This document shows, in pieces, positions 1 through 64,000 of a stretch of DNA of 64,000 nucleotides. The notes below the pieces were generated by a model, which saw only the letters and a program-made list of their open reading frames with translations, did not search any database and was not told where the DNA came from. Each line of letters starts with the position of its first letter. The stretch's first letter is position 1. Origin of the DNA: Phallus indusiatus. Lineage: Eukaryota; Basidiomycota; Agaricomycetes; Phallales; Phallaceae. The stretch covers positions 62,001 to 126,000 of the forward strand of contig JAQFWX010000048.1 of the NCBI GenBank assembly GCA_027605045.1. The letters are read 5' to 3'. A program made the translations under genes and the position numbers.

Positions 1-117
1 CGAATCTTGATATATGCATGTGCCACGGATGAAGAAAGCATTGGAAATTCGCTACAAGACGATTTCATGCTACGGTGTGGCGAATTAAATAGGATTATTA
101 AGGAAAGAATGCTCTAG
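1..117 (+). CDS. 3' end of an unidentified ORF
   Basis: Frame 1 is open from the first base to a TAG at 115-117 (38 codons) and cut by the window edge. The peptide is mildly acidic in its first half and basic at the end; I recognise no domain. It could be the last exon of a gene or chance. The following 118-356 is AT-rich with nothing recognisable. Confidence 0.2.
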   Translation, partial: RILIYACATDEESIGNSLQDDFMLRCGELNRIIKERML

Positions 118-356
118 TCTTTTAAAATCCAGTTCCGTCTTTCTATTTTCTCTTTTTCTTACAAATTCATACCTACGCGAAACATTTTGACTACTTTTGT
201 TTAGTTTACATTTTATTTAACAGCTCTTCTAACTCTTTTTATTCGTTTCCTTGTTTTTCTTGACGTTTTGACCCTGGACCGCGAAATCCATAGTTATTTA
301 GCTTCATCAGGAAACATCATTTTTCCGCCATAGTCGGCGTCTTCAAGGGTTGTCCC

Positions 357-1222
357 TGTCAAGTACCGATATCCGGGAACGGTAATAGATACTGTAATAT
401 AATTTAGTCATTGAATATAACACCAATAACTGTCACCGTTGGTTGACGACAGTCAGGACTTGGCCTCAACCTATAAGAGGTTGTGCCGCGACAGTCTTCT
501 TCAGGATTTGTCCTGACGTTCGTCACGAGCGTCGAGTTCGTCAAGGACGTTACGGATATGTGCGTTCCGAGCTTCGAGAGCCGCGAGCTGTATCTCGTAT
601 TGAATGATATCAAGCTCAACGATAATGAAGAAAGCTTTGAGATGTAACTCTCGGCAACGACGGATGGCTTCCGTCGCTGCAAGTCTCGAGGAACGATCTC
701 GATGTTCAATGATGAATAGAATAGAGAAGGAGAGTTGTTATAGAGATATCGAACTACGTTCGATATTAAGTCTGAAGAACTATCTACGTGTATGCTAGGG
801 TTTATATACACGTCAGATAAATAATTCTAGCTCAGTTCGAAATAGATTCCGAACTAGAGAAATACAAATAAGTCGTGAGATTCGTAAGTAATATCAATAT
901 ATGCAGGGTATGATGTCTCATGTGATGAACATGAGGTGCGCAGGGATAAAAGCTGTGCATACATGGACCTACGTTCGTCATCTATGATCTCATAACCGGA
1001 ACGTGCGTGGAATATTCTAGAAAGGCCTTTCCGCGGATGTTCCAGGAGTTAAGGGAGACGGGTGCGTCTCTATTCGAGTTGCGAGGTTGATTGGGATGAC
1101 TGAATGCGATGGTCTTATCGTGAGTGACGTAAGCGTGATAAGATAACGGAGATAAACGGTAAATGATCGGATATGGATTACGTAACGTTACCGGAAGTGA
1201 TGTCATGAATCGGATCATGACA
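357..1222. mobile_element. Solo LTR, family B (copy B1)
   Basis: This 866-bp unit starts TGTCAAG and ends CATGACA and is flanked by the 5-bp duplication GTCCC (352-356 and 1223-1227), which is the signature of a solo LTR left by recombination. It shares its last ~200 bp with the decayed copy at 50234-50469 and its terminal motif GGATCATGACA with the 637-bp LTR at 46911. ORFs inside it are non-coding shadows. Confidence 0.8.
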
Positions 1223-1235
1223 GTCCCGCATATCA

Positions 1236-2702
1236 CACTGGAGACATTGTAGGGTTTAGCCAAAAAAAGGATCCTAAGAAAATTATGGTTGGAGGTATAG
1301 GCTATTGACAATTCACTAACCTGTAATATCATATTATAACTATTACTCAGCGTAAGGGATTCTGACTTGAAAAATTGTCAGTATGTTGTTATTTTTATTT
1401 TATTTAAATTATGTATGAATTATTACTTTTATAACACTATCAATAACTTTTTCTCTTCAATCAAACAGTATACAAAGTAAAACATATATTATTATTAACC
1501 ATAGCAGAAAATTATATAATGAAGTTGATATAATTACTTATCAGTACAATTTTTTATCATAATTATGAGGGAGTGAGAAATATTGAGTTTCTGTGTAATT
1601 AAAACTTGAGGTCACAATATGTGACATTAGAGTTTTCTCAACATTTTCCAGAAATCCATGTATTATTAAGGTTTTCCTAGGAAAACTCTAATATTATAAA
1701 GAGTATTCTCATGCTTAAAATTAAGCTTTTCCCATGCATCTAAATTATAATAGAAATATATTCTCACAATAAATATAAACAACATTTTTAGAACATTCTT
1801 CAATATAGATGATGATAATGTAAGTTTCATTCTGTTTATTATTTTACTGAATGGATAACATTGATCATGGGCTTATATGATAAAGAATTATTACATAATT
1901 CAACCAAGATATTATAGCAGTATACTGACAATTTTCCAAACCAGAATCCCTTAATCTGAGTATTAATTATTGTTACGCGCCGGGGTCGGGATGACTAAGC
2001 GAGGCTCGGGACAGGGTCGGACGTAGGTCGGGTGTTGGTCGGCTTCAACTTACTCTTGAGTTGCGCCCTCACGGTGCGTCACCAACAATTTCGGGTCGGG
2101 CTGGATCTCCGATGTACAAGTGACGTCGGAGTTACTAGGAGTGAGACTGAGCTGCGAAGCTGCGAAGTCTCGAGGCTGGGAAGAGGGTCGGAGAGGTGAG
2201 GCAGGGATAGAGTTGGGTCGGAGAGGTTATCAGAGGTTAGGAGTGAGGTCGGAGAAGTGGTCAGAGATAGTTGTTGAAGAAGATAGACACAACGTCGCCG
2301 ACGACGTTCGAGGACGTCGTCAACGACGACAGAGGATCTAAGATGAGATTGGATCGAGATATGAAACGTGTGAGAGAATGGGCGGAATAAGATCTATATC
2401 AGAACTGGAGAAGTAGTTACAGGAAGGTCGATCTTTAAATAGCTATGAAACTAAATAAAGACCTGAAACGGGTTACAACAAGATAACAAGGACGGAAAAG
2501 GAAATGGATCGGAACGGGGAAACAAAGGAATATAAGCGAGGTACGGAAAAGGAATGAGCGGAGCTCCGCTTAAGCGAGGTGTTACGCGGGCGTGACAATT
2601 ATAATATAATTGTGCAATTTGGTAAATCATCAATAGTCTATACCTCGAACTATAATTTTCTTAAGATCCTTTTTTTGGCTAAACCCTACAATGTCTCCAG
2701 TG
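1236..2702. mobile_element. CACTG-ended DNA transposon/MITE (CMC-like), copy 1
   Basis: The ends are inverted repeats beginning CACTGGAGACATTGTAGGG and continuing for roughly 150 bp. A 3-bp duplication TCA flanks the unit (1233-1235 and 2703-2705). CACT-type ends with a 3-bp TSD fit the CMC/EnSpm superfamily. Without the gypsy solo LTR inside it (1971-2597 plus its 5-bp TSD) the unit is about 835 bp and has no transposase, so it is non-autonomous. A second copy, in inverted orientation, spans 40597-50233. Confidence 0.75.
1971..2597 (-). mobile_element. Solo LTR of the chromovirus family, inside the CACTG element
   Basis: This is the reverse complement of the 626-bp LTRs at 14186-14811 and 22033-22658, with a number of differences, running from TGTTACGCGCCGGGG to GCGGGCGTGACA. 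The flanking duplication is ATTAT (1966-1970 and 2598-2602). It interrupts one terminal inverted repeat of the surrounding MITE, so it arrived later. Confidence 0.9.
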
Positions 2703-2705
2703 TCA

Positions 2706-3337
2706 ATATCGCGGTGACATAACACCGGCTTATATCTATGGCCATAACATAGCCCTGCCCTCTCAAACCCGCTGTCTATAATTGCTACGTAAGTCAGGAT
2801 CACTGTTATGTCCCTTTCATAAACAACGGGAAACACAGATAGTCTATGGAGAAGGACAGACTTCTATGCGAGCTATAGTACGAACATATTTAATTAAAAC
2901 TCAGCTGAAGTACCAGCTACACACCGCATCACGCTGGTTTGATTAGGCAGGCTTTTACTGTCGTTCCCCTCCCTCTTCATCCACCAAAAGTCATTAATTA
3001 TAATGAGGTCAACTTGGAAAATGCGTCCATTTCAGTTGGTACTTCAAACTCATGTCGGCACGCAGGATGTGTCCATCTGGCCTGACGCATAATGATGACT
3101 TAGTTTGGGGGAGCAGATTGGGGTACAACAGAGACATGCCTGGTCGGGACTTCTGATTGACGGTTAGTAATCATTGAAAAATTGGTATGTATACATGTCA
3201 AGATAATCATTGATAAAGAATTGTGATGTGACATCTAGTACACCATCCGCTCTCCATGTACGATTCACTTTCTCTCCCATCCGTGGAATTAAATGACAAC
3301 TGCGTCATATTGAGTCCAGTGGTATGATGTCTGCTTT
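2706..3337. other. No recognisable gene
   Basis: About 630 bp between the CACTG element and the next LTR. I see no long ORF with a recognisable motif and no terminal repeats. Confidence 0.5.
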
Positions 3338-3734
3338 TGTTAGGGCTACTCAGCTCACACTAGAGGGAGGGGATCCTAAGAGAAATATATTGGGAGAACT
3401 AACTACTCACCTAGAGGGAGGGGATCCTAAGAGAACAAGCTTAGGGACCCTCACTCTAGGGACGGCGACTATATACATGAAAAACGATAGCGCGGCGTGC
3501 GGCCCTGACACAGCTAAGTGCCAGACGCCCGAACCGAACATAAGCGACGTGACGCCTACGGCGTCACGCCGGTACGAGCGCGCGACGCGCGCAAGTAGAG
3601 AAAGTAGAATAGAGACAGGGGGAGCAAACGGAGGATGGAAATAATATATGGGAAATATAAATAAAGTATAGGGGAATATATACCGATGATAATAAATAAG
3701 GAAAAATGAGGGGACGCGGTAGCGTACCCTGACA
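3338..3734 (-). mobile_element. Solo LTR family A, copy A1 (no TSD)
   Basis: Family A units are about 396 bp, read TGTCAGGG...CCCTAACA in the forward sense, and contain two copies of a 21-bp box around CTTAGGATCCCCTCCCTCTAG near the TAACA end. This copy is inverted (TGTTAGGG to CCCTGACA). Its flanks (GCTTT and ATAAT) do not match, unlike most other copies, so one side has been exchanged or deleted. It truncates the Plavaka-like gene that starts at 3735. Confidence 0.8.
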
Positions 3735-4574
3735 ATAATGAAGTGACTTTCGGAAGGCCGGATTGCCAATAAGCTCCCGGACACACTCCACAGGATCCTG
3801 GTGGAATAAATCCAATTCTTCTGTCATAACTTCTCCATTGCTATCAACCTGATCACCTTTCACATTCACTGTTGTATGCATGAAGGGTGCACCAGACAGT
3901 GGCAATTCGTCTATTTTCACAAGAAGATTGTTTTTGTTCGTGAAAGATGTTGTAGCCCGATTGCGCATCTATCATAAAAGTGAGATAAGTATCTTTTGTA
4001 AGAAGACCTTCCAGCTTACAATAGGTAATTTCAATATTTTATCCACTGCATCCATTGTCATTCCACTTGTCATCAGAGTCTGTGCCAACTCCCACTCCTC
4101 CTGATCCTTGAATGGATGAAAAGGATTGTTGTGTGAGTTTGAGCGAGGGCCATATATTGTTTCGAATTGACAGTGACCACGCTGGTGAACAGTTCCGGCA
4201 GGCTTCGGAAACAGTACAGTAAAGAGTGACGCTGATGATTTGTCTTGTTCATTATGCACATCCGACTCGGAGTCCTCCGACCTAAGATGATGGTCCGACA
4301 TATTGATATCTCCAGCCATTTCTGGTTCATCATTCAAGATATCATCAAAATTGACATTGCGAGCTTCATCTTGCCATCCTGCTGGTGGTTCATCGTCCCT
4401 TGGGTGTGATTCTGGATCGTCTGGCTGAAATGTCCGAGCTGAGTTTTGGTACTTTCTGAGAAGATTTTTGAAGGCTGCCGCACAAGCAGCTTTATATCTG
4501 ATATGGAGCAAAAGACCTTGGGATGTTTTACAAATTCTTTTGCAGTGTGGACATCTGTGTTCTGAGTCGTCCAT
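3735..4574 (-). pseudogene. Plavaka-type transposase, 5' portion only
   Basis: Exon 1 runs 4574-4020 and exon 2 from 3968 to 3735, joined by an intron with GTAAGC...TAG borders that keeps the frame. The N-terminus has a C2H2-like finger (CPHC near residue 9, His about 13 residues on). This is followed by an acidic linker and the block FHPFKDQEEWELAQTLM...MDAVDKILKLP, which resembles the early conserved region of Plavaka transposases of Agaricomycetes. Exon 2 ends ...DPVECVRELIGNPAFRKSLHY and runs straight into LTR A1, so the catalytic part is missing. It starts about 460 bp from the first DUF6532 exon on the other strand. The family is assigned by remembered pattern, not by search. Confidence 0.6.
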
Positions 4575-4721
4575 ACAAAGACTTGGTAAATTTTGATGCG
4601 TCTAAAAGAGATGACTAAGCTGTTTGTATGTGCACGTGACCTTGGTTGAATATACATATAGCTCCTTGCAACAAACAAACAGGACAAAACAACACACTTC
4701 TTTCACATACGCATTTACACA

Positions 4722-4742
4722 CGCGCACACACACACACACAA
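4722..4742. repeat. Short (CA)n microsatellite
   Basis: About ten CA units in the 0.4-kb gap between the divergent Plavaka-like and DUF6532 genes. The rest of 4575-5036 holds no ORF I can support. Confidence 0.6.
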
Positions 4743-5036
4743 CTCCTACTATCAAATCACATCAATTTCTTTCATATGTCTGGGAAGAGAATTACCAGAT
4801 TAGTATGTTTATATAAACAAAATGTGAATGATATTCATCCATCATAGGGGGAACCATTACAGCGAACTTCAAAAAGAACTCCAGATACCACAATACCAAG
4901 GCAAGATAAAACAAATTCTGCCAGTAAACAAACAAGTAGGGCCTCAAGACATCAGTCTTCACGTCTTCTGGCATATCATGAAGGTGACTCAATAAGTTTG
5001 TGATTTCACATTTTATTGGATACTAGCACAATATAG

Positions 5037-7019
5037 AACTTCGTAAAAATCAAGCTGCTGCCAAAAAGCGTAAAGAGACACTTAAACGTAAACAAGCAAA
5101 CATTGAACCTGAAACAGAGGAAGAAGAGGAGGAAGAGGAAGATGATTTACCTCAAGCTCCACCACAAAAACGACGAAGGAGCCAGCTAGTTGTGGAATCT
5201 GAAGGTGAATCTGATAGAGACGATGAGATGTTGGATGATACAGATGATGGTATTTATTACCTCAATTGCCCAATTGAGTTCACATACATTTACTATTGTG
5301 GAAGATCTTGAAAATGATGATCCTGGTTTACCCGACTTACCCAAACTTGATGATGACACAACAGTACATTCTGAATGTTTTGGTAATAACATTAATAATA
5401 ATATCACTTCTAGTTTTCGGCATCACATACCACTCAGTTTGAACCTTCAACCTCCCGAAAATCCTCTAAATCAAATGCCCAGTCTCGTGTTCTACAGAAT
5501 GTCTCAAATTGTCCAAGTAGCACCATGCGCGGGGGTAATGGGAGTGCAAATGGAAGTGAGTAAAAGAAGTAATGATATGATATCAAATATGGTAACAATT
5601 CACCTAATTATAATCCACAGTATCATCGCTGCCTATCTCTTCACCATCCAACAGACCAATGTCAAACCCAAACCTCCGACAGTCTGAGCATCATCAACCC
5701 ACAGCCCAACCACCTCAGCTTACAGCCAATCAAGTACACAATCAAAGCCGCTCAACTCAATCAAGGCCAGTCAGAAACGAATCACGCCAACCTTTGTGCC
5801 AACCCTCACGCCAGCCCACACTCTCGACACCAGCAGCTACACCACGCGCGCTCAGCTCAAGCCCAGATGCAGAGCTAAGTAGGACTGAGGAAGGCAATAA
5901 GAAAAACAATGATAGTATTGTGAAGCTTCTTACCAACCAACTCCAAGGAAAACATTGGTGCATAAAGGACTTCGAGCCCCATGCAAGGAGCCTTATCCTC
6001 AATGCATGCACGTACTACCGCCTATTCATTGCAACTGAAAATGCTTTCCCAAATCATTTAGAACGCGAACAATATGCTCTGGAAGTATGGTGGTTAGGCT
6101 GTCAGGACTATCAGACTGAAATGACTGCAATCGAACCAGTTTACTATGTTGTGAGTCCAGAATCAATACACATTTCCAATCTAAAAAGGATAGATTCGTC
6201 AGCGTGGTTCTCAAATTCGGGGTGAGATAATCACAAAGGTCCGGCCGCTGGTAGAAATGCACTACGAGTTTCATCCCAGTGAAGAGAAGCAAGATCGGCT
6301 TGCAACAGCCGTGTTGAAAAACTATTAACACGAAATGCCTTCACTTTCAAGGTATGTAGGGAATGTAAACAATACCTTTTCTGACCTGATTTTAAGGACC
6401 CTGAGAAACGAATAGGCCTATATGAGAATCCGCTAATATTGCATTTAATTAAGGCACAGTGGTTTAAGGATGGAAACTCAGAAGGACCGACCTTTCATGT
6501 TTACTTCAATCCAATTCCGGTGCCTATGATTGCATTAGTTTTGACAGCGGTACGGATGTCATATACAAATACCTAGCATTGTTGACTTTCCATCAGATTG
6601 AGGTCTGCATCAAAGAATGGCGAACTGGAGTTTCAGTCACCAGAAAATTCACTGAAAAGGAGTTTAAAATGGTGTATCAGGAACATCTAGCAACACTGAA
6701 AAGATGGCAAGCTCATCAAAAAGGCAAATACATCCTTCCACATTTGCAGCAATACCTACATGATGAAGCTAGGTGAATCAGAAACAGTTGACATCAGAAA
6801 TAGTACTGAACTCCACCTGTTAAATAAAGGATTGGCGCGCGAGTAGGGCCCATCCAGATGAAGTTAGAGGCGAGATTGGATGACACTGATTTTGATGATG
6901 CTGCTGAAAACGTGGACAGCCGGTATACCAATCCAGCTGATAGCATTGAGGCCCGGAGAAGAAATGAAGGTGATTCTAATGCTGGATATGACGATGTAGG
7001 TGATTTTGGTGATGCATAG
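5037..7019 (+). pseudogene. DUF6532 domain protein, frameshifted
   Basis: Multi-exon gene. A basic then very acidic N-terminal stretch and a long Gln/Pro/Ser linker lead to a C-terminal DUF6532 domain. Recognisable blocks are WCIKDFEPHARSLILNAC (about 5956-6012), QIRGEIITKVRPLVEMHYEF (about 6213-6272), NAFTFKDPEKR across an intron, AQWFKDGN and IEVCIKEWRTG. Introns visible here begin at 6154 (GTGAGT...TAG), before the DPEKR exon, before IEVC, and between 6775 and the last acidic exon, which ends with TAG at 7017-7019. Between DRLA and VEKLLTRNAF (about 6300-6312) the frame changes by one base, consistent with a single missing A. The true start codon lies upstream of 5037 and is not clear. The function of DUF6532 is unknown; the family is expanded in mushrooms. 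It is divergent from the Plavaka-like gene. Confidence 0.6.
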
Positions 7020-7235
7020 TGATGGATGGCAAATAGTGGAGCTTTCAGTAGATAGGAAAAAGAAATGAACATGATAGTCATACCTTTCAGAGCCGCTGCA
7101 ATCTTAGCTGTTTCTGGTGTAGATGAAAGGCCTATAGAACCAATTATTTCTTTTTAAAAAATCTAAACAATAGATCCTTACATAGAGCACATAGTCCCCA
7201 TATCACACCATATGAACTATAGGAGAAAGAGGTCG

Positions 7236-7634
7236 TGTCAGGGTACACTACCGCGTCCCCTCATTTTTCCTTATTTATTATCATCGGTATATATTCCCCT
7301 CTATTTTATTTATATTTCACATATATTATTTCCATCCTCCGTTTGCTCCCCCTGTCTCTATTCCACTTTCTCTACTTGCGCGCGTCGCGTGCTCGTACCC
7401 GGCGTGACGCCTACGGCGTCACGTCGCTTATGTTCGGTTCGGGCGTCTGGCACTTAGCTGTGTCAGGGCTGCACGCCGCGCTATCGTTTTTCATGTATAT
7501 AGTCGCAGTCCCTAGAGTGAGGGTCCCTAAACTTGTTCTCTTAGGATCCCCTCCCTCTAGGTGAGTAGTTAGTTCTCCCCAATATATTTATCTTAGGATC
7601 CCCTCCCTCTAGTGTGAGCTGAGTAGCCCTAACA
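7236..7634 (+). mobile_element. Solo LTR family A, copy A2
   Basis: 399 bp, TGTCAGGG to CCCTAACA, with TSD GGTCG (7231-7235 and 7635-7639). It contains the 8-bp hairpin GTGACGCC-TAC-GGCGTCAC at 7404-7422. Confidence 0.9.
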
Positions 7635-8729
7635 GGTCGCGTAGCCCACATAGAGTGCTGGAGACCGTGTAGCACACATAGAAAGCAGACTATGAGAGGT
7701 CTATGAAGCGCCGATGCAGTGCTATGCATACTATGTCACACTATGTGACATCCAAGGCCTGCTATGTGGCACATCATAATCGGGGGGAGGACTATGCGTC
7801 TAGGGGTTCTATCTTATCTATATAATTCACCATATTTTTCTTCAATCTTCCTGATGTTAGTAAAATGCTCTGCTCAAATTGTATATAAAAAGACATCGTT
7901 TTCGACACAGAATATCATCTCATTATCCCTTATTTTACCCTCTAAAATGTTCCTCTTTGCGAAAAGCTTCTCTTTATTATCAAACTACCCTATAATCTCT
8001 ATCCTACACACTACACTGGTTCCCTCTCTGTCTCTGCCTACTCCTGAGACACGCTCTTCAATATACATAGATTGTCCGTGTACTTGGATAGCTCTTACCT
8101 TGCAAGGTATTTGGTTGAACAAGGTGTCTATCACTGGCACGCCGAGCTGATCCTATGATCTTTTGAAAAAGTGAAAGGGGAAAATATTGGATTATAAGAT
8201 ATAAATGTAGGGTAGAAATAGACGTTATAGATCGTAAATTTGACGTTAACACGATACAACACGGCACACACAATACAGCACGACACAGCACAAAATGGGT
8301 GGAGGACAAAAGCTCAAGTCTATTATGTAATCTACTGAATACATCATATAGCCCGAACTACTAAAATCCAACAGAAAATACACTGGGATGGACCCCACCG
8401 TGGAGGGCATAAACATCGATCCCAGTAAGGATCATCGGGAATTCGCCTCAGTCCCTACATGCCCGGAGGGGAAAAGTGCGATTTTATGGGTGTTTTGGTC
8501 ACCTTGTAAAATGCTACTGTTTCCGTGACGAAATCGTAGTTTATTTAGTGGTATTTTAGTACTAGAGGCGCCCAGGGTCGCAGAGCCCTTGCATGTAGCA
8601 CTGGATAAGTGTCATAACTCCTCAAACTCAACCAAACATACATAGACACTTAACCCCATACACAAATATTCAATTCATTCCAATTATCTATTTCGTTACA
8701 CTTAGTCAATTACGCAGACACATATTTCC
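7635..8729. other. Non-coding stretch, nothing recognised
   Basis: The start is rich in CTATG/CATAG words. About 8140-8460 shows patchy similarity to 62620-62740 (shared words around ACATCGATCC and GGATCATCGG/GCACCATCGG). I see no gene. Confidence 0.4.
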
Positions 8730-9424
8730 CTAATGCCTCTTAGTGAGCTCCCTCTCCTTTTCTGGTGTCATTGACCCCTCAAGTCTTCCTCGTTTGATTG
8801 GAGTAGGAAGCCCGGATTCAGATCGTTCTATTACTGATACACTCACCACTTCCACCAAAACCGAGTGGTAGCCCTTCTCCTTGAAGAAATGTGTCACTAA
8901 AGAGAAGTGTACTCTGACCATAGCATTCCACAAGTTATCAGTGACCTCGGCGGGGTGTAAACCCCGGTTTCCAATAAAAGCCTCCAAAGTGTCTATAGCG
9001 TAATCTTTTGCAACCACATTGTATGCGGAATGCTGTGCTTCAGACATAGGATAATCCGAAGGTTGAATAGATGAATCCGGGTCGACCGTCACCCCAGAAG
9101 TCTCGATAAGGGTTTGCATATCGATAGTGTCTGGATTTTTCATAGTTTTGGCCTGATCAAAAATGAAAAAAAACACTGCTTCGTATCCTTTTAACAAAGC
9201 ATGGACGGGAAAAGTTGACGCCCCCCCATCTTTTTATTGTTGTCAAAATAAAAAAAGTTTTGGCATGGCAACATTGGCGTAATTTTTCTCTCCAACTGTT
9301 TTAATAGAACAACGGCCTCGTCGTACATAGCATGCATATCAGGTATATCTGGAGGACCACCAACGAAATGGTATTTTGCACCTTGAATAGCATAAGCACC
9401 AAGGTAGTTACCGCATGGACCCAC
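8730..9424 (-). CDS. Hypothetical two-exon protein
   Basis: Two adjacent open stretches on the minus strand, 9424 to about 9218 and about 9150 to 8730, look like exons of one gene. The first has the hydrophobic/glycine-rich opening MGPCGNYLGAYAIQG. The second is mixed and charged and ends KERELTKRH. The donor between them is not clear (GT near 9215 and an AG before 9150 are possible). I recognise no family, and it may be a decayed remnant. Confidence 0.3.
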
Positions 9425-9479
9425 CCAATAACTGCAGTGATTTCAGCAGAATCCAAGCCTGTCGGCAATTTTAGTGGCT

Positions 9480-9718
9480 GATTTTACTCTTGATCTTCGT
9501 TGCCTCAACTCTGCACAAATTGAAGCTAGCCGAATGTCTTTACCATCACTTTGACTCTCAAATGTTCTCCAGCATATACACCAATCCTTTCTTGTGGAAA
9601 TGGCCACTCCTCATGCTGAGGAGAGAAATATGGATGACCTGGAGAACCTACCTGATGAGGACAGTGACGCAATGGTTTACATTTAGTCATGGATGTCACT
9701 CAACCTACTGAAGTGTAG
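9480..9718 (+). pseudogene. DUF6533-family gene, last exon, broken
   Basis: The translation matches the 3' exon of the DUF6533 genes at 33700-33969, 50973-51240 and 63787-64000 (blocks LDLRCLNSAQIEAS, HQSFLVEMATP, VMDVTQPTE). Here CGA of the other copies reads TGA in the block after SLPSL, and there is a one-base frame change before VMDVTQ. No upstream exons are visible, so this is a 3' fragment. Confidence 0.65.
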
Positions 9719-10002
9719 AGTATTTTCAGTATGCAATTTTTACTAGTTGAAGATTGGTTTAATAACATTCTAATTTTAATTTCAGATTTCGGAGTTTTTG
9801 ATATATCTTTTACACTCATTTCAATTTCTTTGCAATTTCCATATTATTCTCTGATTATTTTATTCTAGTCAATAGAGACTGCATGTAAGCATTACATAAA
9901 TATGTTTATAATTGACACAGCGATTTGATGCCCATGTATTTCCATAAGAGCCTGTCTGCATACGTTTCTCTTAGGCTGAAATCAAGTATAACCTGTGCTA
10001 TT

Positions 10003-10414
10003 AGGGGATGTCAGAGTAGGCCCGTTTTAGTGCCGTTTTACTGTCCGTTTCAAAATCAGTGAAACGGCTGTTGAAACGGCCAAAAAGTAAAACGCCTCCA
10101 GAGCCGTTTAACTTTTTGAGTGAAACGGCAGTCGTTTCACTGTCTGTTTCACTCCCCGGCCACTATCGGTCAGGGCTAAATTTTTGACAATAAATTGTTT
10201 AAATATTTATCTAATGAATTATGTAAAAAAAAACTGAGGAATCGAAGGGGAACACTGAAACGACGGATAAAAACGATTTTTACAACAGACGGACAGTGGG
10301 GCGTTCAAAGTTAAAACGGGATAAGTGGTATTTCCGAAATACTCCCGACATACCAAAACGAACAGTGAAACGGACAGCAAAACGGCACTAAAACGGCCTA
10401 CTCTGACATCCCCT
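10003..10414. mobile_element. 412-bp MITE with GTTTTA-rich inverted ends
   Basis: The inverted termini AGGGGATGTCAGAGTAGGCC continue as alternating GTTTTAGTGCCG / CTGTCCGTTTC words. ATT flanks both sides (10000-10002 and 10415-10417), a possible 3-bp TSD. There is no ORF. The superfamily is uncertain; the 3-bp duplication would suit PIF/Harbinger or CMC. Confidence 0.65.
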
Positions 10415-10684
10415 ATTGGCACGTTCACTATGTCAGAAATCGGGGGCGGATTCCTGAGTATGTTAGATACCCCGTTCAAACGCTTGATTCTTTAGCGCCT
10501 AATTACATAATATGTAACTACTGTAAATTAGATCCCGCGACTTTTATTACTATTTTTGTCACACTAAAACGAGTTTTTTTTTATTTAAACGCTGCAGTCA
10601 AACCGTGATGAGGATATTGGTTAAACACTGCTGCCACTGGGTGACCTGCACCTGCCGGCGAGACTTGCTAAGGATCTGGTGTTA

Positions 10685-10732
10685 CATAATACTTCTTTAG
10701 CATAATACTTCTTTAGCATAATACTTCTTTAG
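10685..10732. repeat. 16-bp tandem repeat, three copies
   Basis: CATAATACTTCTTTAG is repeated three times without change. The surrounding 10418-10951 holds no gene that I can support. Confidence 0.9.
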
Positions 10733-10951
10733 ATCGCTCTTCGAACTGTCAGTCGCGGTCAGGACTCAGATTCGCACTCGCCCCGAAGTGGGGAGTAATA
10801 CTGAATTCAGTCTGTATGACGGTGTTCACTGACGTTCGCCGGCAGGTGTCTGTGGACTACGGTGGAGGACAGTGTGTTTGCTGCACAGTAATCACGGTTG
10901 GCGAGCGCCGGTGGATGCGTGTGGACTGCAATGATCGTCAACGACTATGGC

Positions 10952-11346
10952 TGTCAGGGTACGCTACCACCGCCTCTCATTTTCCTATTTATTATCGTCG
11001 GCATCATTCCATCTTTATTCTATCTATCATTTCCGTATTTTACCTTCACCTTCCGTTTCCTTGTTCTGTCTATATTTCATGTTCTCTACTCGCGCGCGTC
11101 GCGCGCTCGTACCCGGCATGATGTCCGTGACATCACGTCGCTTAGGTTCGGTTCGGGCGCCTGGCACTTAGCTGTGTCAGGGCCGCACGCCACGTCGTCG
11201 TTTTTATGTATATAGTAGCTGTACCTAGAGTGAGGGTCCCTAAGCTTGTTCTCTTAGGATCCCCTCCCTCTAGGTGAGTAGTTAGTATTTTCCAATATAC
11301 ATACTTAGGATCCCCTCCCTCTAGTCTGAGCTGAGTAGCCCTAACA
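10952..11346 (+). mobile_element. Solo LTR family A, copy A3
   Basis: 395 bp with TSD ATGGC (10947-10951 and 11347-11351). Its internal hairpin reads TGATGTC-CGT-GACATCA (11119-11135), a compensated version of the A2 stem. Confidence 0.9.
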
Positions 11347-11519
11347 ATGGCACCCCTGCATAAGTGGAATTCGGCAGATTTCACTGACGGTCGGTCCCTG
11401 ACTGGAGTTCAGTCGCTATCACTGATGTTCAGCGTAGTACAGTGTCTCACTGCAATAAATTACTGATCCCGCGATAAGGTGATTTTTTCTTTCTCTCAGG
11501 ACTTTGAGTTTGCTCACCA

Positions 11520-13341
11520 ATGCCCCCCTCTTCGAACACCCGCTCCATAAAAGAACTGCAAGACTCTAACAGAGAGCCTACAGCTGAGGCCTCTTCGAGC
11601 TCTTCAAGTAAGAAACATCGTTCTAAAAGGGGTCGGAAGACAACTGCGGACAAAATTCAACAAGATGCAGCAGTGTCCACCGGTAGTGGCGAGTCTGAGA
11701 AGGTCACCGGGTGAGTTCTGCATTAAATTGGTATTAAAAACACACTAAATTCGTTCTTCTTTCAGTGCCTTGAAAAAATTAATCGAAAATAAGGTCTCCA
11801 TCGATCCACCTGGAGGACAACTCCCTGTGAAAGGGATTCTGAAACCAGTGACACCGGCAGTTCGTTTCCAAGAACAACCGGTTCAAGGAGAAATACCACC
11901 ATCAACGCCTCCTCAAGCTCAAGACTTGGGAACCCTGCTGATGGCAATAACCCCCCAAGTGGAGCATGTTACATCAAACGAACGTACAGGTATGAACAGA
12001 ATCCAACAGATGTGTAAAAACAGAGATCTTCACTGATTTCACTGATTTCACTGATTTCACTGATTTACTGTAGTTGAATTTCGTGTATCGGCGACCGTTG
12101 GCGGAATTCCTGAAATCATGGAGATAAAAGTCTTGGTATATTTGGCCAAGTTTCGAAACAGCCAATTTTTAGAGGTTGAAACTCGTGAAGCATTGAAGGC
12201 TTTAGTTTCGGTTTATCCTAGTCTGCGTGGTGGGTATTTGATACCTTTGAATTGTGAGATTTTTGACATCTTCTAGAACGAAATGGAGATATTCTACGCA
12301 TTGAAAATGGAAATGTTATTCGCCTGGGTCCTGCACCAATGTTTTGGGACGAAGAAGGTTCTGCCGGTAGAGTGAGCCAAAGTCAACGCTTGGTTGCATT
12401 CCTGCCTGTCCTTGTTGAAGCGACAAGATTAGTTGTGTCGCTCATCTGGGAAAAGAAAGAATTTACTGTAAGCTATTTTTCAATCATTCTGTATTAAATC
12501 ACTAAAGTAATTCCTGCAGGAGATAACATTACCCAACATGCAACATGGCACTACACCGATCCATAATGAAAATCAGCGATCATTTCCGGCTGCACCAAAT
12601 CGCAGTGCAGGTGCTACTATGAGTGGTACTCGCACCTTACCTGAGATGGTATCTGGAGAAGAAATACCGGAATTCATCATTTATGTTCGTGAACGTTTGG
12701 GAATTCCCGATTTGGACTTTGCACATGCAGACAAGGCAGGACTCGCACTTAAACGTTGGCGAATACTGCAGACCGCCAGACGGGAGATGCGCCACCTCAA
12801 CTGGAAGCAGACTGCAGCCAACAGTTATGTCACCGGCAAAGGCAAGTGAAAAATGTGCACTACACAGTATCAAATTATTTAAATGAATTTTCTAGATGAA
12901 GTTCAATTTGCAAATAAGCTGTTAGGAGCAAAGGAGCTTGGTCTCCTTGTCAGCATCGGATCAACAACATTCCATCACGACAAAAAGGTATTTGACATGG
13001 CACTCAAGGTACCTTCAATTTGGATGAGTGACGACAACAATGGAGACCTGAAGTGTAAATTTATGGAGATGAGTTATGCTGATTTTGCAGTGGAAGTCGC
13101 TGATCGTCATCGGCGAATTGTTAAAGAGCAGTCCATAGAAGAAGCAGAGGAGGCTGGAGTGTATGGACTTGGAACCTCCAAAGGCAAGGAGAGAAAAGGA
13201 AAGGGTAAGGAAGTGATGAAAGGGGAGCGGAAGTCCAAACAGGTTCAGAAATCTGAATGACGTGAACGGAAAAGAAAGCGGCTGCAGAGCAGTGACCTCG
13301 ATGAGGAGTCAGACTCTAAATCTGATTCAGAGTCAGACTAG
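11520..13341 (+). CDS. Uncharacterised nuclear-type protein upstream of the KDZ transposase
   Basis: Six exons keep one frame: 11520-11710, 11766-11989, 12074-12229, 12277-12467, 12520-12841 and 12896 onward. The product begins with a Ser/Lys/Arg-rich segment (SSKKHRSKRGRK) and a Pro-rich linker. A globular middle follows (EFRVSATVGGIPEIMEIKV, RIENGNVIRLGPAPMFWDE), then a helical part and a Lys-rich tail. I recognise no domain. The intron 12842-12895 starts GCAAGT, so it is a GC-AG intron. A TGA at 13258-13260 ends the frame, but the next 26 codons (RERKRKR then an acidic Asp/Ser run, TAG at 13339-13341) look like the natural tail, so the stop may be a CGA-to-TGA mutation. It lies 170 bp upstream of the KDZ start on the same strand, and may be a second gene of that transposon. 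Intron 2 contains TTTCACTGAT repeated about four times. Confidence 0.6.
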
Positions 13342-14185
13342 TAGTACTCTCCATAGAATTGGTAAGAACTGATCAAATTAAATACATTTTATATCATTCA
13401 CAACTGTTGGAGACTCGGAGTATTATTTAATTTTATTTACATAATCTGACTTGAAGCTTGTTGTGTAGGGTTTAGGGTTTGACCCAAACACACTTCCACG
13501 CTGAAAAAGCAATGGCATTTCCTGACATTCATGACTTACTTCTCCTCTTGACGTCTTATTTTCCTCGTGATATGTCTGTTCAACGAGCATTATATGCGTT
13601 AGGGTCATTATTAACACTTCAGGTTCTTATACGCTTCAATTTGAACCAACGTCGCATGCCTCATCAACATCAAACAACTGGTTGGGAAGAAGAAATGCGA
13701 TCATGGGTTGAAGAGGCTTTCAACCCATCAAGTGTTCCACCTATCAATGAAGAGAATATGTCTCAAGCTGAAGAGTTGGGAAATTGGGAAGGAGATGAGC
13801 CGGCTGATGTGATAACTGAACGTATCATTGATGGCATCCAAGATTTCATTCAACTGCTTAACTGGCCAATCCGGGATTTATCTTCTCGTTTCACAATCAC
13901 ACCACTTCCTGTTCTATGCACTCCATACTTAAATTGCCGGTTTTGCAAAGGTATCCCACTTTACAAGGGTGATGCAATCACTTTTGTTACAGTTCTTGGG
14001 CCTGACCTTCGCTGGATGAAAGCGCGATTCATTGTAGCACAATGTAATCGATTGCATTGTCAGGCCAAATACTACATTGATTGCGAAACACCTGACGCAT
14101 GCAAACGATGGGCTCAGAATACATTGGCACGCCTTGACCCACAATGGAATCCACTCACCGTCAAACAACCCCCTAACCACAGACC

Positions 14186-14811
14186 TGTCACGCCCGCGTA
14201 ACACCTCGCTTAAACGGAGCTCCGCTCATTCCTTTTCCGTACCTCGCTTATATTCTTTTGTTTCCCCGTTCCGATCCATTTCCTCTTCCGTCCTTGTTAT
14301 CTTGTTGTAACCCGTTTCAGGTCTCTATTTAGTTTCATAGCTATTTAAAGATCGAGCTTCCTGTAACTACTTCTCCAGTTCTGATATAGATCTTATTCCG
14401 CCCAATCTCCCACACGTTTCACATCTCGATCCAATCTCATCTAAGATCCCCTGTCGTCGTTGACGACGTCTTCGAGCGTCGTCGGCGACGCTCTGTCTAT
14501 CTTCTTCAACAACTACCTCTGACCAACCTCTCCGACCCTCAATCCTACGTCGCAGCCACGCTGCGCACTCCCAGACCTCATCCTCATCTCTCCGACCCTA
14601 GACCCAGCCTCGAGACATCGCAGCTTCGCAGCTCAGTCTCAATCCTAGCAACCCCGACGTCACTTGTACATCGGAGACCCAGCCCGACCCGAAATTGTTG
14701 GTGACGCACCGTGAGGGCGCAACTCAAGAGTAAGTTGAAGCCGACCAACATCCGACCTACGTCCGATCCTATCCGAGCCTCGCTTAGTCATCCCGACCCC
14801 GGCGCGTAACA
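14186..14811 (+). repeat. 5' LTR of the chromovirus
   Basis: 626 bp from TG to CA. The following bases GTATATCAGAAC may be the primer-binding region, but the match to a tRNA end is not clear. Confidence 0.95.
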
Positions 14812-14862
14812 GTATATCAGAACTGACACTCACGTGCGTTTTCACTCCCGTTCCTGCCCACC

Positions 14863-16703
14863 ATGACCCGAACCGTTACTATCTCTCGGGTGGGTCAACC
14901 TTTTCCCATCCGAACTGATCCCGTATCACCTGCCCCTATTCCCACCACCTCCGCGGACGAACGAGCAATCCGACGTTTGAATCGCGAAGCAAAGAAGGAC
15001 CAGATCAATGGTATCACCAATGACACCACTGAAACCATCTCGACGAGGTTCTTCGATGCTCAAGAACAACGTCAGCATCGTGAGTCCATGATCGCATCTG
15101 TCCGACCCCTTCCCTCTGGCGATGAGATCATTCCCGCGACTCCACAATCTTCCGAGGCCGCGTCGACCCCACGTCCTTCTCGAAAGAAGAAAAGCAAAGG
15201 CAAGGCCCGCGCTAGAACCCCCTCCGAAGACCAGTACGATTCCGAGTCTTCCGAGGACTCTTACAACGGCATCGGTCGTCGTCGCCACCATCACCGCCAA
15301 CACAGATCCGAGCCTGGTGCATCCGGGCAAGCCCCAGAACCACCTCCTAACCCATCTCCGAACCCACCTCCCAGCAGTCACACCCCAGTCGACTCTCCAG
15401 GTCGTGGTCCTAGAAGAAACCCGACTCCTCCCGCTTCCGAACCTCCTCCTCCGCCACCTCCCAGACAACCCCGTTTCCAACCACCCCGTGGACCTCCCAG
15501 CGACCCTGGTGATGATGATGATGATCCTGATGATGAGTCTAGCGACTCTGAGTCACGTCGTCGTCGTCGCCGACGTGGTCACCGCTCGCGACGCTCAAGA
15601 CGCTCTCGTTCCCGTTCCCGATCCCCTTCTGGTGGCTACATCAGAACAAAAGATCTCTCGGCACTGATTAAGGCTATCACCGAGAGTACTGGGGAACTCG
15701 GCGGGGACAAGTCCGGTGTCAAAGCTCGCGATCCCGACACCTATGATGGTTCCAGTGACGAGAAGCTTCGCATTTTCGTCTACCAGTGCGACCTTTATTT
15801 CATGGCCCAGCCCAAGAAGTTCAAAGAAGACACTGCCAAGGTGGCTTTTGCCATCTCCTTCCTCCGAGGCAGTGCCATGTCCTACTTCCGAACCTTCGGT
15901 GCATCTCGCGATGTCATCGTTGCCCACGACTTCCTGCACAACTGGAAGGCCTTCATCACCAAACTCAACAACCTCTTCGGTTCCTTCAACCCCGAAGATG
16001 AGGATGAAGACGCCATCCATCGCATCGCCTTCCCCAATGATGGTAAGGCCACCGAGTACTTTATCAAGTTCGCCGAGTACCAGAACCGCGTCTCCTTTGA
16101 CGATCGGTCCCTCCGTTACATTGTCCGCCGAGCCATTCCCGAACGCATCCGAGCGGCCATCACCAATCAAGGCCTCCGAGACGACACTTTCGAACAGCTC
16201 CGTCAAGCCGTTCTTAAGGTCGATAGCCAATATTGGTCCAAGAAGAGTCGCGAAGAGAACGAGCGCAAGGAATATCAAGCCTTGCAAGCCAAGTTCAGTA
16301 AGTACGACAAGAAGAACAACTCGTCCTCTAGTTCGGCGAAGCCATCTGCGACGTCGAACGACTCTGCATCTAAGTCCAACAGCAACAGCAGCAACAACAG
16401 CAACGGCAACAACAGCAACAACGGCAACAACAAAAACAAGCCGAAGACTTCGACAACCCCGGGACCCAAGCCTGAACACCTAGGACCTGATGGTAAGCTT
16501 ACAGCTACCGAGAAGGACCGTCGAGTCAAGGAAGGCTTGTGCCTCATCTGTGCAACCAAGGGACACATGGCCCGAGATTGCCCCGATCCCGCAACAACAA
16601 CAGCAGCAGCAGCAACAACAAACCTGCTAAAGCTCGTGCCGCAACTGCTACCGAACCTTTGTCGTCCATTCCCGAGGCGACAATCGAAGAGGTAAAAAAC
16701 TAG
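14863..16703 (+). CDS. gag: Chromovirus gag (nucleocapsid/capsid)
   Basis: The frame opens at ATG 14863. The N-terminal third is Pro/Ser/Arg-rich with an acidic patch and an SR-like stretch (about residues 200-265). A retrotransposon Gag domain follows (VKARDPDTYDGSSDEKLRIF through FGSFNPEDEDEDAIHRI, about residues 295-460), then an Asn/Ser-rich linker and a CCHC zinc knuckle (CLICATKGHMARDC near residue 565). As written, the frame stops at 16693-16695. Shifting one base at the CCC of 16588-16590 instead gives KPAKARAATATEP...EATIEEVKN and a TAG at 16701-16703, preceded by a perfect -1 slippery heptamer. I take the second reading as ancestral and the present copy as having lost one C. Confidence 0.85.
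16694..16700 (+). promoter_or_regulatory. Predicted -1 ribosomal frameshift site A-AAA-AAC
   Basis: In the ancestral gag frame the codons read GTA-AAA-AAC-TAG, so AAAAAAC fits the X-XXY-YYZ rule exactly and sits next to the stop. Slipping back one base continues as CTA-GTC-TGC-GAC, which is the pol frame, open from here through 16730. This would produce Gag-Pol at a minor ratio. Confidence 0.7.
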
Positions 16704-19700
16704 TCTGCGACCCACCAGAAACTCGTCCTGTGGGTCGTAAAGACCTCACAGAACGAGTCCCCGTTTCTCCTGTCTCTGTTTCTTTTGATTCCGATTCTCT
16801 TGACTATAAAACATTAAAAGCAGTTAAATTTCTTCGTTTCAATTCCGTAGCTCTTTCCGATCCCAAATCTTGTATATTGAACTTAACGTCCGAAATCCTT
16901 CCCGACCCCTTCCGAGGTCTTGTTGACTCCGGTTCCTCTAATTGTTTCATAGATAGTGACTTTGTTAAGAAAAACGACTTAGTTACCGAACCTATTGACC
17001 CGATCCCCATTATGCTTATCGATGGTACTGTTAACAATCATGTATCTAGTGTAGCTTCCCTTCCCGTCCGCTTCCCCTCTGGAGAAGTACTCCCGATCCC
17101 TTTCTACGTGACACCCCTGGAATCAACCTGCGCTGTAGTACTTGGGCATGACTGGCTCCTCCGCTACAATCCTTTGATTGACTGGAGATTGAGCAGTGTA
17201 ACCTTCCGAGACTCAGTAAAGGGCGAAACCTTCCCGAAGTCGACCCATGTGCGCGCAGCCTCGCTCACGCACACCGTGGACCCTGTCGTCCAACCCTCCC
17301 TAGAACTGTCACGTCCCGAATATCCCGTACAACCAATTGACATTGGTTTCCTGACTGCGACTTCCTTTATGCGCGCTTGCAAAGTTAAAGGTTCGTCGGC
17401 ATTTAAACTCAATTTCCCTAGGTCCCAGCCCGCTGAGCTCCACGCTCGCGCTGCATCTTTGGAATCTCCCGACCCTTCCTCTGTTCCTTCCGAGTACCAC
17501 GACTTCGCCGATGTCTTTTCCAAGCAACAGGCCAACTCGTTACCTCCTCATCGACAATACGACCTTCAAATCGTTTTGGAAGAAGGTACCTCACCCCCTC
17601 TAGGGCCCATCTACTCACTGTCCCCTAGAGAGCTCGAGGCCCTTCGCGAATTCCTGGATGAAAACATCGCAAGTGGTTTCATCCGACCCTCAACGTCGCC
17701 TCATGGCGCACCCGTCCTTTTCGTCAAGAAAAAGGATGGCTCCCTCCGCCTCTGTGTGGATTTCCGTGGTCTCAACAAGATCACGAAGAAGGACCGTTAT
17801 CCCCTTCCATTAATCTCCGACCTCTTAGACTCGCCTCGCAAGGCTCGCATCTACTCCAAGATCGACTTGCAACACGCGTTCCATCTTGTTCGCGTTGCAG
17901 AAGGTGATGAATGGAAAACGGCCTTTAGGACTCGTTATGGCTCGTTCGAGTGGCTAGTGATGCCCTTTGGATTGTCTAACGCCCCCTCAGTATTCCAACG
18001 ATTTGTCAACGAGGTCTTCGCCGACCTCTTAGATACTTCTGTTGTAGCTTACATTGACGATCTATTAGTCTACTCTGACAGCCTAGAAGAACATGTCCAA
18101 CATGTGCGCGAAGTCTTGCGAAGACTCCGCCACCATAAGCTTTATGCTTCCGCTAAGAAGTGTGTTTGGCACACTGACAAGGTCGAATTCCTCGGCTTTG
18201 TCCTCGGCACAGAAGGGCTCTCGATGGACCCTTCCAAGGTCGAAGTAATCCAGAAGTGGCCTCCCCCTCGTAGGACCAAGGATATTCAGTCCTTCCTCGG
18301 GTTTGCCAACTTCTATCGTCGTTTCATCCATGACTACTCCAAAATAACAGTGCCACTAACACGTTTAACACGTAAAGGTACTGACTGGGATTGGACAGAA
18401 GAGTGCCAGCGAGCTTTCGATGCTCTCAAGGCCGCCTTCACCACCGCACCCGTCCTCACCCATTGGATTCCCGATGCACCCCTTGTCATTGAAACTGACG
18501 CTTCGGACTACGCCCTCGCCGCGATCCTTTCCATCTATGTGAATGGTGACCTCCACCCTATCGCCTTTCACTCTAGGACTTTCACTAGTCCCGAACTCAA
18601 CTACGACGTCCACGATAAAGAATTATTGGCCATCTTCGAGGCCTTTAAGCGCTGGCGTCACTACCTCGAGGGATCTGCGACCCCTATCGATGTCATCACC
18701 GACCATAAGAATCTCGTCTATTTCTCCTCTACCAAAATGCTAACCCGCCGTCAAGCCCGTTGGTCTGAGTACCTCTCTCAGTTCAACCTCGTCATTCGAT
18801 TCCGACCTGGCCGCCAAGGCGCCAAGCCCGATGCTCTAACTCGACGGTGGGACGTCTACGCAAAAGAGGGGAGTAGCGACTATGCCACTGTCAATCCTCA
18901 CAACTTCCGACCCATGTTTTCCCAAGACCAGTTGGCATCGTCCCTTAGAGCAACATACTTACTACCTCTAGCACTCCGAGGAGCCAAGATTATGGACATC
19001 GCCCAGCTCCATGAAGACATTCGCGCAGCCCTCCCTCATGATCCCCTATCCGCTCCCAACCTCGCATCCCCCTCCGACCCTTGGTCCTTGACCGATGGGT
19101 TACTCCGTTTCAAAGGCAAGATTTTCGTTCCCGACCAGAATGACCTTCGCCTACGTGTTTTGCAAGACAAACACGACCATATCCTTGCCGGCCACTTCGG
19201 CCAGAACAAGACGCTCGAGCTAGTACAGCGTGAATACTACTGGCCCGAACTCCGCGACTTCGTTCAAAATTTCGCCAAGACCTGCGACACATGCCTCCGA
19301 AACAAGTCCCAACGTCATAAGCCTTACGGGTTCCTAAAGCAACTCCCCATTCCCGACAAGCCATGGAACTCGATAAGCATGGACTTCATCGAGAAGTTAC
19401 CCGAGTCTGACAGTTTCACTGACATCCTCGTCATCGTAGATCGCCTAACCAAGCAGGTCATCTTCATTCCCACAGTCGACACCATCACCGCCCCGAGCTC
19501 GCCAAGCTCTTCGTCATGCATGTCTTCTCGAAACATGGTGTCCCGAGCCATGTCACCTCCGACCGTGGTTCCGAATTTGTATCGAAGTTCTTCCGCTCCT
19601 TAGGCACCGCCCTCAACATGAAGCTCCACTTCACCTCAGGATATCACCCCGAGGGCGATGGACAAACAGAACGGATGAACCAGACCTTGGAACAGTACCT

Positions 19701-20484
19701 CCGCGTGTACTGTAACTACCAGCAGGATAACTGGTCCGAACTCTTACCACTCGCAGAGTTCGCGTACAACAACTCCATCTCTGCCACCACCGGAATTACT
19801 CCGTTCTTTGCCAACAAGGGCTACCACCCCAACCTCGAAGTCCACCTAGACCGTATCCTCTCTTCCGAACCAGCCCGAACCTTCGTCACTGACCTCGGAG
19901 AACTCCATGAAGAACTCAAACAGCACATCGCCGATGCACAACGACGCTATCAGCATAGTGCTGACTCGCGACGTTCCGAACCACCAGCATTCAAGATCGG
20001 CGACAAAGCCTACGTCAAATCCAAGTTCATCTCGACAACCCGACCCTCTAAGAAGCTCGCCGAAAGGTTCCTAGGACCTTACGAGATCATTGCCCAACCA
20101 GGCTCCCTGTCGTACACCCTCAAGCTCCCTCCTCACATGCGAGCCATCCACCCCGTGTTCCACGTATCCATGCTCGAACCCCACGTCCCGAACACCATTC
20201 CGAACCGAGTGCAACCTCCCCCACCACCAGTCGAAGTCGACAGCGTGATGGAGTATGAGGTCGCCGAGGTTTTAGATTCCAAATTGGACCGACGTTGCCG
20301 TATACAGCTCCACTACTACGTACGATGGCTAGGCTACGAAGGCACCGATGAAGAGTTTTCCTGGATCAATGCCTCCGACATAGCCAACGCTCCCGATGTT
20401 GTGGCAGCGTTTCACGAAGCTTACCCCGACAAACCTGGCCCTGATCCGAAGTTTTTTAAACCTGTTCCCGAAGTAGATACTTGA
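16700..20484 (+). CDS. pol: Chromovirus pol polyprotein with chromodomain (one frameshift)
   Basis: Order of domains: aspartic protease (LVDSGSSNCFID, about 16919), reverse transcriptase with the YIDD box (YIDDLLVYS, about 18050), RNase H (ETDASDYALAAI, about 18490), integrase zinc finger (H-x-H then CDTCLRNK, about 19170-19310) and integrase core (MDFIEKLP, then TSDRGSEF, then GDGQTERMNQTLEQ, about 19380-19700). A chromodomain closes the protein (YEVAEVLDSK...YYVRWLGY, about 20250-20440). The chromodomain places it among chromoviruses, which steer insertion toward modified chromatin. The first ORF leaves frame at the CCCC of 19491-19494, and the correct continuation (ELAKLFVMHVFSKHG) is one base off, so one C is missing. 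The break falls between the first and second catalytic Asp of integrase. Confidence 0.95.
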
Positions 20485-20589
20485 ACATTTTTCCTCTTTT
20501 ACTCTTTTTTCCCGAACTTTATCACACCTCGCTCGTAGAACAAGAAACAAAGAAAATTAAAATTCAAAAGAAAGTTATTAGTATAATAA

Positions 20590-21875
20590 TTATTCTATGT
20601 CCATGGTATCTTGGGTCTCGATGACCTCTTTTTCTCCCTCTTTCCTCTTTCCTTTCCCCTTCCCGACCTCCGTTTCTATTCCAGCTCCACCCTCCTCCCG
20701 ATCTTCTTCCTCCTCTTCTTCATCCGAGCCTTCCTCACTGTCCTCGACGGGCTCCTTCCCGACCTTACTAGACCCTTCACCGCGATCGTCGTCGAAATCT
20801 TCTATCGGCGACGTCAGCCGATGCCTGTCCCGCGCTCGCACCAATTCCGCCACGTCTTCCTCCGTCGCCAGTTTCATTGCTTCAGACGTCGGTTTCAACC
20901 ATTTTTCGGGGTCGGGAACCTGTATGTATCCCGCCTTCTCCGTGGCACTGATGGCTGCCGTCACCGCCCGAGTCTGTGTCAAGCCCGTGGCAAACATGTT
21001 GCCCAAAATCTCCGTTATCTTCCGGAGCTCGACCACACCCGCCTCCAACGCCTTCACCTTCCTCTCCTCGAGTCGCAAGGCCGCTTTCTCGGGAGAATCG
21101 TCCAGCTTCCGACGTTTGGCCGCTGGCTCGCCGCTCTCTTCCTTCGCCCAACTACACTTTTTCTTCCGAGCCGTGCAAGTCAAGCATCGGCCAGCCGCTA
21201 CGCCTGGGACTGGAACCTTGCAAGGCCAGCCCTTGCCCTTGCTGCCCTCTGGACCACCGCGCTCACACCAGTAGCATCGCTGCTCTACAGGCAGCTCGAA
21301 CCCGCCGATCTTGTTTACGTCGGTGGTCGCTTTTCCACTACGCTTTTTGGGGGGTTTGTCAACGATACCCTAAAAAACGTTGTCAGTACTTATTCCAATA
21401 TTTCCGACGCACCCACCATGAAGTGGGCCGCCGGACCGACAGCGGCGACGTTCACTGCCTCCCATCCCATGGAGGCTAATGATTCGCCGAGGTCGCGAAT
21501 GCCACGCACCTCATCTTCATCCAGAACCGAACCATCTATGACTTCGCGAGCGCGCTTGCCCGACAATTTTTTGGCCTCGGCAACCTCAGCCTCCCTCTTA
21601 CGCCTCTCAGCCTCTTCTTTCTCCCTCTGCGCCTTTTCCCGAGCTTCCCGAGCTTCCCTTTCTTTACGCTCCTTCTCTTCTTTCTCCTCCCTTTCCCGAC
21701 GTTCGCGCTCCAACCTTTCAGCTTCTGCTTTCCGAGCCTCCTCGACTTCCTCGCAGCGACTCCTGTAGATTTGACGCTGCAACTCCCGCTCTTTTTCCCG
21801 AACAATTTTAGGGACCTCGACATCGGGGTAGTCGGGGTCGGGAGTGAGTTGACGAATGGTTGGAGGGACAGACAT
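20590..21875 (-). CDS. Antisense spliced accessory gene inside the chromovirus
   Basis: Exon 1 is 21875-21417 (153 codons) and exon 2 is 21369-20590. The 47-nt intron 21416-21370 has GTGGGT...TAG borders and a CTGAC branch-like motif, and the join keeps frame, giving about 412 aa. Exon 1 encodes a long charged coiled coil (about residues 30-115, Glu/Lys/Arg-rich). Exon 2 starts with a Cys-rich module (CYWCERGG...WPCKVP...GRCLTCTARKKKCSW), which looks like a zinc cluster. An NLS-like AAKRRK, a helical part and a very acidic tail before KGKGKRK follow. It lies between pol and the polypurine tract on the opposite strand. Nothing in gypsy replication requires it. I infer a DNA- or chromatin-binding factor, but no function is established from the sequence. 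The gene is intact, unlike gag-pol. Confidence 0.65.
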
Positions 21876-22020
21876 TGAGCGTAGAATCAAGAATAAAAGG
21901 GTAACGACAGGACGTTGGGAAAAGTTTTTCCAAAGTCCACGTCTTTTATCCAACCAGCCCGAAGTTTTCAAACTCAGATGAAACATTAACCTCGCAAACG
22001 GCCGCGCGGTCGCGGCCTTA

Positions 22021-22029
22021 AGGGGGAGA
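22021..22029 (+). other. Polypurine tract of the chromovirus
   Basis: AGGGGGAGA lies three bases before the 3' LTR, the expected place for plus-strand priming. Confidence 0.7.
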
Positions 22030-22032
22030 TAC

Positions 22033-22658
22033 TGTCACGCCCGCGTAACACCTCGCTTAAACGGAGCTCCGCTCATTCCTTTTCCGTACCTCGCTTATAT
22101 TCTTTTGTTTCCCCGTTCCGATCCATTTCCTCTTCCGTCCTTGTTATCTTGTTGTAACCCGTTTCAGGTCTCTATTTAGTTTCATAGCTATTTAAAGATC
22201 GAGCTTCCTGTAACTACTTCTCCAGTTCTGATATAGATCTTATTCCGCCCAATCTCCCACACGTTTCACATCTCGATCCAATCTCATCTAAGATCCCCTG
22301 TCGTCGTTGACGACGTCTTCGAGCGTCGTCGGCGACGCTCTGTCTATCTTCTTCAACAACTACCTCTGACCAACCTCTCCGACCCTCAATCCTACGTCGC
22401 AGCCACGCTGCGCACTCCCAGACCTCATCCTCATCTCTCCGACCCTAGACCCAGCCTCGAGACATCGCAGCTTCGCAGCTCAGTCTCAATCCTAGCAACC
22501 CCGACGTCACTTGTACATCGGAGACCCAGCCCGACCCGAAATTGTTGGTGACGCACCGTGAGGGCGCAACTCAAGAGTAAGTTGAAGCCGACCAACATCC
22601 GACCTACGTCCGATCCTATCCGAGCCTCGCTTAGTCATCCCGACCCCGGCGCGTAACA
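22033..22658 (+). repeat. 3' LTR of the chromovirus
   Basis: 626 bp, with no difference from the 5' LTR that I can see. Confidence 0.95.
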
Positions 22659-22730
22659 AGACCCCCGGAAGACGGCCTCTACCTAGCCAAACCTCTGCCC
22701 GAGCTCTCCAATGACCTGAAAGACAGCTTC

Positions 22731-23126
22731 TGTTAGGGCTACTCAGCTCAAGCTAGAGGGAGGGGATCCTAAGAGAATATATTGGAAGGGAAACTAACTA
22801 CTCACCTAGAGGGAGGGGATCCTAAGAGAACAAGCTTAGGGACCCTCACTCTAGGTACAGCTACTATATACATAAAACGACGACGCGGCGTGCGGCCCTG
22901 ACACAGCTAAGTGCCAGACGCCCAAGCCGAACCTAAGTGACGTGATGTCACGGGCATCACGCCGGGTACGAGCGCGCGACGCGCGCGAGTAGAGAAAGTG
23001 AAATAGAGACAGAACAAGGAAACGGAGAGTGAAAGTAAAATACGGAAATGATAAATAAAATAGAAAAGAAACGATGCCGATGATAATAAATAAGAAAATG
23101 AGAGACGGCGGTAGCGTACCCTGACA
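22731..23126 (-). mobile_element. Solo LTR family A, copy A4 (inside the LINE)
   Basis: 396 bp with TSD GCTTC (22726-22730 and 23127-23131). Excising it joins the LINE frame as ...NDLKDSF|RLDLHKPQ without a shift. Confidence 0.9.
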
Positions 23127-23131
23127 GCTTC

Positions 23132-24460
23132 CGCCTGGACCTACACAAACCTCAACCTAGAAACCGTCGCCTATTCCAAGCTTTAAATGATCCAAACCCT
23201 CCAAACACTCAAATAGTATACACAGACGGCTCTGCAAGAAACAATGGAGACATAGCAGCAACCACTGGTATTGGTATATGGTATGCAGAAGACGATCCAC
23301 AGAACCAATCCCTAAGACTCCCACAAAGACTAAATACCAACAACACTGCTGAGCTCATGGCAATACTTTTTGTCCTACAAAACACCCCACCCAAAACCAA
23401 ACTAGAAATACGAACTGACTCTCAATATAGTATAAACCAATTGACAAAATACTTACATAAAAATATGCAGCAAGGATGGTTAGGAACCGCAAATAAAGAA
23501 ATTATAGCTGCTATAGCAACATGGCTCTTATGCAGAGAACAATGTGGCTCTTGCACATACCTTCGGAAAGTAGACGGCCATAGCGGTGACCTGGGAAACG
23601 ATGGCGCTGATGAACTCGCAACCCAAGGAGCAGACAAAACCATACCAGACAACGTAACCCTCACAGCACCACCAGAACATAGAATCCTTGGCTTCACACT
23701 AGCCGAAGCCACACAAGCTCTAATATACCGTGCCATCCTAGATGCAAAGAACACGCCAATGAGGCCACGAACAGTAAGCATGTTAGAAATAGCGAAAACA
23801 GATATTCAAGACCTCACCGGCACCATCCCCAGTGATGAGACAATATGGAGATCCCTACGACACAACTGCCTGAGCAAAAGCATCCAAGCCTTTCTATGGA
23901 AATCCCTACACGATGTACACAAAATAGGAATATACTGGCAAGGAATACCTGGGTTTGAACAGAGAGGTCTGTGCCATGCCTGCAATGAAACCGAGACGCT
24001 TGAACACATACTCCTGAAATGTCCCCACACAGGACAACAAATAGCCTGGTCTAAAGCCAAATCCTTCTGGACCGTTGGGATTGAATGGAGAGAACCTACC
24101 TTGGGCAACATCCTAGCCTGTGCCGCTCCACTAATCCAAACAAACGAACAAGTGGACAAATCCATTATACGCCTGTATGCAATACTGCTATCCGAAACTG
24201 CCTTCTTCATATGGAAACTACACTGCGAATGGAAGATCAAAAACCAAGGAGACCCAGCCAAAAAGCCTCACCGGGACGAAATCAGGGCACGATGGCAGAA
24301 AACCATGGATCAAAAGATCAAAACAGATTTTCTTTTGACTAACCTGAAGTTTGGCAGGAAAGCCATCCAGGAAGACGAGGTTACTGAGACATGGAAACAT
24401 GTCTTATCAGCAACTCAGATCCAAGAGTACTTGGAACCGACTGCGCAGCTGGGGTTTTAG
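23132..24460 (+). CDS. LINE ORF2 C-terminus: RNase H and CCHC region
   Basis: This is the coding end of the LINE. The RNase H domain shows YTDGSARNNG (catalytic Asp, about 23218), NNTAELMAI (Glu), IRTDSQYSI (Asp) and GHSGDLGNDGADELA (last Asp, about 23580-23625). A cysteine/histidine module follows (GLCHACNETETLEHILLKC, about 23965-24020). The frame ends at TAG 24458-24460. An RNase H domain in a LINE fits Tad1- or I-like clades. The copy lacks RT and endonuclease. The frame is still open, so insertion was fairly recent. Confidence 0.85.
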   Translation, partial: RLDLHKPQPRNRRLFQALNDPNPPNTQIVYTDGSARNNGDIAATTGIGIWYAEDDPQNQSLRLPQRLNTNNTAELMAILFVLQNTPPKTKLEIRTDSQYSINQLTKYLHKNMQQGWLGTANKEIIAAIATWLLCREQCGSCTYLRKVDGHSGDLGNDGADELATQGADKTIPDNVTLTAPPEHRILGFTLAEATQALIYRAILDAKNTPMRPRTVSMLEIAKTDIQDLTGTIPSDETIWRSLRHNCLSKSIQAFLWKSLHDVHKIGIYWQGIPGFEQRGLCHACNETETLEHILLKCPHTGQQIAWSKAKSFWTVGIEWREPTLGNILACAAPLIQTNEQVDKSIIRLYAILLSETAFFIWKLHCEWKIKNQGDPAKKPHRDEIRARWQKTMDQKIKTDFLLTNLKFGRKAIQEDEVTETWKHVLSATQIQEYLEPTAQLGF

Positions 24461-24485
24461 TAGGTAGGTATGGCGTAAGATGACC

Positions 24486-24564
24486 CTGTGACCCTTGAGT
24501 CACAGAGTCATCGGACGCACGGTAAGTCATGAGCCCTACACTATTGATGTCTGTTAGACATCAA
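24486..24564 (+). other. Two hairpins in the LINE 3' UTR
   Basis: CTGTGAC-6 nt-GTCACAG (24486-24505) and TTGATGTC-5 nt-GACATCAA (24544-24564) lie about 150-220 bp before the poly(A). Such stems can act as the RT recognition signal in LINE tails; that role is inferred here. Confidence 0.55.
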
Positions 24565-25138
24565 TGTGCATAAAAGCATTTCCCCACGGGGCCGCCTCGT
24601 CTCTCCAATATAATCTCCACTCAAAGTAGGTTGAAATCCCTACGAACCCTTCTGATGGGACAGGAAAAACTCCAAGTGAGAAACCTCCTGTCCATTCCAA
24701 CATCCTTCCAAAAAAAAAAAAAAAAAAAAAAACAAATACTACATTGATCGACACAACCGACATCTGCCAAACTCCACTGAACGTGTACAGTACCTTCAGT
24801 GCAAACCAGAGTATTTTTGTGTTTCACGTCACAAGAATTTATGGATTCACCATTCCATCGCAAAGCTTCAGGAGGGTGCAATTTATAGATTCAAGTCTTC
24901 GTGGCAAGGTTTTGCTGATTTTCTCAATCAGACAAAGCTTCGTGGCACTCTCCAACTCGATCCCAAACTTACCTATCGTTTATTTGTGGAGAACTTTGTT
25001 CGACGATTGTTAGTAGCACATGACCTTGAAGACTCTTTTATCTGTGCTCGTGATCCCAGTCCGGAAGCTCTTATTAAAAGCATTCTACAACAAATTGGCT
25101 TTAATAGAGCTTTAGTTCCAGGTGGCCTGACTCACACA

Positions 25139-25536
25139 TGTCAGGGTATGCTACCGCGTCCCCTCACCTTCCTTATTTATTATCATCGGTATATATTCCC
25201 CTCTATTTTATTTATATTTCCCATATATTATTTCCATCCTCCGTTTGCTCCCCCTGTCTCTATTCCACTTTCTCTACTTGCGCGCATCGCGCGCTCGTAC
25301 CCGGCGTGACACCGTGGGCGTCACGTCGCTTATGTTCGGTTCGGGCGTCTGGCACTTAGCTGTGTCAGGGCCGCATGCCATGTTATCGTTTTTCATGTAT
25401 ATAGTCGCCGTCCCTAGAGTGAGGGTCCCTAAGCTTGTTCTCTTAGGATCCCCTCCCTCTAGGTGAGTAGTTAGTTCTCCCCAATATATTTATCTTAGGA
25501 TCCCCTCCCTCTAGTGTGAGCTGAGTAGCCCTAACA
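25139..25536 (+). mobile_element. Solo LTR family A, copy A5 (inside the KDZ gene)
   Basis: 398 bp with TSD ACACA (25134-25138 and 25537-25541). It splits the codons of THTC|QEC in the cysteine-cluster region. Confidence 0.9.
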
Positions 25537-26649
25537 ACACATGTCAAGAGTGTACACATCCCAAGCGCTACCGGGAGAATTTGGTTGACTTGACACAACG
25601 GGAGGATGCGATTGTTGGTGATAATCCAGTGAGAAAAAACTTTTATTTTTTGGGAAAAATGATTTAAATTGTCATCAGCTAAATGCCGACAACCCATCAG
25701 TTTCAAATGATGCATCTTTACCACAGACATATACGCAGTCTCACAATGATAATAATGGTACTCGATGGGTGCGAATGGCAGTGATGGATGGAAAAACCCT
25801 TTCACATAGAGTAAGCGTGACTATAGGTTACTGAATTTCACTGAATTTCTTAGATATGCGCTGTGAAACGCTGTCAAAATCCCCTGATTGACTACCGGTC
25901 TGGACGGTTTTGTGAAGACCACATTGAATTAAAAGATATCTGCGGTGTCATAAATTGTGGTCAGCCAATCAGTGACTATAATGGTGTAACTTGCAGTCTT
26001 CAACAACATCAGTATATTTATAGCAACTTTCAAAATCGTTTTGGTCGAACGTCATTCCTTGGAGTACGACGCGCAATCAAGAAAAATACTGCGGGAATAC
26101 GGTACAATGTCCGAGATGTGGACACAGAAAATGAAGACGATGAAGAAGTTCTGCATACCTTTCGTGCACGACAAACGTATTGCATTCAAACAATTCAATG
26201 GGCGTGTGGTATGCCGATTGCCTGGGGAAAATGCTATGACAGTGAAAGTGTCTCACAAGTACTTTCACTCTGTAATTTTTGGTTCCCAGAACCTCAATTA
26301 CGTCCCCAGTTCATTGCATATGACAATGCCTGCAATTTACTTCCACATATTCTGGCTCAAGGAAACGATGAGTGGTTACAAACTACTAGATTTGTCGTTG
26401 ATGCGTTTCACTATATTAATCACCGGTCATCAGACAAGTTGTGCAAAGAATGGTGTAATCCAGCACCACTCAACGGCTCTCAACCTGATTTGGTACTCTT
26501 CGAGGCAGGAGAAAATGGCCAAGTTCATCCTAAACGAGCTTTCAATACGGAGACGGCTGAGCAGTTCAATGCTTGGATGGATGGATTTCAGTCACAGCTA
26601 CGACAAATGAACAACATTAATTTTGATTTTTTTATTCATTCAATTCTTC

Positions 26650-26995
26650 TGTTAGGGCTACTCAGCTCACACTAGAGGGAGGGGATCCTAAGAGAACAAG
26701 CTTAGGGACCCTCACTCTAGGGACGGCGACTATATACATGAAAAACGATAACGTGGCATGCGGCCCTGACACAGCTAAGTGCTAGGTGCCCAAACCGAGC
26801 CTAAGCGACGTGATGTCACGGGCATCATGCCGGGTACAAGCGCGCGACGCGCGCGAGTAGAGAAAGTGAAATAGGGACGGAACAAGGAAACGGAAAGTGA
26901 AAGTAATGGACAGGAAATGTAAATGGAATAGAAATAAATATATACCGATGATAATAAATAAGGAAAATGAGGGGACGCGGTAGCGTACCCTGACA
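26650..26995 (-). mobile_element. Solo LTR family A, copy A6, short form (inside the KDZ gene)
   Basis: 346 bp with TSD TCTTC (26645-26649 and 26996-27000). It carries only one of the two 21-bp boxes, so about 50 bp was lost by recombination between them. It interrupts the last 20 codons of the KDZ frame. Confidence 0.9.
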
Positions 26996-27050
26996 TCTTC
27001 TGTTATACAAAGAGGAAGTACAGTCGAAGGGAATGGAGAATGTACTCTAA

Positions 27051-28313
27051 AATACTAAATAACACTGCTGTGCGTTGCTGTACAATGACTAAATTGCATC
27101 TCGTCACACTCCGATGAATCACCTAAGCTTCCAAAACATAGAGAACAGTGAGCACATGAAAATAGTTCGAAATCAAAGGAGACTCATGTACAAACGCACG
27201 CACCATCTTGGAAGGGCAAACCATAGAGCTGACATGATGCGACAGGCTCCCAATCCAGACAGCCAATACAGCCGGAAATGGAAATTGAAGACCTAAAAAA
27301 TGACATGAGGTAGTGTTGTTTGTAGTGTTGTTTGAAAAGACAGCATTTGAGCATGAAAACTTACGGAAACACGAACCATGGAATGCACAAAGGATGAACG
27401 CGAGTCATGCCTATAGTGAGGGTGAATGTTCCCCGGCCCAGCCTCCAAATATGCATGAGTGGTTTTAAAACCTGTTGGGTCAACCAGCGTTAGCACAAAA
27501 CTCAGTGGTAGCAAGAAAAGAAAGTTTACAAAAGCCCTGGATAGGGCAATATGGCATGAACACGCTGGTGGGACCATAGGTGACAGCAACAAGGCCCACA
27601 GCCAATTGTGCAGAGTACCAAACCTAAAACATAATGAAGTTTCAATGAGCTACAATGATTTTCAACGAAAAAAAGGCAAGTTACGCACCATATAAGTCTT
27701 TTCAGCCTCAAGAAAATGAGGTGACGACTACTGGATCCCATTGAAATCTGCTGGATGTTGCCGGACTGCAGTACAAAAATAAGTTTATCAATGACATTCA
27801 TTCATCTGCACCAAAATGGATTGCTCACCGGCGTTATTCAGACATGCAGGCTGTGAGCCAGAAATCTTTATCGGTGGACACCATACTACAGCGACATCCG
27901 TCGCTGCGTCGGATTTGTCAGCGTCGGTTATGGGTGTGTGTAGGTCGACGCTGAACTCCGATGAAATTCCGCGACGTTGACGCTGAAGACCGCCGGTGCC
28001 TGGAGCCGAACGGCAACCTACGGCGACGTCTTGACTGAATAAGGTATTACTGGAAGTGGGAGCTGTGACAGTGTGACGTCACGTAACGGGCATCTTACAG
28101 ACATCGATGTCGGCGTTCAACGTCAGAAAACAGCAGAAAACACTATTGCAGGTGTTGATCGGGACTATGCGGTAAACACTGAGGTGAATCCTGAGGATAA
28201 TTACTAAGATCGACGGTTTCATGGTGAGTCCATTTCGAGCTGGTTTCTTTTTCTTTTCTCATAAGATCATAGGATTGGCTGGTCGGTGAAATAGGCACGT
28301 TCTTCGTATACCT
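27051..28313. other. KDZ downstream region, no gene recognised
   Basis: Short ORFs only (for example 27459-27695 on the plus strand, Lys-rich), none with a motif that I know. The outer end of the KDZ transposon is probably here, but I found no convincing inverted repeat with the 10.4-11.5 kb side. Confidence 0.4.
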
Positions 28314-31300
28314 CATGAGAAGCGCTATGCAAACAAGCATAGGAATCCTCATTTACCTCACGACTTCGTCCCTTATTCATGTCCTGTCCCATCTCTGGCA
28401 CGCGCAGCGTTTACTACGCCTCTGTCTCCAAGCACTGCTCGACCCCCCGCGGCCTCGTCTGACTCGTACCCTTTCCCATCACCTGACAACCTGTCGAGTT
28501 CAGTGTTAGGGTTGGCAGCATATGCGAAGCATATCTTTCTTGGTTGTCATACTGATGGTCATGACATCAATGATGTACGTGCGCAATAATGACAGTGAGA
28601 TTGAACAGCTAGACTGAGTAGCGTCTCAGTTTCTTTAGATTTGGGGTCGTTGTATAAAGCTGGCGCTTCATGGGCACACAGGCAACGTTCTCGTTTTAGA
28701 AATCGACAGAGAACGTGAATGGCCATTCAGCTCGTCAAGTAAGTTGTGATCACAGTCTTGTTAAATTGTGCTGAGCATCCCGCAAGCGAGAGTACGGTCA
28801 GAATACGGTCCACGCGAGACCTCACTTGCTACTACATCTCGACACTTCCGCAGGCGACGTATTCTCACTCGCATATTCACCTTCAGTCAACACACTATTT
28901 TGGGTGTCAAAACACTAATTTACAATGGTACGATCTTTCAGAGCTACCGCCTTGGATGCAAAGCACCGAACCACCGCAACCACCGCCGTCTCTACCATTA
29001 CCACCAAACAACTGCACCAACTGAGTCTCATTCGACCAAATAGACGCAAATGGGGATGGGGACGGCGAAACTGGTGATACTGGTTTAGCACTCAACCGCA
29101 AAAAATGGCCCCGCTTTTCCAATAACCCCCTTCGTCTAGGCCGTTCCGTTCTCTACCCCGTTCATTCTGCCACTCCGTAAAATCAATCTGGTTTCTCAAC
29201 ACCAGCCCTTCATTCGCATACCCTACACGTTCTTCGAGTTCCCCGCAGTTATATATTCAGCTCATTATAGGTATATCTATTGTATGACACTGCTTCCTAG
29301 GCCTCCTTGCGACCGGCCGACACCGACAACACCGGGAAAACTACAACAAAAATGAAAATGCTCAGGCGTGTTGATTCTGACGCCAATGTTCTGCTCATAA
29401 CTGGCGGAGGAGACGAATGTATAAAGTTATGGAATTGCATCAGCACGTCTCAAGGACCTGTTTTATTAGATACCTTTGAATGTAATCAAAGAGAAGTGTT
29501 GTCGCTCGTGGCGCGTGATGGCACGATTTATGCGGGGTGTCGGGATGGGTGTGTTGCTGTTTGAGATTGAGACGGGGAGTCTGGTTAGACTCATGGCTCA
29601 GGAGGTTAGATTTTTAACCTTAGTTTCTTATTGGGGTTTGACTTGTATTCTAAAATTCAGACGTGTTGGCTATGTCGATGGTCAACTCGGTATACGTGTT
29701 GCGTCAATGGCTGGATTCAGGTATTATATTTGTATATTTTTATTCATACACATTGCCTTTAGACTAAATCCTTCTTTCTACTTATTTGTTTAGCGCTGGT
29801 CAACCCAATTTGCACGGTGTCGTGGCACGCCTCCCTCGAATTATTTTGTCCTCCATCATCACACGATTATTATGTCCATTGCAGTCTTCTTCATTTCCAT
29901 TTCAACAAAAGCCTGATGATGGTGGTGAGGAATTAAGTCTATAAATACAAATGAGTGGTGTTTTATTACCGGCGGAAATGACAACTTCCATCAAGCGTTG
30001 TTTAACGCGGTTGGGCGCGGACACTAAAATGGTAGATGAACAGTGGACAAAAAAGAGCGTACGACTTATTTTGAGATTACGACTGGACAATAAACACTCC
30101 CGCTTGTCTTAGCAACTTCAAGGGAGTAGCAGGGTCATCCGATAAACCAAAACCGCGTATTCTTTTTTACAGGTACGTGCGCTGCGCACCAACAAAAAAA
30201 ATCTGTCCCCTCTTTTTTTGGTCTTCTTCCTTTTCTAAATTTGCAAAATTAGGTACTAAGATGTAATTTCAGCACCACGTAAATCATGGAAAAACGTGTC
30301 CGTCCGAAACAAACGGAATGGATATCTTTACGGACGTGGTGTATCGGATAATGAAGGACCTATTTTGGTTGTTGCGTATGCTGCGGATTTGTTGAGGTGT
30401 TTGATTGAGGGAGTGGAGGAGGCAGGGAGTGGAGGGTTTGAGGGGAGTATAAGGTGAGTTTGGAGTAGTCCAATTTGGTGGGGGTGTTGATGGTTTGGAT
30501 TTGGGCAGGATTCAATTGGTGAATTTCTTTGGATGATCTGATTTGAATGTAGTAATTTGAATCCAATTGGTGAAGATACACCGTGTATCACGGATTACGT
30601 GGGGTTGTTTATGCTACAATCGACGTGTTCAATTCGGGACCAGATTTGCATTCGGGCGTTACTTAAAGGTGGAAGTGTCAATGAACACGTGCGAATGCAT
30701 ATGTCATGTATTCGCATTTTTCATCAATCGCCTGTTTGACAGCATCTTTAGGGTTAAAAATTTTGTTGGACGGAAACTGAAAAGTCCTTATATTCGGATT
30801 CTGTGGGTCGTTCGCCCTCTCTTGCCGGCGGTACTGGTCAATACCAATCTCTTTTCCTTTGTTAGACGAACTATTCGCACTTTTATCAACTCTAGCAAAT
30901 AAACCCGCCCAATCATTCTCGTCGTGGTGGAGTGAGCCTATTTTTCGGAGTGTGCACAGCGTTGAGACCTCCGGTCCCGGAAGTGAGTGTCATTCAAATC
31001 GTAAACCACGTTTTGAATAACATTTTGAGTTCATAGATTCTACTGTTATACTAGCCGGCGTGCGTGCCAAAGTCTTCATTCGGGTTATACCAGATCAGAA
31101 ATTGGAGACGGTGAGTGCGTTTGTGTCGCACGCTAAAGAGAGTTTCGAAAAACTCCAGTCTAGCTGTACTCTTAAAGTACAAGTTTCATTCCAATCTTGT
31201 TCAAACGGATGCTCATAGTATTTTTCGTTGTAGGTTAATATTGATAGAACAGCGGATTGGTGGTTGGGAATTCTAAAACGTCGATATTTCAAGATTCAGG

Positions 31301-31760
31301 CGTGAACGACCCGTGGAAGAGGAATAAGGGATCAAGCCGTTGCAGATTCGGGAAGGTGGTGTAAGATGCGTGGTTTACTGTGCCATTTTTGTAGAAAGTC
31401 CCCATGGGACAGAGTTCGGTCAGTGATGGTGATGTTTTTTTTTTTGCATTGCTGCGTTTTTTCCGATGAAACTGAGACCTAAGTTTATTCAGACGTGTCA
31501 AACTTCGTTTAAATACACAAATTGTAGGTAAGATCCGGTGCTCACGTGAGCACGCTATATTGCTGATCCGATCGTTTCTCCTGACTTGCGCAGTGTGAGT
31601 TACCGACTCGGAACATCATCTTCGGCTGTAGAGGATCATCTTGCCAATGGGCGCATCTCGTTGATAATCTTCGTCGCGGAAAATCTATCATGAAGCGATT
31701 TTGCTTGCTGTGTCTGCTGTGTCTTCATCTGGCGTGTTGGAACCTTAAGTTGTGGGCTAA
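28314..31760 (+). pseudogene. DUG2-like WD40/M20 peptidase gene, copy 1 (decayed)
   Basis: Fragments in several frames follow the order of the fungal Dug2 protein, the WD40-M20 subunit of the complex that degrades glutathione. A WD40-like part includes YSHSHIHLQST/HTILGVKTLIYNGT and LITGGGDECIKLWN (29390-29430). An M20 peptidase-like part includes DLHSG-type and hydrophobic blocks around 30560-30760, GVRAKVFIRVIPDQKLETVSAF (about 31055-31120), ADWWLGI (31250) and DHLANGRISL (about 31630). Stops and frame changes are frequent, so it is a pseudogene. The same segment, inverted and also decayed, lies at 53250-62520, and in both places a DUF6533 gene follows. Confidence 0.55.
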
Positions 31761-32199
31761 GTGCTGACACTTTCCTTTGCCATACTCGCCACGCCGTGCT
31801 ATATTACGGTTTATTTTTAATGTACATACCTTCGAAATGTTTTCATACCAAGCGGCTCAGTTGCGAGAAGGGGACACAATATCACTGGGTCGAGGGTTTA
31901 CATATACATATACCCAAAGTTTGAAATGGGCGCAAATTGTTCGATATCCGACGGCTCATCTCAGCTGACAATCTGGTGATACTATAACCATCACGCTCCA
32001 TCGAAAGCCTCATTTTTTAAATTTCAAGAGGCATTTGAGCTCTGATGCGTTACGATTGAGATGGGTTGATCCATGATATAAATATTATATATATATTAAG
32101 GACGCTTTGCATGTTAGCAAAATTTCAGGGTTCTCACTGACAGCACTGAGGTTAATTACTTCAAGTCACAACTTCTATATCATTCATCTTCTCCATATC

Positions 32200-33969
32200 A
32201 TGAACAGCACAAGGACTACCAAAAATGCTTTAACTGCGGAGATTATTATTCAAGAGGCATTTAATGAGTATGTGTCAATTTGTTTAATGCCTGTCATTGC
32301 ATCTGATATGATTATGGGATTAGCTATGTTTACAATTTAATTCTTTTCAGTGTAGCATGTGAGCAACACAACATCATAAGAGGATCTTAACGAGACAGAA
32401 AATCTTTAGCAACTAGTTTTTATACTACCCTGATAACATTTTCTCGAGAAAAAGAGTATATATGGTCTAGATCATTCAGTTTGCCTACCTTATTGTACAT
32501 TTTCGCAAGATATGGAATTTTGCTGGTCCAAGGACTTTCAACCGTAGTACAATTTGTTTCAGTAAGTTGATACACATAAATATGCCAGTGGTACCTTCAA
32601 TGCCTCATTGCTGTTATATCCCACTTTCCTAAGCTTGGAAGGTAAACATTATTATAAATACCTTATTAAGTTCACTGAAAACACAGAAACTTAAAGAACT
32701 TGCAACATACTCTTTCAGTTGCTGGACGTTCTTCTTCTTTTCACATATATTGGTATTCAAGGTCAGTGTTCCATCATTCATTAATGCGAAATTGATGTAA
32801 TAGACACCTCAGGATTATTGGCCGTTCGAGCATATTCAATATGCAAAGGAAATAAAGTTCTCGGTTTAGCTTTGGCCTTTGACCTTTTTTTTTATCTGGG
32901 TTTGCAGCTGTATGGTAAGAATCTGATGACAATGATCATGAGGCTATTATAGTTACCTTTCTTTTTGGTGATAGTCATAGGAGCATTCCCCGGGTGTCTT
33001 ATGAGGTCTGTAGTTCATGCACAATCTTAAAGGTCAGAGGTCCTTATGAGCATGCGTTAACAATTATCTTTGCGATTGCCGATGAAGCCGTCCGACGAAA
33101 GTAACTACCAGTATGGCTCATGCTCATTGATGTTTTAGATGTGTTTATAACCAAACCGGTTTAGTCGACACTCTCCTTAACATCACCACTGTTTGTACAG
33201 ATTTACTTATATTTGGCATTTGCATATGGAGCCTCTGGGGTATATGGAGACTGAAATGCAACAGCGGAATTCAAAATAATAGCCTTATTTCCATGCTTAT
33301 TACACAAAGTAAGTTTGGTGGGATTTATAACAAGGGTTACTGAGCAATGTACAGGTATATTTCGATGTTGGTAAGGTCTCATCAGTTGATATTGACAGTC
33401 ATCTTGTGTCTTATTATGGCTTTCTACTTGAAGTTTTGTCATCACCATTACTCTCGTTGATGTCCTTCTTGTACAGGTAAGTTTTTGATCATATAAAATG
33501 GAAGTATGAACTGAGATTTTCTTAGCTTAAAAGTGTAAGGCCCCTGTTCATTAAATTGCCACACATTATGCTCCTTAACATATTATCCAATTACATAAAC
33601 TCAATCCTCTCAGGAATTTATATCATCAAGTTACACAATGATACAAAATGTGTAAGGTTCATCTCATCACAATGCACATATTTTCATGATTAACCTCTCC
33701 CAAGCTTGTCAGCAACTCTAGTGGCCGATTTCACTCTTGATCTTCGTTGCCTCAATTCGGCCAAAATTGAAGCTAGTCAAATGACCTTACCATCCCTTCG
33801 ATTTTCAAATGTTCTTCAACATGTGCATCAATCCTTCCTTGTGGAAATGGCCACTCCCGAAGCAAGAAATGTGGAGTCAGAGGAAGTTAGAGACAATGAT
33901 CATGATAATTTATCTAGATCTGCAGATGATGTTATTGACATTCAAGGTGCTGAAATCACTGAGGGCTAG
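32200..33969 (+). pseudogene. DUF6533-family membrane protein gene, copy 1
   Basis: The first exon (ATG 32200) encodes ALTAEIIIQEAFNEYVSICL and a hydrophobic segment MPVIASDMIMGLAMF. A second block at about 32400-32560 carries the DUF6533 core FYTTLITFSREKEYIWSRSFSLPTLLYIFARY. Further hydrophobic exons lie near 32740-32940 (an LDVLLLFTYIG-like block, then SICEGNKVLGLALAF), and the last exon ends with TAG 33967-33969. DUF6533 proteins are multi-pass membrane proteins of Agaricomycetes with no known function. Frame joins between several exons are not clean (a stop after VACEQHNIIRGS and others), so this copy is probably degraded. It aligns with 52730-50973 on the minus strand. Confidence 0.55.
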
Positions 33970-34419
33970 AAAATTCCTTTGTGTATTATCAATTGGTGCT
34001 AGGGTACGTTGACAGTTTATTTAAATAAACACCCTCGAAGTGTCATTCCGATCATTTCAAAGGTCTAAAATATTCACCCTATATTTCCTGATTCTTTTCT
34101 TATATGTATTTTCCTTATTTTTTTTTCATTTACATAGATGAATTTGTTCCATGAGCCCGTAACTCTTGTTCTTTTATTTATTGATCAATTGACCATTGGG
34201 TACATAAATAACCACAATGTCAAACTGATTCTTTTAGAGCCGTCAGGTATGCTGAAGAGTTTGGCATTAACATTTGAAGAGAGAATTCATCATGCACAAG
34301 TCATTTTCCCAGTGCATTCAGAGTGTGCCAGTGGAAAGTGCTGCAAGTAATTTAGGAACAGTCGTCAGTACAGCCTACTAGTCTCAGTCACGGCAACCAT
34401 CTTTAGTATGGTGGCCGCC

Positions 34420-34498
34420 TGTCATGCGCCATGTGTAGCGCATCTAGGCGGAAGTCCGGGGAAGTCTGGACTACGGGACAGAAGGGACTTGGCTTCAG
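34420..34498 (+). mobile_element. LTR family C fragment (C4)
   Basis: About 79 bp matching the first part of LTR C at 35566 and 37009 (TGTCATGCGCC... GGCGGAAGTCCGGG ... GGACTTGGCTTCAG), then it breaks off. Confidence 0.6.
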
Positions 34499-34535
34499 TG
34501 TGATGTATCTGCCGCAACTTACGTGACAGTGACTT

Positions 34536-34932
34536 TGTCAGGGTACGCTACCGCGTCCCCTTATATTTTCCTTATTTATTATCATCGGTATATGTTCACG
34601 TCCATTTTATTTATATTTCCCATATATTATTTCCATCCTCCGTTCATTCCTTCTGTCTCTATTTCACTCTCTCTACTTGCGCGCGTCACGTGCTCGTACC
34701 CGGTGTGATGCCTATGGCATCACGTCGCTTATGTTCGGTTCGGGCGTCTGGCACTTAGCTGTGTCAGGGCCGCACGCCGCACTACTGTTTTATGTATATA
34801 GTCGTTGTACCTAGAGTGAGGGTCCCTAAGCTTGTTCTCTTAGGATCCCCTCCCTCTAGGTGAGTAGTTAGTATATTCCCAATATAGTACTTAGGATCCC
34901 CTCCCTCTAGTTTGAGCTGAGTAGCCCTAACA
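34536..34932 (+). mobile_element. Solo LTR family A, copy A7 (no TSD)
   Basis: 397 bp, complete at both ends, but the flanks are GACTT and GTAGA. The hairpin reads GTGATGCC-TAT-GGCATCAC (34705-34723), a compensated pair relative to A2. Confidence 0.8.
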
Positions 34933-35053
34933 GTAGAACAAGCTTCTACTCGCAGACTGGCCGTTTTTATCAACACTCGTTATCAAAAAGTCGCACTCGA
35001 CACCGACTATCGCAGTGTCGTATTTTTCCCTCGAGTCTCGTCTATAACCGACC

Positions 35054-35449
35054 TGTTAGGGCTACTCAGCTCAGACTAGAGGGAGGGGATCCTAAGACAA
35101 TATATTGGAAGGGAAACTAACTACTCACCTAGAGGGAGGGGATCCTAAGAGAACAAGCTTAGGGACCCTCACTCTAGGTACAGCTACTATATACATAAAA
35201 CGACGACGCGGCGTGTGGCCCTGACACAGCTAAGTGCCAGGCGCCCAAGCCGAACCTAAGCGACGTGATGTCACGGGCATCACGCCGGGTACGAGCGCGC
35301 GACGCGCGCGAGTAGAGAAAGTGAAATAGGGACAGAACAAGGGAACGGAAGGTAAAAGTAAAATACGGAAATGGTAAATGGAATAGGAATGAAATGATGC
35401 CGATGATAATAAATAGAAAAATGAGAGACGGCGGTAGCGTACCCTGACA
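35054..35449 (-). mobile_element. Solo LTR family A, copy A8
   Basis: 396 bp with TSD CGACC (35049-35053 and 35450-35454). It is inverted relative to A7, 121 bp away. Confidence 0.9.
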
Positions 35450-35487
35450 CGACCCCTCTAAAAACCCTTTCCCTCTCTCTCTCTCTC

Positions 35488-35565
35488 ATGGATTCTTCAC
35501 CCCCACCTTCTGCACCCCCACTCATCACCCTCAACGATGTGGCGACTATCATTATGCGGCAGTTC
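35488..35565 (+). CDS. Start of a gag-like ORF, cut by LTR C2
   Basis: ATG 35488 opens 26 codons (Pro-rich, then LITLNDVATIIMRQF), reminiscent of gag N-termini, until LTR C2 begins at 35566. Only the first residues remain. Confidence 0.3.
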
Positions 35566-36811
35566 TGTCACGCGTCGTGTGCAGTGTGTCTAGGCGGAAG
35601 TCCGGGAAGTCCGGACTATGGGACAGAAGGGACTTGGTGTCACGCCCGGCGTGCCCTGTGACATTTCCCGGGGTTTACGTAAGATATACGTCATGACCCA
35701 TTACTCATCCCCAAGTACGAAACACGTACCCGTCAGTACTCTCCGTACTTCATGCACAGCCTTCCGATCCATCCATTTCCAAATGGAGTCCATCCGCTTG
35801 ACTTCCTGACTAACCAGGGGTTCAGGTAGCCGGACTTAGCCTGTTTCATCCATCTTAGAGACCACCATTCCTTTCGTATCCATTTCTCCTTTTAGTATAG
35901 TTACTCAGCACTCGTGTATTTAAACTCCAGCCTTGTAGCTGGGTATCCTCAGTCAGAATATAATCTATTCTTCTCTCTTATCTGTTCTGTCTCTGTTCTT
36001 CTTCGTACTCTGCGTACTCGTCTCGTACTTAGTTGCAGGCTTGTGCGTAGATCAAGTCCCAGTCGTCATCAGGCCTCTTGGGCAAACCAAGTTCGTCGTC
36101 ATACTTAACGTCGGACTTGTGCGTACTAGTTACGTACTTCTCTCGTTCTCTGAAATCGAGGGATATCTGAAGTTGGGCGAGTGGGCGCAGCATACAAGCT
36201 GAAGCCAAGTCCCTCACACTCATACTCTCCGTACTCTCTTTATCCGCACGCACGTGTTTCGTACTAGACCGGACTTTGCCGGGATAGGCTCGGAACACGG
36301 CGCTTGACACTTGGCTTCAGCTTATGTGCTGCGCCGACTCCAATGGCTCTATATATATCCCTTAATTTCGGACTATAAGTCCAGGACAGTCCGGACAAGT
36401 ACTGAAAGTACGGACTTAAGCAATATAGATAAGAATAGAATTGATTATAAAGAGATTAGCTGGGAATGAACTCAAATAGACTTGATATTCAGACTGGGGA
36501 GCCCCAGACAAAGTCTGGGGGCTTTAAATACAAAAAGCTAGACTACTAAAATAAAAGGCTAAACATAAAGGAGACTAGTTGCACAGCACCAGAACATATT
36601 TGGCACTTAATTCCTAAATGCTCCGGACAAGACGTCCCAATAGGGAAATGTCCAAGTCCGGACGAAGTCCGGACATCGGACCTCTAGGATGTGGACAGAA
36701 TAATGGACTATGCACTATGGGACAAGTACTGACGCTCAGACTTTATGGATATGGACGGGATTTGGGCGTCGGACCTCGGAGAGGTCCTAATTAGGATCGG
36801 GTGGCACGAGG
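35566..36811 (+). mobile_element. LTR family C, copy C2, hosting LTR D and cut by element F
   Basis: It starts TGTCACGCG, carries the repeated AAGTCCGG/TCCGGA words of the family, and runs to GGTGGCACGAGG just short of the expected terminus. There element F (TGTAATGG, from 36812) begins. LTR D is inserted at 35638-36309. Confidence 0.75.
35638..36309. mobile_element. Solo LTR family D nested in LTR C2
   Basis: 672 bp from TGTCACGCCCGGCG to GGCGCTTGACA with TSD CTTGG (35633-35637 and 36310-36314). Removing it restores the GGGACTTGGCTTCAGC sequence seen in C1. Confidence 0.85.
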
Positions 36812-37309
36812 TGTAATGGATCCACCACATGCGGTGGATTGAGTATATGCCACTTAGGCATATGCAGAGGGCGAAGCCCTCTGCAGTAATTACTATTATT
36901 ACTTCTAATAATAGAGGCACTTAACGCCTCTGGCTCGCCATGACGCGGCGAGCCATTATGTAATAACTGTACATTAGTAGTAGCTACGTGCGTGCTGATT
37001 CAGCATGCTGTCACGCGCCGTGTTCCGGGCGTCTGGGAGGAAGTCCGGGAAGTCCGGACTACGGAACAGAAGGGACTTGGCTTCAGCTTATGTGCTGCGC
37101 CGACTCAATCGACCCTGGATATCCCTTAATTTCGGACTAGAAGTCCGAGACAGCTCGGACGTAGTCCGGGCAGGTCCGGACAAGTACTGGGAGTGGACTT
37201 TAAGCGAGATAGATAAGAGAAGATTTGATTATAAAGAGATTAACTGGGGCTAGACTTAAAATAGACTTGAATACGACTTGATATTCAGACTGGGGAGCCC
37301 CAGACGAAG

Positions 37310-37610
37310 TGTAACGGATTTGGGATATAGGAATGGGCCCCCCTGGGGCCCATTAATGGCCTAGTGCCCATGCAGTGCCTTTGGCACTGCAGCAGTAGTA
37401 TTTGCGCGTCACAGCGTGACGCTTAAGCGCCCGTCACACCCTTACAGCGGTGTGACTAGTAGTTACATTAGTTAATCTTAATTTTACCACTACTACTGCA
37501 TGTAATTCCCTATTAGCCTAATTGAGCAATAGACAGGAATTCTGTGCACTTGTGGGAAAATAAGAAAACCCTTTATCAGGCCCCTCTGTGGTCTGATAAA
37601 AACTGTTACA
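37310..37610 (+). repeat. 5' LTR of element E
   Basis: Hairpins in order: GGGCCCC/GGGGCCC, TGCAGTGCC/GGCACTGCA, GCGTCAC/GTGACGC, GTCACACC/GGTGTGAC, ATTCC+CTATT/AATAG+GGAAT and TTATCAGGCC/GGTCTGATAA. Confidence 0.9.
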
Positions 37611-37659
37611 TCTTTTTGCACAGCTCCATCCACAGATAGTGGAGCTATTGCCAAACCCT

Positions 37660-38673
37660 ATGTCTGTAGCCACAGAGCTGTATTACTACAAGCTCAAAGC
37701 TTTGGGCAATGTCCTTAGCACTTTCCAGAAGCTGGAAAGAACCCATACTGACTCTAAAAGAGTCAGATACACTGCCAGTTTGGCAGACCAGCTTGAGGAG
37801 CTGGATGATCTCCTCATCCCTGCTGCAGCCAGCAGGGATCCATTTAAGGATTGTGTCCTTTCAAGGACACTTCATATCAGCAGTTTTACAGCTGATTTTA
37901 CAACTGTACTATTGGGTCAGTTGAGACCATCTTTCTTTGAAAGATGGGGTATGAGATGGCCTTCTGACAGCCACTCCTCTGTCTGTACCAGACAGAAACT
38001 CATTGATAAGCTTGTTCTTATCAGTAAAATCATCCTTAGTGATGAAAAGACTGGTTTGGAGTTCCTCCCAGTCCTTAGAGCCAGCTGGGGAGATCCTGCT
38101 TCATGGGCTCCTCCTGCCCCTCTACCTGCCCCTCCTGGAGGCATGGAAGGTTCCCAGGCTACCTTAGCCTGTAGTTCCATCACTGTTAGTGATGTAAAAG
38201 CTGGAAAAGAGGTCCCTAGCCCTCTCCCAGCTCCCCAGGCAGCTCCAGAGGTACCCACTCCTCCTGCCTGTCCCCCTGCTCCTCCTGAGGACAGGAAAGC
38301 TTCTGGGCTTATCCCAGATCATCTTCCTATACTCCAAAAGGAAGATAAACAAGCTGAGGAACTTCCCAGTCCCCCAGCAATGTTGCCTGAGGCTATGGAG
38401 ACAGGTGCTCCTCCTGCCTCAGTCCCACCTGTCTTTGCAGACAGGAAAAAGTTAAATAGCTGTTTGGCTATTTTACCAGGGGAAGAGTCACATGGGAAAC
38501 CAAGTGATTCATTCATTTTTTCATCCAATTCCCTTGGATCTTTTTTCCTTCCTTCAGCTCCAAGCAGAAGGAGCACCTCTGCCTCCCAGAGGTGCACAGG
38601 GGTCAGATTTCCTGACTCCAGATCATCCAGTAGTCCTAACAGACTCTCCAAGGATCTTTTTAGAGTTCCTTGA
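37660..38673 (+). CDS. Element E single ORF, Pro-rich C-terminus, unknown
   Basis: ATG 37660 gives 337 aa. Residues 1-145 look globular and helical (TELYYYKLKALGNVLSTFQK, LADQLEELDDLLIP, RPSFFERWGMRW, KLIDKLVLISKIIL). The rest is Pro/Ala/Ser-rich with repeated PAPP and PSPP. No protease, RT or integrase motif and no zinc knuckle is seen. By position it could be a gag-type protein, but no gag signature is present. The coding sequence is also the hairpin array, so codons must satisfy both. The frame is open across the full length. Confidence 0.55.
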   Translation: MSVATELYYYKLKALGNVLSTFQKLERTHTDSKRVRYTASLADQLEELDDLLIPAAASRDPFKDCVLSRTLHISSFTADFTTVLLGQLRPSFFERWGMRWPSDSHSSVCTRQKLIDKLVLISKIILSDEKTGLEFLPVLRASWGDPASWAPPAPLPAPPGGMEGSQATLACSSITVSDVKAGKEVPSPLPAPQAAPEVPTPPACPPAPPEDRKASGLIPDHLPILQKEDKQAEELPSPPAMLPEAMETGAPPASVPPVFADRKKLNSCLAILPGEESHGKPSDSFIFSSNSLGSFFLPSAPSRRSTSASQRCTGVRFPDSRSSSSPNRLSKDLFRVP

Positions 38674-38985
38674 ACACTGACAGAGTGGATAATTCTGTCA
38701 GTCTGCTGCCATGCTCCCAGTGATTTATCTCAGTCATTTTTGGGCTACAGTAGATCTTTTACTGGACTTAAATGGTCCAGTACATTCCCTCATCATCACC
38801 TGATGAGTTTTATTTATTTTTATTTTGTCCTTCCTTCCCCATTTCCATTCCTTATTCCCCCCTCCCTATTTGCGCTTTTGCGCGTCACGCGTCACGCGTG
38901 ACTGTCACGTTACGCGCCGCGTGACAATCCCTTTTCTCCTGCCTTTTCTTCAGTTTGACTTGGTTCCCAAGTCAGCTGGGGAAGA

Positions 38986-39286
38986 TGTAACGGATTTGGG
39001 ATATAGGAATGGGCCCCCCTGGGGCCCATTAATGGCCTAGTGCCCATGCAGTGCCTTTGGCACTGCAGCAGTAGTATTTGCGCGTCACAGCGTGACGCTT
39101 AAGCGCCCGTCACACCCTTACAGCGGTGTGACTAGTAGTTACATTAGTTAATCTTAATTTTACCACTACTACTGCATGTAATTCCCTATTAGCCTAATTG
39201 AGCAATAGACAGGAATTCTGTGCACTTGTGGGAAAATAAGAAAACCCTTTATCAGACCCCCCTGTGGTCTGATAAGAACTGTTACA
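38986..39286 (+). repeat. 3' LTR of element E
   Basis: Same as the 5' LTR except for changes near the end; here the last stem is a perfect 10 bp (TTATCAGACC/GGTCTGATAA). Confidence 0.9.
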
Positions 39287-39761
39287 CGAAGTCTGGGGGG
39301 TTTAAATACAAAAAACTAGACTACTAGAACTAAAGGAGATATAACTAAAAGGAGACTAGTTGCACAGCACTAGAAACATATCTGGCACTTGCTTTCTAAT
39401 GCTCCGGACAGAATGTCCCCATAAGGAAATGTCCTAGTCCGGACAAAGTCCGGACCTCGGACTTACTGGACGTGGACAGAATAACAGACTACGCACTGTT
39501 GGACAAGTACTGACGCTCGGACTTGGCAGATATACTAAATATGGACGGGGTTTGGGTGCCGGACCTCGGAGAGGTCCGGATTAGGATTGGGTGGCACGAG
39601 GGTCGTGACACATGCGCACTTTGTTTTACACCATAAAAATACAGCACCCTTGGTCTGTTATTCTTGGTGTGAGACTACAGCGTGATATAAACTGTGTACC
39701 GTCCGCAGTACACTATAAAAGTAACGAAATGTTACATGAGGGTTGTGACAAGTTCGCAGAA

Positions 39762-40357
39762 ATGGATGCCCGCATGGCAAGACAAGAATCCCAGGCCTTG
39801 CAGATGATTGAGGTGCTACGGAGCATCCAAGATGCGGCTAGAGCTGCTCCAGCCCAAAACCCCCCTGCTGACAACGTGCCCTCGCCTGGACAACCACCGG
39901 CTCCTGAGCATCAAGCCAGTTCGCGTTCTTCCCAAAATACCCAACCTGCTGTACCTCCTTTGTTCGACGGAGATCGCTCCAAGGGTTGCGCCTTTTGGAA
40001 CACCATCGAGTTCTACATGAGTATATGCAGTCATGATTTTGACACTGATGAACTCAAGATCGGCTGGGCGATGTCGTACATGAACGAAGGCTGCGCCCTT
40101 ACCTTCAGTGAATCTATGCTGAAAAAATATCAAAGAGGAGAGAAGCCCTTCGCTGACTGGGACATTTCGGGAAAGATTCAAGACTGATTTCTTTCCACAA
40201 TCCAAGCAAGAGGATGCTATCAACACCCTCTATTCCAACTGCTACATCCAAGGCAACAGGACGGTAGAAGAGTATGTGGACACCTTCCACATACTCATTG
40301 AGCATACTGGCTTTACAGAAGGACTTGCCATTAACACGTACTTTCGTAACAGCTTAG
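39762..40357 (+). pseudogene. Ty3-type gag fragment of element F
   Basis: ATG 39762 starts a coiled segment (ARMARQESQALQMIEVLRSI), then a Pro-rich linker and a retrotransposon Gag domain (PPLFDGDRSKGCAFWNTIEFYM, DELKIGWAMSYMNEGCALTF, RTVEEYVDTFHILIEHTGF). At about 40163 the frame must change by one base to go from FADWD to FRERFKTDFFPQ. The domain is cut after NTYFRNSL by LTR C3. Confidence 0.75.
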
Positions 40358-40596
40358 TGTCACGACCCTCGTGCCACCTGATCCTAATCCGGACCTCTCC
40401 GAGGTCCGGCACCCAAATCCCGTCCATATCCAGCATGTCCGCCAAGTCCGAGTGTCAGTACTTGTCCCATAGTGCGTAGTCTGTTATTCTGTCCACGTCC
40501 TAGAAGTCCGTGGTCTGGACTTCGTCTGGACTTGGACATTTCCCTATTGGGACGTCTTGTCCGGAGCATTTAGGAACTAAGTGCCAGATATGTTCT
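40358..40596 (-). mobile_element. LTR family C fragment C3, inverted
   Basis: It begins TGTCACGACCCTCGTGCC (the inverted end of LTR C) and matches C1 and C2 until ATATGTTCTG. There it joins directly to the CACTG MITE copy at 40597. Both are truncated at that junction, so a deletion or recombination made it. Confidence 0.75.
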
Positions 40597-41120
40597 GAAA
40601 GTGTTTTTTATATTTATTGTGAAAATATATTTCTATTATAATTTTTTTTTTTTTTTTTTTGGTGGAGCTTACAGCTATTTGCATTATGTAAGGCCAGCGC
40701 TAATTATTTTACAGTCATTTTCATCTCTACTCGTGACCGCAATATCTCTCCAGTTTCTCAAGATATCAGCTCGATTCTTTTTGTATTTTAATTGTAGGTG
40801 TTTAGGCTAGTGCACCGCATACTTTTTTAATGCTAATTCACATGTTTTTCAGTGTCCAAATTTTCCTTCCTCATCTCCTATTCCCGAACGCCGGCACTCT
40901 TTTATTTCATCAGCTAATGCTGATTTTTTAACGCAATACATCACATCTTATCTCTCCATAGTGCATGGTAACGTACCCTTGCTCAATCCGTCATAAAATC
41001 ACTTACAGAACTGGTTATCAGCACCACCCCTTGCAACCGGAGTAGTCAACTTTGTCTGTTGGAAATCAACATTGGAAAGGATCCCAGAATGCAAATATTC
41101 CATTGAATCAGTGCTCTAAT

Positions 41121-41500
41121 TAAGGCTGTTCACGGGTTATGACCCTCGGGTTTGGGTACCTGTTTTCAGGTACCCTTACCTCAGAGAAGTCATACCTGCA
41201 CCCTTACAGGTATTGCTCACAGGTACCTGTGGTATATACAGTCACACCCGCACCCTAGGGTTTTTTACTCATTTACCTGGGTGGTGACCCGGGGTTTACA
41301 GGGTACCTGGGTACCCTTGATAATCCTCGGGTACCCATGAAGGTACCTGGGTACCTACTGCTCACTTTTAATCTCAGACACTCGGGTACCCAGGTACCTG
41401 CTACTCACCTGAATCTGCGAAACTGACTGTGATACCCGGGTACCTGCTAAATACCTGCAACAGAAACAAATAGGTACCCGGGTACCTGAGAGGGTACTGG
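41121..41500. repeat. Left subterminal GGTACC-word cluster of the hAT element
   Basis: More than 15 copies of GGTACC/GGGTACC in both orientations; a matching cluster lies at 47800-48062. Subterminal repeats of this kind are usual transposase-binding sites of hAT elements. Confidence 0.7.
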
Positions 41501-41700
41501 TGTCACAAAAAGGTGATACCAGCCAGAGTTGAACCCACGGAGGACAATCAACAGTCATATACACTATACCAGCTGCACTATCACACAACCACACCATTTG
41601 CTCAAAGACGGCCCTCTCATACATAAAGTCTGAATGTATACATATAACATGGTAAAGGAAAATTAAAAGTACCTAAAATACATGGTACATTAACCTGTTG

Positions 41701-43319
41701 CTATTCTATGAAACAAGACTTCTCTAGCCACCAAATCATATAACCTTTCATACTTCGTTTGATACCTTGATTTTCTAATGCAGCAGAGAGGAACTCAACC
41801 TGCTTAAAATGCAATTCCATGAGTAAACAAACACGGAAATATACTTTCCGCAGGTGATCAATATACTCTTGATACCCATGATCCCCCCCTAAGACCTCAT
41901 TAGATAGGTGCTGGAGGTTGACCACTTTGACAAACAGGTGGCGCACTGAGTCCACAGCATGATGGACGGCAGGAATCTGGTGGATCCGGAATTCTTGATG
42001 GCGCACAAGGTCATCAATGCATTTTGACGACATATCAGAAGCTTCAGCATAATACTGGCGGGCGATGTTGACAAATGATTGTTGGTCAGCTGTAAGGCTC
42101 TCAACGGGTTGGATCCGCGGGTACGGGTACCCGTACCCGCGGGTCAGTGTCAAAAATTTGGGTATCCTCGACCTGACCCGGGTTTTGACCTGCGGGTCAC
42201 GTGACAACCTGCGGGTAGGCAGGTCAACCTGTGACAACAGGTAATCTGCAGGTACCTGTGTGTTACCTGCAGGTAATGTCACGTGTGACTAGATGTTACT
42301 AGATTAAGTTATTAAGCGAGATGGGCGCTTATTTAAGCGCCCAACTTATCTTGTAGAGAATTAAAAATATTGTTGACATATTTTTTTATTTCCATTTTAA
42401 GTAAGATTTGAGCTCTCTAGAGCCAAAATAAAAAAAAAATCACGACAAACACCACTCGAAAATCACCCACCTGTCACTATGTCTTATAGGGCGGGTTAGC
42501 ACGGGTACCCGTGGTTTCGAAAATGGCTACCTGTACCCGACCCGGGTCAATTAGGCGCCGGGTACCTGTGTGACGGGTACCCGTGACCTGCGGGTACGGA
42601 TACAGGTACCTGCGGGTTAAACCTGTGCGACCTCTAACCCGTTGAGAGCCTTAGTCAGCTGCAATGCTACACCCTCATTCTAATCCTGAATTATAACTGG
42701 GGCTGGAACTGGACACGTCACTTGCACAATCAGAATCTTCTGATGAATCGGAATATGTTGATTCGGAAACCTGGTAGTCCCCATCATCGGACTCGCTGCA
42801 TGAGCTTGGGTCGAGCGGTAACCCGTACTCCTTGCATAGACGATCAAAAGGGCAGGGGACGATCCTACATATGTTAGGGTTGCGGAGGGATAAAATAATG
42901 GACGATACATACATAGTACCAAGTTCTTCCGGGCCTTGTATGTTACAGGGCTTATCTTGTGAGTACATCGTTTTCATCAGTGCACCCATTCCGGAAAGAG
43001 AGAGACCATCAGTCGAATTTGCAGTGCCAGAAGACAGAGAAGTACTAAAGTAATGGAATCCAATCTGTAAGTGACAGCAACTACAAAAAATATACCTTAA
43101 GAAAGTGAAGATGGACCTACGTATTGACTTTGCTTAGAAGATTCCGGCTTGCATTCTGGCGATACTTGTGGCGATTCCTGTTGTTGGTAATTGGTCATAA
43201 ATTTTCAGCTTTCAAAGTAAAAGTAATTCGAGAATGACTTACTTGTGATAGCAGCGATGCTTTGCTTCCAATGTCCGTCGCCGGCGTTCGTCATCATCCA
43301 CAAGCCTAGGGCCCCCCAT
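41701..43319 (-). CDS. Second gene of the hAT element, unknown function
   Basis: Probable exons: 43319-43243 (MGGPRLVDDDERRRR..., donor GTAAGT), about 43188-43121 (basic, NRHKYRQNASRN), about 43036-42700 (GLSLSGMGALMKTMYSQDK then PNICRIVPCPFDRLCKEYGLPLDP and a Ser/Asp-rich acidic run) and 42084-41701 (SFVNIARQYYAEASDMSSKCIDDL..., helical). The basic arginine-rich start suggests DNA or RNA binding. I recognise no named domain. The hAT MITE at 42093-42653 sits at the last intron/exon border. Exon joins are my reading of GT/AG borders and are tentative. Confidence 0.45.
42093..42653. mobile_element. 561-bp hAT MITE nested in the hAT element
   Basis: Ends TAAGGCTCTCAACGGGTT/inverse and 8-bp TSD GTCAGCTG (42085-42092 and 42654-42661). 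It has the same GGTACC-type subterminal words as its host, so the same transposase family could move it. Confidence 0.9.
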
Positions 43320-46300
43320 TGAATAAAATATGACTATAAATGGGATATGGGTTCCATCTAAGTCAGAAAGTCAAAATATGTAACTTACTTTAGCTACAAA
43401 ATGAACACGAACGGCGATGTCGATGAGATGGAAAAAGACGGAGAAAGAATAAGGTAGACTGACGCTAGTGCTCACTAGATAATTCAGGCTAGATGATTCT
43501 TTGATAGACAATAATACAAACGTGGAAGCATAGAATGACCTATGACATATGCAATCTTATAAACATAAATCTCACACTCCTTCATGAAAACCATAAGTTA
43601 TATAGCATTCAGTTATTACGCGTGAATCGGCACAATGTCAATTGTCCGATGTCAATGACTAGCTGCTTCAGTCTAACTGAGGTATGAATTGCATAAACCA
43701 AGCACAATGCTTTTATTTCAACATAAATCTAAATACATTTCGTTGTTTACTTAAGAGCGGGTCCAACCTGCCACTAATGCTTGCTTGAATTCTTGTTCTG
43801 CGACAAAATCCAGATGTTTGCCCCATGAGTTGAGTAAAACCGTTGCACGTATGTTCTTGTCATGTAGGGATGCTCTTAAGGGAGAGACAGTGCGACCGCT
43901 AAGTGAGAATGCACGTTCTACATCTGTAGATGATGCTGAAAAAACAGTTAGTATAAATCTCATGAAATGAGAAGGTCATACCTGGAGCCCCAAGGTAATT
44001 TAAAGCCATCTTAGCCAATGGTTCAGGCGCGACGCCGCTTGACAGCTGAGCATGCCAATATGTGATTGGATCACGGCACTCCTTAAGTCGTGGAGAGGAA
44101 AGGTATGACTGGAAAGGATCTTCGACATCCATGTTGTCATCGGCACAATCCCAACGATCGAGTTCATCTACAATTGACTTGAAGAGATGAGACTCGCGCT
44201 CTGTTAAGAAATAAACTACGCACATTGTTTGTTTCTTTCTCTTGAGTCTCCGCAAGTTGTGGTAGGTAGTCTTCTCGCCATATGTGCGTTGCAATTGTGG
44301 TTGCGGTCTCAATCCATTCGGCAGGCCATTTTTTCTCTCGGAAGTACCCCAGTTTAAACTTTGGATGCATTACTGTAGAACAATCAATATCATTAGCAGC
44401 GATTAACGGAATGTGACTTACTCATTGCAACACGGAACATTTCACTATCGTCTGTTCTTGCATAGTACTTATCTAAGATCTCAATGCCGTTGTTGGCTGC
44501 GTGACAGACTGCCAGATGTAAGTCCTCATTATCAACGAGCTGTTCGAGGTGATCCCGCAGATAGTCAATTGCAGGGATGACATGGTGGAGCAATGGGATA
44601 TCGGCGGTCGACATATGTTCGGTAATGACCTTGAATGCCTGGCCAATGTGAGTTAGAATATCATCAAATAACTGAAATAAGACACTTACGTTTAGCAAAG
44701 GTTCTAACTGTTCAATTATAATCCACTCTTGAGCACGCATGCATATGGCGTATTGATTAAGCTTGAGGTGTTTGTAGCGTCCACTGGTTGTGAGAAGGGA
44801 GATGGCCTCACAGTTGACAAGATGCCGTTTTAAGGATTCTACATGTGAATTCCAACGTGTGGCGACCACCTTGACTGGTGCTAGGGGTTTGTGACCAAGT
44901 CCTTCACAACACTCCATCAATGCTGAACGTTTCGTGTCCGAGCGTGCTAGGGCTGAAGCAAAGCCTGTGACCTAGTAAGTTCAGTAAATATCGGAACAAG
45001 TTGATCAAACTACATTGACATACCTTTTTAAGAGTAAAAATGGCTTCTTTGCACTGGGTGTCATCCAGTTGTCCCAGCTTGACTTCGGTTGCGTCTGCCA
45101 CTAAATCAACCACTGCGTCCATATCATGATCACGCTCTAAGTCGAGTTCATCTTCGTCTATAAGCATTTCATCTTCGTCTTCGGCTTCATGATTATGTCC
45201 ATCATTGTCGGATTCATCTTCTGCTGGTTGCCAAGCGGCTAAGGCTGGGTCGTCCAGCATGTCCCTTTTCTGAGGAACAAGGACACGTAGTACAGCCTGT
45301 TAATGTAATTAAATACATACGAAATCTCAATTAAGACGAAATTTACCTTCTCCACCAAATTTATGATGTGGTTAATACATCGGATCCTGTTGCGCTGGCC
45401 TCCCCATTCTGGCATCAGTTGTACCAGATGATCCGTCATCGTGTCATTAGAAGATGCGTTATCGGCGGTGAGACCGAGGACCTTGTTTTGTTAGAGATCC
45501 AGAATACATTTGAAAACAAAAAGAGCAAGTACCTTGGTTTTTATATGGTGCTGTTCTAGAATCTGATGGACTACGCTGGCCATGTTCACACCAGTGTGGG
45601 CGGAAGAAACCCTACCGGAATAACACAATTATTGAGCACAGCATAATGGAAATGAACTATAAACGTTACCTTACGAAGTCAAGGATGATTTGTCGTTGAT
45701 TTCCGGTCTTGATATCGATCCAGTGTGCGGTGACGGCAATGAAGCTCATTGCCGCCCGAGATGTCCACGCGTCCAACGCAATATGAATTGCATCTGGAAA
45801 TGCCTGACAGCAAGTTGTTAGTATGTTGATTGCTCAATGCTGGAAATCCTCACCTCAAGAATCCTGACCAGCTTTTCCCGTGAGAGTTGGTGAAGCTTCT
45901 GTATGTCCTGGACGACTGAGGATCGGGACGGCACCTCAGCTTTTGAATTGAGCATTTTGAAGAGAGAGATAAGTTCAGCATTTTCAACAATTGTATAGGG
46001 TCGATTTTTGGCTACAACCCACTTAACGATCCCAAAGCGGAACCCATCGCGAGAGTAGGTGCTGCCGTTTGCGTAATCGACCATAGCAAGGGCCTCTTTG
46101 GTTCGTTTCGGATCACAGACGATTTGGTGTCGGTTCAGGTTCCCAGTTGATGAATTGCCCAATACACGAGTTAATACGATACTTGGATGCCTGTAATCAA
46201 TATGAGTCAACCATCCGAATGAACATTGAATAATGCACGTGCGACAAATGAATTTCATTGTGAGTTTGCCTTGTTTGGTCCTGATTGGTTTACCCTTACT

Positions 46301-46545
46301 GTCGACAACGAGTGATGCAGGAAGAAAATGTTCGTATACACCTTGTTGCCATTTTTTAGACTTCTTTACTATGAAAGCGTGAGCCTAACTGATATAAAAA
46401 GAAAACACGGAATCCAGCTTACACATACGGCGAGACGTGTCAGATATATCACTGGGATAAGCGTCGTCTTTGATATTGTCTAGACTAGACGTTTGTGTGG
46501 GAGTTATCACGGCCGAATCTGGAAGTGATGGGTCGGGCACATCTC

Positions 46546-47584
46546 TGTCAGGGTACGCTACCGCGTCCCTTCATTTTCCTATTTATTATCGTCAGTATAT
46601 ATTTATTTCTATTCCATTTACATTTCCCGTCCATCACCTTCACCTTCCGTTTATTTGTTCTGTCTCTATTTCACTTTCTCTACTCGCGCGTGTTGCGCGC
46701 TCGCACCCGGTGTGATGCCCGTGACATCACGTCACTTAGGTTCGGTTCGGGCGCCTAGCACTTAGCTGTGTCAGGGCCGCATGCCGTGTTATCGTTTTTC
46801 ATGTATATAGTCGTTGTCCCTAGAGTGAGGGTCCCTAAGCTTGTTCTCTTAGAATCCCCTCCCTCTAGGTGAGTAGTTAGTATTTCCCCAATATATTAGC
46901 TTAGGATCCCTGTCAAGGTCCGAGTCTTCGGATGAGTTCGAGAGGTTCGAGAACGAGTTCGAGATCGATGAGGAACTTGGCTTCAACGTATGTGTTGCGC
47001 CCGCTCCGGAAGGTCTGAGTTGTTCCTCGATTTGATTCGGTAACGACAAGTACTCACGACAATGATGTCCGACCACGATGACAATAACTTCGTCGGCGCA
47101 GACGACGAAGTTCGAGATCGAAGAAGAAGTTCGAGACGACTTCGAAGAAGTCGTCGAGCAAGAATCAGATAAAGAGAATATATTGAATCGAACCAAAGTT
47201 CGATTTCAAGACGACTCTAACTATGTATTTTACATGGGTTTATATACATATTCTAGAGTCAGGGTCGAAGACAAAGAAATACAAGTTAGGAAAGTATTTC
47301 TTGCTTACATAATCAAACTCATGGAAAACATGAGTTTTCGCTAACTAAGAGATTAAACAAAGGGAAATAATACGACGTCATGAGAACCTCTTATATAAGT
47401 CGTTCTAGAATAGATCGTTAGTCTAGACGCTAGTCTAGACTCGATCTGTTCGAGTGTAGTTCGGGTTCGGTTCGTCGAAGAGGTTCGGTTGTAAATAGTT
47501 CGTCGGAAAACGTATTGGAATCGAAGTCATGATTTCGGATCATGACAATCCCCTCCCTCTAGCTTGAGCTGAGTAGCCCTAACA
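46546..47584 (+). mobile_element. Solo LTR family A, copy A9, hosting LTR B2
   Basis: TSD ATCTC (46541-46545 and 47585-47589). Its own length is about 397 bp after removing 46911-47552. It inserted in the first coding exon of the hAT transposase. Confidence 0.9.
46911..47547. mobile_element. Solo LTR family B, copy B2, innermost level
   Basis: 637 bp from TGTCAAGGTCCG to GGATCATGACA with TSD ATCCC (46906-46910 and 47548-47552) inside the 21-bp box of LTR A9. A TATA-like stretch on its minus strand (ATGTATATAAACCC, about 47238-47252) may be the LTR promoter. Confidence 0.85.
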
Positions 47585-49200
47585 ATCTCGGTCTATAACG
47601 GCTTCATCTGAAGTTTCATCCGATACGGCTTGTGGTGACGAAGGAGCTGTTGCTCTGGTTTTTTTAGCCTGTTTGGCAGAGGAAGGGGAGTGTGGCCTCC
47701 TTCTTTTTCTTTTGGACGCAGAAGGAGCCATGCAAGCATAGAGTACTTGATTTGTAATCAACCGCTTTTAGATGAGTGGCACTAAAATAAACTTATTGAA
47801 ACCCGGGTACCCGCAGGTACCTGGCATATTCTTAAAGATTGAGACCTGGCGTGAATTGATAAATAAAGTTCGGGTACCCATGGGTACCTGAAAAATTTCT
47901 AAACTGACACCTGCACCCGTGGGATTTGAAAGAACTCTAAACCTGCACCCGACGGATTTGTTCTAAGCGAAAACCTGCAGGTTTTGGGATCCGGACCCGC
48001 GGGTTTGGGTTTGGGTACCTGTAACGGGTACCCGGGTATACCCATACCCGTGAACAGCCTTAGCTCTAATTGGTGTGTATCCTTCTCAGTATCATCCCAT
48101 TGTGTTTCTAACTTCGAATGTAGGACAGCCTTTAGTATGTCCATCCGTGTTTAGTTCAAACCCTTGCTTTGATAGGCTGTGATATTTTTTTTCACTGCTT
48201 GAGTTTTTTTTCATGCAGAAAGCGAACGCGAACTCCCCATACTGATCAGAAATGAAGGATGTGGTTTTGCATTTTGGGGTGTTTGCGCACTACAGCTGGA
48301 GGCCACACGCTATTCATTCGGCAAGCAGACTCATTTGGGAATTTATAGCTAGATTTTTTCAGTAACAATCTCAAGTATCTTGGTTGAAATGCCTTTTGAG
48401 ATAATATGTGAATTAGCATTAAAAAAGTACGCGGTGCACTAGCCTAAACACCTACAATTAAAATGCAAAAAGAATCGAGCTGATATCTTGAGAAACTGGA
48501 GAGATATTGCGGTCATGAGTAGAGATGAAAATGACTGTAAAATAATTAGCGCTGGCCTTACATAATGCAAATAGCTGTAAAGATAGTTTTCGAGCGAGAG
48601 TGTCATTTGACACCCCTTGTCAACTTGGTCCACTACCCTAACTAACCGAGCGGAGAAATGCATTTAGGCACACCTAGATAGGTAGTGTGGGACTCGTCCC
48701 CAATACCCACTAAAACTCCGCTCTGCAGTAACAGAGGCCTACATAGCGGCGTGTGTGAGGGGATTTGAACTCACATTCGGATGAAGGACACCCCTGACAT
48801 AATCAGAGACACCCCCTGGTGATGGTACCGCTGATCCATCACCCCCCCTTTCTATTATAATTTAGATGTATGGGAAAAGCTTAATTTTAAGCATGAGAAT
48901 ACTCTTTGTAATATCAAAGTTTTCCTGGGAAAACCTTACAGCCGTTTGCAGACTAGTTTGCACTCCGACAAGTCGCGCGTCGGATGCTCAAAAAATAGGG
49001 TCGAAAGACCGGGTTTTCCTGGCTGAACTGCTGATTGTAAAATAGGAGTACATTAGTAGAAAAAGTTTCTAAGATGTATTTCGATTTTTTGAATGCAAAA
49101 AATTATGAAATTTTAGTGATCTGAAAAAAACCGGGTTCTCTGACTTTATGAGCTTTATGGGACTGAAGGTACTAGGTGGGAAAATTGAGCCTTTGCTTCC

Positions 49201-49279
49201 GAGTTCCTTGTGGCTCAGCGGTTAAGTTGCCGCTTTGCTTAATTACTGTTAGGTCGTGGGTTCGACTCTGGGTTCTTCT
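49201..49279 (+). other. tRNA-like sequence, left arm
   Basis: A-box-like TGGCTCAGCGGTTAAG and B-box-like GGTTCGACTCT at tRNA spacing, followed by a T run. The T-arm and acceptor pairing are poor, so this is a tRNA-derived remnant rather than a tRNA gene. Confidence 0.45.
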
Positions 49280-49460
49280 ATTTTTTTTGGAAACTTTAAC
49301 ATTCCAGAGCTGACAAACAATTTTTTTTTTTCAAAAATTATATATGTCAGGCTGCATCATTTCATGCAAAATACCAAGTGTGATTGAAATTAGGAAAAAT
49401 AATTTTAAAGAACTCCAATTTTAATTCTTGACATGCTGGCACATTGAGAACCAAAAATGT

Positions 49461-49538
49461 GGAGGACTCAGGATCGAACTCACAACCAGACAGTAATTAA
49501 GCGAAGCGGTAACTTAACCGCTGAGCCACAAGGAACTC
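49461..49538 (-). other. tRNA-like sequence, right arm
   Basis: The inverted counterpart shares the A box exactly but differs downstream (B box AGTTCGATCCT). The two are therefore different tRNA-like tails joined to identical arms. Confidence 0.45.
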
Positions 49539-50233
49539 GGAAGCAAAGGCTCAATTTTCCCACCTAGTACCTTCAGTCCCATAAAGCTCATAAAGTCAGA
49601 GAACCCGGTTTTTTTCAGATCACTAAAATTTCATAATTTTTTGCATTCAAAAAATCGAAATACATCTTAGAAACTTTTTCTACTAATGTACTCCTATTTT
49701 ACAATCAGCAGTTCAGCCAGGAAAACCCGGTCTTTCGACCCTATTTTTTGAGCATCCGACGCGCGACTTGTCGGAGTGCAAACTAGTCTGCAAACGGCTG
49801 TAATAATACAGGGATTCCTGGAAAATCTTGAGAAAACTCTAATGTCACAAACTGTGACCTTAAGTTTTAATTACATGGAAACTCAATATTTCCCACTCCC
49901 TCAAAATTATGACAAAATACTGTATTAATAAGTAATCATATCAACTTAAATATATAATTTTTCACTATGGTTAATGATGATATATATTTTAGTTTGTATA
50001 CTGTTTGGCTGAATAGAAAACATTATTCATAGTGTCATATAAGTAAAATTTACTATATAATTTAACCAAGATAATTATAGCAGTATGCTGACAATTTTGC
50101 AAGCCAGAATCCTTTAATCTGAGTATTAGTTATGATATGATTATACAATTTAGTAAATCATTAATAGTCTATACTTCGAACTATAATTTTCTTAGAATCT
50201 TTTTTTTGGCTAAACCCTATAATGTCTCCAGTG

Positions 50234-50469
50234 ATGTCTCATATGATGACCATGAGGTGTGCAGGGATGAGGCCTTTCCATGGGTGTTCCAGGAGTTAAG
50301 AGAGACGGGTGCATCTCTATTCAAGTTGTAAGGTTGATTGGGATGACTGAGCGCGAAGGTCTTATCGTGAGTGACATAAGTGTGATTAGATTATGGAGAT
50401 GAATGATAAATGATCGGATGTGGATTACATAATGTTACCGGAAGTGATGTCATGAATCGGATCATGACA
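50234..50469 (+). mobile_element. LTR B fragment B3, aged
   Basis: Matches the tail of B1 (about 903-1222, with an internal gap) and ends GGATCATGACA. Many differences replace CG in B1 by TG or CA here. Confidence 0.75.
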
Positions 50470-50526
50470 AATAGCCTATGCCTTGAACCATGATTTTCTT
50501 AGGATCCTTCTACAATGTCTCCAGTG
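50470..50526 (+). mobile_element. CACTG MITE terminal fragment (copy 3)
   Basis: The last 57 bp of the CACTG element (AATAGCCTATGCC...TCTCCAGTG), placed directly after the LTR B fragment. Confidence 0.65.
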
Positions 50527-50528
50527 TC

Positions 50529-50764
50529 TAGTACTTTCAATCCCATAAAGTTCATAAAGTCAGAGGATGGGTTTTTTTTCAAATCACTCAAATATCATTA
50601 TTTTTCACATTCAAAAAATTGAAACACATCTTAAAAACATTTTCTACTAAGACAACCCCAGTTTACAATCAGCTGTTGAGTCAGGAAAATCTGGTCTTTC
50701 CAACCCTATCTTTGAGCATCCAACGCATGACTTGTTGGAGTGCAAACTACTCTGCAAACTGCTG
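50529..50764. mobile_element. Decayed right arm of a second foldback element
   Basis: Aligns to 49564-49800 with scattered changes, many of them CG to TG or CA, and ends CTCTGCAAACTGCTG. Confidence 0.7.
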
Positions 50765-50972
50765 TAAACACCAAGAGTAAAGCAGGGCCTAGACTTGAGG
50801 CTTGTTGAAAAAATTGTCAATGTCAAAACATGAGATACACAGGGAACTTGAAAAGTAGTATCAAGAAGAAGATAAATAATTCCAGAACAAACAATAGCAG
50901 TTCACAATAATAACAATCTGAATTAGAACATCATTAACTAGTCTTCATCTATAAAAAATCACATACTGTATA

Positions 50973-52730
50973 TTAGGCTTCAGAAGGTTGAGTGACATCC
51001 ATGGCTGAAACTAAACCATTAGGATTACTGTCTCCATCAGCTAAGTTCTCCAGGTGACTGTCCTCCATATTTCTTTCTTCAGGGGTAGCCATTTCCATAA
51101 GGAACGATTGATGCACATGTTGAAGAACATTTGATAATCTGAGTGATGGTAAAGACATTTGGCTAGCTTCAATTTTGGCTGAATTGAGGTGACGAAGATC
51201 AAGAGTAAAATCAGCTATGAGTGTTACAGACAGGCTGTCAGGGAAAGGTTAGATGATATAAATATGTAAATTGAGACAACATGAACCTCACACATTTTGT
51301 ATACGAGTGTAATAGTCTCCTATAAAAACCTGAGAGAAGATTTAGATCATTATGTTACAAAGGAACATGGTTTGTGAGAATTCAACGAAGCCCCTTACAC
51401 CTTGAAACTAAGAAAATCTCAGCTCAAACTTCCATTTTATATAAATCAAAGACTTACCAGTAAAAGAAGGATAAAAGCGACAGTAATGGTGATGACAAAA
51501 CTTACAAAGCCAAAACAAGACATAAAATGTTTGTCAACAACAAACATCAACTGCTAAGACCTTACCAACATCGAAATATACCTGAACATTGCTCAGTAAC
51601 TCTTGTCATAAATCTCATCACACTTACTTTGTGTAAGTAGCATGGAAATGAGGCTTTTACTTTGAATTCCATTATTGCATTTTAGTCTCCATATACCCCA
51701 GACCTTCCATATGCAAATGCCAAATATAAGTAAATCTGTGAAAACATTGATGATATCAAGGATAGTCTCGACTAAACCAGGTCGGTTATAAACACATATA
51801 AAACATCAATGAGCTTTAGCCATACTGATATCTTCTCTCCTGGAGAAGCTTCACCACCAAGATAACTGTGAGTGCATGCATGTTAAGGGCTTATTTTGCA
51901 CAGACTACAGACCTTGAAATACACCCATGGAATGCTGCTATGTCTATCACCAGAATGAAAGGTCATTATAATAGCTTCATGACCATTGTCATCAGATCAT
52001 AACCATAAAAATATAAACCCAAGTACGAAAAAAAACCAAACCCTAAAGCCGAGCTGACGATTTTATTTCCTTCGCATATTGAATATGCTCGAACAACCAA
52101 TAAACCTGAGGTCCCTATAACAGGAATTTCAAAACAGGTGATGATGGAACACGGACCTTGAACTCCAATATATATAAAAATAGAAAGAATGTCCAATATG
52201 TCAGCCAATATGTTACAAGCTCTTCAAGGTTGTGATTTCAACAAATTCGAGGTATAAAATTATGTATAAGAATGTTTACCTTCCGAGCTTCAGGAAAGTG
52301 ATACGTTGATGAAAACAACAATAAGACATTGAAAGCACCACTAGCATAACTATATATATTAACTTACTGGTAGGAATTTTAATACAACGCTAAGCCCCTG
52401 GGACAGCAAATTTGCATATCGTGCAAAAATGTACAATAATGTGGGTAAACTGAATGACTTGGACCATATATACTCTCTTTCTTGAGAAAATGTTATCAGA
52501 GTAGTATAAAGACTGAATGCTAGAGGTTTGGCTGTCTTCGTAAGGCTTTTTTTTACGACATTGTATTGCTCACCTGCTGCACTGAAAAGTACCAAGCTGT
52601 AAACATAGCTAATCCCATCATCATATCAGATATAATGATAGGCACAAGACAGGATTGACGTATACCCTTCATAGGCTCCTTGAATAATCTCTGCAGTTAA
52701 AGCATCTACAGAAGTATTTGTGCTGTTCAT
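50973..52730 (-). CDS. DUF6533-family membrane protein gene, copy 2
   Basis: ATG 52730 gives MNSTNTSVDALTAEIIQ, followed after an intron by a hydrophobic segment (VPIIISDMMMGLAMF). The DUF6533 core (SLYTTLITFSQEREYIWSKSFSLPTLLYIFARY, 52540-52420) comes next, then a hydrophobic block near 52200-52140 (ILDILSIFIYIGVQGPCSIITC) and LLVVRAYSICEGN (about 52100). A further helix follows, and the last exon is hydrophilic (RLSNVLQHVHQSFLMEMATPEERNME..., AMDVTQPSEA, stop at 50973). It is a predicted multi-pass membrane protein of unknown function. This is the best preserved of the four copies here; exon joins between the membrane blocks are not fully resolved. Confidence 0.5.
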
Positions 52731-54205
52731 ATGGGAAGATATTATAGAAATTGTGACTTGGAGTAGTCAACCTCAGTGCTGAGAACCTGGATTTTTACTA
52801 ACACGCAAAGAGTCCTTATATATGATATTTGAATCATAGATCAAAGCATGAATCATCACACATCAGACAAATACCTCTTGAAATTTATAAACAAGGCTTT
52901 CGATGGAATGTGGTGGTTACAGTATCACCGCATTGCAATTGTCAATTGAGAGGAGCCGATAATAAGTACTCAAGCCTTATGGTAAAAGAATTTCACTCTC
53001 ATTGAGTCAAGTGGGTTGCCATCGTAGCATCGTCATGATACTCCAACAAAACTAAATGTCATATCAACGAGAACGAATTAAAAAAAAACTTGTGCTTTTT
53101 TTAGATATAAGCCCTCAACTGAGTATTCCTGTGCTCCCTTCTCGTAACTGAGCCGCTTGCTAGCGAAAACATTTCAAATGTATGTACATTAAAAATGAAC
53201 CATAATCTGGTACGGCGTGGGGAGTATGGCGAAGGGAAGTGTCAGTGCTATCAGCACTCAGCTTGCAACTTAAGGCTCCAATCCACCAGATAACGACTCA
53301 GCAGACACCGAAAGCAAGAACCACCCCACAACAGATTTTCCGTCACCAAGGTCGATCAGCGAGATGTGTTCATTCGCAAGATGAGCTTGGTCCTATACAA
53401 CCGAAAATGAGCCTTCGAAAAAAGAAGCAGCAACACAAAAACATCATCACTTCCGAACTCAGTCCCATAGGTAAATGCAACTCTTTCTCCAAAAATTGCA
53501 TAGAAGGAATTACACAGTTACGGCTAAACTACGCAAGGAAGAGGATACACCCCCGCAGCTGCTTAACAACCCATTCCTTTCCACCGCTCTCAAGAATAAG
53601 TATCGACTTTCTAGATTCCCTAACCCACCCATCCGTCGTTCTATTCATCCTAACCTACAACGAAAAACAATATGAGCATCCGTTTGAACAAGATTGGAAG
53701 TAAACCCGTACTTTAAGAGTGTTGCTAGACCGGAGTTTTTCAAAACTCTCTTTAACGTGCAATACAAGCGTGCTCCCCACCACCTACAGTTTCTGATTTG
53801 GTACAACACGAATGGGGACTTTCACACTGACGCCAGTTGGTATAATCGTAGAATCTATAAACAAACAAAGTCATTTAGACACCACGGAATTCATGAATAT
53901 TGGCCGATAGAACCACGCACTACCGGGACCAGACGTCTCAATGCTGTGAACACTCAAACTAGGCTTGTTCCATTGCGACAAGAGTGATTCGGCGGGTTTA
54001 ATTGTTAGTGTTGATAAGAGTGTGAATAGTCCATTTTTAGTTTTTTTTTACGCTGACGAACATGATCGTCTAATGATTGAAAAAAACTCAGAATCGAGGA
54101 GTACCGCCGGCAAGAGAGGGCAAACGGCGTACAAAATCCGGGTATAAGAACTTTTCTATGTCCCTCAGCAAGTCCAGCAAGAATTTTATCCCTAAACACA
54201 TTTTC

Positions 54206-54720
54206 TGTGATGTATCCGCCAGTTAGAATACGATGTATGCGTAGTTAGATAATAGAATTTGTTTTGAGAATTCGTTATACGAGATGGGTCGAACAAAAAC
54301 GTCGATTAACTGGAGTTTAAGTTATTGTCTTGAATAAGGTCTTGTCAGCGAAGTTGAGAATAGTTGAGAACACAATAATATAGAGTTTATGACTTAAATG
54401 GAGGACTCCACAAGTCGAGTAATAGAGTTTAGAATAGAGTTTAATAGCCGAGAAGATTTCCGAGAAGATTTGGTCAAGATAGTAATATATTAAAGTGCTA
54501 GCTACTTACAAAGGAATCTCGCGACTTATATAGGTCGCGAGTACATTCTATAGGGGAAGGCTATACTAATTTAGACGAATGATGTCATTAAATCATCACT
54601 CGCGCTTCGCGCGAGTATAAACATAAGAAATCGAGGCGAAATAGAGAAAAATGAGAAAGAAATAAAGAAATACTTATTTTATACTATTTTTGGTAAGCCG
54701 GGGTAGTCAGTTACATGACA
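54206..54720 (-). repeat. 3' LTR of element G
   Basis: 515 bp, with the hairpin CTCGCG-CTTCG-CGCGAG-type near 54600-54615. Confidence 0.9.
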
Positions 54721-55035
54721 GAATCCCCTCTTCTTTCGAGTTTTGATCCGAGCCGAGATTGAAAGTAGATTAAGAGAATATAAACGCGAAACGAAAAGTT
54801 GAAGAAATGGCCATTCGTAGTGGGGGTTGAACCCAAGACCGAGAGAATAGCAAGTAAGAGCGAAAAGATGTTGAGATCTTGATTGACGTGAGAGCGAAAG
54901 AATAATAAGAACCCGAAGAGATAATTGACGTGAGACCGAACTGAATTTAGATAGAGGATTCACGAGAAAGAAGTAATGGAAAAGAGTTTGAGTCATAAGA
55001 GAAGGGTAGAACACAAAACTCAGCGCGATCCGTTC

Positions 55036-58000
55036 TTAAAGTTCAAATTGGAACTTATATGAATTGCCGCTGAAACATGACAGCGTGCTAATCTTCAATA
55101 ATTGAAACCATTGCAGAAATAGCTGGCCATTCGGCTGGCGGAGAGGGTTGCATTTAAGAAGAATTGGATCATATGAGCGAGGTTTCGAAGATTTTGTTAG
55201 ATGCCGCTTGAGATCTCTTAAAACGCGAGCTTTGGAGTTATACGAACAAGAAGACGGGTCGTAAGACGAATCCAAGTTAGTGCAGGAAATCAGAGGTCGG
55301 GATTTGCAGATAATCAAGTCCTCGCCTGGAATAAGGATAAATAAGTCACTGGTTTGCATGAAACCTCCATTTGATTTGTAGAGCGCAGGAGTTTTCGCGT
55401 TCACCAGACACTCTGACTTAGGCTTGGGCAACTTGTTGGCTTCGTTCCTGGTAGCAAACTGGTGATCCGAATGCTCCTCTAGTTGTCGGAGTATCGACGT
55501 GAGATATTGCTCAACCTCATGGACAGTAGTCGAGACCAAACGTATTCCAAACGAAATTGGAGTCCTTGCTGCAGTCTGCGTGACCTCGATGGAATAGTCG
55601 CGTGGTAGTGGTAGCTTAATTTGGCGGCGTGCTGATTTCAAGACTTTCTTTCGTTCACCGTGAGTAACTTGATAAGCTATTTGAGTGAAGATAGCGCGAA
55701 CGCGAGCGCGACGTGTCTTGAGGCGCTTGAGCATCCTACCATCCACCAATCGGCTCCAAGATTTAATATCAACACCTTGCGCGAGTTCTGATTCGCTGCC
55801 AAATTCATTTCGCTTAGGCGGTGCTACCAAGACACCTTTGCTTGTTCCTCCAACGTTGACGTTGGTAAATTCCAATCCTTGCGAGTCATCGCTAGGAGTG
55901 TTCGTCAGCGGGCGTAGTATTTGAACCTCCCACGTATATGCACGATTGTTCAAGAGCATCCGATCGTCAAACTCCAACACCATTTCGCGCTTAGACCCGC
56001 TGCCTCTAGTCAGCGAAATAAGTCCTTGTTTTCTCAAGACTGAAGCGATAGCTTGAATTTCTTGGTCTGTAAGTCCATTTTGCTTCCTCTTGAGGGCGAA
56101 TCTGGTTTCAGCCAGCAGAATACTATCCACAGGGACCTGTTTAACGACTGCGCGATCTAAGAACTGACCAGAAACATCGTTCAAGCGTGGAGAATGAGAG
56201 TTCAAGGTCGCGTTCAGGGTGTGTCCATCTGGTAGAAAGAAAGGTGCGATCCAATTTGAACTGTGCATGGGTGTACCGTACATTGACGTTAATTTGTTTA
56301 GATGTTTGTCCGAATCGACTGCTTTTGTTCCGACACATGCTTGCAAGATGGACTCAGGTCGTCGTCTCATATTTTCCCTTTGACAGTCATTCTGACCATA
56401 ACGCGCTTTAGATATTCCGTGTTTGGTGCTTGTCTGACGACCGGGAACCATCAAGACTCCTTCAAAATTTGTCCAGCAGGCGTCGACATGAGGAACGATG
56501 CGTTTTGGAAAACTATATGCCTCGGAAACACAATGAAACAGAAATGTGTTTCCCAGGTTCTCGTCGTCGCAGGAACGTTGAAGAAATTTAACAAATTCGG
56601 TAGGTTTGTCAGTGACTATTGAGATGACGTCGAGTTGATCACTCTCAGATGAACTGGTCCTGGAGTTCTGACACGGAACGAATCCGAACGAGTTGTCCGA
56701 GTTTGGTGTGTGTCGGGAGCCGCCATTAGGTAGAGAGGAACGAGGTGCGTTTGCATGCGATTTGATTCTCTTGCAAACATTGCAGGTCCTGACAACGTTC
56801 AAGATATCTAGGAGCATTCCTTTCCAGTGAAATTGAGACACAATTCGTTGGTGCGTTTTGCGACAGCCTACGTGAGCTTCCGATCCCGATTGTTCATGCA
56901 CCGTCTTGCAGACTTCAACTGCTACAGCTTTCGGCACATTCAGTCGGTTCCCATTCGAAAAGGTAAGTCGCGTCCAAATACTTCCTTCCATCAACGCTAC
57001 TAAAACATTTGCGCTAACATGAAGATAGTCATTGAGGATTCGTATGGCACCGAAAAGTCCTCCAATTAGGTTTGAGAAATCCTTAGCGGCTCCGTATGGA
57101 ACGTCGACCAATTTTGAGGAGTAAGGATTATTCATTCCTGTCTCAGGAGATACGGTGAGCTCGTTCAATTCGGCTGGAACATTTTTAACGAGTGTTGACC
57201 ACGTCTTAAGCAATTTGACCTCAAACTCATCACCCAAGTCTTCCGAGTAATCCATAAGCTCTCTATTCGCAAGTACAACTTGCAAATCAGATGATATCAA
57301 GAGCTCGCTCATCAAGCGTCGGGTGAAATACAAGTTCTTGTGGTCCAGGTAAGCCGCGAGATCATTGTTTAACAAGACTAGCCGTCGATCAATGTATTGC
57401 CCAGGTTCCTTCCAAATAATGATTGCGCGTTGCACAAACGCGTGATTATTGTCGGATAATTCGGGGTTTACAGAGCGAGACTTGGTGCAGTGGGTCTCCA
57501 GATGTAAACTGTTCGTGTACAACTCTAATCCAACAGGACAGACTAGATCAGGAAATGCAATGGGAGCCTTTTCTTCGAGAGCAAAGCCTTGTAAGTGGTT
57601 TTCTTCCTCTGTTTTAAGCTGATGTGACTTTGATTCCACATTCAGATGCGTCTCCACGATCGATGCAGGGCCGCAAGACTGGAGGTTCGGAAATCCTCCA
57701 CCGTTATGTCCGTGGTCAGGGTCGGTACCGCCACCGTCTTCTTCGCGATCCCCTCTGTCTGGACTCCTCTTACTGACTCGGTTTCCGCGATCGGAAGAAT
57801 CTATATGGCGCGGAACGTTGATAGGAAAGTCAAGAGCTTGCACAAAGGTTGAGGAACCACCGTTATCAGAAGGATCGCTATCCCCTCTGACTGGATTCGT
57901 CTCCTCGCCATGATCAGCGGGATTCTCCCAATTGTCAAGATATTCCTTGAGCGAAAAGCCAATGACCGCTCGCGGTACAGGGTGCTGAATATCAAGGTGC

Positions 58001-59211
58001 GGTTCCTGAACGTGTTCGTTCAAGCGGCGTAGGTTGGAAAGCTGTAAACCAGCTTGTTCGCGACGAGTGCGAAAGGACTGTGATCTGGGCTCGATTGACT
58101 GAGGTAGTGTAGGTGTCAAAAGGTTTCCTGCTTCCTCTTGGATCGTACCATGCGCTAACATTTGAGGTTCACCAGATTCTTCTGCTCCTGATGTGGGATT
58201 GACTTCAACCAAAGAGATCCCCTCAGTTTCGATGGCCTCCGTTTGACTGGTAGTCTTCAGTTCGCGAGTGATAGGCTTATGGTCTTCAATCTGAACCGAT
58301 TTAGGGGAGATCCCCTCAGTCTTGACTATCCTCCTCAGAGCGCGAAGTGGTCGGTTGGGAGGAATCAAAGCGTTGTTATTGAAAAGGTAAGCCAAAAATG
58401 TCTCTACTTCGTCTCGGTACAAAACGGCTAATATTTCGAAATCATTCGAACTCCAGACATTTAGCGGTTGATTGTTGGTACCCCAGACGGGCAACTCCAG
58501 AACGTTGCCCAGTTTGTCTTGGGCGCGCTTTGCATAGCGTGTGAACATGTGAGTGAAATTTTCGAACTTAATAGGATCTAAATGATATCCTAATCGTTCC
58601 AAAAGATCGCTGGCATAGGGAACGCCAATTAGTGCTGAATCCAACGCGGAAAGCAACTCTCCGCAAAGTCCTTCGGCCTCCAACGGTAACGGAATCGAGG
58701 ACAGAAGATTATGGCCCGTTATGTTCTCTTGCGCATACTGTAAGATAGCATTCCTTCTACGTCCCAGAGTCTGATTGATTTTCAGGTCGTAACTCCGTCT
58801 CAGCCTTGTTGTCGCAGGGGCTAAAAGGGTTTTCCCGCTAAAGACGTCAATGTTTCGGACGTTGATAGTGGTGAGTGGTCCTCCAGAAAATGTTATCCTT
58901 TCGTTTGCTAACGGAGACGTAGTAGCCCTGATATGTCCTTGAAAAATCACAGGCATCGGCCTTGATTTAGGAGTTGAAGGGATAGGGGGTGGCCCGGTTT
59001 TGGTAAGGCCGCCTGTGTCTCTCCCAAGAGTAGCTTTAGGAGGTACGCCACCCAGGCTCATTTCATCAAGCGTTGCGACGGGTGACTTAGGAGGCTTCCT
59101 AGACATCAACTGCATTGTGTCGTCAACCTTCTCTGGCTTAGAAGCCACTTCGTCGAATCCTCGCGAATGACGGATCGCGAAGAGGCTCTCTCCCCCCACT
59201 TTGGCCACCAT
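55036..59211 (-). CDS. Element G 1391-aa polyprotein with degenerate pol homology
   Basis: Residues about 130-330 resemble a gag core (YAQENITGHNLLSSI, GYHLDPIKFENFTHMFTRY). Residues about 330-520 are a charged, Gly/Asp-rich linker. Around 630-700 a stretch resembles the RNase H/tether region (AYLDHKNLYFTRRL). An integrase H2C2 finger is clear at about 770-810 (SEAHVGCRKTHQRIVSQFHWKGM...TCNVCKRIK). Next come integrase-core-like words in the right order (SIVTDKPTEFVKFL, FPKRIVPHVDACWTNFEG, YGQNDCQRENMRRRPESI, MHSSNWIAPFFLPDGH). The second catalytic Asp position reads IVPHVD, and the usual D-x-G-Q-x-E context is altered. I find no YxDD box. The frame is open for 4.2 kb. It is either a non-autonomous element kept for its Gag or a domesticating or structural variant. 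Confidence 0.7.
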   Translation of the reverse strand: MVAKVGGESLFAIRHSRGFDEVASKPEKVDDTMQLMSRKPPKSPVATLDEMSLGGVPPKATLGRDTGGLTKTGPPPIPSTPKSRPMPVIFQGHIRATTSPLANERITFSGGPLTTINVRNIDVFSGKTLLAPATTRLRRSYDLKINQTLGRRRNAILQYAQENITGHNLLSSIPLPLEAEGLCGELLSALDSALIGVPYASDLLERLGYHLDPIKFENFTHMFTRYAKRAQDKLGNVLELPVWGTNNQPLNVWSSNDFEILAVLYRDEVETFLAYLFNNNALIPPNRPLRALRRIVKTEGISPKSVQIEDHKPITRELKTTSQTEAIETEGISLVEVNPTSGAEESGEPQMLAHGTIQEEAGNLLTPTLPQSIEPRSQSFRTRREQAGLQLSNLRRLNEHVQEPHLDIQHPVPRAVIGFSLKEYLDNWENPADHGEETNPVRGDSDPSDNGGSSTFVQALDFPINVPRHIDSSDRGNRVSKRSPDRGDREEDGGGTDPDHGHNGGGFPNLQSCGPASIVETHLNVESKSHQLKTEEENHLQGFALEEKAPIAFPDLVCPVGLELYTNSLHLETHCTKSRSVNPELSDNNHAFVQRAIIIWKEPGQYIDRRLVLLNNDLAAYLDHKNLYFTRRLMSELLISSDLQVVLANRELMDYSEDLGDEFEVKLLKTWSTLVKNVPAELNELTVSPETGMNNPYSSKLVDVPYGAAKDFSNLIGGLFGAIRILNDYLHVSANVLVALMEGSIWTRLTFSNGNRLNVPKAVAVEVCKTVHEQSGSEAHVGCRKTHQRIVSQFHWKGMLLDILNVVRTCNVCKRIKSHANAPRSSLPNGGSRHTPNSDNSFGFVPCQNSRTSSSESDQLDVISIVTDKPTEFVKFLQRSCDDENLGNTFLFHCVSEAYSFPKRIVPHVDACWTNFEGVLMVPGRQTSTKHGISKARYGQNDCQRENMRRRPESILQACVGTKAVDSDKHLNKLTSMYGTPMHSSNWIAPFFLPDGHTLNATLNSHSPRLNDVSGQFLDRAVVKQVPVDSILLAETRFALKRKQNGLTDQEIQAIASVLRKQGLISLTRGSGSKREMVLEFDDRMLLNNRAYTWEVQILRPLTNTPSDDSQGLEFTNVNVGGTSKGVLVAPPKRNEFGSESELAQGVDIKSWSRLVDGRMLKRLKTRRARVRAIFTQIAYQVTHGERKKVLKSARRQIKLPLPRDYSIEVTQTAARTPISFGIRLVSTTVHEVEQYLTSILRQLEEHSDHQFATRNEANKLPKPKSECLVNAKTPALYKSNGGFMQTSDLFILIPGEDLIICKSRPLISCTNLDSSYDPSSCSYNSKARVLRDLKRHLTKSSKPRSYDPILLKCNPLRQPNGQLFLQWFQLLKISTLSCFSGNSYKFQFEL

Positions 59212-59212
59212 T

Positions 59213-59727
59213 TGTGATGTATCCGCCAGTTAGAATACGATGTATGCGTAGTTAGATAATAGAATTTGTTTTGAGAATTCGTTATACGAGATGGGTCGAA
59301 CAAAAACGTCGATTAACTGGAGTTTAAGTTATTGTCTTGAATAAGGTCTTGTCAGCGAAGTTGAGAATAGTTGAGAACACAATAATATAGAGTTTATGAC
59401 TTAAATGGAGGACTCCACAAGTCGAGTAATAGAGTTTAGAATAGAGTTTAATAGCCGAGAAGATTTCCGAGAAGATTTGGTCAAGATAGTAATATATTAA
59501 AGTGCTAGCTACTTACAAAGGAATCTCGCGACTTATATAGGTCGCGAGTACATTCTATAGGGGAAGGCTATACTAATTTAGACGAATGATGTCATTAAAT
59601 CATCACTCGCGCTTCGCGCGAGTATAAACATAAGAAATCGAGGCGAAATAGAGAAAAATGAGAAAGAAATAAAGAAATACTTATTTTATACTATTTTTGG
59701 TAAGCCGGGGTAGTCAGTTACATGACA
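59213..59727 (-). repeat. 5' LTR of element G
   Basis: Same as 54206-54720; no difference found by eye. Confidence 0.9.
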
Positions 59728-62520
59728 TTTTCAGAGAACCTGATTAATGAATAATACGAACACACGACGTACACGTCGCACATCGGTTCATCAACACTTC
59801 CACCTTTACCACCCGAATGCAAATCAGGCCCCCAATTGAATACGTCGATTGTAGCGTGAACAACACCACGCATTCCATAGGTAATGCACGGCATATCTTC
59901 ACTCGTCCAATCCGAATCACTACATCCAAAACCAGCTCAAGCCACCAACTCACATATAAACTTTTTTCTCACTTTATACTCTGTCACATTGAACCCTTCA
60001 AACTCACCACTCCTCGCCTTCTCCTCAGTCAAAACCACAACGTCACACCCTAACAAACCTAACAAACCTCCTCAACAGATCCGACGCAGCATTGCCAAAC
60101 TAGGTCCTTTGTCATCAGACACACCACGACCGTATAAGTAATCATTTGCACCGTTTAATTCGAACGAGCATGTTTTCCATGATCTGCGTGGAGTTCAGAT
60201 TACTAGTATGTCGTAGTGCCTAATTTGCAAATTCAGAAGAACCCCCAAAAAAAGAGGGGAGAGGGAGACACGTACCCCTACATACCCGTACCCGTAGAAG
60301 AGAATACGCAGTTTTGGTTTATCGGATGAATTTACTACTCCAAGTCCTTTAAACGTCGCTAGCACAACCAGGTTTGTCCCCCGTCCAGTCGCAATCTGCC
60401 AACCGCAAAATGAGTTGCACTTTTTTTTGTGGATCCCCTGTCACCATGTCACCAATCACCTTGCCATTTTTGCATCTGCGCCAACTGCACTAAACAACGC
60501 TTGAGGCATAGTCCAGCTTGTCTACAGTCCTCCCAATGTTGTTGGCTATTGCTCACCAACGGAAGAGAAATGAACAACGAAAGCGATTTCATGAGTGGAT
60601 CTAATAAAGCAAAAGGAACGAGAAACTGAAATTTTAATACATATTTAAGGCCGGGTGAGGAATTCGGGTTTACCATGCATATATCCGTCCGCGTTACATA
60701 AGATCCCGGATGCAGTAAAGGCAACACTACCCATATACTCGCTTCAAGTCAAACTTACATAAATATTCGGATTAAAAGAAACATGACGTACCTTGATATT
60801 GTTGTATTTTCCGCCGGTAATAAGACACCACTTATTTGTAAACTTGACTTCCCCATTACGATCATCAGTCTTCTTATTTTCTTCTAGTTGATGTTGTTGA
60901 AATGGCAATGAAGACGGCTATAAAGGTCATAATAATCGTGTGACGATGGAGGATATGAATGATTCTAGAATGTGCATACCATGACGCTGTACATGCAAAT
61001 TGGGCTGACTAGCGCTGAATAGGAGGGTTGAGTCAAACGGGAATGGTGTATGAATAGGAATAAACTAGTACAATACCTGTATCCAGCTATTGGCGCAACA
61101 CGTGCATAATCCAAATTGACCATGAACATAGCCAACACATCCGAATTCTAGTAACACAATTCGGACGACGTGAAGCTAAACCTGAGTCCGAATTTACATA
61201 TCTCTTGAATCATAACAAGTCTAACAAGATTCTTGATCTCCAAATCACAAAGAGTAACACACTCATCCTGACATCCCGCATAAATTGTACCATCACACGC
61301 CACGAGCAACAACACCCCTCCTTGGGGTTACATTCGAACGCATCTAATACAACAGGTCTTTGAGGCGTGCTGCTGCAAACTCATATCTTGATAGATTCAT
61401 CTCCACCACCAGTTATAAACAGAATATTCACGTCAAAATCTGCCTGAGCGTTTTCATGTCATTTTTTTTCCTGTAGTTGTTCCCGGTGTTGTCGGTGTCG
61501 GTCGGTTGGGTCTGCAAGAAGACTAGGAAGCAGCGCCATACAATAGATATACCCCTCATGTGCTGAGTGTATAATTTTCTGCAGGTCAACTTGGAGAACG
61601 CGTGGAGTGCGCGAGTGCAATTGAATGGCTGGTGTTGAGAATTCTGATTGAGTGAGGGATTGAGCTGGGAAGAGAACGGGGTAGCCTCAAGACGAGGGGT
61701 GTTGTTAAACAAGCGGTGGCTCTTTGTGCGGTCGAGGGTTAAAATAATTTTTAGACTGGTGTTCCAGGTTTCGCCATCACCATCACCATCTCTGCCCAGT
61801 TGGTGTGGGTGTGGGTGTGGGTGTGGGCGTGGTTGTCTAGGAGTAACGGCAGTGGTTGTGGTTGTGGTTCGGTGCTTTGCGTCCGACATTGTCCCCGACG
61901 TAGTTTTGAAAGGTCGGACCATTGTAGACTTGTATTTTGGCATCCGAAATAGAGCGTGTTAAGTATAGGTGAGTGCGCGAGTAAGAATATGTCGCCTGCG
62001 AAAGTGTCGAGATGTGGACTGAGGATGTAATAGCAAGCGAGGTCTGGCGTGGGTCATATTCTGACCGTCCGTACAGTCACCTACGGGGTACTCAGAGCCA
62101 ACTCAACAAGAGTGCGATGATAACTTACTTGAGGAGCTGAACAGTGATTCACATTTTCTTTGAAGCGACAACACAGCCTGTGCATCCATGAAGCATCGAT
62201 TTTATTTGAAATGTACAACGATCCAAGACTTACAGAAAAACCCCGGTCGGTCTAACCGTTTAATCTCGCTGTCATTGTTAAGCACGTACATTAATGTCAC
62301 CAGTTTGATAGCCCGCAACGATATGAATCGCATCTGTTGCCAACCACAGCACCGGACTCGTTTGGTGATGGTAAGTATGTGTCAGCCGAGGTTGCGAGGA
62401 GTCGAGCGGTGCTCGGGAACAGAGGTGGGGTAAAGCGAGTCGCGTGTATCCGAGATGAGACAGGACATGAACATAGGACAGAGACACAGTGTCTGTGCTA
62501 GTTTGCATTGCTTCTCATAT

Positions 62521-63222
62521 TTGAGTAGATCAAACGTTATAGCTGTGATGTGACGCTAACTTGAACGCGCGTCTGCGTATTTGGATTACTTCTTACTCCG
62601 CAAAGCAATTGGTTGACTCAGTGTACGAAGGTCCTATTGTTTTCTGAAAAAGAGAAAAGGGAAAACACGCTGTGATGGACACACTATGAAGGTCATCAAC
62701 ATCGATCCTAGTAAGCACCATCGGAATCCACCCCAGTATTTACCGCAAAAAAATGATCAACATCCGCTATAGGGTTTTCTGTCGTTTGCTAATAATGGTA
62801 GACGCGTTCTGCAACAAATCGACTCTTGCGTACAGATGACGCCCGTTAAACGCTATACGATGTCACACTATCACACTTCCTTCAAAGTGTCATTAAAGCA
62901 TCAAATGAATAATAAGGGGTGTACTTGACCGTAAGTGCTAAGTAAAGGATATTTATTGATCTTCTATGAGATGGACTGTTTTTGAACACCAGCGGAAAAG
63001 AACTGTCTGAAAGAAAACACTAATTCAGGATCCTCACCAAGTCTCGCTGGCGGGTGTACTGAGTAGTATTTATTGACACGCTCCCCACGGTTTGACTAAT
63101 ACGGTGTTTTAATCAGGATTAGGATTTTTAGTGAACGAGATTAATGACTTTGCATGGCTATATTGAGAACTCGCCGAAAATTATTAGACAACTGAGAAAA
63201 CAAACAAACAGCCAGACTAATT
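62521..63222. other. No gene recognised
   Basis: Upstream side of the decayed DUG2-like gene. 62620-62740 shares words with 8140-8460. No ORF with a motif. Confidence 0.4.
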
Positions 63223-63532
63223 TGTAAGGGTCGACTTACCGAGACCACCGCTTTGACTCGCTCAACGAGTCATACTCACTTTCCGGAACCATATTTCTTT
63301 TTATTTTGACTCATTTCATGACTCCAAATATGACTCAAACCATTTCCTTTTTTATCTATCTAAAAACTCTATATAAACCCTCAATTTGTATGCCACAAAT
63401 CCCTCAGACTTCGAATAACGAAGATTTAAAACTCTCATCTGCTCACTCTACTTAAGTCTTTCAAACGTTCGCAAGTCTCTATTTTACGCAAAGTCGATAG
63501 TTTATTCCATAACTATTTCAGCCGACTTTACA
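63223..63532 (+). mobile_element. Solo LTR family H with promoter-like motifs
   Basis: 310 bp from TGTAAGGG to CTTTACA with TSD TAATT (63218-63222 and 63533-63537). It contains a TATA box (CTCTATATAAACC, about 63367-63379) preceded by a cluster of TGACTC words between about 63254 and 63345, one pair forming the hairpin TGACTCG-CTCA-ACGAGTCA-like stem. Confidence 0.85.
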
Positions 63533-63786
63533 TAATTCATGTACATACATTGTCTCCAAACATATACAGCTATAAAGATTATCAAAAAAAAGTGCCGAGA
63601 CTTGAGACTTTTCAGAAGGGTTGTCAATGTCAAGACATAGGATAAATAGGAAGGATACATGGCCCGTATCAGGAAGAACATAAAAATTTCCAGAACAATT
63701 GGACAATAGCAGTTCACCTTAATGACGGTCTGAATTAAAACTTCATTAACCAATCATTATTTATTAAAAATCACATACTGAAAACT

Positions 63787-64000
63787 CTAGGCTTCCGTAG
63801 GTTGGGTGACATCCATGGCTAAAGGTAAATTATCAGGATCACCGCCTGAATCTCCACAATGCAAGCTCCCCAAGTCCTCCATGTTTCTTCCCAATTCAGG
63901 GGCGGCCATTTCCATAAGGAAGGATTGATGCACATGTTGGAGAACATTTGAAAATCGAAGTGATGGGATAGACATCTGGCTAGCTTCAATTTTGGCTGAA
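63787..64000 (-). CDS. DUF6533-family gene, copy 3, last exon (runs off the window)
   Basis: The stop is at 63787. The exon encodes FSNVLQHVHQSFLMEMAAPE..., LAMDVTQPTEA and, toward the window end, AKIEASQMSIPSLR. It matches the last exon of copies 1 and 2, and its 3' flank (63600-63786) also matches 50780-50972, so the duplicated unit extends past the gene. Confidence 0.65.
   Translation of the reverse strand, partial: SAKIEASQMSIPSLRFSNVLQHVHQSFLMEMAAPELGRNMEDLGSLHCGDSGGDPDNLPLAMDVTQPTEA

Follow-up and report, generated by a model that had tools for sequence, protein, structure and literature searches.

Ordered RNA structure that extends over a whole genome is known from RNA viruses, and its purpose is debated. 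In genome-scale ordered structure (GORS), as characterized in the sections of PMC3950689 cited here, a genome-wide excess of folding arises from consecutive local stem-loops, with single pairings poorly conserved between relatives; the same sections describe weaker RIG-I and PKR responses to structured transcripts in vertebrate cells. The cited sections of PMC7642675 (2020) give a folding excess of 15% for SARS-CoV-2, a highest genome mean of 23.4% among the vertebrate RNA viruses analysed to then, and local peaks above 50%; the shuffling used there likewise keeps dinucleotides, yet differs from the procedure used here. For LTR retrotransposons, SHAPE data in the cited part of PMC11381356 depict Ty1 and Ty3 RNA as a mosaic in which up to 30% of the RNA (about 40% in HIV-1) is highly structured. 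Our search of the open literature, which covered titles and abstract openings and left most subscription journals and bioRxiv outside, returned no report of hairpin-tiled LTR retrotransposons. Known non-autonomous LTR elements include TRIM, SMART and TR-GAG.

Element E and its hairpin array

Element E lies at positions 37310-39286 of the window, by which we mean the whole 64,000-nucleotide stretch of Phallus indusiatus DNA analysed, and is a non-autonomous LTR element with a 1375-bp interior between 301-bp LTRs; all features given here are on the plus strand. Its 5' LTR (37310..37610, TGTAACGG...GTTACA) is a direct repeat with five perfect hairpins of at least 7 bp and shares 99% identity with the 3' LTR (38986..39286) over the 300 bp compared. 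A 5-bp target site duplication, CGAAG, was read from the sequence on the left (37305..37309) and on the right (39287-39291). The earlier note had placed the element at exactly these positions. A primer-binding region (37611..37630, TCTTTTTGCACAGC...; TCTTTTTTAACACC... in element F, described below) follows the 5' LTR, and a polypurine tract (38975..38985) that ends in GGGGAAGA, with GGGGAGGA as its F equivalent, abuts the 3' LTR. Among the 30 of 40 LTR matches that were read, all end in GTTACA, 29 start with TGTAAC and one with TGTAAT. E thus has the LTRs with inverted terminal bases, the target site duplication, the polypurine tract and the dispersed copies of an LTR retrotransposon. It does not qualify as autonomous through a reverse transcriptase (RT) and integrase of its own, since its sole long ORF has no Pfam domain at E<=1.

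This ORF (37660..38673) encodes 337 aa from the first ATG, or 344 aa from a GTG at 37639. No homologue was found among 8000 candidates scored from a large protein set, and comparison with three of the eight ORF pieces of F showed no significant similarity. The N-terminal part of the protein is helical by low-confidence prediction and is followed by a proline-rich part; an AlphaFold model from a two-row alignment has a mean pLDDT of 42.9. With dN/dS values of 0.60, 0.18 and 0.52 against the copies C173, C139 and C1, respectively, the protein is moderately constrained. Imperfect repeats, 70-76% alike and spaced 150 bp apart, occur within the ORF at 38029-38303, and the C173 ORF carries about 50 additional residues in the matching region. 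Across the window, no known RNA family reached its gathering score and ARAGORN found no tRNA genes. Complements of the 30 nt behind the LTR were found in E (two of 7 nt, inside the LTR), in F (one of 9 nt) and in L018, an element with an E-type LTR (two of 6 nt). Their positions disagree among the three elements; we therefore rejected a self-primer reading and make no such claim.

Hairpins were counted as non-overlapping perfect stems of at least 6 bp with loops of 2-15 nt and compared with 60 dinucleotide shuffles per sequence. Whole E has 40 hairpins against 5.8+-2.0 in shuffles (maximum 10). In the interior array (37622..38974), whose perfect stems measure 6-10 bp, 30 hairpins compare with 4.3+-1.6 in shuffles (maximum 10); the figures are 21 against 1.3 at 7 bp or more and 12 against 0.2 at 8 bp or more. 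The stretch 3' of the ORF holds six against 0.4, and a single LTR five against 0.9 (at least 6 bp in both cases). Codon-preserving shuffles, which leave the protein and its codon usage unchanged (200 shuffles for the counts and 40 for the energy), gave 4.9+-2.1 hairpins for the ORF (maximum 11) compared with 23 observed, and a folding energy z of -11.5; 46% of the ORF, counted from the GTG, lies within perfect hairpins of at least 6 bp. The earlier note's chance estimate of 4-5 for the interior agrees with the shuffled value, and its hand counts of about 40 hairpins in all and 28 of at least 6 bp become 35 (at least 5 bp) and 30 on recounting. The array that it followed through LTR, ORF and post-ORF stretch exceeds both dinucleotide and codon-preserving shuffles, neither of which ever reproduced a similar density. 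Its view of E as a single odd family did not hold: the tiling is not unique, and E belongs, as a non-autonomous element, to a wider group of hairpin-tiled elements that includes the 9-kb chromovirus F.

Copies of E were sought in the genome assembly (67.2 Mb, 206 contigs) through its LTR. All 40 candidates scored, out of 80, match at 96-100% identity, and the copy numbers are therefore lower bounds. At least five copies are full-length: E itself, C139, C1, C122 and C173. The interiors of C139, C1 and C122 are 98-99% identical to that of E, and C173 combines LTRs 98% alike with a diverged interior, its ORF sharing 51% protein identity and 66% nucleotide identity (843 aligned sites) with that of E. 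The C173 ORF nevertheless contains 26 hairpins, against 4.4+-1.8 under codon-preserving shuffles. When 134 ungapped stem pairs of E were traced to C173, 76 were unchanged, 13 had changed on both sides yet remained paired, 13 had become G.T, 8 A.C, and 24 were broken; another 24 pairs were gapped. Examples of paired change are CTTTCCAG..CTGGAAAG in E against CTTTTCAG..CTGAAAAG in C173, and CCTGTCT..AGACAGG against CCTGTCC..GGACAGG. The design noted earlier in one copy is accordingly kept in the others, including this diverged one. Two further loci, L018 (C34:499277) and L019 (C14:77134), combine an E-type LTR (97%) with a different interior, which shows no tiling in the 1.5 kb read (9 hairpins against 4.7 for LTR plus interior) and has the primer-binding region TCTCTTTTCC. 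The two differ at one of 1800 positions and have the same 8 nt before the LTR; one of them is therefore probably a duplicated segment.

The surroundings of E (36812-39737) consist of nested insertions, with E inside an H LTR and the H LTR inside an F-type LTR. The first part of the F-type LTR (36812..37008, TGTAATGGATCC..., with hairpins) is interrupted by H and resumes at 39611-39737. The H LTR, of about 610-620 bp (TGTCACG...CGTGACA), is split at the E insertion site into a 5' half (37009..37309) and a 3' half (39287-39610). In family H, represented by L061 and L062 (C180), the LTRs are enriched in hairpins (6 against 1.3), and two interior pieces show little excess (4 against 2.5 and 7 against 4.4 at 6 bp or more; 1 against 0.6 and 5 against 1.2 at 7 bp or more). 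Beyond a gag-like ORF at 39612-40187 lies a hairpin island (41154-42744), many of whose hairpins have a recurring GGTACC core (GGGTACCTG..CAGGTACCC and similar). A second, unassigned hairpin island lies at 47086-47546 and has stems of 7-10 bp. The window also carries a KDZ-associated CxC6 domain.

The chromovirus F and the gradient among its relatives

Copies of the F-type LTR occur elsewhere in the genome in pairs about 8.9 kb apart, and one such element was read (L078, here F). Its LTRs, of 319 bp, are identical over the 261 bp compared. Pfam matches comprise zf-CCHC, Retrotrans_gag (at cut-off), RVP_2, RVT_1, Integrase_H2C2 and rve (under cut-off), with SH3_Tf2-1 and Chromo (just under cut-off); the F pieces scanned gave no Pfam match for RNase H. 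F therefore has Gag, protease, RT and integrase in the order of a chromovirus, together with a chromodomain, and we take its group to be Tf1/sushi-like, within Metaviridae. The frames of this copy are interrupted, while further copies of the RT are found in open frames reaching about 2000 aa. Named RT relatives among the best 120 of 637 matches belong to the genera Trametes, Lyophyllum, Ceratobasidium, Pisolithus, Sparassis and Armillaria, among them Trametes versicolor and Lyophyllum shimeji, with protein identities of up to about 62%, and one single-sequence query of IMG/VR with the F RT returned no relatives. F and E have in common their LTR terminal words, a primer-binding site starting with TCTTTTT and similar polypurine tracts (GGGGAGGA in F). 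E, a non-autonomous LTR retrotransposon, is probably moved by an F-type Ty3/gypsy chromovirus; its use of F-type enzymes is suggested by the matching LTR ends, primer-binding start and polypurine tract.

The 9.2-kb F locus contains 164 hairpins (loops 3-15) against 22.4+-4.4 expected, and 65 stems of at least 8 bp against 1.2. All eight ORF pieces, which partly overlap, exceed the largest of 60 codon shuffles. The most hairpin-rich piece (27 against 4.6 in codon shuffles) is a 356-codon open frame, which lies behind the chromodomain at F positions 7197-8264 and has no Pfam match.

Predicted folding was strong throughout. In 200-nt windows, z was below -2 in 45 of 45 for F (mean -5.6), 8 of 9 for E and 9 of 9 for C173, compared with mean values of -0.84 and -0.28 for a gypsy element and an ORF taken as controls from the window. 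The mean folding excess, computed on 350-nt fragments against dinucleotide shuffles, was 40.2% for F (30 fragments), 41.2% for E (6), 45.0% for C173 (6) and 19.0% for the related element G (17). Controls gave 8.6% (15 fragments), 1.0% (13) and 3.5% (4), and phage MS2, by the same method, 28.0%.

In the search for RTs, 125 of the 465 candidates were scored and gave 127 matching places; 13 RT pieces of the group and one control were compared, and chance expectation in these pieces is about 1.4 to 2.6 hairpins. Four pieces of the F clade have 15-16 hairpins and a folding excess of 46-51%. Two pieces of the sister clade G (79-82% protein identity) have 7-8 hairpins and 11-20%, and six of a deeper clade (41-46%) have 0-6 and -3 to 15%. 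The remaining piece, L089 (63%), has five hairpins and 9% excess; it contains stops and has a long branch, and its placement in the tree is unsure. The RT of the control gypsy, an unrelated element of the window, (930 nt) resembles that of G, with 8 hairpins against 2.8 and an excess of 17%, which falls to 8.6% over the whole 4.8 kb of that element. Over longer stretches, G has 62 hairpins against 10.3 in 5.4 kb, and the control gypsy 8 against 4.5 and 15 against 6.8.

Stem lengths are bounded in both clades. With loops of 3-12 nt, stems of exactly 6, 7, 8, 9, 10 and 11 bp number 57, 42, 43, 13, 7 and 1 in F, against 13.7, 3.2, 1.1, 0.4, 0.1 and 0.0 expected, so that numbers are sustained to 8 bp and drop at 9-10 bp. 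In G, 45, 16 and 2 stems of 6, 7 and 8 bp (6.5, 1.4 and 0.4 expected) mark a drop after 6-7 bp, and stems of at least 8 bp are only 2 against 0.8. The clade series and these counts therefore indicate that tiling is strongest in one clade and that the upper limit on stem length is not the same in F as in G.

Fate of the hairpins and candidate explanations

The best joint explanation, to which we give a probability of roughly 45%, is that E and F carry genome-scale ordered structure under selection, perhaps shielding their RNA from silencing, and that E is moved by an F-type element. The whole transcript of either element, or its complement, would be kept folded into consecutive local hairpins of about 6-10 bp, with selection targeting folding in general and not particular hairpins. 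The folded molecule would be RNA, and the benefit would be that RNA silencing and nucleases of the host are kept away from it, the stems remaining too short to serve as Dicer substrates. The stems of E and F are below Dicer size; this, like the weaker RIG-I and PKR responses to structured transcripts in vertebrate cells, is compatible with evasion of silencing. Selection on folding in general would account for the turnover of hairpins, their bounded stem length, the rarity of second-position changes in stems and the lack of changes concentrated in one arm. Evidence for selection comes from the excess over shuffles, the tiling of diverged copies, the gradient along the RT tree and the retention of hairpins in four of seven comparisons.

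Retention was assessed by placing the observed substitutions randomly, with base change and coding class kept and indels ignored, in 300 simulations. Hairpins of at least 6 bp outlive substitution better than under random placement from E to C139 (31 observed, 27.0 simulated; 5/300 reach the observed value), E to C1 (30 and 26.9; 8/300), F to the F-clade RT C184 (19 and 13.6; 2/300) and F to the G copy C142 (8 and 2.5; 0/300). The difference was not significant from E to C122 (30 and 28.7; 74/300), F to C151 (18 and 15.5; 39/300) or G C142 to C67 (7 and 6.5; 152/300). At 8 bp or more, none of the seven comparisons fell below 27/300, and the reverse E comparisons, run without coding classes, gave 30, 8 and 28 of 150. 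Between the RTs of F and G, where synonymous sites are saturated (pS 0.86), 10 of 54 F hairpins have a centre matching one in G. The expected number is 1.0, and 300 shifts gave at most 5. Some of these matching hairpins show paired changes, as in CAGTACG..CGTACTG and CAATACA..TGTATTG.

Several observations speak against selection. Retention is not significant in three of the seven comparisons, and one control gypsy RT piece is folded like that of G. Loops in the E interior are conserved at least as well as stems (variable sites: stem 7/480, loop 1/201, outside 29/695), which is at odds with a simple stem-only constraint. Stems in the F-clade RT change little less than the rest (two copies; stem 16/548, loop 12/232, elsewhere 34/1068). 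The excess of A.C over G.T mismatches in F, detailed below, is opposite to the expectation under selection for a stable sense RNA, and the two strands fold almost equally. In the E LTRs (30 of 40), by contrast, loops are the most variable, with 1.07 minor alleles per position compared with 0.20 in stems of at least 5 bp and 0.30 elsewhere.

We rank second, as a serious rival though less probable than selection, a mutational origin in which the lineage's reverse transcriptase folds back and copies one arm from the other, perfecting near-palindromes, so that protein selection would merely remove harmful hairpins. Tiling is alike in coding and non-coding parts, and E, with the LTR ends and primer-binding start of F and a similar polypurine tract, would use a related enzyme. 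Substitutions are clustered in two of three comparisons between near copies: close pairs number 7 against 2.5 expected for E and C139 (p=0.003) and 10 against 3.0 for E and C1 (reached in none of 5000 shuffles), with 2 against 0.5 for E and C122 (p=0.08). Certain hairpins were apparently made by such clusters in one step. In C139 only, two changes 3 nt apart create GCTGGG gaga CCCAGC, and five differences within 11 nt, which set E, C139 and C122 apart from C1, lengthen a stem from 5 to 8 bp; the C1 state at this cluster is nearly that of C173. An arm-copying, fold-back enzyme would produce clusters of this kind as well as the A.C excess, which would be G.T in the nascent minus strand, but recombination between copies could also yield the clusters. 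Between F and G, the two arms of a hairpin show no significant imbalance in their changes: the larger arm takes 78 of 110 changes in F hairpins (null 76.9, p=0.42) and 35 of 45 in G hairpins (null 32.0, p=0.10). The earlier note's suggestion of birth by repeated hairpin copying thus gains from the clusters between near copies and loses from the non-significant one-arm result. Nor are second codon positions in F stems hit more often than outside, as the RT differences between F and G show (5/87 against 21/181), although first positions are (22/90 against 22/176); by codon position 1-3, the differences amount to 24, 6 and 54% in stems and 12, 12 and 62% outside. Stems also stop at a length specific to F or G, lacking the long tail expected from copying. 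The two processes may act jointly, mutation supplying hairpins and selection keeping them.

Returning to selection on folding, a bolder version of it would have the lineage evolve a whole-genome hairpin armour as a counter-defence against Argonaute/RdRP silencing, with stems below Dicer length and escalating along the phylogeny, and with the parasite E, which encodes a protein of its own, carrying it too. The escalation would run from none or weak in deeper relatives through stems of 6-7 bp in G to 8-9 bp in F. We regard this fuller claim as rather unlikely.

Less likely again is packaging or compaction, in which the lineage's Gag would bind repeated hairpins and E would keep them for packaging by F-type particles. 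F does encode a CCHC zinc knuckle, tiling is common to E and F even though the E ORF is unlike the three of eight F pieces compared, and the control gypsy and the H interior, expected to use another Gag, are much less tiled. However, no common loop or stem sequence is evident by eye in the hairpin lists, about 20 hairpins per kilobase would hardly be needed for a packaging signal, and L018 and L019 combine an E-type LTR with an interior that is untiled as far as read.

The evidence on strand preference conflicts, and we see little chance that the molecule required to fold is the minus strand, whether single-stranded cDNA or antisense RNA. Such a need would fit the mismatches of interrupted F helices, which are A.C in 16 of 33 and G.T in 2 of 33, and the outer ends of the 164 F stems, where A.C:G.T is 46:19 (base composition predicts shares of 0.20 and 0.14), as A.C mismatches on the plus strand are G.T or G.U wobbles on the minus strand. 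Yet the asymmetry is weak at the outer ends in G (13:10), E (7:4) and C173 (9:5) and inconsistent between copies (8:13, 10:8, 2:4, 4:1, 38:31), and G-to-A drift on the plus strand would yield an identical pattern. The F strands fold almost equally, with a sense mean z (-5.6) slightly lower than the antisense (-5.0). Hairpin loops on the plus strand are A-rich in F (0.32) and G (L087; 0.42) and T-rich in E (37310-39286; 0.36) and C173 (L045; 0.33). Chance, base composition or codon usage as the source of the hairpins has virtually no standing, being contradicted by the dinucleotide and codon-preserving shuffles at the scales tested, even though other transposons of the genome show a mild excess (control gypsy pol, 15 against 6.8).

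E and F among known systems

GORS is the nearest concept, and E and F have the computational features that define it. Folding is in excess along the whole of F (45 of 45 windows with z below -2, mean excess 40%), and pairings turn over, with 10 of 54 F hairpins centred as in G and 44 not, G being the less dense. What differs is the host, an LTR retrotransposon, together with perfect stems of bounded length, the folding of both strands and a mean excess of 40-45%, compared with the top genome mean of 23.4% given in the cited sections of PMC7642675. Leviviruses such as MS2 similarly have densely folded coding sequence, but the 3.6 kb of MS2 hold 23 perfect stems of at least 6 bp against 9.3 expected, two of them of at least 8 bp, whereas the 9.2 kb of F hold 164 against 22, 65 of them of at least 8 bp. 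Ty1 and Ty3 genomic RNAs are likewise LTR-retrotransposon RNAs with structured regions; the cited part of PMC11381356 depicts them as mosaics, whereas F and E are predicted to be folded throughout.

As to element type, the domains of F are those of Ty3/gypsy chromoviruses, and E has the LTR ends and primer-binding start of F and a similar polypurine tract; F, G and E are nevertheless hairpin-tiled, whereas tiling is weak or absent in the window's control gypsy and in the deeper relatives. Like TRIM, SMART and TR-GAG elements, E is short, bears LTRs, lacks an RT, needs a partner and encodes one protein. It differs from them in that its protein matches nothing in Pfam, with no homologue among the candidates scored, and in that its sequence is tiled with hairpins. 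If the cause were mutational instead, E and F would reveal that a reverse transcriptase can introduce palindromes into its own genome. In summary, these elements carry into an LTR retrotransposon the ordered structure known from RNA viruses. Its mean level is higher here, it extends through coding sequence constrained by the protein, and a single genome contains graded relatives. Together these features make the question of why genomes fold throughout, including how the folding arises and what sets stem length, accessible to comparison.
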